Origin: an uncultured Bacilli bacterium
GTDB taxonomy: Bacteria > Bacillota_I > Bacilli_A > RF39 > UBA660
Length of the DNA: 43,024 nucleotides
NCBI GenBank assembly: GCA_947589105.1
Contig: CANQBL010000007.1
Location: 1-43,024, forward strand
Reading direction: 5' to 3'
Shown here piece after piece: positions 1 to 43,024 of this stretch. The position numbers were made by a program, and so were the translations under genes. Each line of letters opens with the position of its first letter. Position 1 is the stretch's first letter. The notes beneath the pieces are model-generated. The model was not told where the DNA came from, did not search any database, and worked only from the letters and a program-made list of their open reading frames with translations.

Positions 1-4
1 TATA

Positions 5-817
5 ATGAATATAATAAAAGTAATACAATATGTTTTTCTAGGAATAATTCAAGGTTTTACAGAACCAATACCAATTTCCTCAAGTGGACATCTTTTAATT
101 TTAAAAAATTTATTTAACTTTAATATGTTAAATGATATTAATTTTGAAATAGTTGTTAACTTTGGTTCTTTTTTAGCAATTATATTTTTGTTTAGAAAAG
201 AAATTATAAAAATAATAACTGATTTTTTTGAATTTATAAAAACTAAAAATGAATCTTATAAAGAAAATTATAAGTATGCTTGGCTAATTGTTGTTGGAAC
301 AATACCTGCAGGAGTATTTGGTATAATTTTAAAAGATAAAATAGATTTAATATCAAATAATGTAAAATTAGTAGGAATTGCTCTTTTAATAACATCATGT
401 GCACTATTCTTAATAAAAGATACAAAAGGAAAAAAAGAAAAAAAAGAAATAACCTTTTTTGATGCATTAGTAATTGGGCTATTTCAAGTAGTAGCTTTGT
501 TCCCAGGAATATCAAGAAGTGGTGCTACAGTAGTAGGTGCTATGACAAGGGATTTTAAAAGACAAGTAGCAGTAGATTATTCTTTTATGTTATATTTACC
601 TATTAGTCTAGCAACCATGATACTAGGGATAAAAGATTTAATTAATACTCCTAACTTTTCTAGTATGTTATTACCTTATACATTAGGTATGATAGCTAGT
701 ATGATAGTTACCTACTTTAGTGCCAAATGGTTTATAAACATAATGAAAAAAGGAAAACTTGGTTACTTTTCTATTTATTGCTTAATTGTTGGATTACTTG
801 TAATAATTTTTTTATAA
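5..817 (+). CDS. uppP: Undecaprenyl-diphosphatase UppP (BacA family)
   Basis: Integral membrane phosphatase that converts undecaprenyl diphosphate to the monophosphate, recycling the lipid carrier for peptidoglycan and wall polymers. The 270-aa protein has the two family signatures: Glu20 followed by SSSGH (residues 25-29), and PGISRSGAT (residues 167-175), which form the active site. About seven or eight hydrophobic segments are visible, and the length is normal for the family. The ATG lies four bases from the window edge, so promoter and ribosome binding site are not visible. A strong hairpin follows the stop directly, so this is the last gene of its transcript. The family is conferred with bacitracin tolerance when overexpressed (established knowledge). 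Identification is firm. Confidence 0.95.
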   Translation: MNIIKVIQYVFLGIIQGFTEPIPISSSGHLLILKNLFNFNMLNDINFEIVVNFGSFLAIIFLFRKEIIKIITDFFEFIKTKNESYKENYKYAWLIVVGTIPAGVFGIILKDKIDLISNNVKLVGIALLITSCALFLIKDTKGKKEKKEITFFDALVIGLFQVVALFPGISRSGATVVGAMTRDFKRQVAVDYSFMLYLPISLATMILGIKDLINTPNFSSMLLPYTLGMIASMIVTYFSAKWFINIMKKGKLGYFSIYCLIVGLLVIIFL

Positions 818-844
818 AAAGAAGATTCATTTGAATCTTCTTTT
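817..844. terminator. Bidirectional terminator between uppP and a small membrane gene
   Basis: A perfect 12-bp stem (817-828 pairs with 833-844, loop ATTT) begins inside the uppP stop codon. A/T runs on both sides allow termination on either strand; on the minus strand it overlaps the stop of the 33-aa gene. Confidence 0.9.
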
Positions 845-945
845 CATATCAATAAACCTATTAACATTATAATTAATAAAACAACCACACAAATAACTAT
901 CTTTGTTATAACACTCTTTTTTTCTTTATCATTTAAACTATTCAT
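844..945 (-). CDS. Small single-pass membrane protein, 33 aa
   Basis: Not a recognised family. The protein starts MNSLNDKEKKSV, followed by about 20 hydrophobic residues to the C-terminus (ending IGLLI), so it looks like a short cytoplasmic head with one membrane helix. It is supported as a real gene by a strong Shine-Dalgarno (GGAGGGT, eight or nine bases before the ATG), a promoter at 969-997 and a terminator at its 3' end. It uses TGA as stop. It is too short to place by eye. Similar one-helix proteins in Bacilli often act as membrane adaptors or modulators, but nothing here says which. It sits alone between convergent uppP and the 3' end of holA. Confidence 0.65.
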   Translation of the reverse strand: MNSLNDKEKKSVITKIVICVVVLLIIMLIGLLI

Positions 946-968
946 AGTACCCTCCATATTATGTTTTT

Positions 969-997
969 ATTTTATCATTATTTTTTTAAAACTTCAA
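969..997 (-). promoter_or_regulatory. Promoter of the 33-aa membrane gene
   Basis: On the minus strand TTGAAG (992-997) and TAAAAT (969-974) are separated by 17 bases, with a TGn extension before the -10. The -35 lies over the last codons of holA. Confidence 0.55.
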
Positions 998-998
998 C

Positions 999-1937
999 TT
1001 AAAGATGTAAAAGAAAATTTTCTAAACCAATCGTTTTATCTATCTTACCACTTTTTATTTCAAAGTCTAAATTGTGTAATTTTTTTAAAACATCAGATAA
1101 TTCATATATTAGATAATCTGCTTCTAAAGCAATTTTAACTCGATAAGGGTGAACCTTTAAAATATCAGCTATTTCACTGATTGTTTTTCCTCTAGAATTT
1201 AATAATTTTACTTGGTATGTTAATAAAAATTGATTAGCTAAAAGAGCGATAATTTTTATTGGTTCCTCTCCTATAATTATTAAATCATTATAACATTTAT
1301 ATACTTTATTATAATCTTTTTTCATTATTCCATCAGTTAATTCAAAAATATTATCCTTAAAACCTTTAGAGCAAATATCTTTAATATCTTGCATTAAAAT
1401 ATCTTTATCATTTTCTTTATATATAATCATTTTTTTAATTTCACTAATTAAAATATCAACGTTTTTACCTATATAATCAACAAAATAATTAGCTGTTTTA
1501 AAATCTATTTTATAACCACTTTCTTTAAATTCATTAATAACAAAATCTGGTAAATTTTTATCATCTATTTTACTTTTATTAATAACTTTTGCATTTTGTT
1601 TTAGTAATTTTACTATTTTTTTTCTTTCATCTAACTTATCACTAATTACCGTAAAAATAACAATATTATTATGACTAGAATCATTAATGTAATTAGATAA
1701 ATAATCTAAATCATGGTTTATGTTTACTTGATTTGTTGTTAAAAATAAAGCATTTTCGCCTATTAAAACTTTTTTATCATCAAATATGGATATACAAGAT
1801 GCATCATCTAATAACTCATCTATTTTACTTATAGATAAATCATAATTAATTACATCTTTAATAGTACCTGTTATTTTTTCTATCTCTCTTTTAATCAATC
1901 CATAATCATTACCATATATTAAATATAAATTATTCAT
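999..1937 (-). CDS. holA: DNA polymerase III delta subunit (HolA)
   Basis: Clamp-loader delta subunit, which opens the beta sliding clamp during replication. About 312 aa, close to the usual 330-340. It begins MNNLYLIYGNDYGLIKREI; YLIYGND-type N-termini open the AAA+ like domain I of HolA proteins. The C-terminal third (helical, with KVHPYRVKIALEAD) matches the conserved collar region. An in-frame TTG at 1949 would add four residues, but the GGTGG at 1942-1946 fits the ATG at 1937. A TATAAT at 1953-1958 just upstream may give it its own promoter, because the preceding rplT operon ends in a terminator here. Family divergence is high, so a little doubt remains. Confidence 0.85.
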   Translation of the reverse strand: MNNLYLIYGNDYGLIKREIEKITGTIKDVINYDLSISKIDELLDDASCISIFDDKKVLIGENALFLTTNQVNINHDLDYLSNYINDSSHNNIVIFTVISDKLDERKKIVKLLKQNAKVINKSKIDDKNLPDFVINEFKESGYKIDFKTANYFVDYIGKNVDILISEIKKMIIYKENDKDILMQDIKDICSKGFKDNIFELTDGIMKKDYNKVYKCYNDLIIIGEEPIKIIALLANQFLLTYQVKLLNSRGKTISEIADILKVHPYRVKIALEADYLIYELSDVLKKLHNLDFEIKSGKIDKTIGLENFLLHL

Positions 1938-1960
1938 TAATACCACCAAAATAATTATAC

Positions 1961-1988
1961 AATAAAAAAAGAAACTAAGCTAGTTTCT
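1961..1988 (-). terminator. Terminator of the infC-rpmI-rplT operon
   Basis: An 8-bp stem (AGAAACTA/TAGTTTCT, three-base loop) covers the last rplT codons and stop, followed on the minus strand by a run of seven T. Confidence 0.85.
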
Positions 1989-2532
1989 CTAATAATTCTG
2001 CCTTTTTCATTGAAGTATACCCTTCAATATTCTTTTCTTTTGCTAATTTTTTTAATTCTGCTACGGTTAATTTTGATATATCTTCTTTTTTAGTAGTACT
2101 TTTCTTAGCTGGAGCTTCTTTTACTTCTTTTTTATCAGATTGTTTAACTGAAGCCTTGGCTTCTTTAGGCATTTTTCCTTCTAATGCATCTTTTGCAATT
2201 ATTACTAAATCAGTAAATGCTTTTGGTGAATCAATTGCAATTTCTGCAAGCATCTTACGGTTAACAGTTACACCAGCCTTTGCAAGCCCATTAATGAATC
2301 TTGAATAACTGATTTCGTTTTCACGACATGCAGCATTAATTCTAACAATCCATAACTTTCTAAAATTACGCTTGGTTTGTCTTCTATCTCTATATGCATA
2401 CATATATGAATGCATTACTTGTTCTTTTGCAGTTTTAAATAAGCGATGTTTACTTCCGAAATATCCCTTAGCTTCTTTTAATACTTTCTTACGACGTGCT
2501 TTAGTTGTAGCACCATTTTTTACTCTTGCCAT
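1975..2532 (-). CDS. rplT: Ribosomal protein L20 with a C-terminal Rho-N/SAP-like extension
   Basis: 50S protein L20, needed for early large-subunit assembly and, in Bacilli, repressor of its own operon by binding the infC leader. Residues 1 to about 118 are an ordinary L20 ([19 protein letters not shown], then [20 protein letters not shown]). The remaining 67 residues are extra: a Lys/Ala/Glu-rich linker (about 119-150), then a compact helical motif containing [18 protein letters not shown] and AELLEKL. That pattern resembles the Rho N-terminal or SAP-type nucleic-acid-binding helix-extended-helix. L20 is normally about 118 aa, so this is a fusion or extension. Shine-Dalgarno AGGAGGAAT precedes the ATG. 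It is the last gene of infC-rpmI-rplT. L20 itself is certain; the reading of the tail is inference. Confidence 0.96.
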
Positions 2533-2559
2533 TTTTTATTCCTCCTTATTTACTTAAAA

Positions 2560-2763
2560 TTATAAAGTATCAATTATTCTCTTTAATCTATTTTTATCTG
2601 CTCCACTTAAATTAGACTTAGATCTTTTATTTCTATTATAAGCAGCATTTTTTGAACCAGTATTATGTCTTGAACCAGGATGACCAATCGTAATGGTTCC
2701 ACTTTGTCTAACATTTAATACCTTTTTAGTACCTTTATGAGTTTTTTGTGTTTTCTTTGCCAT
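2560..2763 (-). CDS. rpmI: Ribosomal protein L35
   Basis: Small basic 50S protein of 67 aa. It has the family pattern MAKKTQKTHKGTKKVLNVRQ with a central basic GSRHNTGSKN and C-terminal DKNRLKRIID. It lies between infC (24 bases) and rplT (27 bases) in the universal infC-rpmI-rplT order, each gene preceded by a strong GGAGGA sequence. Nothing unusual is seen. Confidence 0.97.
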   Translation of the reverse strand: MAKKTQKTHKGTKKVLNVRQSGTITIGHPGSRHNTGSKNAAYNRNKRSKSNLSGADKNRLKRIIDTL

Positions 2764-2787
2764 TTTTTATTCCTCCTATATTAAATT

Positions 2788-3315
2788 TTACTTATTTTTT
2801 ACTGGGTTAATCATAGCCAACATATTTCTTCCATCAAGTACTGGAGCATTTTCTAATACTCCCACATCACTTAATGCGTCAGCAAATTTTAGCAAAACTT
2901 CCTTGCCCTTATCAGTAAACTGCATTTCACGGCCTCTAAAACGGATAGTTAACTTAATTTTATGACCCTTTTCTAAATATTTTTTTGCATTATTTAATTT
3001 CGTATTAAAGTCATGCACATCAATGTTTGGTGACAAACGATATTCTTTTGTTTCTGCATTATTTTCCTTTTGTTTTTTTTGGGACTCTTTTAGTTTCTTT
3101 TTCTTTTCATACTTAAACTTATTATAGTCCATTAACTTACATACTGGATTTTCTGCTTTATCATTGATTAAAACCAAATCAAATCCAGCATAAGATGCAA
3201 GTGTTAATGCCTCATCCTTTGATTTAATACCTAATTGTTCACCATTTGGTCCAATTACAAGCATTTGTTTTGCTCTTATTTGCTCATTAATTGGCATATC
3301 TTTTTCCTTTGCTAT
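2788..3315 (-). CDS. infC: Translation initiation factor IF-3 (probable ATA start)
   Basis: IF-3 binds the 30S subunit and enforces correct start-codon and initiator-tRNA choice. The core is typical: INEQIRAKQMLVIGPNGEQLG at the N-terminus, the N-domain KLMDYNKFKYEKKKK, then the C-domain with IDVHDFNTKL and KIKLTIRFRGREMQF. The first in-frame ATG is at 3297. However, the perfect GGAGGTG (3323-3329) lies seven bases before an in-frame ATA at 3315 and 25 bases before the ATG. I therefore place the start at ATA, adding AKEKD-like residues as in other Bacilli. infC genes in many bacteria use AUU, AUC or AUA so that IF-3 represses its own translation (established). The alternative start at 3297, with a weaker AAAGGA, is possible. 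Confidence 0.93.
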   Translation of the reverse strand: MAKEKDMPINEQIRAKQMLVIGPNGEQLGIKSKDEALTLASYAGFDLVLINDKAENPVCKLMDYNKFKYEKKKKLKESQKKQKENNAETKEYRLSPNIDVHDFNTKLNNAKKYLEKGHKIKLTIRFRGREMQFTDKGKEVLLKFADALSDVGVLENAPVLDGRNMLAMINPVKNK

Positions 3316-3322
3316 ATTAAAG

Positions 3323-3329
3323 CACCTCC
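3323..3329 (-). promoter_or_regulatory. Ribosome binding site deciding the infC start
   Basis: GGAGGTG on the minus strand. Its spacing of seven bases points to the ATA at 3315 rather than the ATG at 3297. Confidence 0.7.
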
Positions 3330-3331
3330 AT

Positions 3332-3469
3332 AAAAAAAGTGAATACGAGATTAGTATTCACCTTAAAAAACGCTTAAATATATGTTAATTCTAAAGCTGG
3401 CGTTTAACCCATTACTATTTGTAATCGGGTGAGATAAATACAATCTTCTTTCCTTCATATCAAAATTAC
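3332..3469 (-). ncRNA. infC leader, L20-type attenuator
   Basis: About 140-150 nt are transcribed before infC. The leader ends in an intrinsic terminator: TGAATAC/GTATTCA (3343-3360) with a seven-base loop, followed by C and seven T, directly before the infC ribosome binding site. Upstream segments contain GGGTTAAACGCCAGC and AAGCG, which could pair alternatively. In Bacillus the infC-rpmI-rplT leader is bound by L20 and causes premature termination (established). The position and terminator here fit that mechanism. I did not fold the RNA, so assignment to the L20 leader family is inference. Confidence 0.6.
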
Positions 3470-3475
3470 TCAAAT

Positions 3476-3504
3476 AGTATACAACATATTTTATGATTTG
3501 TAAA
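3476..3504 (-). promoter_or_regulatory. Promoter of infC-rpmI-rplT
   Basis: TTTACA (3499-3504) and TATACT (3476-3481) on the minus strand are 17 bases apart. It lies just after the rpe stop. Confidence 0.8.
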
Positions 3505-3533
3505 GCTTTTTATAACAATATATAACTACCCAA

Positions 3534-4154
3534 CTATCTTAACTTATTAATTTGCTTATTATAATTATCAGAATTAGTTACAAAAGAGCCTGATACAACC
3601 ATATCACATCCAGCATACTTACATAGTTCTATAGTCTTATCGTTTACCCCTCCATCAATGCTAATCATAAGATCACTAGGAGCTATTTTCTTAATACTTT
3701 TTATTTTCTCTACTACATCCTCTTTAAAACTTTGCCCACCTAAACCAGGAGTTACACTCATGAATAAAACTAAATCTATATCATTTAGATACTTAGTAAG
3801 TTTTGAAATATCTGTTTCAGGATTAATTGCTAATCCAACTTTAATACCAAGTGACTTAACGTAATCAATAAGTTCATAATCCTTAATAATTTCAACGTGG
3901 AAAGTTAAATATTCTGGCATTAATTGTGCATACTTTTTTACCGTATCGTAATCATCTACCATTAAATGTACATCTAAAGGTTTAGTACTAACTAACTTAA
4001 CATCCTTTAATACCTCAATCGGAAATTTTTTGTCAAAAACAAATTTTCCATCCATTACATCAATATGCAAAAAATCCGCGGTAGACTCATTTACCTTTTT
4101 AACAGCATTTATAAGCCTATCATAAACACTTAATACTGATACTGATACTTTCAT
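3534..4154 (-). CDS. rpe: Ribulose-phosphate 3-epimerase
   Basis: Interconverts ribulose 5-phosphate and xylulose 5-phosphate in the pentose phosphate pathway. The 206-aa TIM barrel shows the family motifs in order: HIDVMDGKFV (metal-binding His and catalytic Asp), DVHLMV, MSVTPGLGGQSF (phosphate-binding loop) and ISIDGGVND (second catalytic Asp). Slightly shorter than the usual 215-220 aa. It starts three bases after the rsgA stop and is the last gene of the rlmN-prpC-prkC-rsgA-rpe cluster, the same order as in Bacillus subtilis. No terminator is visible after it, so some transcripts may run on into the infC leader. Confidence 0.96.
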   Translation of the reverse strand: MKVSVSVLSVYDRLINAVKKVNESTADFLHIDVMDGKFVFDKKFPIEVLKDVKLVSTKPLDVHLMVDDYDTVKKYAQLMPEYLTFHVEIIKDYELIDYVKSLGIKVGLAINPETDISKLTKYLNDIDLVLFMSVTPGLGGQSFKEDVVEKIKSIKKIAPSDLMISIDGGVNDKTIELCKYAGCDMVVSGSFVTNSDNYNKQINKLR

Positions 4155-4157
4155 ACT

Positions 4158-5000
4158 TTACCTCTTATTAATATTTATCTCATCAATAAATTTCACGTAA
4201 TTTTCATATCGTGATTTTAATATTTTTCCTTCTTCTACAAGTTCTTTTACATAACATCCATCTTCTTTTACATGAATACAATCTTGATATTTACATTTAT
4301 CTTCATTTTCATAAAACTCAATAAAATTATCTTTAATATCTTTTTTATCCATTCCAATAAAATCAAGGGATGAAAAACCAGGAGTATCTGCGACTAAACC
4401 ACCTTCTATATCAAGTAATTCAACATGCCTAGTGGTATGTCTTCCCCTTCCCAAAGCCTTTGATATTTCTCCAGTTGGAAGATTTAATTCAGTTTTTAAC
4501 TTATTTAACAAAGAAGATTTACCCACTCCTGTTTGACCTGTTAGAACACTTAATTTTTCCTTCATAATCTTTTTAATGTTCAACAATTCATTATTTATAT
4601 ATACTTCATATCCTATTTTTTTATAATAATTAATAATATAATCTATTTTTTTTGTATCTTTTAATAAATCATACTTTGTAAAACAAATAACTGGTTTAAT
4701 ATTATTATACTCTATTACAACTAGCATCTTATCAAGTAAATTACTTGAAAAATCAGGCTGTTTACAACTTACTAATATTATTGCCTGATCTACGTTTGTA
4801 ATAGGAGGTCTTATTAGTTCGTTTTTTCTTGGAAGAATTTTAGTTATGACGTTATTATCAGTATCAACTTCTACCATATCTCCAACCAAAGGAGTTATCT
4901 TAAGATATTTAAACTTACCAATACAAGAGCACTCATATAACTTATCTTTTATTTCAACAGTCCATTTATTACTTATTAATTTTATTACTCTACCAACCAT
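4158..5000 (-). CDS. rsgA: Ribosome small-subunit GTPase RsgA
   Basis: Circularly permuted GTPase that acts late in 30S maturation. 280 aa with an N-terminal OB-fold, then GTPase motifs in permuted order: G4 TKYD (108-111), G1 GQTGVGKSS (155-163) and G3 DTPG (205-208). The C-terminal zinc site is complete: Cys236, Cys241, His243, Cys249. The switch region GRGRHTTRH is present. Its ATG overlaps the stop of the kinase gene as TAATG, so the two are translationally coupled. In Bacilli RsgA (CpgA) is a substrate of the neighbouring PASTA kinase (established for B. subtilis); the overlap makes that plausible here too. Confidence 0.97.
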   Translation of the reverse strand: MVGRVIKLISNKWTVEIKDKLYECSCIGKFKYLKITPLVGDMVEVDTDNNVITKILPRKNELIRPPITNVDQAIILVSCKQPDFSSNLLDKMLVVIEYNNIKPVICFTKYDLLKDTKKIDYIINYYKKIGYEVYINNELLNIKKIMKEKLSVLTGQTGVGKSSLLNKLKTELNLPTGEISKALGRGRHTTRHVELLDIEGGLVADTPGFSSLDFIGMDKKDIKDNFIEFYENEDKCKYQDCIHVKEDGCYVKELVEEGKILKSRYENYVKFIDEININKR

Positions 5001-6760
5001 TATTCACCATCATTTTCATTATTTTCACTTTGTTGTGTAGTTGGAGCTTTAGTAGTAGTTGTTGTGGGTTGTTCTTTTGATACAACAATTTTAAATGTAA
5101 CATTTTCAAATATTTCTTCACCTGCTTTTGGAGATTGAGCAAGAACCACATTCGCTGGAACCTCATTTGTTTCTTTATAAGTAACTTTAAGAGTAAGTCC
5201 ATATTTTTCACAAAACTCAGTTGCTCTTTCTAAAGTCCAAGCATCGGTTACCATATCTGGATAAGTAGATAGTATTTTAGGAATATATAAAGTTATATTT
5301 TGTCCTGAGGTAACCTTTTCTCCTTTTTTAATACTTTGTTCAATTATAAGTTGTTCTTTCCCTTCATACTTAACAGCTTCCGTAACCTCTTTTTCCTCAA
5401 TTTCTACTTTTATTCCTTCTAATTCAAGTTTAGCTTTTACTTCATAAACATTTTGTCCAACATAATCTTCAATCAAGATTTTTTTAGAACCAGAAGAATA
5501 ATAAATTGTTATCGTACTTCCTTTTTTAACATATCTATTTTTACTAGGTTCTGTTTCAATTACTAAGTTTGCATCTATTTCATCACTTGATTTTTTCCTA
5601 GAACTAATTTTAAACCCAGCTTTTTTTATCATTTCTTCTGCCTTAGATATTTCCATTCCATATATATCAGGCACTCTTATTTCCTCTGATTCTGTTAGCT
5701 TTGGTAAAAGTATTATAATAAACATCATCAAACAAGCAAAACCACCAATTATGCAACTAATAATAATCATTTTCTTTTTATTAGATTTTTCTATTTTATC
5801 TTCTTCTGTTATCTGTTTTGCCACCGGCTTTTCTTCATTAACCTCTTTTTTTTCTTCTTTTAATACATTTATGGTTTTAGTATCTGAAAAATCAGTTTCA
5901 GGATATTTAAATGTTATTTTTTCTTCATCTTGTCTTTCAGCATCTAAAGAAGTTTTTATATCTTCCGCCATTTGTCTTACGTCACGATATCTATTCTTAG
6001 GATTTTTAGCTGAAGCTTTTAGTATTATATTCTCAATTGATTGAGGCACGACAGGATTAAGTTCTCTTACGCTAGGCAAAGGTTCCTTCATATGTTTTAA
6101 AGCAATCTCAACCGCGCTATCTCCTTTAAATGGCATTTTACCAGTTAACATTTCAAACATAAGTATTCCAAGGGAATATATATCACTTCTTATTGTAGAA
6201 CCTTTACCACTAGCTTGTTCTGGAGGTAAATAATGAACACTTCCCATAACAGAATTAGTTTGTGTTAATTCCACACTATTAAGGGCCATTGCTATGCCAA
6301 AATCCGTTATTTTAACTAAACCACTTTCCTTAATCATTATATTTTGAGGTTTAATATCCCTATGGATTATATATGAATCATGAGCACTAGCAAGAGCATC
6401 TAATAGCTGAAGCATGATGTCTATTGTTTCTGGTAAAGTCAAAACTCCCCTTTTCTTTATTAATTGTTTTAATGTTTTACCCTCGATATACTCCATTACT
6501 ATATAAAAATTACCATCATCTTCTCCAACGTCGTATATTTCAACTATATTAGGATGAGATAAAGAAGATGCTGATAAAGCCTCTCTTTGAAATCTTCTAA
6601 CGAATTTTTCATCACCGGATAAATCTCCTCTTAATACTTTAACTGCAACTTTTCTATCTAATATAGTATCTGTAGCTAAATAAACATTAGCCATTCCACC
6701 TTCACCAATTAATTTTTCTATTTCATAGCGATCATTTATTTTTTGTCCTGTTATAATCAC
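5000..6760 (-). CDS. prkC: Membrane Ser/Thr protein kinase with PASTA domains
   Basis: Eukaryotic-type kinase that senses cell-wall fragments or lipid II and controls division and wall synthesis. Kinase domain about 12-270: GEGGMANVY (19-27), Lys41, catalytic HRDIKPQN with Asp135, and DFG at 153-155. A Lys/Glu-rich juxtamembrane region is followed by one membrane helix (about 331-352). Three extracellular PASTA repeats follow (roughly 360-425, 426-495, 496-565) and a Thr/Gln-rich tail (TTTTTKAPTTQQ). The start is GTG at 6760, overlapping the phosphatase stop as GTGA. It is cotranscribed with its partner phosphatase and rsgA. The 586-aa length is normal for a three-PASTA protein. Confidence 0.97.
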   Translation of the reverse strand: MIITGQKINDRYEIEKLIGEGGMANVYLATDTILDRKVAVKVLRGDLSGDEKFVRRFQREALSASSLSHPNIVEIYDVGEDDGNFYIVMEYIEGKTLKQLIKKRGVLTLPETIDIMLQLLDALASAHDSYIIHRDIKPQNIMIKESGLVKITDFGIAMALNSVELTQTNSVMGSVHYLPPEQASGKGSTIRSDIYSLGILMFEMLTGKMPFKGDSAVEIALKHMKEPLPSVRELNPVVPQSIENIILKASAKNPKNRYRDVRQMAEDIKTSLDAERQDEEKITFKYPETDFSDTKTINVLKEEKKEVNEEKPVAKQITEEDKIEKSNKKKMIIISCIIGGFACLMMFIIILLPKLTESEEIRVPDIYGMEISKAEEMIKKAGFKISSRKKSSDEIDANLVIETEPSKNRYVKKGSTITIYYSSGSKKILIEDYVGQNVYEVKAKLELEGIKVEIEEKEVTEAVKYEGKEQLIIEQSIKKGEKVTSGQNITLYIPKILSTYPDMVTDAWTLERATEFCEKYGLTLKVTYKETNEVPANVVLAQSPKAGEEIFENVTFKIVVSKEQPTTTTTKAPTTQQSENNENDGE

Positions 6761-7500
6761 CTAACCTCACCACTTTCTTTTTCCAAATACGCGATGGATA
6801 CATTATCAGTACCACCCCTTAAATTACTCTTTCTTATTAATTTAACTATTTTTTCCTCCGTAGTTAACTCACTATTTAAAACTTTTTCTATTTGATCTTT
6901 AGTAAGCATATTAGTAAGTCCATCACTACATAAAAGAATTGCATCACATTCAGTATCAACATCAAAAATATCAACATCTATTGGATTATTTGCACCAAGA
7001 GCCCTCATTAAAACGTTCTTTCTAGGATGATTTTCAGCTTCTTCAGGGGTAAGTTCACCAGTTTCAACTAGTAAATTAACAAGGGTATGATCCTTGGTAA
7101 CTTTATACAAAACCTTCTTTTTCATTACAAATCCAGAAGAATCTCCAACGTTTGCAAATAATATATAATTTTCAGTTATTACTGACAAAACAAGGGTTGT
7201 TCCCATTCCTTTACTTTCAGGAAATTCATCCGTGTATTTAAAAATCGACTCGTTAAGATCACTTACATTTTTTCTTATCCAATTTACTGCTTCTTGTTTT
7301 TCTCCAATAGATTCCAAGGTTTTAAATTTATCGGTAAGACCATTAACAACTATGGATGAAGCTATTTCTCCAGCCTTATGACCACCCATACCATCAGCAA
7401 CCACCATTAAGTATTCTCCAGTTAAATTTTTTACAATCATTACGGAATCTTCGTTATGAGTTCTAACTTTTCCTGTATCTGTTATATAATATGATTTCAT
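6757..7500 (-). CDS. prpC: PP2C-family Ser/Thr protein phosphatase
   Basis: Metal-dependent phosphatase that reverses the adjacent kinase. 247 aa, with the PP2C metal-binding and catalytic motifs: DTGKVRTHNEDS (start region), VADGMGGHKAGEIAS, GDSSGF, LLCSDGLTNML and GGTDNVSIAYL. All the conserved Asp residues needed for metal binding can be seen. The stop overlaps the start of the kinase gene by four bases and rlmN ends nine bases upstream, so rlmN-prpC-prkC-rsgA-rpe is one tightly packed operon. Confidence 0.96.
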   Translation of the reverse strand: MKSYYITDTGKVRTHNEDSVMIVKNLTGEYLMVVADGMGGHKAGEIASSIVVNGLTDKFKTLESIGEKQEAVNWIRKNVSDLNESIFKYTDEFPESKGMGTTLVLSVITENYILFANVGDSSGFVMKKKVLYKVTKDHTLVNLLVETGELTPEEAENHPRKNVLMRALGANNPIDVDIFDVDTECDAILLCSDGLTNMLTKDQIEKVLNSELTTEEKIVKLIRKSNLRGGTDNVSIAYLEKESGEVR

Positions 7501-7509
7501 ACCCTTCGC

Positions 7510-8535
7510 TCACTTTCTGGTAATTTGTTGGCTTCTTAATTGTCCACACGCTGCAGACACTTTAGAACCAAACTCTCGCCTTATTGTTACGTTTATGCTA
7601 TTCTTTTTTAATATATCATAAAATTTGTTAATTGTCACTTTTTTACTAGGTTTATACTTTATGTTACTTGTTTCATTATATGGAATTAAATTAACATAAC
7701 AATTTATACCCTTTAATAATTTAACTAATTCTTTAGCACAATCTTCACTATCATTAACCCCATTTAATAAAATATATTCAAAAGTAATTCTTCTATTTGT
7801 TACTTTTATATATTCTTTAACACTAGAAATTATTTCTTCTATATTATAAACCTTATTAATTGGCATTATATTACTTCTTATTTCATTATTTGGTGCATGC
7901 AAACTTATTGCTAAATTTACACCCGTTTTTTCTTCCATAAATTTTTTTATTTTAGGAACTATACCACAAGTAGATATAGTAATATGCCTTATTCCAATAT
8001 TTATTCCCTTTGGATCATTTATTATTTTAATAAAACGCATTACATTATCATAATTGTCAAAAGGTTCTCCGATTCCCATTAAAACAACATGACTTATTCG
8101 ATCTTTTATATCTTCTTCTACTTTAAGTACTTGTTCTACAAGTTCAAACGCATAAAGATTTCTAGCTTTTTTTAACCTTCCACTTTCGCAAAAAGAGCAA
8201 CCCATATTACAGCCAACCTGACTAGAAACACATATGCTATTACCATAATCATGTTTCATTAATACTGCTTCAATTATATTGCCATCATAAAGTTCAAATA
8301 AGTATTTTTTTACATCAACATCTTCTTGTTTTTTTATTAATTTTAGTTCATCTATTTTAAAATTTTCACTTAAAAATTTTGTCAATGTTTTTTTTAAGTT
8401 TGTCATTTTTTCAAACGATTTAACTCTTTTAACATAAAGCCACTGAAAAACCTGACTAGCTCTATATTTAGTTTCTCCTATCTCTTCAAAATAGTTTATT
8501 AAATCTACTAAAGGATAATCGTAAATACTTTTCAT
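7510..8535 (-). CDS. rlmN: 23S rRNA A2503/tRNA A37 C2-methyltransferase RlmN
   Basis: Radical SAM enzyme that methylates C2 of A2503 in 23S rRNA and A37 in some tRNAs. 341 aa. The iron-sulfur motif is CNMGCSFC (Cys109, Cys113, Cys116). The C-terminal catalytic Cys330 sits in SAACGQLRSQ, and the other mechanistic cysteine is probably within the ICVSSQVGC region. GIGEPFDNYDNV is the SAM-binding GEP motif. Shine-Dalgarno AAGGAG precedes the ATG and an extended -10 promoter lies at 8559-8567. It heads the operon that runs to rpe. Confidence 0.96.
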   Translation of the reverse strand: MKSIYDYPLVDLINYFEEIGETKYRASQVFQWLYVKRVKSFEKMTNLKKTLTKFLSENFKIDELKLIKKQEDVDVKKYLFELYDGNIIEAVLMKHDYGNSICVSSQVGCNMGCSFCESGRLKKARNLYAFELVEQVLKVEEDIKDRISHVVLMGIGEPFDNYDNVMRFIKIINDPKGINIGIRHITISTCGIVPKIKKFMEEKTGVNLAISLHAPNNEIRSNIMPINKVYNIEEIISSVKEYIKVTNRRITFEYILLNGVNDSEDCAKELVKLLKGINCYVNLIPYNETSNIKYKPSKKVTINKFYDILKKNSINVTIRREFGSKVSAACGQLRSQQITRK

Positions 8536-8558
8536 AAAAATCTCCTTAACTAATAATA

Positions 8559-8567
8559 ATTATACCA
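8559..8567 (-). promoter_or_regulatory. Extended -10 promoter of the rlmN operon
   Basis: TGGTATAAT on the minus strand, about 25 bases before the rlmN ATG. The -35 is weak (TTAACC at 17 bases), as expected for an extended -10 promoter. Confidence 0.6.
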
Positions 8568-8703
8568 AATATATAGATAAAGGTTAATAAAATTATGGCA
8601 AATATAATTTAATAACCAATCTAATTATAACAACCTTTACATTATTTGATATAAAAAGAATATTTTAAATTAAATTAGAAATAATATTAATGGAGGTAAT
8701 AAA

Positions 8704-8871
8704 ATGGATGAGAATAATAAATCTATAAAGTGTGATGTTTCATCTTGTAAATATAATGATAATACAGATAAATATTGTACGTTAAATGAAATTAAAGTAA
8801 GTTGTACATGCGATAATTGTAACGCACATAAAAAAGAAACAATTTGTGATAGTTTTAAAGAAAGAAAATAA
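8704..8871 (+). CDS. DUF1540-type cysteine-rich small protein
   Basis: 55 aa with seven cysteines in the spacing of the DUF1540 family: Cys10, Cys15, Cys25, Cys34, Cys36, Cys39 and Cys48, with the local patterns CDVSSCKYN and TICDSF. The family is common in Clostridia and Bacilli, has no established function and looks metal-binding. The start is fixed by TGGAGGT seven bases before the ATG. It is a single-gene unit closed by the hairpin at 8883-8912, divergent from the rlmN operon and convergent with fmt. It is far shorter than its neighbours but has normal codon use. Confidence 0.8.
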   Translation: MDENNKSIKCDVSSCKYNDNTDKYCTLNEIKVSCTCDNCNAHKKETICDSFKERK

Positions 8872-8882
8872 TCTATAAAAAC

Positions 8883-8912
8883 AAAAACATGCTAACCAAA
8901 TAGCATGTTTTT
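8883..8912. terminator. Bidirectional terminator between the DUF1540 gene and fmt
   Basis: A 12-bp perfect stem (8883-8894 with 8901-8912, six-base loop) around ACATGCTA, flanked by A and T runs, serves both converging genes. Confidence 0.9.
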
Positions 8913-8934
8913 AAATATTTAATAAAAAAGAAAA

Positions 8935-9870
8935 TTACATAAACACCTTTTCAATATAATCTTCTTTTTCTATTCCGTTTATAAAATCTTTAACACTGGT
9001 TTTTTTCTTACCAGGTAATTGTAACTCTATAATTAAAATACTACCATCTTTTGTTACTACTTCCATACCATTCTTATCTAAATTTACTATTGTACCTGGT
9101 TTTTTGTTATATTTTTTTTCTCCTATTTTACAAGACCATAGTTTAATATTTTTATCTTCCAACATAGCATAAGCTCCAGGCCAAGAATTAAGTCCTCTAA
9201 TTCTATTAAATACTTCTCTTGAAGTTTTATTAAAATCAACATGTTCATCATTTCTTGACACATTATAAGCGTAAGTAGCAAGATCATTATTTTGCTTTTC
9301 TCTTTTATTAGTACCATTAATAATGGTTGGCAAAGTTTTTAGTAAAAGAGGTACAGATACTTCTTGCAATTTGTCATGTAAACTTTCAGCAGTATCTGTA
9401 TCTTCTATTTTAACTTCAACTTTTGATATCATATCCCCAGTATCCATGCCCTTATCCATATACATAATGGTTATACCCGTTTTATCATACCCATCTATGA
9501 TTGCTTTATGAATAGGAGCTCCTCCCCTTAACTTTGGAAGTAAAGATGCATGAACGTTAATACATCCATACTTTGGGTTATTTAAAATGATTTCTGGAAT
9601 AATTTGACCATATGCACAAGTGACTATTATATCAGGATTTAAATCTATTATCTTTTTATATTCATCTTTTATTTTAACTGGTTGTAAAACTATTAAACCA
9701 TATTCTAAAGCTCTCATTTTTACTGGAGAATAAATAATTTCCTTTTTTCTACCCACTTTTTTATCTGGTTGGGTTACTACCGCAAGCACATTATATTCTT
9801 TTACAAGAGCATCAAGTATGGGAACACAAAACGAAGGTGTTCCCATAAATATTACATTTACGTTTTTCAT
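8935..9870 (-). CDS. fmt: Methionyl-tRNA formyltransferase
   Basis: Formylates initiator Met-tRNA with 10-formyl-tetrahydrofolate. 311 aa. The N-terminal transferase domain shows FMGTPSFCVPIL and CAYGQIIP. The catalytic segment is NVHASLLPKLRGGAPIHKAI, with the Asn-His pair, followed by DKGMDTGD with the catalytic Asp. A C-terminal OB-type domain includes LNSWPGAYAML. It is the third gene of cdsA-rseP-fmt, 13 bases after rseP. The deformylase (def) is not adjacent here but lies at 34.6 kb. Confidence 0.97.
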   Translation of the reverse strand: MKNVNVIFMGTPSFCVPILDALVKEYNVLAVVTQPDKKVGRKKEIIYSPVKMRALEYGLIVLQPVKIKDEYKKIIDLNPDIIVTCAYGQIIPEIILNNPKYGCINVHASLLPKLRGGAPIHKAIIDGYDKTGITIMYMDKGMDTGDMISKVEVKIEDTDTAESLHDKLQEVSVPLLLKTLPTIINGTNKREKQNNDLATYAYNVSRNDEHVDFNKTSREVFNRIRGLNSWPGAYAMLEDKNIKLWSCKIGEKKYNKKPGTIVNLDKNGMEVVTKDGSILIIELQLPGKKKTSVKDFINGIEKEDYIEKVFM

Positions 9871-9883
9871 TATAAATCCCTTC

Positions 9884-10924
9884 CTAGAAAAGTCTTAAAA
9901 CATCCTTTATAGTTATGTATATCATAAGAGCAAATAATAAATATAAACCAATACTATTTATAATTGCATCAACTTTTGCATTAATTTTTTTACCAGTTAT
10001 TTTCTCAATTATTATAACTACTGCTCTATAACCATCAAAAGCTGGAAAAGGAAGTAAATTAATAAATCCTACGTTTATTGATAAATAAGCAAGTAAATAA
10101 AGTAAGCCTGAAAGTCCTGCTTTACTTTGTGAACCAACGATTGTATAAATTCCAACTGGCCCAGATAATGAATTTAATCCTACTTTACCAGTTATAAGTG
10201 ATTTTATCGTAACAATCATAGAATTAAAAATTGAACCAAATTTACTAAAAGCATAATTAAAGGCATTTTTAATTCCATAATACCTAGTATTATAAAGACT
10301 TATTCCATACGAATATGAAATATTACCTTCTTCATCAGTTAATTTTGTAGGTTTAATTTTTATTTCCTTTTGACCTTCACTAGTTTTAACCGTAAAAATT
10401 TGTTCCTTTTCGTTATTAGCTAAAGTAAGCTTTAAAGTTACGTCATCCCATGTTTTTATTTTTTCTTTGTTTATCTTAATTATTTCATTACCAACTTCTA
10501 GCCCTGCCTTTTCTCCTGCCGAACCTTTTGTTACCGTACCAATTATAGGTTTAGTTGTATACGAACCATAAATAAGAGCAATAATAAACAAAACCACAAA
10601 GCCTAAAATAAAGTTATTTATTACACCAGCTAAAACTATAATTAATTTTTTATACCATGGCTTATTATACATTTTTCTATCTTTAGGTACAGATTTATCA
10701 TCATCAACTTCCTCACCAGCCATAGCAACATAACCACCAATTGGTATAAGTCTTAAACAATATGAGGTTTCATCATTTTTTCTTTTAAAAGAAAAAAGCT
10801 TAGGGCCAAAACCAATGGAAAACTCATAACAATAAACCCCTGATTTTTTAGCCCAGAAAAAATGACCTAGTTCGTGTATAAAAACAATTATTCCAAGCAT
10901 CAAAATAAAATATATTAGTGTCAT
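9884..10924 (-). CDS. rseP: Site-2 intramembrane zinc metalloprotease RseP/RasP
   Basis: Membrane protease that cleaves anti-sigma factors, signal peptide remnants and division proteins. 346 aa. The zinc motif HELGH lies in the first membrane helix (about residues 18-22). A single PDZ domain follows (about 130-215, beginning IIGTVTKGSAGEKAGL). The third zinc ligand is in LLPFPAFDGYRA, where most relatives have a Leu-Asp-Gly version of this motif. Four membrane helices can be seen. Shine-Dalgarno TAGGAGG precedes the start. It lies between cdsA (11 bases) and fmt. The dxr gene that often separates cdsA and rseP in Bacilli is absent at this locus. Confidence 0.95.
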   Translation of the reverse strand: MTLIYFILMLGIIVFIHELGHFFWAKKSGVYCYEFSIGFGPKLFSFKRKNDETSYCLRLIPIGGYVAMAGEEVDDDKSVPKDRKMYNKPWYKKLIIVLAGVINNFILGFVVLFIIALIYGSYTTKPIIGTVTKGSAGEKAGLEVGNEIIKINKEKIKTWDDVTLKLTLANNEKEQIFTVKTSEGQKEIKIKPTKLTDEEGNISYSYGISLYNTRYYGIKNAFNYAFSKFGSIFNSMIVTIKSLITGKVGLNSLSGPVGIYTIVGSQSKAGLSGLLYLLAYLSINVGFINLLPFPAFDGYRAVVIIIEKITGKKINAKVDAIINSIGLYLLFALMIYITIKDVLRLF

Positions 10925-10935
10925 TTTTTAACCTC

Positions 10936-11709
10936 CTAGATTATTCCTGCTAATAAAATATATCCAATAACAACAAAAATAATACTATCTAGTCTATCTA
11001 ACACTCCACCATGACCCGGCATTATGTTAGAAAAATCTTTAATGTTATGATTTCTTTTTACCGCACTAAAAAACAAATCGCCTAATTGTCCTAAACAAGA
11101 CAAGAAAAGGGTTATAACTAAAAGACCTAAAACATTAACCGTACCATCTACAAAAATAAAGTAAAAAACTGCGGCGCAAAGAGTACCAAAGATACCACCA
11201 ATTATGCTACCCTCCCAAGTTTTATTTGGAGAAATTTTAGGAGCTAATTTATGTTTTCCAATTAATGTACCTCCTAAATGAGCATAAGTATCTGTTAATG
11301 TAGTAATTAAAAATAAGTAAATAAACTTCATTAAACTATCTTCCCTTATTTCTGTAAATTGATGAAATATAGTTCCGATTAGAATTGTCATACCAATAAG
11401 TTTAAATGCATCATCAGCGTTATATTTTTTATTATCATTACAATATATAACTGCTAGCATTGGTAATAATATTGTTAAAAAATAATACGAAGTACGATTT
11501 TTATCCATAAAAGTAAGTAGTATAACTAAAGCATATAAAATTAAATCTACATAATTTGGTCTTTTTTCCACTCCCGGTAATCCTAAAAATTCTTTCATTG
11601 CTAATACAGCCAAAATAGTAGCAGCTATTTTAAACCATGTTCCTCCTAAATAAATAAGTGGAATGAATATAATTAGAGCTACTGCTGCACTAATTACTCT
11701 TTTTTTCAT
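10936..11709 (-). CDS. cdsA: Phosphatidate cytidylyltransferase CdsA
   Basis: Makes CDP-diacylglycerol from phosphatidate and CTP, the precursor of anionic phospholipids. 257 aa and almost entirely hydrophobic, with about seven or eight membrane helices. The signature is near the C-terminus: SPNKTWEGSIIGG, then QLGDLFFSAVKRN and the characteristic SNIMPGHGGVLDRLDS with the Asp residues that bind metal. It is the first gene of cdsA-rseP-fmt and follows a good promoter at 11736-11764. AAAGGATGTG serves as ribosome binding site. Confidence 0.97.
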   Translation of the reverse strand: MKKRVISAAVALIIFIPLIYLGGTWFKIAATILAVLAMKEFLGLPGVEKRPNYVDLILYALVILLTFMDKNRTSYYFLTILLPMLAVIYCNDNKKYNADDAFKLIGMTILIGTIFHQFTEIREDSLMKFIYLFLITTLTDTYAHLGGTLIGKHKLAPKISPNKTWEGSIIGGIFGTLCAAVFYFIFVDGTVNVLGLLVITLFLSCLGQLGDLFFSAVKRNHNIKDFSNIMPGHGGVLDRLDSIIFVVIGYILLAGII

Positions 11710-11735
11710 ATAATCACATCCTTTATCCTATTTTT

Positions 11736-11764
11736 ATTATAATACAATTGATATTTTTTAACAA
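11736..11764 (-). promoter_or_regulatory. Promoter of cdsA-rseP-fmt
   Basis: TTGTTA (11759-11764) and TATAAT (11736-11741) on the minus strand, with a 17-base spacer. Confidence 0.8.
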
Positions 11765-11859
11765 TGATATTATTAATTTAATGTGTAATTTAATTAATTA
11801 AATTATAGTACTTTACAAATAACATTTCTAATTTATTAGTTATTATCAAAATAACAATT

Positions 11860-11888
11860 CAAACAAAAAGAAGCTTATAAAGCTTCTT
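11860..11888 (-). terminator. Terminator of rpsP-khpA
   Basis: A 9-bp stem AAGAAGCTT/AAGCTTCTT (11868-11876 with 11880-11888) overlaps the khpA stop and is followed on the minus strand by TTTTGTTT. Between this and the cdsA promoter (11770-11860) I see only AT-rich sequence. Confidence 0.8.
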
Positions 11889-12135
11889 AATATGAATCTA
11901 TGTTAATATTTACTCTTTTATTATTGTTTATATAAGAACTTGCTTGAACAATGGTTCTTATAGCTTTTGCTAAATTTCCGTTTTTGCCAATTACTTTACC
12001 CATTTCTTCACTAGGAACCATAACCTGAATAATTATTTCATCAGAGTTTTCACTAGGAAATTCCTTTACACTAATGCTATCAGGATCACTTACTAATCCT
12101 TTTACTATTAATTCTGTTAATTCAACTAATTTCAT
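11887..12135 (-). CDS. khpA: KH-domain RNA-binding protein KhpA
   Basis: A small KH-domain protein of 82 aa. The RNA-binding loop GKVIGKNG occupies residues 46-53, within the pattern VPSEEMGKVIGKNGNLAKAI. In streptococci and relatives KhpA pairs with KhpB/Jag and affects elongation and division through RNA binding (established). It starts two bases after rpsP, as in B. subtilis rpsP-ylqC, but the operon stops here: rimM, trmD and rplS do not follow. Confidence 0.92.
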   Translation of the reverse strand: MKLVELTELIVKGLVSDPDSISVKEFPSENSDEIIIQVMVPSEEMGKVIGKNGNLAKAIRTIVQASSYINNNKRVNINIDSY

Positions 12136-12137
12136 AA

Positions 12138-12410
12138 TTACTTACCTTGTTTTTCATTAGCAAATTTAGTCATTATTCCAGCTTTAGAAAAAATATTTTT
12201 AACCGTATCAGTAGGAGTTGCACCATTTTTTAACCATTTCATTGCTACTTCTTCATCTATTTTAGTTTCTGCTGGAGTAACTAAAGGATTATATGTTCCA
12301 ATAGTTTCTATAAAACGACCATCTCTTGGGCTTCTTGAATCAGCTGCAACAATACGATAAAAAGGTCTTTTTTTAGCTCCCATTCTTTTTAATCTTAATT
12401 TAACTGCCAT
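12138..12410 (-). CDS. rpsP: Ribosomal protein S16
   Basis: 30S assembly protein of 90 aa, starting [20 protein letters not shown] and continuing [15 protein letters not shown], the family signature. A longer reading from 12428 would translate the Shine-Dalgarno itself (AAGGAGGA gives Lys-Glu-Asp), so the start is set at 12410. First gene of rpsP-khpA, with a near-consensus promoter. Confidence 0.97.
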
Positions 12411-12437
12411 ATTTAAATCCTCCTTCATTACAAAATA

Positions 12438-12466
12438 ATTTTAACATACTAAAGTTTAACTGTCAA
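12438..12466 (-). promoter_or_regulatory. Promoter of rpsP-khpA
   Basis: Consensus TTGACA (12461-12466), 17 bases, TAAAAT (12438-12443), with a TGn extension on the minus strand. Confidence 0.85.
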
Positions 12467-12498
12467 CTATTTTTGTTAACAAATGATTTTCTTGTATT

Positions 12499-12523
12499 TA
12501 AAAAGGATTCTAAATAAAATCCT
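12499..12523 (-). terminator. Terminator of cotE
   Basis: Short stem AGGATT/AATCCT around the cotE stop codon with five T after it on the minus strand. Modest strength. Confidence 0.55.
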
Positions 12524-13028
12524 CTTTAACTTCTTCTTCAATTGCTTTTTCTACTACTTCTTCATCATCTTCAATTGTATCCCATGGTTCTTCTTCCTCT
12601 TCAATTGCTATTTTAACCTTTTCGTCATTAACAACTTCTATACCTAATTCTTTTTCAATATCAAATTCTATTACATCATCTTTTACATTTACATTACTAC
12701 AGCTAGGTTGTTTAAGAGCCCTAACAATTATGTCACTTCCAGAAAGCGAAGTTCCAGTTTTTGTTTTAACATTAACGGTTTCACTATATGATATATTTTT
12801 ACTAGCAACAGCAGTTTTTTTATCATCATCATATGAATACCATATATTAATATCGAAATTTCCATCAATAACTACTTTATCACCACTTACAGCACCTTTA
12901 AATTGATGATTAATTACCCAACAACCTAATATTGTATTAGCATTATTTTCTGCTAATAGATTATAACTATTTTTAAAGTATTTCTTACCTTTTCCAATAA
13001 CTGCTTTAGTAACTATTTCTTTAAACAT
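12510..13028 (-). CDS. cotE: Spore outer coat morphogenetic protein CotE
   Basis: In Bacillus, CotE is made in the mother cell and organises the outer spore coat. The 172-aa protein follows the family over most of its length: FKEIVTKAVIGKGKKYFK, NTILGCWVINHQF, then DGNFDINIWYSYDDDKKTAV, and later VRALKQPSCSNVNV and FDIEKELGIEVV. This matches B. subtilis CotE (181 aa, recalled) motif by motif. The tail is very acidic (EEEEEPWDTIEDDEE), as in CotE. The ribosome binding site GAGGAGGGG is strong. It is a single-gene unit between the YtxH gene terminator and rpsP. No non-sporulation role is known for this family, so its presence implies a spore-forming lineage. Confidence 0.9.
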   Translation of the reverse strand: MFKEIVTKAVIGKGKKYFKNSYNLLAENNANTILGCWVINHQFKGAVSGDKVVIDGNFDINIWYSYDDDKKTAVASKNISYSETVNVKTKTGTSLSGSDIIVRALKQPSCSNVNVKDDVIEFDIEKELGIEVVNDEKVKIAIEEEEEPWDTIEDDEEVVEKAIEEEVKEDFI

Positions 13029-13047
13029 TAGAATCCCCTCCTCGTTT

Positions 13048-13056
13048 TAATCTATG
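13048..13056 (-). promoter_or_regulatory. Possible mother-cell-type -10 element before cotE
   Basis: CATAGATTA on the minus strand, 20 bases before the cotE start, resembles the CATAnnnTA -10 of sigma-E/sigma-K promoters, and an AC dinucleotide lies 17 bases upstream. It is a short pattern in AT-rich DNA and could be chance. Confidence 0.3.
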
Positions 13057-13063
13057 CTAATTA

Positions 13064-13092
13064 ACTAAAAAAAGTGCTAATTTTAGCACTTT
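13064..13092 (-). terminator. Terminator of the YtxG/YtxH operon
   Basis: Stem AAAGTGCTAA/TTAGCACTTT (13071-13080 with 13083-13092) followed on the minus strand by seven T. Confidence 0.88.
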
Positions 13093-13507
13093 ATTTTTCA
13101 GATTCTAATTTTTTTAATACTTTTTTTGTAACATCAATTGCTTTTTGTTTTAATGCTTCAGCAGCTTCTTGAGCAACTGGTGTTGCTTTTTTCTTAGTAT
13201 AAGCTACTAACTCTTCTACGTTTTCTTTTAAATCAGAGGCTTTTTTCTTTGCTATTTTTAAAGCCTTTTCCTTATCTAAATCCTTAAGTTCATTCATTAT
13301 GTCATTTACTTTTTCTTCAATTTTATTTCTAACTTCTTCTACATCAATTTCTTTTGCCTTTAAAATCAAATCATTTGCTTTTTCCCCTAATTCTTTTCTA
13401 GTTTCTTTTCCTGACTTAGGAGCAAATAAAAATCCTATAGCAGCCCCTATTGCAGCTCCTAAAACAAATTTTCCAGAATTTTTCTTTTTAACTTCTTTCT
13501 TATTCAT
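13091..13507 (-). CDS. YtxH-family protein
   Basis: 138 aa. A basic N-terminus (MNKKEVKKKNS) leads into a Gly/Ala-rich hydrophobic segment GKFVLGAAIGAAIGFLFAP and then KSGKETRKELGEK, the YtxH (PF12732-like) pattern. The rest is a long Lys/Glu-rich helix, probably coiled coil. The family is linked to general stress in Bacillus, with unknown mechanism. The ATG at 13507 is preceded by AGGAGGAAG inside the upstream gene, which it overlaps by eight bases. A longer reading from 13540 would translate that site, so I reject it. Last gene of a four-gene operon. Confidence 0.85.
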   Translation of the reverse strand: MNKKEVKKKNSGKFVLGAAIGAAIGFLFAPKSGKETRKELGEKANDLILKAKEIDVEEVRNKIEEKVNDIMNELKDLDKEKALKIAKKKASDLKENVEELVAYTKKKATPVAQEAAEALKQKAIDVTKKVLKKLESEK

Positions 13508-13814
13508 TAACTTCTTCCTCCTTTTGTTTTTCATCCTCAATTTTTCTTTTTCTTTTCTTAAAAATACCTTTTATAAATAATATTATTGAATCAGATATAA
13601 CCTCAGTTAGGGCCGATAATTTATCAGTTACGGAATCAACAATGTTAAATATTGCGTTTAATGATTTTACTTTATCATCTACATCATCAACGATTCTTTC
13701 AACCCTAGTCATAGTTTTAATTACTTTAATACATATTATGATAAGTAAAACAATTAAGATACATAATAATATATAAATCAAAATAGGTAAATATTCATTC
13801 AAAAAGGCTTGCAT
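13500..13814 (-). CDS. YtxG/DUF948-type membrane protein
   Basis: 104 aa. An N-terminal membrane helix (about residues 8-30, LPILIYILLCILIVLLIIIC) is followed by an amphipathic helix (RVERIVDDVDDKVKSLN) and a basic/acidic tail (FKKRKRKIEDEKQKEE). This layout and its position directly before a YtxH gene match the ytxG-ytxH pair of Bacillus. The family has no firm function. The ATG overlaps the upstream stop as TAATG. Confidence 0.75.
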   Translation of the reverse strand: MQAFLNEYLPILIYILLCILIVLLIIICIKVIKTMTRVERIVDDVDDKVKSLNAIFNIVDSVTDKLSALTEVISDSIILFIKGIFKKRKRKIEDEKQKEEEVNE

Positions 13815-14710
13815 TATTCTTCACTTTCCTCCTTTTGATACATAGAATCAATTAAGTTAAACAAATCTTGTTCCTTTGTATCATCGTCATCATCGTCATC
13901 TACATCACTAGAAAATTCTTTTTCCTTTATTACCTCTTTTTTAAAATCCTTTGTTCTTTCCTTATCAACGTCTATTTCTTTGAAATTTACATTAGGTAAA
14001 ATCATATCATCATCGTCTTTAGTTTCCTCACTAATAACAACAGGTTTTTCTACATTTACTTTTTTTGCCTTATCCTTTTCTCTTGAAAGTTCCATTTCTT
14101 CTTTTTCCATGTCTCTTTCAGCTTCTTCTATCGTTTTTTTACTTAAACGTTTCATGGTATCTTCTAATTTTCTATCCAAAGAACCATAAGCCTTTTTTCT
14201 AACATCATCAAATGTTATTTCATCATCATACTTATTCTTTTCATTTTTTTTAGTATTAGGTTTAATTTTATTTCCCTCTTCATCTAACAAACCATATATA
14301 GGAGATATTATAGGACTAGGTTTAAATCTTTTAGTCTCTTCTTTTCGTTTACTTCCTTGGTATAATAACGGTTTTATTTCTTCCTTAGCTGGTTTAATAA
14401 CAGGCTCTGGTTTTTTGGTGGCAACCATAAAATCATCATCATCAAACTCTGGAAATTTAAACTCTTTTTCATTTTTATGTGTTCTTGACTTTATTTCAGT
14501 AATTTCCGAATCTTTAGCATCTGATACATCTTCAAAGTATAATTCTTCTATTTCTTGAGTATTTGATAATTCCTCTTGTTTTTTTATTTCAACGTCCTTT
14601 TTATTTTCTCTTTTGAAGGAAAGTTTAGGAGTTTTCTTAACTTCGCTTTCTTCATCTTCCTCATCGAATAAGAAACTCTTCATTTTATTTAACTTGCTTT
14701 TTAATCCCAT
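13814..14710 (-). CDS. Acidic, mostly disordered protein with SPIISPIYG motif
   Basis: Not a recognised family. About 298 aa from the ATG at 14710 (a GTG at 14722 would overlap the AAAGGTG site). The N-terminus MGLKSKLNKMKSFLFDEEDE is amphipathic, then acidic, resembling the membrane-targeting start of SepF-like proteins. Most of the chain is Lys/Glu/Asp-rich low complexity with runs such as DDDDDD. In the middle is a conserved-looking island, FKPSPIISPIYGLLDEEGNK, the kind of short motif a partner protein would bind. A predicted coiled coil follows (KRLSKKTIEEAERDMEKEE). No membrane helix is present. It is cotranscribed with the YtxG and YtxH genes (overlapping TAATG) and 24 bases after a lipoprotein gene. 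A cytoplasmic scaffold at the membrane is my guess. Confidence 0.6.
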   Translation of the reverse strand: MGLKSKLNKMKSFLFDEEDEESEVKKTPKLSFKRENKKDVEIKKQEELSNTQEIEELYFEDVSDAKDSEITEIKSRTHKNEKEFKFPEFDDDDFMVATKKPEPVIKPAKEEIKPLLYQGSKRKEETKRFKPSPIISPIYGLLDEEGNKIKPNTKKNEKNKYDDEITFDDVRKKAYGSLDRKLEDTMKRLSKKTIEEAERDMEKEEMELSREKDKAKKVNVEKPVVISEETKDDDDMILPNVNFKEIDVDKERTKDFKKEVIKEKEFSSDVDDDDDDDTKEQDLFNLIDSMYQKEESEE

Positions 14711-14734
14711 AAAAACATTCACACCTTTCTCTTA

Positions 14735-15442
14735 CTAAGCTCCTGAAGTTTGATTATCTTTGTCGCTACTTGTAGTCGTTTCTTCTTTTTCTTCTACGAT
14801 AATTTCTTCTTCTTTAGTTTCTTGTTTACTTGCATCATATTTATCAAATTCCTTAACATGTTGAAGAAAATTACCCTTTTTTTCCTTATTATCAAAAAGC
14901 CTATATACTTCCTCCTTAGAATCAAAATTTCCTGATTCATACATCTTTTTTAATAAAGAATCATTAAAATTAATACTAGATAAAATATAACTAATATCCA
15001 TAATAGTATCTTTTAAGTCAGATTCTTTTACGTACGTTTCTATTTTAGCATAATTATACTCCATTTGAACATATAATTTATCATCCTTTTTTTTGATAGT
15101 TATACTACCTTCTTTTCCGTTATTATCTATTCTTTTAGAAAAGTAAGCGTTATTATCAATTTTATAATCAGATTTAGTTTTATAATAATAACTTACAACA
15201 TCAACATATAAGTAGTACTTATTATCTTTCTTTTTTAAAATATCATTATATTCTTTAGAATCTATTCTAACCACACCATAAGGAGCATAATACTTATAAC
15301 CTTTTCCAACTATATTATAAGTTTTTATATCTAAAGATATAATTTTATCCATTAATTGTTCATAATTATAATTATCTACCCTAGTTACTACGCAACCAGA
15401 TAATAAAATTAAAACGGAAAGTATTAATAAGATTTTTTTCAT
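14735..15442 (-). CDS. Predicted lipoprotein of unknown function
   Basis: 235 aa. The signal peptide MKKILLILSVLILLSGC has a clear lipobox (LSGC, Cys17), so it should be anchored outside the membrane. The body is rich in Tyr, Lys and Asp (about 60-130 look like beta strands such as KYYLYVDVVSYYYK). The C-terminus is acidic and low complexity (EEEIIVEEKEETTTSS). No known domain is seen. It heads the operon with the disordered protein, YtxG and YtxH. A possible promoter TATAAT lies about 20-25 bases before the start codon, and the ribosome binding site is TAGGTGA. The context suggests an envelope-associated role. Confidence 0.65.
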   Translation of the reverse strand: MKKILLILSVLILLSGCVVTRVDNYNYEQLMDKIISLDIKTYNIVGKGYKYYAPYGVVRIDSKEYNDILKKKDNKYYLYVDVVSYYYKTKSDYKIDNNAYFSKRIDNNGKEGSITIKKKDDKLYVQMEYNYAKIETYVKESDLKDTIMDISYILSSINFNDSLLKKMYESGNFDSKEEVYRLFDNKEKKGNFLQHVKEFDKYDASKQETKEEEIIVEEKEETTTSSDKDNQTSGA

Positions 15443-15478
15443 CTAATCTTCACCTACTTTAAGAATATTATAACAAAA

Positions 15479-15505
15479 AAAGGCAAAAAGTAAAACCTTT
15501 TGATG
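15479..15505 (-). terminator. Weak terminator after trmB
   Basis: Stem AAAAGG/CCTTTT with a long loop followed by a T run on the minus strand, just before the lipoprotein promoter. The stem is short. Confidence 0.35.
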
Positions 15506-15553
15506 TTAATCATTATATAAATATTTTTTAGATAAAACTTCTTCTTTAATAAT

Positions 15554-16189
15554 TTAATTATTTTTGTAAGCTTCTAACCTACAAATTTTAATACCCTCTT
15601 CATTAAATTTTTTTTCATATTCAGTTGCAACGTTTCCTTCTATCATATTATTGTATAAATCAAGGGTAACATTTTTTAAAGTATAACCATATAAACTTAG
15701 TGATTCTATAGAAAAAGCAAAGAAATCAATATTATCAGTTTTCTGTATTATTACCTTTTTATCTTTAAATAAACTATCGTATCTACTTAAAAACTCATGA
15801 CTAGTAAGTCTTCTTTTAGTATGTCTTTTTTTAGGCCATGGATCAGAAAAATTAAGATATATTGCATCTATTTCTTTTTCAAAAGCTTCGTTAATATAAT
15901 TAGCATCCATTCTAATTAATTTTAAATTAGGAATATTTTTATTTTCTAACTTTTGAACCGCTCTTACTAAAACACTATCAAACATTTCTATCCCAATATA
16001 ATTAACTTTTGAATTTTTAATTGCCATACCTATTATAAAATCACCTTTTCCCATACCTATTTCAATTTGTATAGGATTACTATTTTTAAATTCTTCGCTC
16101 CATTTTCCTTTTTTATCTTTAAAATCTTTAACTACATATTTAGATACATTTATAATCTTTGAAGCATTTTTAACATTTTTAAGTCTCAA
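15554..16189 (-). CDS. trmB: tRNA (guanine-N7)-methyltransferase TrmB
   Basis: SAM-dependent enzyme that makes m7G46 in tRNA. The SAM-binding motif IEIGMGKGDF is near residue 45, and the family-specific NFSDPWPKKRHTKRRL, with the catalytic Asp, is near residue 115. About 211 aa, normal. I set the start at TTG 16189, because the AGGTG at 16195-16199 is correctly spaced for it and the resulting MRLKNVKNA matches the usual TrmB N-terminus. The GTG at 16198 overlaps the ribosome binding site. An extended upstream TATAAT at 16202-16207 could be its promoter. Confidence 0.95.
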   Translation of the reverse strand: MRLKNVKNASKIINVSKYVVKDFKDKKGKWSEEFKNSNPIQIEIGMGKGDFIIGMAIKNSKVNYIGIEMFDSVLVRAVQKLENKNIPNLKLIRMDANYINEAFEKEIDAIYLNFSDPWPKKRHTKRRLTSHEFLSRYDSLFKDKKVIIQKTDNIDFFAFSIESLSLYGYTLKNVTLDLYNNMIEGNVATEYEKKFNEEGIKICRLEAYKNN

Positions 16190-16271
16190 ATTAATCACCT
16201 ATATAATTATACACCAAAACAGATAAGAAACATATAATTAAATGAAAGCTTTTTATTAGGAGGAAAAGAAT

Positions 16272-16586
16272 ATGAAAAGTGATAGAAATAACTTAGGCTC
16301 CCAAATGATGCCTTTTAATCCAATGATGGGTATGCCAACTAACATGATGATGTTTCCAAATTACATGAACGATAACTATTCTAATTTGGATAATAGAGTA
16401 AGTACTTTAGAAAAAAAGGTAAAAGTTTTAGAAAATAGAGTATCAAGATTAGAAAATCCTTATCAAAACACTAATACTCAAAATTATCAAACTACACAAC
16501 CAAACATGCAAGGTCAAAATAGTGGCATTCCATACCAAACAACCCAAAATAACACCGGATATAATGGTGAAATGTACATGATGTAA
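16272..16586 (+). CDS. Met-rich coiled-coil protein with Asn/Gln-rich tail
   Basis: No known family. 104 aa in three parts. Residues 1-38 are Met/Pro/Asn-rich (QMMPFNPMMGMPTNMMMFP). Residues 39-63 form a short coiled coil with heptads (LDNRVSTLEKKVKVLENRVS), in which RVSTLE and RVSRLE fit the R-h-x-x-h-E trimerisation pattern. Residues 64-104 are Asn/Gln/Thr-rich and end in MYMM. There is no signal peptide or membrane helix. The start is certain, with TAGGAGG ten bases before the ATG. Small self-assembling proteins of this composition occur in spore coats, and sporulation genes lie on either side, but this is only a suggestion. Confidence 0.6.
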   Translation: MKSDRNNLGSQMMPFNPMMGMPTNMMMFPNYMNDNYSNLDNRVSTLEKKVKVLENRVSRLENPYQNTNTQNYQTTQPNMQGQNSGIPYQTTQNNTGYNGEMYMM

Positions 16587-16614
16587 AAAAAGCCTACCTT
16601 AGTAGACTTTTTTT
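16586..16614. terminator. Bidirectional terminator between the coiled-coil gene and an orphan gene
   Basis: A-run, G, mismatch, CTAC, four-base loop, GTAG, mismatch, C and T-run. It overlaps the stop codons of both converging genes. Confidence 0.75.
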
Positions 16615-17407
16615 AATTTAGATGAGTACCTAAGTTCAAAGATGAACTTAATTTTTTATATTCATTTATTAATTCATCTGGAATATATCTTTGAAGTATA
16701 TCTGGATTATTTTGAAATTCATTTATTAAATAAGTTTTTAAACTATCATTTATATTAACTTTATTAATCTCATTAATAATCAAGCTTATAACATCATTTA
16801 AATCGTTTTCTTTATTTAGAGCTATATCGTTTTGTTTATAAATCCAATCACTAGCAACTTTATTAGCATAAATGCCAATTATAGCCTCTGGAACACTTGA
16901 AATCATATTTAATTCCTTTTTCATTTCATTTAAAAACTGACTTGGACTTTTTTCTGAAACATAGGCTCTTGTACCATTTTTTGAACTAAAAACAAGAAGA
17001 TTATTTTCATAAAAATATTTAGATAGAATTTCTTTTGCAAACCAAATTACTTCATTTTTATCTTTAGGATTAAAACTATCACTATAATAAGAAAGGGTTT
17101 TCTGCATAACTTCATTAAAAGATTGTATATTTGATTTCAAATAATTTGATACTATAGCTTCTGCTGCGGTATAAAAAAGTTTATCATAAACTAGAAAATT
17201 ATCTCCCTTATATACCATATTTCTTATTTCTTTATCAATTATAGAACGTCCTTTTTGTTTTGCATACTTATGGGTATTAGTATCTCCATCTTTACAAAAA
17301 TAAGCTTCTGATAATAACCACCTTGTATAACCTATTAATTCTTGTTTCTTATTTAAAGAATAATTATCCAAATCTTTTTTTATAGTTTCTGATAAATTAT
17401 TTAGCAT
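16613..17407 (-). CDS. Hypothetical soluble helical protein
   Basis: Not recognised. 264 aa, predicted mostly alpha-helical, without signal peptide, membrane helix or obvious catalytic motif. Features visible are TRWLLSEAYFCKDGDTNTHKYAKQK near residue 30-55 and regular Leu/Ile spacing throughout. The ribosome binding site AGAGGTGG is well placed for the ATG. It follows the flippase gene by 56 bases with no terminator between them, so the two may be cotranscribed. It shows no unusual composition that would mark it as foreign. Confidence 0.55.
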   Translation of the reverse strand: MLNNLSETIKKDLDNYSLNKKQELIGYTRWLLSEAYFCKDGDTNTHKYAKQKGRSIIDKEIRNMVYKGDNFLVYDKLFYTAAEAIVSNYLKSNIQSFNEVMQKTLSYYSDSFNPKDKNEVIWFAKEILSKYFYENNLLVFSSKNGTRAYVSEKSPSQFLNEMKKELNMISSVPEAIIGIYANKVASDWIYKQNDIALNKENDLNDVISLIINEINKVNINDSLKTYLINEFQNNPDILQRYIPDELINEYKKLSSSLNLGTHLN

Positions 17408-17463
17408 TATTTTTCCACCTCTTATTATAAGAATAACATATATATAATTTTATTTCAATTAAC

Positions 17464-19074
17464 CTATTTTTTAAATAATTTATCTCCAAATATTTCGTTA
17501 AATACTCCGTTTTTAATAGTTATTAAAAAGTATATAATCGCACCAATAAATCCGTATAAAACTATTGTAATAATTGCACCAAACCTACTTGTTAAATTAA
17601 ACAAAATAAAGCTTTTAATTATCAATAAAACTACTATCATTATCATAAGAGGATAAATAAATTTAAACATTTTCTTAAAAAACGACTTAATATCTAATTT
17701 AATTGTCTTATTTATTACAACAAGATTAGTAACAAATGATACGCTAAGTCCAATTAAAGTTGCACTTATTGAACCATAAAAAGGATATAAACCAATTTTA
17801 CTTGCTAAAGACATAAGTGGTATTTGAAAAACAAGTTTAACTAATATACCTGTAATTATACTTAAAAACACATTTTTAAACTTATTAAGAGATTGAGTAA
17901 TGGATATTGAAGTAGTAAAAATACACCTAAATAACGAAACAAAAATTGAAAAGCAAAATACTTTAGGTCCCCAATTACTTGCACCATAAAAAGCATAAAA
18001 AACGGGTTCTGCTAAAATACTAAGCCCAAAAGCCATTGGCATTGTAACATATAATAGCATTAAAAATGACTGATTAATCTTTCTTTTAACATCATTTTTA
18101 TCACCTTTGACAAAACTTGCAGTTATGTTTGGGACAAGACTAGTCATAAGTCCAGTTGAAATTGCAAGAACAACACTGTTTAATTTGTTTCCTGTAGTAT
18201 TAATTACTCCCAGTACACTTTCTGCATCCTTAGTTTTAAAACCCAAATTAGTAAGAGCATTAATCATAGTTGTCATGTCAATATAATCATATACAGAAAG
18301 TGCAAGTCCAAATGATATAAACGGAACTGAATAAATAAGGAGTTTTTTTATAATATCTTTATTGGTAATTTTACTTTCTTCATCTTTTTTCTTTGATGTT
18401 GTAACTAGTACCTTTTTATTTTTCTTAATTTTTATAAGTAAATAAATAAGAGCGATAAAAGCTCCTATAGTAGCTCCAAAAACCGCAACTCCAATAGCAT
18501 TAGTAACTCCTAAATTAAATACTTTAATACATAAATAACTACCAATTAAAATAACAAAAATTCTAACTAACTGCTCTATTACCTGGCTTATCGAAGATGG
18601 TGCTATTATTTTATGACCTTGTAAATAACCTTTTGTTACACTCAAATAAGGAACGACTAATATAGCAGTTGAAATAATTCTAATAACAAACGTTATGCTC
18701 TCCTTAGAATTTCCACCCGTATTATCTCCCATTATCTGATTAGCAATAAACGGCGCTCCAAAAAACATTATTAAAAATAATACTATACCAAGACTAATAA
18801 GTAACAATTTACCTAATTTATAAGCTCTTTCTTTCGTATTATTATATCCTAAAGTATTATACTCACTTATTAATTTACTCATTGCAGGTGGTATCCCAAC
18901 GGTTGATAATGCTAAAAACAAATTATAAATGGTATACGCATAACCATATAACGCAATGTTAGATTCACCAATTATTGCATAAAACGGTATTACATACACT
19001 ATACCTAAAAACTTAGTAAGTACAATTCCTATTGTTGCAATTAAAGCTCCATTTACAAAACTATCCTTTTTCAT
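17464..19074 (-). CDS. MurJ/SpoVB-family lipid flippase (MOP superfamily)
   Basis: 536 aa with about 14 membrane helices. The N-terminus DSFVNGALIATIGIVLTKFLGIVYVIPFY and the segments VGIPPAMSKLISEYN and VTKGYLQGHKIIAPSSISQV match the polysaccharide-transport branch that contains B. subtilis YtgP (MurJ, lipid II flippase) and SpoVB (sporulation cortex). Both subgroups share these motifs and I cannot separate them by eye. It lies five bases after cse60, a sporulation-linked gene, which favours a SpoVB-like role. If no other MurJ exists in the genome, it would have to serve vegetative growth as well. Confidence 0.85.
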   Translation of the reverse strand: MKKDSFVNGALIATIGIVLTKFLGIVYVIPFYAIIGESNIALYGYAYTIYNLFLALSTVGIPPAMSKLISEYNTLGYNNTKERAYKLGKLLLISLGIVLFLIMFFGAPFIANQIMGDNTGGNSKESITFVIRIISTAILVVPYLSVTKGYLQGHKIIAPSSISQVIEQLVRIFVILIGSYLCIKVFNLGVTNAIGVAVFGATIGAFIALIYLLIKIKKNKKVLVTTSKKKDEESKITNKDIIKKLLIYSVPFISFGLALSVYDYIDMTTMINALTNLGFKTKDAESVLGVINTTGNKLNSVVLAISTGLMTSLVPNITASFVKGDKNDVKRKINQSFLMLLYVTMPMAFGLSILAEPVFYAFYGASNWGPKVFCFSIFVSLFRCIFTTSISITQSLNKFKNVFLSIITGILVKLVFQIPLMSLASKIGLYPFYGSISATLIGLSVSFVTNLVVINKTIKLDIKSFFKKMFKFIYPLMIMIVVLLIIKSFILFNLTSRFGAIITIVLYGFIGAIIYFLITIKNGVFNEIFGDKLFKK

Positions 19075-19079
19075 CTACA

Positions 19080-19253
19080 TCAATTCCTATCTATATATAT
19101 AACCATTGCAGAAAAACAATAAATTTGTTCCTCTCCGTTTATCGCAATTGAAACCTGATACTTAATATCAATTATTTCCTTATCAAAAATAAAATCATTA
19201 ATACTTTCTTCAAGATCTTTTTCATGGTCGCAATCAAACACTTTAACTTTCAT
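19080..19253 (-). CDS. Cse60-like small protein
   Basis: 57 aa encoded by a very short gene: it begins MKVKVFDCDHEKDLEESIN and ends EQIYCFSAMVIYIDRN. The two blocks KVKVFD...HEKDLEE.IN.F and IYCFSAMVIY match the Cse60 family, named for a sigma-E-controlled small acidic gene of B. subtilis (recalled). Function is unknown, and relatives exist in some non-sporulating Firmicutes. The ribosome binding site TAGGTGATAAT is directly before the ATG and the stop is TGA. It is cotranscribed with the flippase gene five bases downstream. An extended -10 promoter (TGGTATAAT, 19311-19319) lies about 60 bases upstream. Confidence 0.7.
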   Translation of the reverse strand: MKVKVFDCDHEKDLEESINDFIFDKEIIDIKYQVSIAINGEEQIYCFSAMVIYIDRN

Positions 19254-19310
19254 ATTATCACCTACGATAATAATATAAAATTAAAAATAATTAAATTGTC
19301 TTCTTTTATC

Positions 19311-19319
19311 ATTATACCA
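19311..19319 (-). promoter_or_regulatory. Extended -10 promoter of cse60-flippase
   Basis: TGGTATAAT on the minus strand; no good -35. It lies within the 75 bases between this unit and the next gene upstream. Confidence 0.5.
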
Positions 19320-19328
19320 AATTATTTT

Positions 19329-19652
19329 TCATTTTAAAACTTTAATATAACCTAAAATGCCTTGCTTTATATCTTTTTTTATATAATCATCAAATCTTTT
19401 ATAAAAACTATAAACAAAATCTATATCTTTTTTTCTTGCAATCTCAAAAGATTCTTTATCGCATAAACCCCTTACATCATACACTTCATCATTTATCAAA
19501 CAAGCACAATGATCATTATTTTTTTGTAAAACCATTTTACAATCTGGATAAATTAATTTTAATATTTCATAATATTCTAAACAATACCCATTTGAAAACA
19601 GGCTATATATATCACAATTAAAATAATTACTTAAAAATTCATTAATTTTCAT
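19329..19652 (-). CDS. Small protein with a possible Cys-His-Asp site
   Basis: 107 aa from the ATG at 19652 (TTG at 19673 would add seven). No family name can be given. The layout NGYCLEYYEILKLIYPD, then KNNDHCACLINDEVYDVRG resembles small papain/transglutaminase-like proteins, in which a Cys at the start of a helix, a His and an Asp line up (here Cys23, His48 and Asp60, approximate). The start lies 20 bases after a strong terminator and has no clear ribosome binding site, so its expression is unclear. It is next to two other orphan genes in an accessory stretch. Confidence 0.5.
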   Translation of the reverse strand: MKINEFLSNYFNCDIYSLFSNGYCLEYYEILKLIYPDCKMVLQKNNDHCACLINDEVYDVRGLCDKESFEIARKKDIDFVYSFYKRFDDYIKKDIKQGILGYIKVLK

Positions 19653-19671
19653 AATTGTTAAAAGAACGCTC

Positions 19672-19707
19672 AAAAAAAATCACCATAGTATTCTATGGAG
19701 ATTTTTT
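19672..19707 (-). terminator. Strong terminator after the 275-aa orphan gene
   Basis: Stem AAAAAATC, unpaired base, CCATAG, four-base loop, CTATGG, unpaired base, GATTTTTT, with a T run on the minus strand. Confidence 0.9.
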
Positions 19708-19724
19708 AACAGAGTTACAAATAG

Positions 19725-20552
19725 CTATTTTTTAACTATACTTTTACTAGCAAACTTAGAAAAATCTATATTTAACAAGGATATAAGTTGTTTCCTATTA
19801 AAATTTTTAAGTGATGTACATGCTAAAGTCTCAAATAGTCCTTCATAAAAATCATTAAATAACTCTTTTTGTTTTTCAATAAAAGGATAATACATATCAT
19901 CTAATTCATTAATTAAATCTACAATAGCAATATCATAAGGAGTATAGTCGTAATTATATATTCTAACATCTAAAGGTTTATATCCAGCAAAATTATCAAT
20001 ATTTTCATTTATACTTTCAACAAAAATTGGTCTTCTAAAATAGTAAATTTTTCCATTTTCATTAACTACTTTATTTTCCTTGTAATTATTTAAAAAAATT
20101 AATTTATTATTTATATATTTTATTTTTTGTTTATTTTTATAACCAGAAATTATAAAAGCATTTCTTTGGGTATTAAATAAACATTTAGAAATTAATTTAT
20201 TATTTTTGTATAAATACATTTTATTTTCAATTACCATATCATCATATTTTTCTCCCTTTTGGGTTTGAAATAAACCATTTAATTTATCAGTTGAATTATT
20301 TTTTTCAATAGAGTAATTATAACCCAAAGAGTTACCATCATAAAAACTATTAGCATAAAGATGAGAATTTTCCAAAAAAGCATTAATAGTTATTTTGCCA
20401 TCACAATAAAAAGCTTCTCCAACAGGATCTAACATTTTGTTATATATTATGATTTTTTCACCCTTATAAAACGATTTTTCTTTTAGATTAAAAACTGAAA
20501 GTTCAAATAAAGACAAAAATTGATAAAAATTGATAGTAAAAAGTTTTTTCAT
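19725..20552 (-). CDS. Hypothetical protein, beta-rich N-terminus
   Basis: Not recognised. 275 aa from the ATG at 20552, chosen because AAAGGGTGATTTT precedes it; an upstream in-frame start at 20603 lacks a site. The middle section (about 50-190) alternates Tyr/Asn/Lys strands with KNNKLISKCLFN, KYINNKLIFLNN and ENGKIYYFRRP. This looks like repeated beta-hairpins of 20-25 residues, similar to antitoxin-like or MORN-like repeats but not clearly either. The C-terminal third is helical. No signal peptide. It is the gene immediately downstream of the large repeat protein, separated by a hairpin. Confidence 0.5.
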   Translation of the reverse strand: MKKLFTINFYQFLSLFELSVFNLKEKSFYKGEKIIIYNKMLDPVGEAFYCDGKITINAFLENSHLYANSFYDGNSLGYNYSIEKNNSTDKLNGLFQTQKGEKYDDMVIENKMYLYKNNKLISKCLFNTQRNAFIISGYKNKQKIKYINNKLIFLNNYKENKVVNENGKIYYFRRPIFVESINENIDNFAGYKPLDVRIYNYDYTPYDIAIVDLINELDDMYYPFIEKQKELFNDFYEGLFETLACTSLKNFNRKQLISLLNIDFSKFASKSIVKK

Positions 20553-20594
20553 AAAATCACCCTTTTGAGTTACTATTATAAATTTAACTTTAAT

Positions 20595-20627
20595 AAAAAG
20601 CAAGAAAATTTAAATATTTTCTTACTT
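20595..20627 (-). terminator. Terminator of the repeat-protein gene
   Basis: Stem AAGCAAGAAAAT against ATTTTCTTACTT (one G-T pair, six-base loop) followed by five T on the minus strand. Confidence 0.75.
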
Positions 20628-20662
20628 AATCATAATCACCCTTTAATTATAATCCTTAAATT

Positions 20663-22636
20663 TTATTTACTTTTGCTTTTTCTATATTGTTCAACGTTTT
20701 CTGGAGTTATTTTAAATCCTTTCATATGTATCGTATATGTTAATGGCTCTGGAATAATTAAACCTTCAGCACTTGTTAAGCTGCTTAAATCTAAATATCC
20801 ACCTACCCTTTGTGGTAACACTAATCCTTCGGCACTTGTTAAGCTATTTAAATATAAATAGCCGCCTATATTTTGTGGTAATTTTAATCCTTCGGCACTT
20901 GTTAAGCTGCTTAAATACAAATATCCACCTACGCTTTGTGGCAATATCAATCCTTCGGCACTTGTTAAGCTGCTTAAATATAAAGAGCCTCCTATGCTTT
21001 GCGGTAATTTTATGCCTTTGGCACTTGTTAAGCTATTTAAATCTAAATATCCACTTACCCTTTGTGGTAATACTAATCCTTCGGCACTGGTTAAGTAGCT
21101 TAAATCTAAATCTCCGCCTACTCTTTGTGGTAATACTAATCCTTCGGCATTAGTTAAGCTACCTAAAAATAAAGAGTCACCTATGCTTTGCGGTAACACT
21201 AATCCTTTGGCACTTGTTAAGCTATTTAAATCTAAATCTCCGCTTATACTTTGTGGTAATTTTAATCCTTCGGCACTAGTTAAACCGCTTAAATATAAAG
21301 AACCACCTATATTTTGTGGTAATTTTAATCCTTCGGCATTAGTTAAGTGGCTTAAATCTAAATCACCGTAATAATAAATAGTATCTTCATTTATTTCTTC
21401 TTTATTTAATGCTATTTGTCTTTCTTCACAATTAAAAATATTTGACAAATCTTTTCTTTTATTATTTCTTTCATTTTTAATTTCTTTAATTCTTGGGTCT
21501 TTTCTATATCCAAACCCATATATTTTATCATTTATCTCATATAAAAACGTTAATTCCTCTTTTGTTAATTCTTCTTTATTTTTATGCTTTTTATATATTT
21601 TCGTTAACTTTTTCATATCGTTAACTTTTTTATAATATTCTTCTTTATCTGGGAAATCTTTAATCTTTTCTTCTACTACCTCTTCCATTTCAGATTCGAT
21701 GTTTTGATTTTCTGCTACTCCTCTTATTTCACCTATTTTATTTCCTTCCATTCTTATCGCAATTCTTGGTACTTTATACTCATCTTTTTCATCTAAAGTG
21801 TAATATACATAAAAATCCCCATTGGATAATTGATTTTTTGCAGTATCTTCTCCTGCCGTACACCACCCTGTATTATATCCTTGTAATGAGTTTACCAAAG
21901 GCATATGATTACTTCCCCTATTATACTTTACCCATTTACCTATGTTTCTTTTTATTATATTTTTATTATTACTTAGTACCTTTGTTAATATATAAGTATA
22001 TATTTTGGGAAATGAGCCTACCCTTACCAATCCTTCTAAATCTTTATCATCTATTTCTTCTTTGTTCATTGCTTTTATTATCATATCTATTGATTTAGAT
22101 AATGCTTCTCTATTTAAATCACAAAATGGACTTACAGTATGTTCACTTCTTTTATAGAATACTTGTTTTTCTTTATCATATTTTCCTATTTTTAGCATCC
22201 CTTGAAAAGCCCAGTATTTTGCCCAAAACGGATATACCTTTGCATCGTCACTTAAAAAATAATCCAACCAATTATCAATACTTTTCTTTTGGTTTTCTAT
22301 TACTTCTTTTTCTAGTTCTTTTTTCATTTCATCAGTTATTTCAACATGTCCAAATCCTCTTTCAAGAGCTAATTCTTTTTGTTTTTCATAATAACTTTGT
22401 GGTATGTTTTCTTTTTTTATAACATATTTTTCATAATAACACTTTTTTAAATATTCTATATGTTTTGATTTTTCTTTTACTTTATTATGAATATCTTCTA
22501 ACTTTTCCAAATAATTTTTAATATTATTAAACTTATCATATTCATTTCCTTTTCCATGATGAAGAACCTGCTTATCTTTATATAAGTCTTTATATAATCT
22601 ATCTATTAATCTTATATAATCTTTTTGTTTATTCAT
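20663..22636 (-). CDS. Large protein with ten 21-residue leucine-rich-like repeats
   Basis: About 657 aa. Residues about 1-430 are helical and Lys/Glu-rich, with a conserved-looking core GWCTAGEDTAK, GDFYVYYTLDE, PRIAIRMEGNKIGEIRG, followed by helices. The order of this core (Trp-Cys, a strand, then basic I-E-I-R-G with Asn) is reminiscent of PcfJ-like proteins from mobile elements (inference). Residues about 430-640 are ten repeats of 21 aa, consensus GGxLxLSSLTSAEGLxLPQxI, a beta-solenoid type of repeat. A short conserved tail IHMKGFKITPENVEQYRKS ends the protein. No signal peptide or membrane helix. The start is ATG 22636, ten or eleven bases after AAGGATG. A second copy of its 3' end lies at the window edge. 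Probably part of a multicopy accessory family; partner unknown. Confidence 0.75.
   Translation of the reverse strand: MNKQKDYIRLIDRLYKDLYKDKQVLHHGKGNEYDKFNNIKNYLEKLEDIHNKVKEKSKHIEYLKKCYYEKYVIKKENIPQSYYEKQKELALERGFGHVEITDEMKKELEKEVIENQKKSIDNWLDYFLSDDAKVYPFWAKYWAFQGMLKIGKYDKEKQVFYKRSEHTVSPFCDLNREALSKSIDMIIKAMNKEEIDDKDLEGLVRVGSFPKIYTYILTKVLSNNKNIIKRNIGKWVKYNRGSNHMPLVNSLQGYNTGWCTAGEDTAKNQLSNGDFYVYYTLDEKDEYKVPRIAIRMEGNKIGEIRGVAENQNIESEMEEVVEEKIKDFPDKEEYYKKVNDMKKLTKIYKKHKNKEELTKEELTFLYEINDKIYGFGYRKDPRIKEIKNERNNKRKDLSNIFNCEERQIALNKEEINEDTIYYYGDLDLSHLTNAEGLKLPQNIGGSLYLSGLTSAEGLKLPQSISGDLDLNSLTSAKGLVLPQSIGDSLFLGSLTNAEGLVLPQRVGGDLDLSYLTSAEGLVLPQRVSGYLDLNSLTSAKGIKLPQSIGGSLYLSSLTSAEGLILPQSVGGYLYLSSLTSAEGLKLPQNIGGYLYLNSLTSAEGLVLPQRVGGYLDLSSLTSAEGLIIPEPLTYTIHMKGFKITPENVEQYRKSKSK
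20745..21374 (-). repeat. Tandem array of ten 63-bp coding repeats
   Basis: The repeat unit runs CTTCGGCACTTGTTAAGCT... on the plus strand with period 63. Copies differ at few positions, and many differences are shared between copies, which suggests recent duplication or gene conversion. It encodes the repeat domain of the 657-aa protein; the opposite strand stays open by chance. Confidence 0.9.
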
Positions 22637-22658
22637 ATAACATACCATCCTTATTTAG

Positions 22659-22687
22659 ATTATAACATTTTTTATTTATTATTGTAA
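22659..22687 (-). promoter_or_regulatory. Promoter of the repeat-protein gene
   Basis: TTACAA (22682-22687), 17 bases, TATAAT (22659-22664) with a TGT extension, minus strand. Confidence 0.6.
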
Positions 22688-22715
22688 ATTAAAGATAAAT
22701 CTCATTAAAATAACA

Positions 22716-22749
22716 ATATAAAAAAGTGTCTTATTAAGACACCCTTTTT
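22716..22749 (-). terminator. Terminator of parE-parC
   Basis: GTGTCTT/AAGACAC with A and T runs (22721-22749), six T on the minus strand. Confidence 0.88.
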
Positions 22750-22769
22750 ATTAAAAGTATAATTTTTTT

Positions 22770-25304
22770 CTAATCAAAATTATCTAAAAAATCATCTATT
22801 GTCATGAATTTATCATCTATTTCTTTTAATGATACTTCTTTTTTTAATTTAGATTCTTCTTTAGTAACTGGTTTAGATATTTCTTTAACTATGTTTACAT
22901 CATCTTTAGTTAAATTAGCAACCTCATAAACATTATCTATTTTTTTCTTGGTAATTGAAGAACCTATTGAATACCTATCCATTATTGGTATTTCAGTAAA
23001 CTTAATTTCTTTAGTATCATTACCCGATAATAGAATTATACTATGTTTAGTATCACCAATGAAAGCTTTTATTATTTCTTGTGGATTACTTTTTACTTCC
23101 TTAAGTAAAAGTAATCCTCTTTTAGCTCGTGATGTTTTTTCAAATTCAGATAATTTAATTCTTTTTGAAAGACCTTTGTTTGTTACTATGGTAACATATT
23201 CACTTTTTTGATCAAATACTAATCCACTTACTACTTCATCATCTTTTAAGTTTATAGCTTTAACTCCTGATGTTTTAAGTCCTATACTTGGTATTTCAGA
23301 TGTATCATACCAAAGTCCATACCCTTTTTTAGTTGCAATAAATATTTCGTTATAAGGCTCAATGGTAACATCAACAACCTCATCATTATCTTTTAGTTTT
23401 ATAAACATAATAGGTTTTGAGTATCTTTGTACCACAAAATCGGAAAGTATAGTCTTTTTTGTCATACCATTTTTAGTAAATGTAATTACTTGTCTTTGAT
23501 CAAATTTAGATACGTTTAATGCTTTTACTATTTTTTCATCTTGCGCAATAGAAATTATGTTACTTATGTGCTTACCAAGTTCTTTCCACTTAAGTTCAGG
23601 CAAGTCATGAACTGGTACGTATAAATAATTACCCTTATTAGTAAATAATAAAAGTGTATCAAGGGTATTTTGTTCAAATAACCCAATTACATAGTCATTT
23701 TCTTTAACTAAGGTATCTTCGTCTTCTTTAGCAGCGTAAGACTTTTTGGATACTCTTTTTACGTAACCCTCATTTGTTACAACAACGATAACATCTTCTT
23801 TAGGTATCATGGCTGTTAAATCTATTTTTATTTCTGTTATTTCGTTTTTAATACTAGTTTTTCTAGGTGTTGCAAACTCTTTTTTTACTTTTCTTAACTC
23901 GTCTTTCATTACCCTTTTAAGTTCTGATGAATCAGATAAAATAAGTTCGTATTCTTTTATTGCATCTTGTAAGTTTTTCATCTCGTTTTCAACGTCAGTT
24001 ATGTCTGTGTTTGTTAGACGATATAATTGTAACATCACGATTGCCGTTGCTTGCTTTTCGGTAAACGAAAACTCTTTTACTAAGTTTTCTATTGCGTCCG
24101 ATTTATTTTTAGATGCTCTTATTACCTTAATTACCTCATCTAAAATACTAATAGCCTTAATTAGACCTTCTAAGATATGATACCTTTCTTTAGCATGCTC
24201 TAAATCAAACTTAGTTCTTCTTATTAAAACTTCTTTTTTATGCTCGATAAAAGCATCTATTATTCCTAGTATACCAACTTGCCTTGGCCTTCTTTGAACT
24301 ATTGCAATCATATTAAGACTATAAGATATTTGCATGTCCGTATTCTTAAGCAAATAATTGGTAATTAACTCTACGTTAACGTCTTTTTTAAGTTCAATAA
24401 CAATTCTAAGTTCTCCACGAGATGTTTCATCCCTTACTTCCAAAATACCATCTACTTTTTTATCGATTCTAATATCATTCATCTTTTTAACAAGACTTGC
24501 TTTGTTAACTTCATATGGTATTTCGGTAATAACAATCATTTGTTTATTTTTTTCTTTAATAACTTCATACTTAGACTTAACAATTATTTTACCCCTACCG
24601 GTTTCATAAGCATTTTTTATTTCGTTAGAACCTTCTATTACTCCTCCGGTTGGAAAATCAGGACCAGGCATAACTTCCAGGATGGAATCAAGTCTGCAAT
24701 TTGGTGAATCTATCCTTTTTATTGTAGCGTCAATTACCTCACCTAAGTTATGGGTTGGAATGTTCGTTGCGTAACCTGCTGATATACCAGTTGAACCATT
24801 TACTAAAAGGTTTGGAAAACCTGCTGGTAAAACCACTGGTTCTTTTAACGTATCATCATAGTTAGGAGCCATTTCAACGGTGTCTTTAGTAATATCTTCT
24901 AATAGAACGTTACTTATTTTAGATAATCTTGCCTCAGTATAACGCATTGCTGCTGGTCCATCACCATCTATTGAACCATTATTACCATGCATGTCTACGT
25001 AAGGAGTTTCCATCTTCCAATCCTGACTCATTCTTACCATTGCATCATATATTGATGAATCTCCATGAGGGTGGTAATTACCCATTATTTCTCCTACCGA
25101 TTTAGCACTTTTACGGTACTTTTTATCATAGGTGTTACCACTTTTATACATACCATATAATATTCTTCTTTGAACTGGTTTTAAACCATCTCTTACATCA
25201 GGTAAAGCACGGTCTAAAATAATTGTTTTACAATACCTACCAAAGCGTTCACCCATTATTTCTTCAAGTGAATATTCTTCTATTCTTTGTAATACATCTT
25301 TCAC
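22770..25304 (-). CDS. parC: DNA topoisomerase IV subunit A
   Basis: Cleavage-rejoining subunit that unlinks daughter chromosomes. About 844 aa from GTG 25304 (AAGGTG lies eight bases before it; a GTG at 25313 overlaps that site). Catalytic tyrosine is in AMRYTEAR (about residue 122). The motif HGNNGSIDGDGP, with Asn-Asn, is the ParC form; GyrA usually has Asn-Phe. The quinolone region HPHGDSSIYDAM has wild-type Ser residues. Six blades of the C-terminal beta-pinwheel can be followed (for example VVVTNEGYVKRVSK, FTKNGMTKKTIL). It starts 13 bases after parE. The normal Bacilli arrangement parE-parC is kept. Confidence 0.95.
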   Translation of the reverse strand: MKDVLQRIEEYSLEEIMGERFGRYCKTIILDRALPDVRDGLKPVQRRILYGMYKSGNTYDKKYRKSAKSVGEIMGNYHPHGDSSIYDAMVRMSQDWKMETPYVDMHGNNGSIDGDGPAAMRYTEARLSKISNVLLEDITKDTVEMAPNYDDTLKEPVVLPAGFPNLLVNGSTGISAGYATNIPTHNLGEVIDATIKRIDSPNCRLDSILEVMPGPDFPTGGVIEGSNEIKNAYETGRGKIIVKSKYEVIKEKNKQMIVITEIPYEVNKASLVKKMNDIRIDKKVDGILEVRDETSRGELRIVIELKKDVNVELITNYLLKNTDMQISYSLNMIAIVQRRPRQVGILGIIDAFIEHKKEVLIRRTKFDLEHAKERYHILEGLIKAISILDEVIKVIRASKNKSDAIENLVKEFSFTEKQATAIVMLQLYRLTNTDITDVENEMKNLQDAIKEYELILSDSSELKRVMKDELRKVKKEFATPRKTSIKNEITEIKIDLTAMIPKEDVIVVVTNEGYVKRVSKKSYAAKEDEDTLVKENDYVIGLFEQNTLDTLLLFTNKGNYLYVPVHDLPELKWKELGKHISNIISIAQDEKIVKALNVSKFDQRQVITFTKNGMTKKTILSDFVVQRYSKPIMFIKLKDNDEVVDVTIEPYNEIFIATKKGYGLWYDTSEIPSIGLKTSGVKAINLKDDEVVSGLVFDQKSEYVTIVTNKGLSKRIKLSEFEKTSRAKRGLLLLKEVKSNPQEIIKAFIGDTKHSIILLSGNDTKEIKFTEIPIMDRYSIGSSITKKKIDNVYEVANLTKDDVNIVKEISKPVTKEESKLKKEVSLKEIDDKFMTIDDFLDNFD

Positions 25305-25317
25305 AAGTAGCACCTTC

Positions 25318-27228
25318 TTACTTTAACATTTCATAATTATCTTCCAAAGAAAAATCTACGTTTTCTTCTATCCATTCTTTTCTAGGCTCTACGTTATCAC
25401 CCATTAAAATCGATACTCTTTTTTCTGCTAAAAAAGCATCCGTTATTTTAACTTTTATTAAACTTCTCTTTTCTGGATCCATGGTGGTTTCCCATAACTG
25501 GGTTGCATCCATTTCTCCTAATCCTTTATATCTTTGTAAATCTTCTATTTTGCGTTCATTAGTTATCTGCTTTAATTCATCATCAGAATAAGCATACACT
25601 TCATCTTTTTTACCAAAACTTACTTTATATAAAGGTGGGTTTGCAATATATAATTTACCAGCTTCAATTAAAGGCCTCATGTACCGATAAAAGAAGGTTA
25701 CTAAAAGGACTTGGATATGACAGCCATCATCATCAGCATCGGTCATTATAATGATTTTATCATAGTTACAATCTTCAATGTGAAAATCAGGACCCACTCC
25801 TGCTCCTATGGTATATATTAAAGTGTTAATCTCGGCGTTTTTGTAAGCCTCATCAACACTACATCTTTCAGTATTTAAAACCTTACCACGAAGAGGTAAT
25901 ATTGCTTGATAACTTCTTTCTCTTCCGGTTTTTGCACTACCTCCTGCTGAGTCTCCCTCAACTATAAATAACTCGTTTTTCTTTGGATCTTTTTTGGTAG
26001 CAGGAGCAAGTTTATCTGATATATTCTTTTCTTTTGCGTTTTTAGTTTTACCTTTTCTTGCTTCTTCCCTTGCTTTTCTTGCAGCTTCCCTTGCAGCTTT
26101 TCCTTTTAAAGCCTTATTTATAATATCGGTTGCAATAGCTTTGTTTTCTTCTAAGAAATACTGAATTTTTTCATATACGATTTGTTCAACCACCGTCTTT
26201 GCAAGAGGCGTACCAAGTTTACCTTTAGTTTGACCTTCAAATTGTAATAGGTCTTCTGGTACTTTTAAAGATAGAATAACAGTTAAACCTTCCCTTACGT
26301 CTGAACCCTCGAAATTCTTATCCTTAGCTTTTAGGTATCCATTATTTTTAGCATAATCATTAAAAGCCTTAGTTAATGCACTTTTAAGTCCTACTTCGTG
26401 GGATCCCCCATCACTTGTTTTTACGTTATTAACAAATGATACAACGTTTTCATTATATGAATCGGTATACTGAAAAGCACATTCTACTTCTATTTTATTT
26501 TTAACGCCTTCAAAACCAACCACGTTATGAATCGTTTTTTTGCCTTCGTTTAGATAAGTTACAAATTCTTCAAGTCCCTTTTCGTAGTGGTAAGAAGCTT
26601 CTTTTTCATCTTCTTCATCAATTACATCAATGGTAAGACCTTTAATTAAAAAAGCTGATTCTTGCATTCTTTCACATATCGTCGTAAAAGAAAAAGTAGT
26701 CGCTGAAAAAATACTATCATCCGGCATAAATCTTACCGTTGTACCAGTTCTATTAGTTGTTCCTACCTTTTTTAAAGGTTCATCTAAGTGTCCACCATCT
26801 TTAAATGATATTTCATACTTACCACCATCACGATTAATACTTACCCTCATCCATTTAGATAGTGCGTTAACAACTGATGCTCCAACTCCGTGTAAACCTC
26901 CAGATACTTTGTATCCACCTTCCTGGAACTTACCTCCAGCATGTAAAACAGTATAAATAACCTCAGGAGTTGATTTACCTGATTCATGAAGACCTACTGG
27001 TACACCACGACCTTCATCTGAAACTGATACAGAACCATCCTTATGAATGGTTACCTTCAAATGGTTTCCATAGCCATTAATAGCTTCATCAATACCATTA
27101 TCAACTATTTCCCAAACTAAATGATGTAAACCTCTTTTGTCAGTTGATCCTATGTACATACCAGGTCTTTTTCTTACCGCTTCCAAACCTTCTAATATTT
27201 TAATTGATGACTCATCATATTTTGGCAT
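25318..27228 (-). CDS. parE: DNA topoisomerase IV subunit B
   Basis: ATPase subunit of topoisomerase IV. 636 aa. GHKL ATPase motifs EIVDNGIDEA, SDEGRGVP and GGLHGVGASVVNAL are in the N-terminal third, with the QTKGKLGTP segment after the transducer. The TOPRIM part has EGDSAGGSAK and MTDADDDGCHI. The C-terminal RYKGLGEMDATQLWETTMDP matches type IIA B subunits. The start MPKYDESSIKILEGLEAVRK follows AAGGAGCTG. It is assigned as ParE rather than GyrB because of its adjacency to ParC and the MPKYDES opening. Confidence 0.95.
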   Translation of the reverse strand: MPKYDESSIKILEGLEAVRKRPGMYIGSTDKRGLHHLVWEIVDNGIDEAINGYGNHLKVTIHKDGSVSVSDEGRGVPVGLHESGKSTPEVIYTVLHAGGKFQEGGYKVSGGLHGVGASVVNALSKWMRVSINRDGGKYEISFKDGGHLDEPLKKVGTTNRTGTTVRFMPDDSIFSATTFSFTTICERMQESAFLIKGLTIDVIDEEDEKEASYHYEKGLEEFVTYLNEGKKTIHNVVGFEGVKNKIEVECAFQYTDSYNENVVSFVNNVKTSDGGSHEVGLKSALTKAFNDYAKNNGYLKAKDKNFEGSDVREGLTVILSLKVPEDLLQFEGQTKGKLGTPLAKTVVEQIVYEKIQYFLEENKAIATDIINKALKGKAAREAARKAREEARKGKTKNAKEKNISDKLAPATKKDPKKNELFIVEGDSAGGSAKTGRERSYQAILPLRGKVLNTERCSVDEAYKNAEINTLIYTIGAGVGPDFHIEDCNYDKIIIMTDADDDGCHIQVLLVTFFYRYMRPLIEAGKLYIANPPLYKVSFGKKDEVYAYSDDELKQITNERKIEDLQRYKGLGEMDATQLWETTMDPEKRSLIKVKITDAFLAEKRVSILMGDNVEPRKEWIEENVDFSLEDNYEMLK

Positions 27229-27265
27229 TTAAATCAGCTCCTTATTATTTTCTAACCTATATAGC

Positions 27266-27295
27266 ATTATAACATAAGAATACAAGAAAGTGCAA
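27266..27295 (-). promoter_or_regulatory. Promoter of parE-parC
   Basis: TTGCAC (27290-27295), 18 bases, TATAAT (27266-27271) with a TGT extension, minus strand. Confidence 0.6.
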
Positions 27296-27336
27296 AATTC
27301 TTGACACTTTTTTACGTATACTTAAAATTAGTCAAC

Positions 27337-28269
27337 TTATTGATTTACTTTATTTAACTTATAAGTTGTTATAAAAATATCTAAATCACTTACGTACTCT
27401 AACATTAATTTGTTATTTTTTCTTGATATTATTATTCCAATTGTATTATTATGATTATACTCTTTTATGGTTTTATCTATTAATTTCATATAGTTAAGTG
27501 TTTGACCAATATCCTTTGAACTAACCTCACAAGTTTTTAATTCTATTACTATAAATCTGTTTAGTTTATAATTAAATAATAGCAAATCAACGTAATAATT
27601 CTTGCTATTATAAGTTATTTTATATTCATTAGCTACAAACGCAAAACCGGTTCCTAATTGTAAAAATACAAGTTCTAATTCTTTTAAAATATATTTTTTT
27701 AATGCTCTTTCGTTTAAGTTTTCATCTTCATATACATCTATTATTATTGGATCAAGAAGCATATCATTTATTGTTAATACGTTATTAGACATGTTATTAG
27801 TTACTAATTTTATATTCTTTTTATCCGCGTATTTTAATCTATTAAACGAATCTTTTTTTATTTCGTTTATTAAACCTCTTACTGACAAATTATTTTCTAT
27901 ACATCTATTTATGTAATAATTTCTTTCATTTTCATCATCAAACTTTAACAAATACTTATAATGGGACCATGTTAAATTTAATTGGCTACACACCGTGTAG
28001 CTTTTTTTAAATAATACGTAAAATTTCCTCATGTTTTTTAAATTTGCTGAAGAATACCCCTTTCCATATTTCAAAACAAATTTTTTAGACCATTTTTTTA
28101 TTAAACCATCTCCATATTTAGCTCTTTTTTCACCACCTTGAGCTTTTATAAGTAACTTTCCTATTTCATAATAAGTATTTATTATTTCTTTATTATTTTG
28201 TAAGTATCTTACTTTATCATTTATTTCTTTATCTTCTATTAAGCTTTTTATTTTTAAATAATAGTCCAT
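27337..28269 (-). CDS. DUF1016/YhcG-type PDDEXK nuclease
   Basis: 310 aa in two parts. The N-terminal YhcG-N like helical domain (about 5-140) has YYEIGKLLI, KYGDGLIKKWSKKF, GYSSANLKNMRKFY and LTWSHYKYLL. The C-terminal PDDEXK nuclease domain (about 165-305) has GTGFAFVANEYKI, YYVDLLLFN (Asp228) and VIELK (Glu243, Lys245), followed by IGQTLNYMKLID. These are the family's catalytic residues and all are present. The family is widely distributed in accessory regions and often treated as possibly defence or mobile-element related; its substrate is unknown. It sits between yneF and parE, interrupting an otherwise conserved block. Ribosome binding site AAAGGAATT. Confidence 0.88.
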   Translation of the reverse strand: MDYYLKIKSLIEDKEINDKVRYLQNNKEIINTYYEIGKLLIKAQGGEKRAKYGDGLIKKWSKKFVLKYGKGYSSANLKNMRKFYVLFKKSYTVCSQLNLTWSHYKYLLKFDDENERNYYINRCIENNLSVRGLINEIKKDSFNRLKYADKKNIKLVTNNMSNNVLTINDMLLDPIIIDVYEDENLNERALKKYILKELELVFLQLGTGFAFVANEYKITYNSKNYYVDLLLFNYKLNRFIVIELKTCEVSSKDIGQTLNYMKLIDKTIKEYNHNNTIGIIISRKNNKLMLEYVSDLDIFITTYKLNKVNQ

Positions 28270-28334
28270 ATAATAATTCCTTTCTTTTAGTTAGCTATTA
28301 TATAAACCTTATTTAAAATAAATGTCGAAATAAA

Positions 28335-28369
28335 AAAGCAATGAACTATTGCACCTTGTTCATTGCTTT
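28335..28369 (-). terminator. Terminator of sirA-like/yneF
   Basis: Perfect 12-bp stem (28335-28346 with 28358-28369) around AAAGCAATGAAC; the yneF stop is at the base of the loop; six T follow on the minus strand. Confidence 0.92.
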
Positions 28370-28555
28370 CATCATTTGATTAATTTGTTTTTGACTTGGG
28401 GTTCTTCCCATTTGTTGCATCATAATTTTTATCATTTTTTCGTTTATTGGTGGATTTTCTTTCAAATACTTTTTCATGAAAGCTCTAGCTAAAAGAAAAC
28501 CTAAAACTAATCCTATTATAAGTCCAATTACACACCATAAAATATTTTCCCACAT
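28346..28555 (-). CDS. yneF: YneF family (UPF0154) membrane protein
   Basis: 69 aa. One N-terminal membrane helix ([20 protein letters not shown]), then [20 protein letters not shown] and [18 protein letters not shown]. This matches YneF of B. subtilis almost motif for motif (recalled). Function unknown. It follows the sirA-like gene, as in Bacillus (yneE-yneF). AGGAAAGG precedes the start. Confidence 0.93.
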
Positions 28556-28601
28556 ATTATTTACCTTCCTTTCTTATACAATTTTACTATGTTTTAAACT
28601 T

Positions 28602-29024
28602 TTATACAAGTTTTTTTGTCAATACGTTACTAAGCCAAAAATAGTCTTTGTTAAGAAAGTCACAAACAAATACGCTTTCTTCTTTTTCAATAATTTTAAA
28701 AAAAGCCGTTATATTTTTATTTGTTTTAACCTTTATATAAGTGTTATACACTGTTAATTTTGTTTTCTCAACCCCATTATCTAATATATGCTTATTTAAA
28801 GTTTTTTTATAATTTTCATCATAAGCATACTCCCTATATATATTACTATTAATCCGTGTTTTACTAAAAGGAACCGCCATCTGTTCAAATAATCTATAAG
28901 ATATTATAAAATCATTTTGACTAGACAATGATATTTGTTCAAGCATTTTATATAAATAATATGTTTTATTGTAGTATAATTTAGAAAATGAATCATTAAT
29001 CTTAAATAAATAATATACCCTCAT
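28602..29024 (-). CDS. SirA-like inhibitor of replication initiation
   Basis: 140 aa. In Bacillus, SirA is made at the start of sporulation, binds DnaA domain I and stops new rounds of replication. Here the N-terminus RVYYLFKINDSFSKLYYNKT fits the family's YYLYLI-type opening. The C-terminus VFVCDFLNKDYFWLSNVLT fits the family's FLAID..N..YGWLNP ending. The middle matches only weakly. The strongest support is position: next to yneF, 0.4 kb from lexA, as in B. subtilis (yneE = sirA). It is preceded by AGAGGTG. The middle is divergent, so function as a DnaA inhibitor is inference. Confidence 0.65.
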   Translation of the reverse strand: MRVYYLFKINDSFSKLYYNKTYYLYKMLEQISLSSQNDFIISYRLFEQMAVPFSKTRINSNIYREYAYDENYKKTLNKHILDNGVEKTKLTVYNTYIKVKTNKNITAFFKIIEKEESVFVCDFLNKDYFWLSNVLTKKLV

Positions 29025-29138
29025 AATAAAAACACCTCTTTTATAGAATATTACTTATTTAATAAAAAAGATGTCGAACAATGACTTATTAATAATTTTT
29101 TTTATTTAAACTATTATTTTAAAAAGTTTTAATAAACA

Positions 29139-29282
29139 TCAAGCATTTAATACAAAATTTCTTTCATTTGATACTTGTTTTACTTCACTTTGTTTATCAT
29201 AACTAATTATCCAAATAACATTAACTAGTGTTAAAATTAAATAAATTAAAGCGACTCCTTTATAGTTTTTTAAAAAGTTCAT
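29139..29282 (-). CDS. SOS-controlled small membrane protein, YneA position
   Basis: 47 aa, beginning MNFLKNYKGVALIYLILTL. It has one membrane helix (about 10-27) and a short polar tail ending RNFVLNA. It is divergent from lexA, has GGGAGTGAT as ribosome binding site and uses TGA as stop. Its promoter, TTGACA-17-TATAAT, contains a LexA box, so it should be induced by DNA damage. In B. subtilis the gene at this place is yneA, a membrane-anchored SOS inhibitor of division with a LysM domain. This one has no LysM part. It may be a reduced YneA or an unrelated small toxin-like protein. The remaining sequence from 29025 to 29138 holds only AT-rich DNA. Confidence 0.7.
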   Translation of the reverse strand: MNFLKNYKGVALIYLILTLVNVIWIISYDKQSEVKQVSNERNFVLNA

Positions 29283-29317
29283 TATAATCACTCCCTTATT
29301 TGTCTTTTCTTGTCTAA

Positions 29318-29346
29318 ATTATACTACGAACAAATGTATGTGTCAA
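29318..29346 (-). promoter_or_regulatory. Promoter of the 47-aa SOS gene
   Basis: Consensus TTGACA (29341-29346), 17 bases, TATAAT (29318-29323), minus strand. A LexA box fills the spacer. Confidence 0.9.
29327..29340. promoter_or_regulatory. LexA (SOS) box 1
   Basis: CGAACAAATGTATG; consensus in Bacillus is CGAAC-N4-GTTCG. It lies between -35 and -10 of the divergent 47-aa gene, so LexA would block that promoter. Confidence 0.75.
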
Positions 29347-29355
29347 TACAAAATA

Positions 29356-29369
29356 AGAACATTTGTTTG
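29356..29369. promoter_or_regulatory. LexA (SOS) box 2
   Basis: AGAACATTTGTTTG, a near match to the GAAC-N4-GTTC core. It overlaps the -35 of lexA, giving autorepression. Confidence 0.8.
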
Positions 29370-29395
29370 ACAATGTAAAGTATTTATGCTATTAT
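29367..29395 (+). promoter_or_regulatory. Promoter of lexA
   Basis: TTGACA (29367-29372), 17 bases, TATTAT (29390-29395). Confidence 0.88.
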
Positions 29396-29420
29396 ATAAA
29401 TGTAATAAAAAGGAGGCTTT

Positions 29421-30032
29421 ATGGAAAAGTTAACAAACCGCCAAAAAGACGTATTAGATTACATAAAAAGTTACGTTGCAACCCATGGTTACCCACCTGC
29501 AGTAAGAGAAATTGGAAGTGCTTTAGGACTTAACTCCCCTGCAACTATACAATCACACATAATTGCATTAGAAACCAAGGGTTACATAAAAAAAACAAAT
29601 TCAAAGTATCGTTCACTTGAAATTGTAGGTCCAAATGAATATTTAAATGAAGATGTTGTAGAAGTACCTTTATTAGGTAAGATTACCGCAGGCTCTCCAA
29701 TTGAAGCAATCGAAACCCCAAATGAGTTTTTTAGTTTACCAGCTTATTTAATTCCAAGTAAAGAGGAAGTATTTACCTTAAAAGTAAGTGGTGATAGTAT
29801 GATTAATGCGGGTATATTTGACGGAGACATAGTAATAGTTCAAAGACAAAATATTGCTAAAAATGGTGATATTGTAGTTGCTATGACGATGGAAAATGAA
29901 GTTACGTTAAAAACCTTTTATAAGGAATCTAATTATATTAGGTTACAACCTCAAAACGATACAATGAAACCAATTATATTACCTAACTGTACAATACTTG
30001 GAAAAGCAATTGGTTTATATAGAAAATTTTAA
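29421..30032 (+). CDS. lexA: SOS repressor LexA
   Basis: Transcriptional repressor of DNA-damage genes; autocleaves when RecA is active. 203 aa. Winged-helix DNA-binding domain at 1-65 (LTNRQKDVLDYIKSYVATHG, PPAVREIGSALGLNSPATIQ). Cleavage site Ala90-Gly91 in GKITAGSPIEA. Catalytic Ser126 (VSGDSM) and Lys164 (TLKTF). Start at ATG with AAAAGGAGG in front. Divergent from the 47-aa gene across two LexA boxes. Confidence 0.98.
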   Translation: MEKLTNRQKDVLDYIKSYVATHGYPPAVREIGSALGLNSPATIQSHIIALETKGYIKKTNSKYRSLEIVGPNEYLNEDVVEVPLLGKITAGSPIEAIETPNEFFSLPAYLIPSKEEVFTLKVSGDSMINAGIFDGDIVIVQRQNIAKNGDIVVAMTMENEVTLKTFYKESNYIRLQPQNDTMKPIILPNCTILGKAIGLYRKF

Positions 30033-30060
30033 AAAAAGGGAAACTAAGGTTTCCCTTTTT
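30033..30060 (+). terminator. Terminator of lexA
   Basis: Perfect 12-bp stem AAAAAGGGAAAC/GTTTCCCTTTTT with loop TAAG, directly after the stop. Confidence 0.93.
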
Positions 30061-30118
30061 AGTTTCCCAATCTATATAAAAACGCTTTATCATGCATCAG
30101 CGTTCTACAATAATATAT

Positions 30119-30142
30119 GGTTAACAAAAAATTTTGTTAACC
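30119..30142. repeat. Perfect inverted repeat after lexA and comEC
   Basis: GGTTAACAAAA, two A, TTTTGTTAACC. It lies in the 230 bases between convergent lexA and comEC, which otherwise hold no gene. It lacks a T tract on the comEC side, so it is either an unusual terminator for comEC or a protein binding site. Confidence 0.55.
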
Positions 30143-30291
30143 TTATTTTGCCTAAATATAAATTTAATATTTTAAGCATACATATAAATATTATTATCAA
30201 TACTAATAAAACTATTCATAAAATTATTTGTAAATTTAAATTTTTTAAAACATAATAAAATATACTTTTATCTATTTTATTATTTTCATTT

Positions 30292-32283
30292 TTAAGGACT
30301 ACAAGTATTTATCTTTAACTTATTATTTTTAATTTTAACCGTAATACTCCCATTTTTATCTGTTCTATATATTTTAGAAGAAGATAAATTATCTATAGTT
30401 TGTTTATTTGGTAAATTATATCGGTTATTTTTTCCAACACTTATTATTGAATATTTTAAATTAATATTATCAATAAAAGCTTTACCACTACTTGTCTTAC
30501 TTCCATGATGACCCACTTTTAATACATCTATATTATTCAAGTTGTATTTTTTTAATAAATCTTTTTCTACTTTTATAGAAGCATCTGCCATAAAAAGAAA
30601 TTTATAATTATTAAGTTCCATATATATTACATTTGAATTATCATTTTCATTATCATAAATTTCATGATTTAAAAAGTATAGTTTATTACCATCAATATTT
30701 AATTGTTTAATACAACTATAATAAGGTATTTTCTTATTTGCTAAAACATAGATTAAATCTTGTTCAAGTTCGTTAAATTCACCACAATTAAAAATTACTT
30801 CCTTAACCTTAAAATCATTAAATAAATTAATACCTTCTCCCATATGATCAAAATCTCCATGAGTTATAATAAGAGATTGAATTTGATTTATTCCCCTAGA
30901 ATTAAGATAAGGTATAGTTTTATTTTTAACTATACTATTTTCGTTTTTATAAATTCCTCCCGTATCTATTAATAAAGCTTTTCCTCGTGGTAGTATTAAA
31001 ATATTACTATCTCCCTGCCCAACATCTAAAAATATAACTTCGGGTTTATTAATAAAAAAACTTGAATTAATATTTATTAATAAAATAATGAAAAAAAATG
31101 TAATATATTTTTTATTAACTTTAACGGATAAAAACAAAAATATATAATAAATCAAGATAATTATTAAATTTGGTTTTGATATTATAAAAGTTAATAATTT
31201 AAAATTATTAAGATGTAATACTATATATTCTAATATATTTATTAATTGATAATACAATGTATCAAATATTGGTAAAACAAAAGTAATTAATGATAAAGGA
31301 AAATATAAAAAAGTTATAAGAGGAACAAAAATTACATTATATATTATCGATAAAAAATTTATTTTGAAAAAATGAAAAGCTAAAATAGGAACTGATGATA
31401 AAAAACATATTATAGACATAATTAATGTTTTTAATAAATAACTTTTAAGTTTAAATAAGTTGCTAGATAATATTATAAAAAAAGTAATGATAATTGAAAA
31501 AGAAAAACCTATACTATATATTAAAAAAGGATTAATTATAATAAGTAATAATGCAGTAATAATCACTAATATTTCATTTTTAAAACCAAATTTAAATTTT
31601 TTATTTAAATTAGATAAACCAAAAAACATAACACACCTTAAAAGAGATTCACAAAAGTTAGTTAAAAAAAGAAAAAATAAAAGAAAGAAAATTATTACTA
31701 TGTTTTTATATTTGCTCTTTTTAAAAATTCTATTCAAAATTAAAAGAAAAAAACTAATATGCATTCCAGAAATAGCAAAAAGATGTACAATTCCAATATC
31801 ACTATAACCTTGTTTTACATCTTTATCTAAATTGGATGTATCACCCAAAATAAAAGTGCTTAAATATTCATGAGATTTGTATAATGATATTTTTTTTATA
31901 ATTAAATTTTTTATTGTATAAAATACATTTGTGTTTTTTTTAATGAGAGTAACTTTTGCATTATTACTTATCATTTTTATTCCTTTTGATAGTAAGTATT
32001 TTCGGTAATTAAATAAATTAGGAACCGTGTTATCACTAGGACATGTAAATTTTCCTTTTACCCTAATTTTATCTCCTAAGTTAAAATTAGTTTTTTTATA
32101 CAAAATTAATTTATATTTTCTATTTACATCAATTTCTTCTTTATCCTTTATTCTTTTTATATTAGTTATAGTTCCATCTATGGTTTTATTTTCTTTAAGG
32201 CAATAATTACTATTATAAAATAGTACTATAAAAACTCTAATAATTGCTAAAATAATTATTATAAATAGTATTTTCTTATTCAT
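30292..32283 (-). CDS. comEC: DNA uptake channel protein ComEC
   Basis: Membrane channel for single-stranded DNA in natural transformation. 663 aa. A short N-terminal OB-like extracellular part (about 30-135, with DGTITNIKRIK and KGKFTCPSDNTVPN) precedes the competence domain with its hallmark FAISGMHI, then a dozen hydrophobic helices. The C-terminal metallo-beta-lactamase-like nuclease domain has LDVGQGD, ITHGDFDHMGEG, FMADASIKVEKDLL and VGHHGSKTSS, all with the metal ligands present. Slightly shorter than Bacillus ComEC (about 770 aa) but complete. Its ATG overlaps the comEA stop as TAATG, so they are translationally coupled. It can also be read as required for transformation only if the other com genes exist. 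Confidence 0.95.
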   Translation of the reverse strand: MNKKILFIIIILAIIRVFIVLFYNSNYCLKENKTIDGTITNIKRIKDKEEIDVNRKYKLILYKKTNFNLGDKIRVKGKFTCPSDNTVPNLFNYRKYLLSKGIKMISNNAKVTLIKKNTNVFYTIKNLIIKKISLYKSHEYLSTFILGDTSNLDKDVKQGYSDIGIVHLFAISGMHISFFLLILNRIFKKSKYKNIVIIFFLLFFLFLTNFCESLLRCVMFFGLSNLNKKFKFGFKNEILVIITALLLIIINPFLIYSIGFSFSIIITFFIILSSNLFKLKSYLLKTLIMSIICFLSSVPILAFHFFKINFLSIIYNVIFVPLITFLYFPLSLITFVLPIFDTLYYQLINILEYIVLHLNNFKLLTFIISKPNLIIILIYYIFLFLSVKVNKKYITFFFIILLININSSFFINKPEVIFLDVGQGDSNILILPRGKALLIDTGGIYKNENSIVKNKTIPYLNSRGINQIQSLIITHGDFDHMGEGINLFNDFKVKEVIFNCGEFNELEQDLIYVLANKKIPYYSCIKQLNIDGNKLYFLNHEIYDNENDNSNVIYMELNNYKFLFMADASIKVEKDLLKKYNLNNIDVLKVGHHGSKTSSGKAFIDNINLKYSIISVGKNNRYNLPNKQTIDNLSSSKIYRTDKNGSITVKIKNNKLKINTCSP

Positions 32284-32963
32284 TATAAAACAATATAATC
32301 TTTTATTTTTTCAAAAACAGAATCTCCAATACCCGAAACTTTTTTTATATCCTCTATTAAATTAAAATTTCCATTTGTTTGTCTATAACTTATAATTGCA
32401 TCAGCTTTAGCTTCTCCTATAGATGGTAATGTCATTAATTCTTCTTTAGTAGCAGTATTAATTGATAATTTCCCTGTTATTTTCTCGGTTTTATTTTCGG
32501 TAGAATTATTAGAATTTTTTATACAAGCATCATTTTTAACATCAGGACACTCACATTCAAACGAAGCACATGTTATTTGATTATTATTTTCTTTATTCTT
32601 CTTATAATTATATATTTCATCTTTTGTATAAACTATTATATACATTTCATCAGTTATTTTTTTACTTAAATTAAGATTTATTGTATCAGCATTATCCTTT
32701 AATCCTCCTGCCAAATTAATAACATCTATTACCCTTTTATTACTATCTAATTCATAAACTCCAGGCGCATTAACCGCCCCTTTTATATCAACAAAAAATG
32801 TTTTAGAGTTTATTTTTTCTTCTTTAACTATAGATAATTTTTTAACACTAGAAGTTGATACCTTGTTCTTTTTTTCATAACAAAAACAATTAATAAATAA
32901 AATAACTAAAATTATTAAAATACAAACTATATATTTCCAATATTTCTTTATAAAATAATTCAT
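32283..32963 (-). CDS. comEA: DNA receptor ComEA
   Basis: Membrane-anchored DNA-binding receptor for transformation. About 226 aa from ATG 32963, preceded by AAAGGAGAT (a longer reading would translate this site). N-terminal membrane helix (KYIVCILIILVILFINCFC), a soluble-ligand-binding SLBB domain (FFVDIKGAVNAPGVYELDS), a Cys-containing linker (FECECPDVKNDAC) and a C-terminal double helix-hairpin-helix: LSINTATKEELMTLPSIGEA and VSGIGDSVFEKI. Cotranscribed with comEC. The four Cys in the linker (two short pairs) are not typical and could form a disulfide or metal site. Confidence 0.93.
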   Translation of the reverse strand: MNYFIKKYWKYIVCILIILVILFINCFCYEKKNKVSTSSVKKLSIVKEEKINSKTFFVDIKGAVNAPGVYELDSNKRVIDVINLAGGLKDNADTINLNLSKKITDEMYIIVYTKDEIYNYKKNKENNNQITCASFECECPDVKNDACIKNSNNSTENKTEKITGKLSINTATKEELMTLPSIGEAKADAIISYRQTNGNFNLIEDIKKVSGIGDSVFEKIKDYIVL

Positions 32964-33013
32964 TTTTTTATCTCCTTTCACTTTAATTATTAAACGTTTA
33001 TAATAAAAACACG

Positions 33014-33050
33014 CGAAAAAAAAGATAAAAAATAAAAATATTTTATCTTT
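33014..33050 (-). terminator. Terminator of ftsW
   Basis: Stem AAAGATAAAA/TTTTATCTTT (33021-33030 with 33041-33050) followed by a run of eight T on the minus strand. Confidence 0.8.
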
Positions 33051-33087
33051 AATACCCCCAAGTTATTTAAATTTTATATTTTTTTAT

Positions 33088-34230
33088 TTATCTAACCAAA
33101 TGTTTTTGTTCAAAAATTTTATTTTCAACCGCCACTCTCTGAACCAATCCTAAACATATAAGTAAATTTATCATAAATGATCCACCATAAGAATAAAACG
33201 GAAGAGGAACCCCAGTAAGTGGTATTATGCCTAATACTCCTCCTAAATTAATCATAACATGAAGTGATATTAAAGTAGCAACCCCGTAACATATTATTGT
33301 TCCTTGCAAATTATAAGATTTTTTACCTATTAAAATTATTCGCCATATTATTACAAAATAAGATAAAATTATTAAAACACCTGCTATTAAACCCATTTCT
33401 TCTATTATTATAGCAAATATAAAATCAGTGTGAGCTTCTGGTAAATACAAATACTTTTGCTTACTATTACCATAGCCACTTCCTAAAATGCCACCACTAT
33501 TTATCGCAATATATCCATTACATACTTGATAACCAGTTTTTTCCCGATATCTGGTACAAGGGTCTTTATAATTAAATCTACTAACTTGACTACTAGTTAA
33601 ACCTTTACCTGTTACCACCATTACAAGAGCTAAAATAAGTACCGAAATTATAGTAAATGTTGCCATAATAAACTTCAATTTATTATCATAAGGAATAACT
33701 AAAAAAATAACCGCTGTTATGCCAACTAATACCATCATGGTTCCAAAGTCTGGTTGTTCAAATATTAAAAATATAAATATAAATGGAACCACGAAAGGTA
33801 AAACTTTCATAGAATTACTAATATATTTAATTTTCAACATCTTTTCAAAAATGAGTGCAAAAAACAATATCAGAACAGTTTTTGCAAACTCACTTGGTTG
33901 AATACCAAAACCGCCAATAAAAAGCCAACCACTTATTCCGTTCATAACCTTCTCATTTACAAGAACATATATTAAAGCCCCAGTAACTATTAAAATTGCA
34001 AAATATATTAATATACGCCAAGTTTTTATATAATTTTTAATTATTATCCAAGCACAAAAAAGACCTGCTGCTATAAATAAAATTTGCCTTTTAAAATAAA
34101 AATAACTATCAGCTTTAGACATATAGGCTTTTAATGATGAAGCACTACCAACCATCATAAGTCCAAAGACTAAACAAATGAGTGTTAATATTAATAAAGG
34201 CTTATCAATTTTATTAAAAACTTTTCTCAT
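33088..34230 (-). CDS. ftsW: SEDS peptidoglycan polymerase FtsW
   Basis: Glycosyltransferase of the SEDS family that polymerises septal (or lateral) glycan strands with a class B penicillin-binding protein. About 380 aa from ATG 34230, preceded by AGGTGATAAC; a start at 34299 has no site. Ten membrane helices. Signature segments: GFGIQPSEFAKTVLILFFA, GYGNSKQKYLYLPEAHTDFIFA and GVPLPFYSYGGSFMINLL. The P-L-P-F-x-S-Y-G-G motif is FtsW/RodA-wide; it is named FtsW on length and general resemblance, but RodA cannot be excluded. Most relatives have Ile or Val where this one has Tyr (PFYSYGGS). Confidence 0.85.
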   Translation of the reverse strand: MRKVFNKIDKPLLILTLICLVFGLMMVGSASSLKAYMSKADSYFYFKRQILFIAAGLFCAWIIIKNYIKTWRILIYFAILIVTGALIYVLVNEKVMNGISGWLFIGGFGIQPSEFAKTVLILFFALIFEKMLKIKYISNSMKVLPFVVPFIFIFLIFEQPDFGTMMVLVGITAVIFLVIPYDNKLKFIMATFTIISVLILALVMVVTGKGLTSSQVSRFNYKDPCTRYREKTGYQVCNGYIAINSGGILGSGYGNSKQKYLYLPEAHTDFIFAIIIEEMGLIAGVLIILSYFVIIWRIILIGKKSYNLQGTIICYGVATLISLHVMINLGGVLGIIPLTGVPLPFYSYGGSFMINLLICLGLVQRVAVENKIFEQKHLVR

Positions 34231-34354
34231 GTTATCACCTATCATAAATATAATAACACATTTTTTTATTTTTTTATATATAGGTATTTTGTATAACACT
34301 TTATTTACATTTAGAGTAAACTATAATAGATAATATCAAAGGAGGGATATTAAT

Positions 34355-34540
34355 ATGTATTACTATGGTTACCAAGGTGGCTACGGATATAACTCTCCAT
34401 GCTGCGGTGGCGCTTATGCTTATCCTTACTATGGAGGAAATCAAAATCAAGGTGGCACAGGTTATGGAGCAGCTATTATCTTAGTACTATTCATCTTATT
34501 AGTTATAGTTATAGGAGCTAGATGGCTAGGAAATAACTAG
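34355..34540 (+). CDS. YjcZ-family small membrane protein
   Basis: 61 aa. Tyr/Gly-rich N-terminus (MYYYGYQGGYGYNSPCCGGA) and a C-terminal membrane helix YGAAIILVLFILLVIVIGA. The final block matches the YjcZ sporulation-protein family (FALIVVLFILLIIVGA type, recalled), which includes small proteins needed for spore coat assembly in Bacillus. The N-terminal part is longer than usual. Strong AAAGGAGGG site, divergent from ftsW, single-gene unit with a terminator. Other small Gly/Tyr proteins could look alike, so the name rests on the helix motif. Confidence 0.75.
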   Translation: MYYYGYQGGYGYNSPCCGGAYAYPYYGGNQNQGGTGYGAAIILVLFILLVIVIGARWLGNN

Positions 34541-34564
34541 GAAAGTTTTACTTTCCTTTTTTTT
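34539..34564 (+). terminator. Terminator of the YjcZ-like gene
   Basis: AGGAAAG/CTTTCCT stem with five-base loop and eight T. Confidence 0.9.
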
Positions 34565-34595
34565 ATGATATAATTATTTTGGTTAGAGGTGAAGT

Positions 34596-35144
34596 ATGTT
34601 TAAAAAATTAAAAATACTAGACGAAAAGGACAAACGGTTAAGAACCATTAGTAAAGATGTTATTTTCCCTTTATCTGAAGAAGAAAAAGATACGATAAAA
34701 AACGCAATGAAAAACTTAAAATATAGTCAAATCGATAAATATGCTAAAAAATATAATTTAAGAGCTGGTTGGGGATTATCTGCGATACAAATTGGTATTG
34801 CTAAAAGGTGGTTTGTTATAGTTGAAGAGCAAGATGATGGTAGTTTTAAAGAATACTTTTTTGCAAACCCAAGAATAATAAGTAACAGTACCGAAAAAAT
34901 TTATGTTGAACAAGGAGAAGGCTGTTTAAGCGTAAATCGTGAGGTAATTGGTATAATTCCTAGATATGCTAGAGTAACTATAGAAGCAATGGATATAAAC
35001 GGAAATAAATTTGAAATGAGATTAAGAGAAGACCTTGCTGTATGCGTTCAACATGAAATGGATCACTTACAAGGAATTTTATTTATCGATAGAATAGATA
35101 AAAAAAATCCATTTAAAGATTCTGAAAAATATAGATCAATATAA
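34596..35144 (+). CDS. def: Peptide deformylase
   Basis: Removes the formyl group from nascent proteins. 182 aa, type II (Gram-positive, with long insertions). Metal site motifs: EGCLS (108-112, Cys110) and QHEMDH (152-157, with both His and catalytic Glu). Motif 1 reads GWGLSAIQIG (58-67) where the usual form is GxGLAAxQ, so Ala-Pro is replaced by Ser-Ala-Ile. Ribosome binding site AGAGGTGAA. It is alone, away from fmt. Confidence 0.95.
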   Translation: MFKKLKILDEKDKRLRTISKDVIFPLSEEEKDTIKNAMKNLKYSQIDKYAKKYNLRAGWGLSAIQIGIAKRWFVIVEEQDDGSFKEYFFANPRIISNSTEKIYVEQGEGCLSVNREVIGIIPRYARVTIEAMDINGNKFEMRLREDLAVCVQHEMDHLQGILFIDRIDKKNPFKDSEKYRSI

Positions 35145-35220
35145 AAGAGAAACTTTGATATAAAACCTGTTTCTTCAAAAAATAGAAACGAAGTTCATAC
35201 CAATTTTAGTTTCTCTTTTT
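35143..35220 (+). terminator. Compound hairpin after def
   Basis: AAAAGAGAAACT (35143-35154) can pair with AGTTTCTCTTTT (35208-35219) and is followed by T residues. Between them are GTTTCT and AGAAAC, which can pair with each other, or with the outer arms instead. It ends the def transcript. From about 35221 to 35324 there is only AT-rich sequence before the end of smc. Confidence 0.7.
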
Positions 35221-35324
35221 TTAATTTATTTTAACATCAAAAAAGCTTTAAAAAAATCATCTAAAGTAAGTTTGTCTTAAAATTATTAACGAGTTAATAC
35301 ATTTATATTTACTTTTGTATAATT

Positions 35325-38282
35325 TTACCCCTGTTCATTTTTTATATCTTCTAATTTAACACTAACTAATTTTGAAACTCCTGGTTCTTGCATTGTAACA
35401 CCATACAAAACATCAGCATATTCCATAGTTTTCTTTTTATGAGTAATTACAATAAATTGTGTTTTACCTTTAAATTCTGCTAAAAACTTTCCAAAATTAT
35501 CAACGTTTACTTCATCTAAAGCAGCTTCTACCTCATCTAAAATACAAAAAGGTACAGGCCTTGTTTCTAAAATTGCGAATAAAAGTGATATTGCCGTTAA
35601 GGTTTTTTCACCTCCGGATAATAAAGATATATGTTGAAGAGTTTTACCAGGTGGTAAAGCCTTTATATCAATTCCAGTTGATAATATGTTAGATGGATCA
35701 GTAAGTTTAAGCTCAGCATTTCCCCCAGAAAATAATTTTTTAAATACAAGTTTAAATCTTGTTTTTATTTGTTCGAATGACTCTAAAAACTTTTCTTTCA
35801 TTATATCATCTAACTCTTTTATTATTTCTAGTATAGTATCTTCTGCTTTTACTAAATCTTCTTTTTGTCTAGTTAAAAAATCATATCTTTGACAAACTCT
35901 ATCATATTCTTCGATAGCACCTATGTTTACATCCCCTAATTTTTTAATTTCTAATTTACACTTATCAACAATTTTTCTAGCTTCCTCAGCATCAATTTCA
36001 AGAAAATAATTAGCCTTAGCTTTTTCAAAAGTCATAGCATAATCCTCGGTTAGAGTATTAAGTAAATTATCTAATTTTACATCTTCTCGATTAACTTTTA
36101 TTTCCAAATCTTTTAATTGTTGTTGTTTATTATAAAATTCTTGATTATTAATTTTATTTTCTTTTTCTAAACTAAAAATTGAATCTTTATAATCTTCTAT
36201 TTCACTTTTTACCTCTTCTATTTTAGTTAGAATATTATTTTTTTCCTTTTCTTTTTCGTAGTATTCTCCTACTATTTTTTCTTCTTCTAAACTTAACGTA
36301 CCTTTAATTAAACCATTTATATTACTAGCTTCTTCTTCTAACTTTGTTAATTCTTCTTCATAAAGTTTATATCTTTCTTTTTCATATCTTAAAGAAATTT
36401 CTAAATTTGTCTTTTCTTTATTAAAATTTTCTTTTTCTTCCATTAATTCTTTATATTTATTATCACTTACATTTATTTGTTCTTCTAAAATGGCTCTTTT
36501 ATTTTCTAGGTTTTTAAGTAATTTAACATTATCTTCTAATTCATGCTTTTGAGTTATTAAGTTGGTCTGATTTTTTATAATACCTCCAGTTAATGACCCA
36601 CCAACATGTATTAATTCGCCATCTAATGTAACTATTTTATATTTATAATTTATTTTTCTTGCAATATCTTCTGCTGCGTCTATATCAGTTACTACAACCG
36701 TTGTTCCTAATTGATTTTTTATTACGTTATTATATAAGCTTTCAAACTTAACTAAATCTGATGCAACACCTACAAAATCTTCTTCATCTCTTAATATTTT
36801 ATATGTAGCACTATCTACTTCCCTTGCCTTAATAATATTAAGAGGAAAAAAAGTAGCTCTTCCAAATTTGTTAAATTTTAAATACTTAATACATTCTTTT
36901 GCTGTAAATTCATCATCAGTTACGATGTAATTAGCAGCTTGTCCTAAAGCAGTTGCTACCGCAACTGAATGTTCTTTTTCTGTTTCAATTAAGTTTCCAA
37001 TCACTCCTTGAACACCAGATAGTTTAGGATTATCCAAGATACTTTTAATAGCATACGGTAATCCTGTATTATTTTCAAGTTGGTTTCTTAATATTTCTAT
37101 TTTATATTTAGTTTCGTTTTCCAACCTGTTTTGTTCAGTTAATTTTTTTTCATTATCATCATGTAATTTTCTTGCTTCTAAAAACTCTTCTTCTTTAGCA
37201 TTTAATTTTAAAGTACAAGCATTTATTTTTTTATTTAATATATCAAGCGTATTTTTAACCTCAAAAATCTCATTTTCTTTTTTTAAAATATTCTCTTTTA
37301 TATTAACTATATTATCATGTACTTTAGCATCAGTTGCATTATATTTTTGCCTTTCTATAATTAAATCTTTTTTTCCTAAAAGGCTTTGTGATTCTTCTAC
37401 TATTTTTGTTAATTTGTTTTGTAAAACATATAACTCTTCTTCTTTTTTTGTGTTTTTAAGTTTTAACTGTTCTATTTTAGTTAAATCTACGTTACTATCT
37501 TTTTCAAGTTTAATTATCTCATTACTTAATTTTGAAATTAATAATTTATTACTTTGATAATCAGCATTTAAATTATCTACTTCATTAACTATTAATGAAA
37601 CTTCTATTTCATCTAATTTTTTCTTATTTTCTAAATATTTTTTAGCATCAAGGCTTTGCTTTTTTAAAGGTTCTAAATTAGTTTCTAATTCCAAAATAAC
37701 ATCATTAACACGATTCATATTATCGTGAGTTCTATCTAATTTTCTAAGAGCCTCATCTTTTCTTTTTTTATACTTTAAAGTTCCTGCAGCTGCTTCAAAA
37801 ACTATTCTTCTTTCTTCTGGTTTGTTAGATAAAATAGATGCAATATCACCTTGCGAAATAATATTAAAAGATTCTTTTGAAATTCCGGTATCAACAAATA
37901 AATCCTGTATATCCTTAAGTCTTACTTTTTCATTATTTAAATAATACTCATTTTCACCAGTTTTATAAATACTTCTTTTTACACTAACCTCAGTATAATC
38001 AATTGGTAAATATTTATCGGTATTATCAAAAATAAGAGTAACACTAGCACTCGAAGCTGGTTTTCTTGATTTACTTCCAGAAAATATTACATCGCTCATA
38101 GCGCCTTCACCACGTAGCTGTTTAACTGATTGTTCTCCTAATACCCAACGAACAGCATCAACAATGTTACTCTTACCACTACCATTAGGACCTACTACAC
38201 CTGATATTCCAGATGTTAAATCAAGTTTTATTTTTTCCGCAAAAGACTTAAAACCAGCGGCTCTAATCTCCTTTAAAAACAT
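35325..38282 (-). CDS. smc: Chromosome segregation ATPase SMC (short arms)
   Basis: Dimeric ATPase that compacts and separates chromosomes. 985 aa, about 200 shorter than the usual 1170-1190. Walker A GPNGSGKS (31-38), signature LSGGEKTLTAISLLFAI, Walker B FCILDEVEAALDEVN near the C-terminus. The hinge (about 422-570, LSGVQGVIGNLIET to GGSLTGG) lies between two coiled-coil arms of about 250 and 300 residues, each about 100 shorter than in B. subtilis. All functional motifs are intact. Follows rnc by 11 bases; ftsY, which often follows smc, is not here. Confidence 0.96.
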   Translation of the reverse strand: MFLKEIRAAGFKSFAEKIKLDLTSGISGVVGPNGSGKSNIVDAVRWVLGEQSVKQLRGEGAMSDVIFSGSKSRKPASSASVTLIFDNTDKYLPIDYTEVSVKRSIYKTGENEYYLNNEKVRLKDIQDLFVDTGISKESFNIISQGDIASILSNKPEERRIVFEAAAGTLKYKKRKDEALRKLDRTHDNMNRVNDVILELETNLEPLKKQSLDAKKYLENKKKLDEIEVSLIVNEVDNLNADYQSNKLLISKLSNEIIKLEKDSNVDLTKIEQLKLKNTKKEEELYVLQNKLTKIVEESQSLLGKKDLIIERQKYNATDAKVHDNIVNIKENILKKENEIFEVKNTLDILNKKINACTLKLNAKEEEFLEARKLHDDNEKKLTEQNRLENETKYKIEILRNQLENNTGLPYAIKSILDNPKLSGVQGVIGNLIETEKEHSVAVATALGQAANYIVTDDEFTAKECIKYLKFNKFGRATFFPLNIIKAREVDSATYKILRDEEDFVGVASDLVKFESLYNNVIKNQLGTTVVVTDIDAAEDIARKINYKYKIVTLDGELIHVGGSLTGGIIKNQTNLITQKHELEDNVKLLKNLENKRAILEEQINVSDNKYKELMEEKENFNKEKTNLEISLRYEKERYKLYEEELTKLEEEASNINGLIKGTLSLEEEKIVGEYYEKEKEKNNILTKIEEVKSEIEDYKDSIFSLEKENKINNQEFYNKQQQLKDLEIKVNREDVKLDNLLNTLTEDYAMTFEKAKANYFLEIDAEEARKIVDKCKLEIKKLGDVNIGAIEEYDRVCQRYDFLTRQKEDLVKAEDTILEIIKELDDIMKEKFLESFEQIKTRFKLVFKKLFSGGNAELKLTDPSNILSTGIDIKALPPGKTLQHISLLSGGEKTLTAISLLFAILETRPVPFCILDEVEAALDEVNVDNFGKFLAEFKGKTQFIVITHKKKTMEYADVLYGVTMQEPGVSKLVSVKLEDIKNEQG

Positions 38283-38293
38283 AAAATCACTTC

Positions 38294-38962
38294 CTAACTA
38301 ATTTTCGCTTGCTTATCAAGTGCATGTTTAGCAGCTTCTTGTTCTGCTTCTTTTTTAGATTTTGCTTTCCCTGTGGCAAGTACTATGCCATCTACTATAA
38401 CATTTACCGTAAACGTTCTATCATGAGATGGTCCTTCTTCTTTTATAACCTCATAATTTACTGACTTTTTAGTAGTTTGAACCATTTCTTGTAACTCTGA
38501 TTTATAATCCATAAAAAAGGTTTCAGGCTTTTCTTTTATAAAAGGTATTACTACATCATAAACTATTTCCCTAGCCTTTTTATAACCTTGATCTAAATAC
38601 ACGGCTCCTAAAAAAGATTCAAACATATCTGAAAGAGTTGCTTTTCGGTATTTTCCACCTGATAACTCCTCCCCTTTTCCAACCTTAACATATTTCGGAA
38701 AATCAAGTAATAAAGCATATTCATATAAAGCGTTTTCACACACATACATTGATCTTATCTTAGTCATCTTTCCTTCTTCATAATCGGTTTCATTATAAAG
38801 ATAATCACTCATTATTAAATCTAAAACCTTATCACCTAAAAACTCTAATCTTTGGTAATTTTCTGTTAGTCCATGTTCATTACAATATGATGAATGTGAA
38901 AAAGCTGTATCATAAATATGTATATTATTTGTCTTAATATTAAATTTATCAAGTAATTTCAT
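38294..38962 (-). CDS. rnc: Ribonuclease III
   Basis: Double-strand RNA endonuclease for rRNA and mRNA processing. 222 aa from ATG 38962 (AGAGGTGATAATT precedes it; GTG at 38971 lies in the site). Signature YQRLEFLGDKVLDLIMSDYL, with the catalytic Glu and Asp; later DMFESFLGAVYLDQG. C-terminal double-stranded RNA binding domain, including DYKSELQEMVQ and GKAKSKKEAEQEAAKHAL. First gene of rnc-smc. Confidence 0.96.
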   Translation of the reverse strand: MKLLDKFNIKTNNIHIYDTAFSHSSYCNEHGLTENYQRLEFLGDKVLDLIMSDYLYNETDYEEGKMTKIRSMYVCENALYEYALLLDFPKYVKVGKGEELSGGKYRKATLSDMFESFLGAVYLDQGYKKAREIVYDVVIPFIKEKPETFFMDYKSELQEMVQTTKKSVNYEVIKEEGPSHDRTFTVNVIVDGIVLATGKAKSKKEAEQEAAKHALDKQAKIS

Positions 38963-39101
38963 AATTATCACCTCTTAAATTATAACAAAAAAACTAGATT
39001 TAATCTATAACAAAAACAATTATAATATATGGTATTTTTATTTCCTATAAAATTATATATCACAAGCATGTTTTCAAATATACTATAAAATTGAGTTAAA
39101 T

Positions 39102-39131
39102 AAAAAAGTTTTGAAAAAAATCAAAACCTTT
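39102..39131 (-). terminator. Terminator of dnaE
   Basis: AAAAGGTTTTG and CAAAACTTTTTT pair (one G-T) around a T-rich loop, with T run on the minus strand. Confidence 0.7.
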
Positions 39132-42004
39132 TAATTACATTTTTCCAAACTTTTTAATACAATTTGTAATTTAGAAAATCTTTTTTCTACCTTACCTTTT
39201 ACTTTATATACACCCGGTATAAAAATATTAAAATAAGAATTATAAACCATAGGAAACATAACTACTTCTACACTACCAAAAGAATCACTAGCAGTTATAA
39301 ACATCATTTTTTCATTTTTCTTTGTATTTATATCTTTTTTTCTTTCAAAGTATAAAACAATATCTATATTTTTATCAAAATAATAATTTAATTTATCAGT
39401 TGTAATACTATCCTCAAATATATATTTACTAGTAGGATGATTACTTATGTAAAAACCATAAAGATTTTCTTCTTGTTTAGTTAATTCTTCTAAGGTATAT
39501 TCTTCATAATTTTTTAGTTCTGGTTTTATAACTAAATTTTCATCTAAATCAGAGCAAAGCTCTGCATAATTTAAAGCTTCATCTAGGTTTTCTATTAATG
39601 TCTTTTTAGTATAACCAAAAAAATCTAAAGCTCCAGAAAGAATTATGTTTCTAATAACATCTATTCCTACTTTGTGGGTTCTTCTTACAAAATCAAAATA
39701 CGAAACAAAACTTCCGTTTTCTTCTCTTTCTTTTATTATTTGCCGACAAGTTAAAGAACCAACACCCTTTATCATAGAAAGAGGATAATAAAGTTTTCCA
39801 TTACTTATTTCATAATTACAAGAAGCATTATTAATAGTTGGTTTTACAAGTTCTACACCCAACTTTTTACATTCGTTTAAAACTGTTTTTGTTTTAGATG
39901 AAACACCTATATAATTATTTAATAATTCGCACATAAACTCTAATGGATAGTGAGTTTTTAAATAAGCAATTTTATAACCAATAATAGCATAACAAACAGA
40001 ATGAGCTTTGTTAAAACCGTAATTAGCAAACTTAAGAATAAGATCATAAACTTCTAAAGCGGTTTTATAATCATAACCTCTTTTTATGCTTGAATTTATA
40101 AAATTCTCTTTTTGTTGTAATAAAACATCTTCCTTTTTCTTACTCATAGCACGTCTTAATACGTCTGCCTGAGCATAAGAAAATCCCGCCATTTTACTTG
40201 CTATTTGCATAATTTGCTCTTGATATACAATAATACCATAAGTAGGCTCTAATATTTCTTTTAAATCATCATGAATATACGTTATCTTTTCCTTTTTATG
40301 GCGTCTTAAAATATAGCTTTGAATATTTTGCATAGGACCAGGTCTATACAAAGCTACTGCAACAATTAAATCATCTATTTTTTCAGGTTTTAATTCCATT
40401 ATAAACTTTCTCATTCCAGATGATTCAAATTGAAATACACCTTCTACATCTGCTTTTGAAAACAATTCAAAAGTTTCTTTATCATCAAGAGGAATATCAT
40501 TAAAATTTTGTTTTTTTATTCTTTTTAAAACTTTATCTACTATGGTCAAGTTTTTAAGACTCAAAAAGTCCATTTTTAAAAGTCCTAAATTTTCTATATA
40601 ATCCATAGTGTACCCACAAAGATATGTATTATCAGAATTACGAGTTAACGGAACATAATTATATAAATCTTTATTTGATATAATAATACCTGCCGCATGA
40701 ACCGAAGTATGTCTTTTAAGTCCTTCTAAATGAAGAGCTACTTCGTACATTTTTTTTAATACATCATCTTCGTTTACCATTCTTTTTACAATTGTATTAG
40801 AAAGTTGTTCTTGCAAATTTTTTTTGTCATCAAAGTTTTTTAAAAAATTATCAACTTTAAAATTCGTAACATCAAATATTCTAGCTAAATCTCTTATTAT
40901 CTGTTTTGCAAGCAAATTAGAAAAAGTTATTATGTAACAAACCTTAGATAAGCCATATTTTTTAACTACGTAATCAATAACTAATCCTCTTTTATCAGCA
41001 TCAAAATCTATATCGATATCAGGCATGGTTATTCTTTCTGGATTTAAAAACCTTTCAAATAACAAATTATACTTAATAGGATCCACATCAGTTATTCCAA
41101 GCGAGTATGAAACTAAACTTGATGCCGCAGAACCTCTTCCTGGACCTACTAAAATGCCGTTTTTCTTAGCAAACTTCACATAATCCCAAACAACTAAAAA
41201 ATAATTAGAAAATCCCATTTTCTTTATTATGTCAAGTTCATATTTAAGCCTTTTTGCATATTCAGCTGGAACGTTTTCATTAAGTCTTTTCTTTAATCCA
41301 TATATACTTAAATTAGTTAGGTATTTTTCTTCATCAAAATCTTTATCCTCGTTATAAACCGGTAACAAATCCGTTCTTTTTGGAATCGTTACATCACACA
41401 AATTAGAAAAATATACAGTATCTTTTTTTATTTCAGCTTCAACCTCATAATCAAGAGTAACATCAGAAGTTTCTTTATACTCTTCATCTTTTATTTTATA
41501 TAAATAAGGTAAATATTTTTCATCTTCTTTTGATAAAGTTAATACCTTTTTTATATAAACTTTATTGCCTTTTATTTTATTTGCTTCAGAAATATTAGAA
41601 TAACCAGTAAAATAACTATCTAAATGATTAATAAAATCAGTAGCTTGTGATATATAATCAAAAGGAATTACAACTAACAAATTATCTAGATATTTATATA
41701 ATGTTTCTTCTTTTAATTTTCCTTCATTTTTTATTGTATCAATTTTACATAAAGCTTGATAACCTTTATAATTTTTAGCATATAATAAAATCGGAAAAGA
41801 TATTTTTATTTCTAAACCAATTATAGGCTTAATATTATTACTTTTACACTTATTATAAAATTCTATTGCACCAAAAAGATTATCATCACATATCGCGCAC
41901 GATGAAATGTTAAAAGAAACTAACTTGTGTACTAAATCATCAATTTTTACTAAACTTTTAAGAATAGAATAATCAGTTTTTATCCAAAGTGGAACATAAT
42001 TCAT
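39131..42004 (-). CDS. dnaE: DNA polymerase III alpha subunit DnaE
   Basis: C-family replicative polymerase. 957 aa, shorter than typical DnaE1 (1100-1160), because the C-terminal part is reduced to a helix-hairpin-helix plus OB fold. PHP-like N-terminus (1-200) has a degenerate first motif, LWIKTDYSILKS instead of HVHSxYS, so it is probably not a working phosphatase or exonuclease. The polymerase active site is intact: GPGRGSAASSL (287-297) and PDIDIDF (328-334), then YQEQIMQIA and RRAMSKK. HhH segment GVGSLTCRQII near residue 760; the OB-fold lies at the end. Ribosome binding site GAAAGGTTA. In Bacilli, DnaE extends primers for PolC; PolC is not in the window. Confidence 0.94.
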   Translation of the reverse strand: MNYVPLWIKTDYSILKSLVKIDDLVHKLVSFNISSCAICDDNLFGAIEFYNKCKSNNIKPIIGLEIKISFPILLYAKNYKGYQALCKIDTIKNEGKLKEETLYKYLDNLLVVIPFDYISQATDFINHLDSYFTGYSNISEANKIKGNKVYIKKVLTLSKEDEKYLPYLYKIKDEEYKETSDVTLDYEVEAEIKKDTVYFSNLCDVTIPKRTDLLPVYNEDKDFDEEKYLTNLSIYGLKKRLNENVPAEYAKRLKYELDIIKKMGFSNYFLVVWDYVKFAKKNGILVGPGRGSAASSLVSYSLGITDVDPIKYNLLFERFLNPERITMPDIDIDFDADKRGLVIDYVVKKYGLSKVCYIITFSNLLAKQIIRDLARIFDVTNFKVDNFLKNFDDKKNLQEQLSNTIVKRMVNEDDVLKKMYEVALHLEGLKRHTSVHAAGIIISNKDLYNYVPLTRNSDNTYLCGYTMDYIENLGLLKMDFLSLKNLTIVDKVLKRIKKQNFNDIPLDDKETFELFSKADVEGVFQFESSGMRKFIMELKPEKIDDLIVAVALYRPGPMQNIQSYILRRHKKEKITYIHDDLKEILEPTYGIIVYQEQIMQIASKMAGFSYAQADVLRRAMSKKKEDVLLQQKENFINSSIKRGYDYKTALEVYDLILKFANYGFNKAHSVCYAIIGYKIAYLKTHYPLEFMCELLNNYIGVSSKTKTVLNECKKLGVELVKPTINNASCNYEISNGKLYYPLSMIKGVGSLTCRQIIKEREENGSFVSYFDFVRRTHKVGIDVIRNIILSGALDFFGYTKKTLIENLDEALNYAELCSDLDENLVIKPELKNYEEYTLEELTKQEENLYGFYISNHPTSKYIFEDSITTDKLNYYFDKNIDIVLYFERKKDINTKKNEKMMFITASDSFGSVEVVMFPMVYNSYFNIFIPGVYKVKGKVEKRFSKLQIVLKSLEKCN

Positions 42005-42065
42005 AATAATAACCTTTCTTTCTAATTACATTTTACTACAAAAGTAAAATTTTTCATATTTTAAT

Positions 42066-42094
42066 TTGACTATTTACTTAGAATATGGTAAAGT
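42066..42094 (+). promoter_or_regulatory. Promoter of rpmB
   Basis: TTGACT (42066-42071), 17 bases, TAAAGT (42089-42094) with a TGn extension. Confidence 0.6.
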
Positions 42095-42129
42095 TATTAA
42101 GCAAACACGTATTTAAGGAGGAATTAAAT

Positions 42130-42297
42130 ATGGCTAAAAAAGTATCTACAAGAAAAGGACTACATGGAAATAGTCGTTCACATGCTTTAAACGCAACTAA
42201 AAAAGTACAAAAAGTAAATATGCAAAAAGTAACAGTAGATGGAAAAACTGTTATAATGAGTGCTAGAGAAGCTAAAAAAACTAAAAAAGTAGCATAA
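42130..42297 (+). CDS. rpmB: Ribosomal protein L28
   Basis: 50S protein. 55 aa from ATG 42130; an upstream in-frame ATG at 42085 lies before the AAGGAGGAATTAA site, so it is excluded. Core GNSRSHALNATKK and QKVTVDGKTVIMSAREAKK matches L28. About seven residues shorter than the usual 62, and the N-terminal CxxTGK part is replaced by KKVSTRKGLHG, so the Cys is absent. Single gene with terminator. Confidence 0.93.
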   Translation: MAKKVSTRKGLHGNSRSHALNATKKVQKVNMQKVTVDGKTVIMSAREAKKTKKVA

Positions 42298-42298
42298 T

Positions 42299-42327
42299 AA
42301 AAACACTTAAAGATTTTAAGTGTTTTT
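42299..42327. terminator. Terminator between rpmB and the pilin gene
   Basis: AAAAACACTTAAA, loop GAT, TTTAAGTGTTTTT, with A/T runs on both sides, so it can serve both converging genes. Confidence 0.9.
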
Positions 42328-42333
42328 TTATTT

Positions 42334-42762
42334 TTAATTTAAACGGTACATATATCCATCAAAATAATATCCTTCACCATTATTATTACTATATTCATCC
42401 TGACTTTTTGAAGAAAAAGAATCACTTTTACAAATTGCTTGATTATCATCTATGTTTCCATTTTCTCCCGTTTTAGGATTTGTAACATCCTTTTCTAAAT
42501 AATCTTTATCAATAAGATCTTTAACTTTAACACATTCTTTATCTATGCCATCAGTTTCCGTTTCTATATATATGCCATCAGTTTCCGTTTCTATATAAGC
42601 ACTAGCTATATCAACAATTTCTTTTGCGGCGATATATTTAGCTTTAGCTCTAGAATCATTTATATTCTTTATTACGCTTGATGTTGCAATAACAAGTATT
42701 ATAGAAAGCACTACTATTACCGCTAATAACTCGATTAAAGTAAATCCATTTTTTCTTTCCAT
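42334..42762 (-). CDS. Type IV pilin-like (pseudopilin) protein
   Basis: About 142 aa from ATG 42762, preceded by AGGTGATAAT. Class III signal MERKNG-FTLIELLAVIVVLS: cleavage after Gly6, mature Phe1 and Glu5, then a hydrophobic helix, as in ComGC and other type IV pilins. The C-terminal part is polar with two Cys (about Cys77 and Cys100) that may pair. Residues 56-73 are an exact double copy of YIETETDGI. It stands alone, not within a comG operon. It may be a ComGC-like DNA-uptake pseudopilin (comEA and comEC are 10 kb away) or a surface pilin. Confidence 0.8.
   Translation of the reverse strand: MERKNGFTLIELLAVIVVLSIILVIATSSVIKNINDSRAKAKYIAAKEIVDIASAYIETETDGIYIETETDGIDKECVKVKDLIDKDYLEKDVTNPKTGENGNIDDNQAICKSDSFSSKSQDEYSNNNGEGYYFDGYMYRLN
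42544..42597. repeat. Exact 27-bp tandem duplication in the pilin-like gene
   Basis: TATGCCATCAGTTTCCGTTT plus seven more bases, 42544-42570, is repeated without change at 42571-42597. It is in frame and adds nine residues. Confidence 0.95.
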
Positions 42763-42772
42763 ATTATCACCT

Positions 42773-42797
42773 ATCATCATAATATCATTATGATGAT
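42773..42797. promoter_or_regulatory. Palindrome over the pilin promoter
   Basis: ATCATCATAAT, loop ATC, ATTATGATGAT: 11-bp perfect arms covering the -10 and part of the spacer. Good candidate for a repressor site. Confidence 0.5.
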
Positions 42798-42807
42798 TCT
42801 TAGTCAA
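42779..42807 (-). promoter_or_regulatory. Promoter of the pilin-like gene
   Basis: TTGACT (42802-42807), 17 bases, TATTAT (42779-42784), minus strand. Confidence 0.65.
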
Positions 42808-42817
42808 TTTTATACTT

Positions 42818-42846
42818 ACTAAAAAAAGAAACTTTTACGTTTCTTT
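42818..42846 (-). terminator. Terminator of the second repeat-protein gene
   Basis: AAAGAAAC/GTTTCTTT with six-base loop and seven T on the minus strand. It lies 128 bases after that gene's stop; the sequence between (42847-42974) is AT-rich without a gene. Confidence 0.75.
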
Positions 42847-42974
42847 ACTTTTTAAGCTATATAATTTTTAGTAGGCATCTAAAAAATAGTTACATACATT
42901 ATAGCTTAAAATTCATTTAAATTACAATTATAGTAAAAATTTCGTTAACTAATTTCATTTTAAACTACTAAATC

Positions 42975-43024
42975 TTATTTACTTTTGCTTTTTCTATATT
43001 GTTCAACGTTTTCTGGAGTTATTT
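42975..43024 (-). CDS. 3' end of a second repeat protein (partial)
   Basis: The last 50 bases of the window, read on the minus strand, are identical to 20663-20712, the 3' end of the 657-aa repeat protein, including the stop codon. They encode the tail TPENVEQYRKSKSK. Sequences just after the two stop codons are different, so the copies are distinct genes with an identical end. The remainder lies outside the window. The total length and number of repeats are unknown. Confidence 0.85.
   Translation of the reverse strand, partial: ITPENVEQYRKSKSK

Follow-up and report, generated by a model that had tools for sequence, protein, structure and literature searches.

Organization of the gene and its protein

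The window, i.e., the whole stretch of 43,024 nucleotides of an uncultured Bacilli bacterium of the gut that was analyzed here, carries on its minus strand an open reading frame of 661 residues (P0001) in which a conserved head is followed by an array of 63-bp units and a short cap. This gene is referred to as copy A, and a second copy in the same genome as copy B. The genome under study is labelled G000 and that of its sister species G001; G008, G015, and G017 come from the same genus, and G004, G010, and G016 are relatives. The features, with the basis of each, are as follows.

20663..22648, minus strand: whole open reading frame P0001 (copy A), 661 aa (ORF list)
21374..22648, minus strand: conserved head, aa 1-425, helical with a beta core (32-sequence alignment; AlphaFold2)
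21851..21868, minus strand: GWCTAG motif of the head, aa 261-266 (32-sequence alignment)
20741..21370, minus strand: ten 63-bp units, 21 aa each, predicted LRR/FNIP-like solenoid (TRF, unit alignment, fold search)
20663..20740, minus strand: C-terminal cap TYTIHMKGFKITPENVEQYRKSKSK after the last unit, conserved between copies (comparison of copies)
22659..22688, minus strand: promoter-like TTTACA-18-TATAAT with extended -10 TG, 11/12 matches
22720..22748, minus strand: intrinsic-terminator-like site behind the upstream parC-like gene
21390..23514, minus strand: tract spanning the final ~740 nt of parC and the P0001 head, 94-100% identical to G001
42975..43024, minus strand: 3' end of copy B, which continues on contig C11 (exact 77-bp overlap with the window)

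The second ATG, at 22636, may be an alternative start codon. TRF reports a 63-bp period with 9.6 copies and 0% indels at 20757-21363, and in the register starting 'GG' there are ten complete units, all in frame within the C-terminal half of P0001. An earlier note on this DNA had described about ten near-identical copies; the ten in-frame units stand, but "near-identical" is too strong, since pairwise identity of the units averages 78% in DNA (67-89%) and 68% in protein, and exact self-repeats within the array reach 34 nt at most. All ten units are distinct. Short strands occur at unit positions 20-21 and 4-5 in the AlphaFold model, and the tail is predicted to be a solenoid of 21-aa leucine-rich (LRR/FNIP-like) repeats.

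The head is modelled as helices around a beta core (AlphaFold2; mean pLDDT 85.8), and W262, C263, G277, Y282, P294, R299, E307, G310, and Q315 are invariant in the 32 aligned sequences. It was found in 35 of the 291 genomes of one bacterial family, without any match outside that family in a phylum-wide draw of genomes; a class-wide draw gave one marginal match, with stops. The head defines a clean, undescribed family restricted to one lineage. The nearest named contigs belong to 'Lapin' MAGs of uncultured Bacilli, a name that suggests rabbits as their source. A Foldseek search with the head returned an uncultured Caudovirales protein (E 6e-6). A phage origin of the head was considered and rejected, as phage and viral collections gave no match even at E 10 and no viral contig was found.

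For P0001 as a whole, there is no curated-level match in NCBIfam, PHROGs, or PADLOC, and none in Pfam above the cut-off; threonine synthase (NCBIfam) and Glutaredoxin2_C (Pfam) were rejected as identities, being weak matches inside the repeats and far below the cut-off. Solved structures gave no match by sequence, and no significant PDB match by fold. By hydropathy scan only, no signal peptide or membrane segment was seen (highest 19-aa value, 1.0; polar N-terminus), on which ground a secreted or surface adhesin of the BspA type was rejected. The protein is probably cytoplasmic.

The terminator-like site behind parC, together with the promoter-like site, which is identical in both copies of both G000 and G001, suggests that P0001 forms its own transcription unit. 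Genes of the P0001 type stand singly among genes that by eye are housekeeping-like (parE/parC, metG/tatD, mutL, rpsL/rpsG, fusA/tuf, and rplU), the neighbouring parC and parE having been identified by homology. Single PADLOC-type matches are scattered among 72 neighbours, and these do not amount to a defence island; assignment to a known anti-phage system was rejected for want of a PADLOC model match and of defence-island context. Elsewhere in the window, a YhcG-type DUF1016/PDDEXK nuclease at 27337-28269 matches the PADLOC candidate set PDC-S02 (E 1.5e-69), and 28602-29024 encodes a SirA-like protein (sporulation inhibitor of replication; Pfam E 1.5e-12) in what is a small-genome bacterium.

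Two loci and the number of units

The compared genomes are species representatives, one per species, and are MAGs, apparently from short reads. Locus A is marked by the gene order parC, orf292, YunG-like, MurJ. The second copy in G000, copy B, encodes 787 aa with 16 units and lies on contig C11, the first 77 bp of which (C11:1-77) are exactly those of window positions 42948-43024; the length of this overlap suggests an assembler k-mer of 77. Gene order in G001 and G017 supports a place for copy B after the pilin-like gene, which in the window lies at 42334-42807. From the overlap and this gene order, copies A and B are placed about 20 kb apart, with the window ending inside copy B. The pilin-like gene itself holds an in-frame 27-bp tandem repeat at 42535-42597 (2.3 copies, 94%).

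At locus A there are 10 units in G000, 15 in G001, and 7 in G008, and at locus B there are 16 in G000, 12 in G001, 10 in G015 (where the head is broken by stops), and at least 14 in G017, in which the copy runs to a contig end. Intact copies in the genus therefore carry 7, 10, 12, 15, or 16 units, always in frame, and two copies within one genome differ as well (16 vs 10 in G000; 15 vs 12 in G001). The earlier note had reasoned that a unit of a multiple of three could change in number without a frameshift, and had proposed comparing repeat number among related genomes; between species representatives lengths do differ with the frame kept, as it anticipated. The gene can also be missing or reduced: parC, orf292, and MurJ are present without a P0001 homologue in G004, G010, and G016, and only the last repeats of copy A remain at locus A of G017, beside a cluster of secreted-protein-like genes.

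The surroundings of both loci vary too. The parC-MurJ spacer (orf292 and the YunG-like gene; 19329-20603 in the window) is a variable islet of 0.4 to 7.4 kb in the genus, and in G017 a SipW/TasA-like secreted-protein cluster occupies it in place of P0001. Copies of AAAAAGTAAA lie on either side of copy B, which sits beside a hairpin in the dut-pilin spacer (G000:C11 2391-2576, L035; L037), and carries 30-odd nt of the parC 3' end with terminator and promoter; the same spacer lacks the gene in 12 relatives (among L126-L137). The hairpin was considered as a repeated element and discarded, since it occurs at a single place per genome. In G008 (G008:C24; L039 5449-5517), a second parC 3' end of 23 codons with its own terminator directly follows the P0001 homologue, an arrangement that looks as if the gene had integrated into parC and duplicated the parC end. 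Duplication of a gene 3' end as a general rule of direct-repeat mobility was dropped after 32 loci had been tested, because pieces of the parC tail occur only at parC-linked copies (G008, G015, and copy B).

Constant heads and exchanged tails

Heads of the genus copies are 93-98% identical in DNA. Unit-level alignment of the syntenic tails of G000 and G001 gives negative scores for both A (-6.2) and B (-7.5), but aligning the tail of G000 copy B with that of G001 copy A gives +9.0 and reveals exact matches 165, 119, and 98 nt long. That the G000 B tail matches the G001 A tail better than its own orthologue indicates an exchange of arrays, or of large parts of them, between loci A and B; as judged from these alignments, tail segments have moved both between the two loci and between species.

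Locus A was compared along its length. Between G000 and G001, identity is 94-100% over a stretch made up of the final ~740 nt of parC, terminator, promoter, and head; parC upstream of this tract is 72-95% identical, and the tail downstream of it mostly 80-90% with indels of units. The corresponding pS values are 0.347 for parC overall and about 0.09 for the heads. The tract from the parC end to the head looks like the product of recent homologous recombination, ending in a tail that does not follow.

Duplication within an array has left its own marks in G001 copy B, where a 99-nt stretch is repeated exactly in tandem and a self-match, exact over 140 nt, lies at an offset of 252 nt (four units); these are traces of recent tandem unit and block duplication. 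In the window array the longest exact repeat is 34 nt, and the main source of change appears to be recombination among paralogous arrays, not slippage inside this array. The fast-changing, length-variable array that the earlier note foresaw is borne out in its variation between species.

The pattern recurs beyond this pair. G268, from a second genus, has two copies whose heads agree at 99-100% over their first 840 nt, one carrying 10 repeat motifs and the other 5. The two copies of G114, from another genus, start identically and have different tails. Copies A and B have exact stretches of 82-112 nt in common, which exceeds the apparent k-mer of 77, so that local chimaeras between arrays are possible in a short-read assembly and part of the unit order may be chimaeric. 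The more general reading that unit number and order come from short-read misassembly of the repeats is quite improbable: contigs do break in these genes (window/C11, G017 C5/C60, and G114) and the two copies do share exact stretches of up to 112 nt, but the window array holds ten distinct units and no exact self-repeat longer than 34 nt, and the same pattern is found in separate genomes and genera.

Tail classes on one head

Three kinds of tail occur on the same head, namely 21-aa repeats of the LP type, GLENLQSIGGDAYF repeats comparable to these in length, and repeats of DUF4116. Tails of the DUF4116 type are found in six relatives (three confirmed by Pfam, E down to 1e-94) and form one group on the head tree; the other tail classes need several changes, giving 8 changes in all where the minimum possible is 3. 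Further arrangements were seen in single relatives. One genome (L104, G270:C18) has head genes with DUF4116-type tails in tandem and additional copies on other contigs, a 1082-aa relative (L044, G010:C27) repeats the head linker region (query aa 341-429) several times, and the relative in G199 gives a sub-threshold LRR_5/EndoS signal.

Variable and invariant positions of the unit

Across 70 units from six copies, Leu 4, Leu 6, Leu 9, Gly 14, and Pro 18 are invariant, and variation is greatest at positions 3 (S/D/Y), 5 (D/Y/S/N), 7 (S/R/N/D), 8, 16 (V/K/I/A), and 20 (S/N/R), of which position 16 is the residue after GL. Positions 3-5 and the residue after GL had been named beforehand as variable; this holds for 3, 5, and 16 but not for the invariant position 4, and positions 7, 8, and 20 had been missed. 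The pN/pS ratio is 0.90 at the six variable positions, 0.24 at the other unit positions, and 0.11-0.22 in the heads, so that substitutions concentrate on predicted exposed positions, in keeping with what had been suggested. The array may be a recognition surface.

Similarity to known repeat proteins

Among the closest known counterparts is the FNIP/FGxxFN repeat (PF05725), for which structures are available and which is often fused to F-box or kinase heads (PMC9525666). In such fusions the repeats are thought to supply specificity, and the authors propose many ligands and liken FNIP repeats to lamprey VLRs (PMC9525666). Tandem repeats of 21-22 residues, a hydrophobic LxL-like strand, an LP/IP pair, a variable number of units, and an unrelated constant domain are common to both, as a solenoid fold may be; P0001 differs in being bacterial, in having neither FN nor FG motif nor a PF05725 match, and in its head. 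The likeness is at the level of the fold (Foldseek against BFVD, E 4e-4, to giant-virus FNIP proteins). The P0001 repeats are also LRRs in the general sense of tandem units of 20-30 residues with an LxL strand; no curated LRR or FNIP profile in Pfam matches P0001.

The tail also resembles repeats of an LRR-like kind in tailed phages (EBPR podovirus 1; uncultured Caudovirales A0A6J5SXX7), which have the form LPxSIGGSLxL, are 20-21 residues long, and are 42-44% identical; the Foldseek match of the tail to a phage protein reaches E 1.7e-11 at 44% identity (BFVD), without a significant PDB match. For the P0001 head, phage records yield nothing even at E 10. A literature search gave no match to the phage-type repeat string LTSLEGAP.

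For the head, PcfJ (PF14284; plasmids and phages) was considered. In hhalign GWCTA is set on the PcfJ HC motif and the beta core is then aligned, and several PcfJ-like proteins are among the top Foldseek matches; the head differs in having W for H, an added repeat tail, and no Pfam match. Membership in PcfJ was rejected and is not claimed, because the similarity is not significant (hhalign E 0.23; Foldseek E 0.04) even though the motif co-aligns. The PcfJ papers, as far as their accessible text goes, appear to record the gene in surveys of plasmids, genomic islands, or gene transfer. DUF4116 (PF13475), which has been modelled as an alpha-solenoid (PMC8078820), is present as 6-11 repeats in same-head relatives instead of the leucine-rich tail and is lacking in P0001.

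Proposed function and alternative explanations

Taken together, the aligned copies show that head and tail evolve differently and that unit number varies with the frame kept in intact copies. The explanation that we favour, and regard as reasonably probable, is that P0001 combines its head with an LRR/FNIP-like solenoid in a probably cytoplasmic protein that has a recombining, predicted binding surface. The tail would bind a protein, or possibly another ligand; recombination among the arrays of one genome, together with gain and loss of units, would re-tool the specificity of the tail; and the head would do a constant job, acting on or reporting what the tail binds. This division of labour would resemble that in F-box/FNIP or NLR-type proteins. 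A bolder form, in which the gene would be a single-gene diversification system with a constant domain and exchangeable arrays (LRR-like, IGG-type, and DUF4116) reshuffled between genomic copies, is speculative and for the present rather doubtful.

It might instead be that the solenoid is structural and that unit number and surface residues wander neutrally, as repeats recombine easily. Tandem units recombine by nature, no ligand is known for the tail, and pN/pS at the variable positions is near 1 and not above it. However, neutral wandering sits poorly with core residues that are invariant over 70 units, with a frame that is kept in intact copies, with purifying selection at the non-variable positions, and with related heads that carry other repeat classes, which hints at a need for a repeat surface in itself. 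We consider this possible but rather unlikely.

A more specific form of the favoured explanation is an anti-phage or anti-plasmid sensor, the tail of which would recognize foreign proteins and the head of which would act when triggered. The patchy distribution over the family, horizontal exchange, rapid turnover of the tail, and similar repeats in phage proteins would all fit such a sensor. Against it stand the lack of a PADLOC match and of a recognizable effector domain in P0001, as well as housekeeping-like neighbours in which scattered PADLOC-type matches form no island. A defence role is possible but the usual context is lacking, and the sensor can be put forward only tentatively.

An unlikely reading is that P0001 spreads as a mobile single-gene cassette and that the tail is a by-product of its mobility. 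Insertion places differ between genera and lie beside housekeeping-type genes, copy B brings its piece of parC, terminator, and promoter into a AAAAAGTAAA-bounded spacer that lacks the gene in 12 relatives, and the second parC end in G008 lies directly after the gene. Yet no transposase or integrase is recognized beside most copies (a recombinase-like neighbour occurs in one relative, G199), direct repeats at the flanks are no general feature of the family, and the 740 nt of parC within the tract make the exchange with G001 look like ordinary homologous recombination.

Implications

Under the favoured explanation, i.e., a constant head with a recombining tail, bacterial proteins of this kind would be candidate sensors or binders, the targets of which may be under arms-race pressure. 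Their tails provide a natural series of lengths and surfaces, and the paired loci in one genome make recombination directly testable. If the tail is indeed a recognition surface, host-associated bacteria with genomes of about 1 Mb would here possess a diversification system on the scale of a gene, and if the bolder form with exchangeable arrays were true, it would be functionally like the lamprey VLR or plant NLR repertoire, in small-genome gut bacteria.
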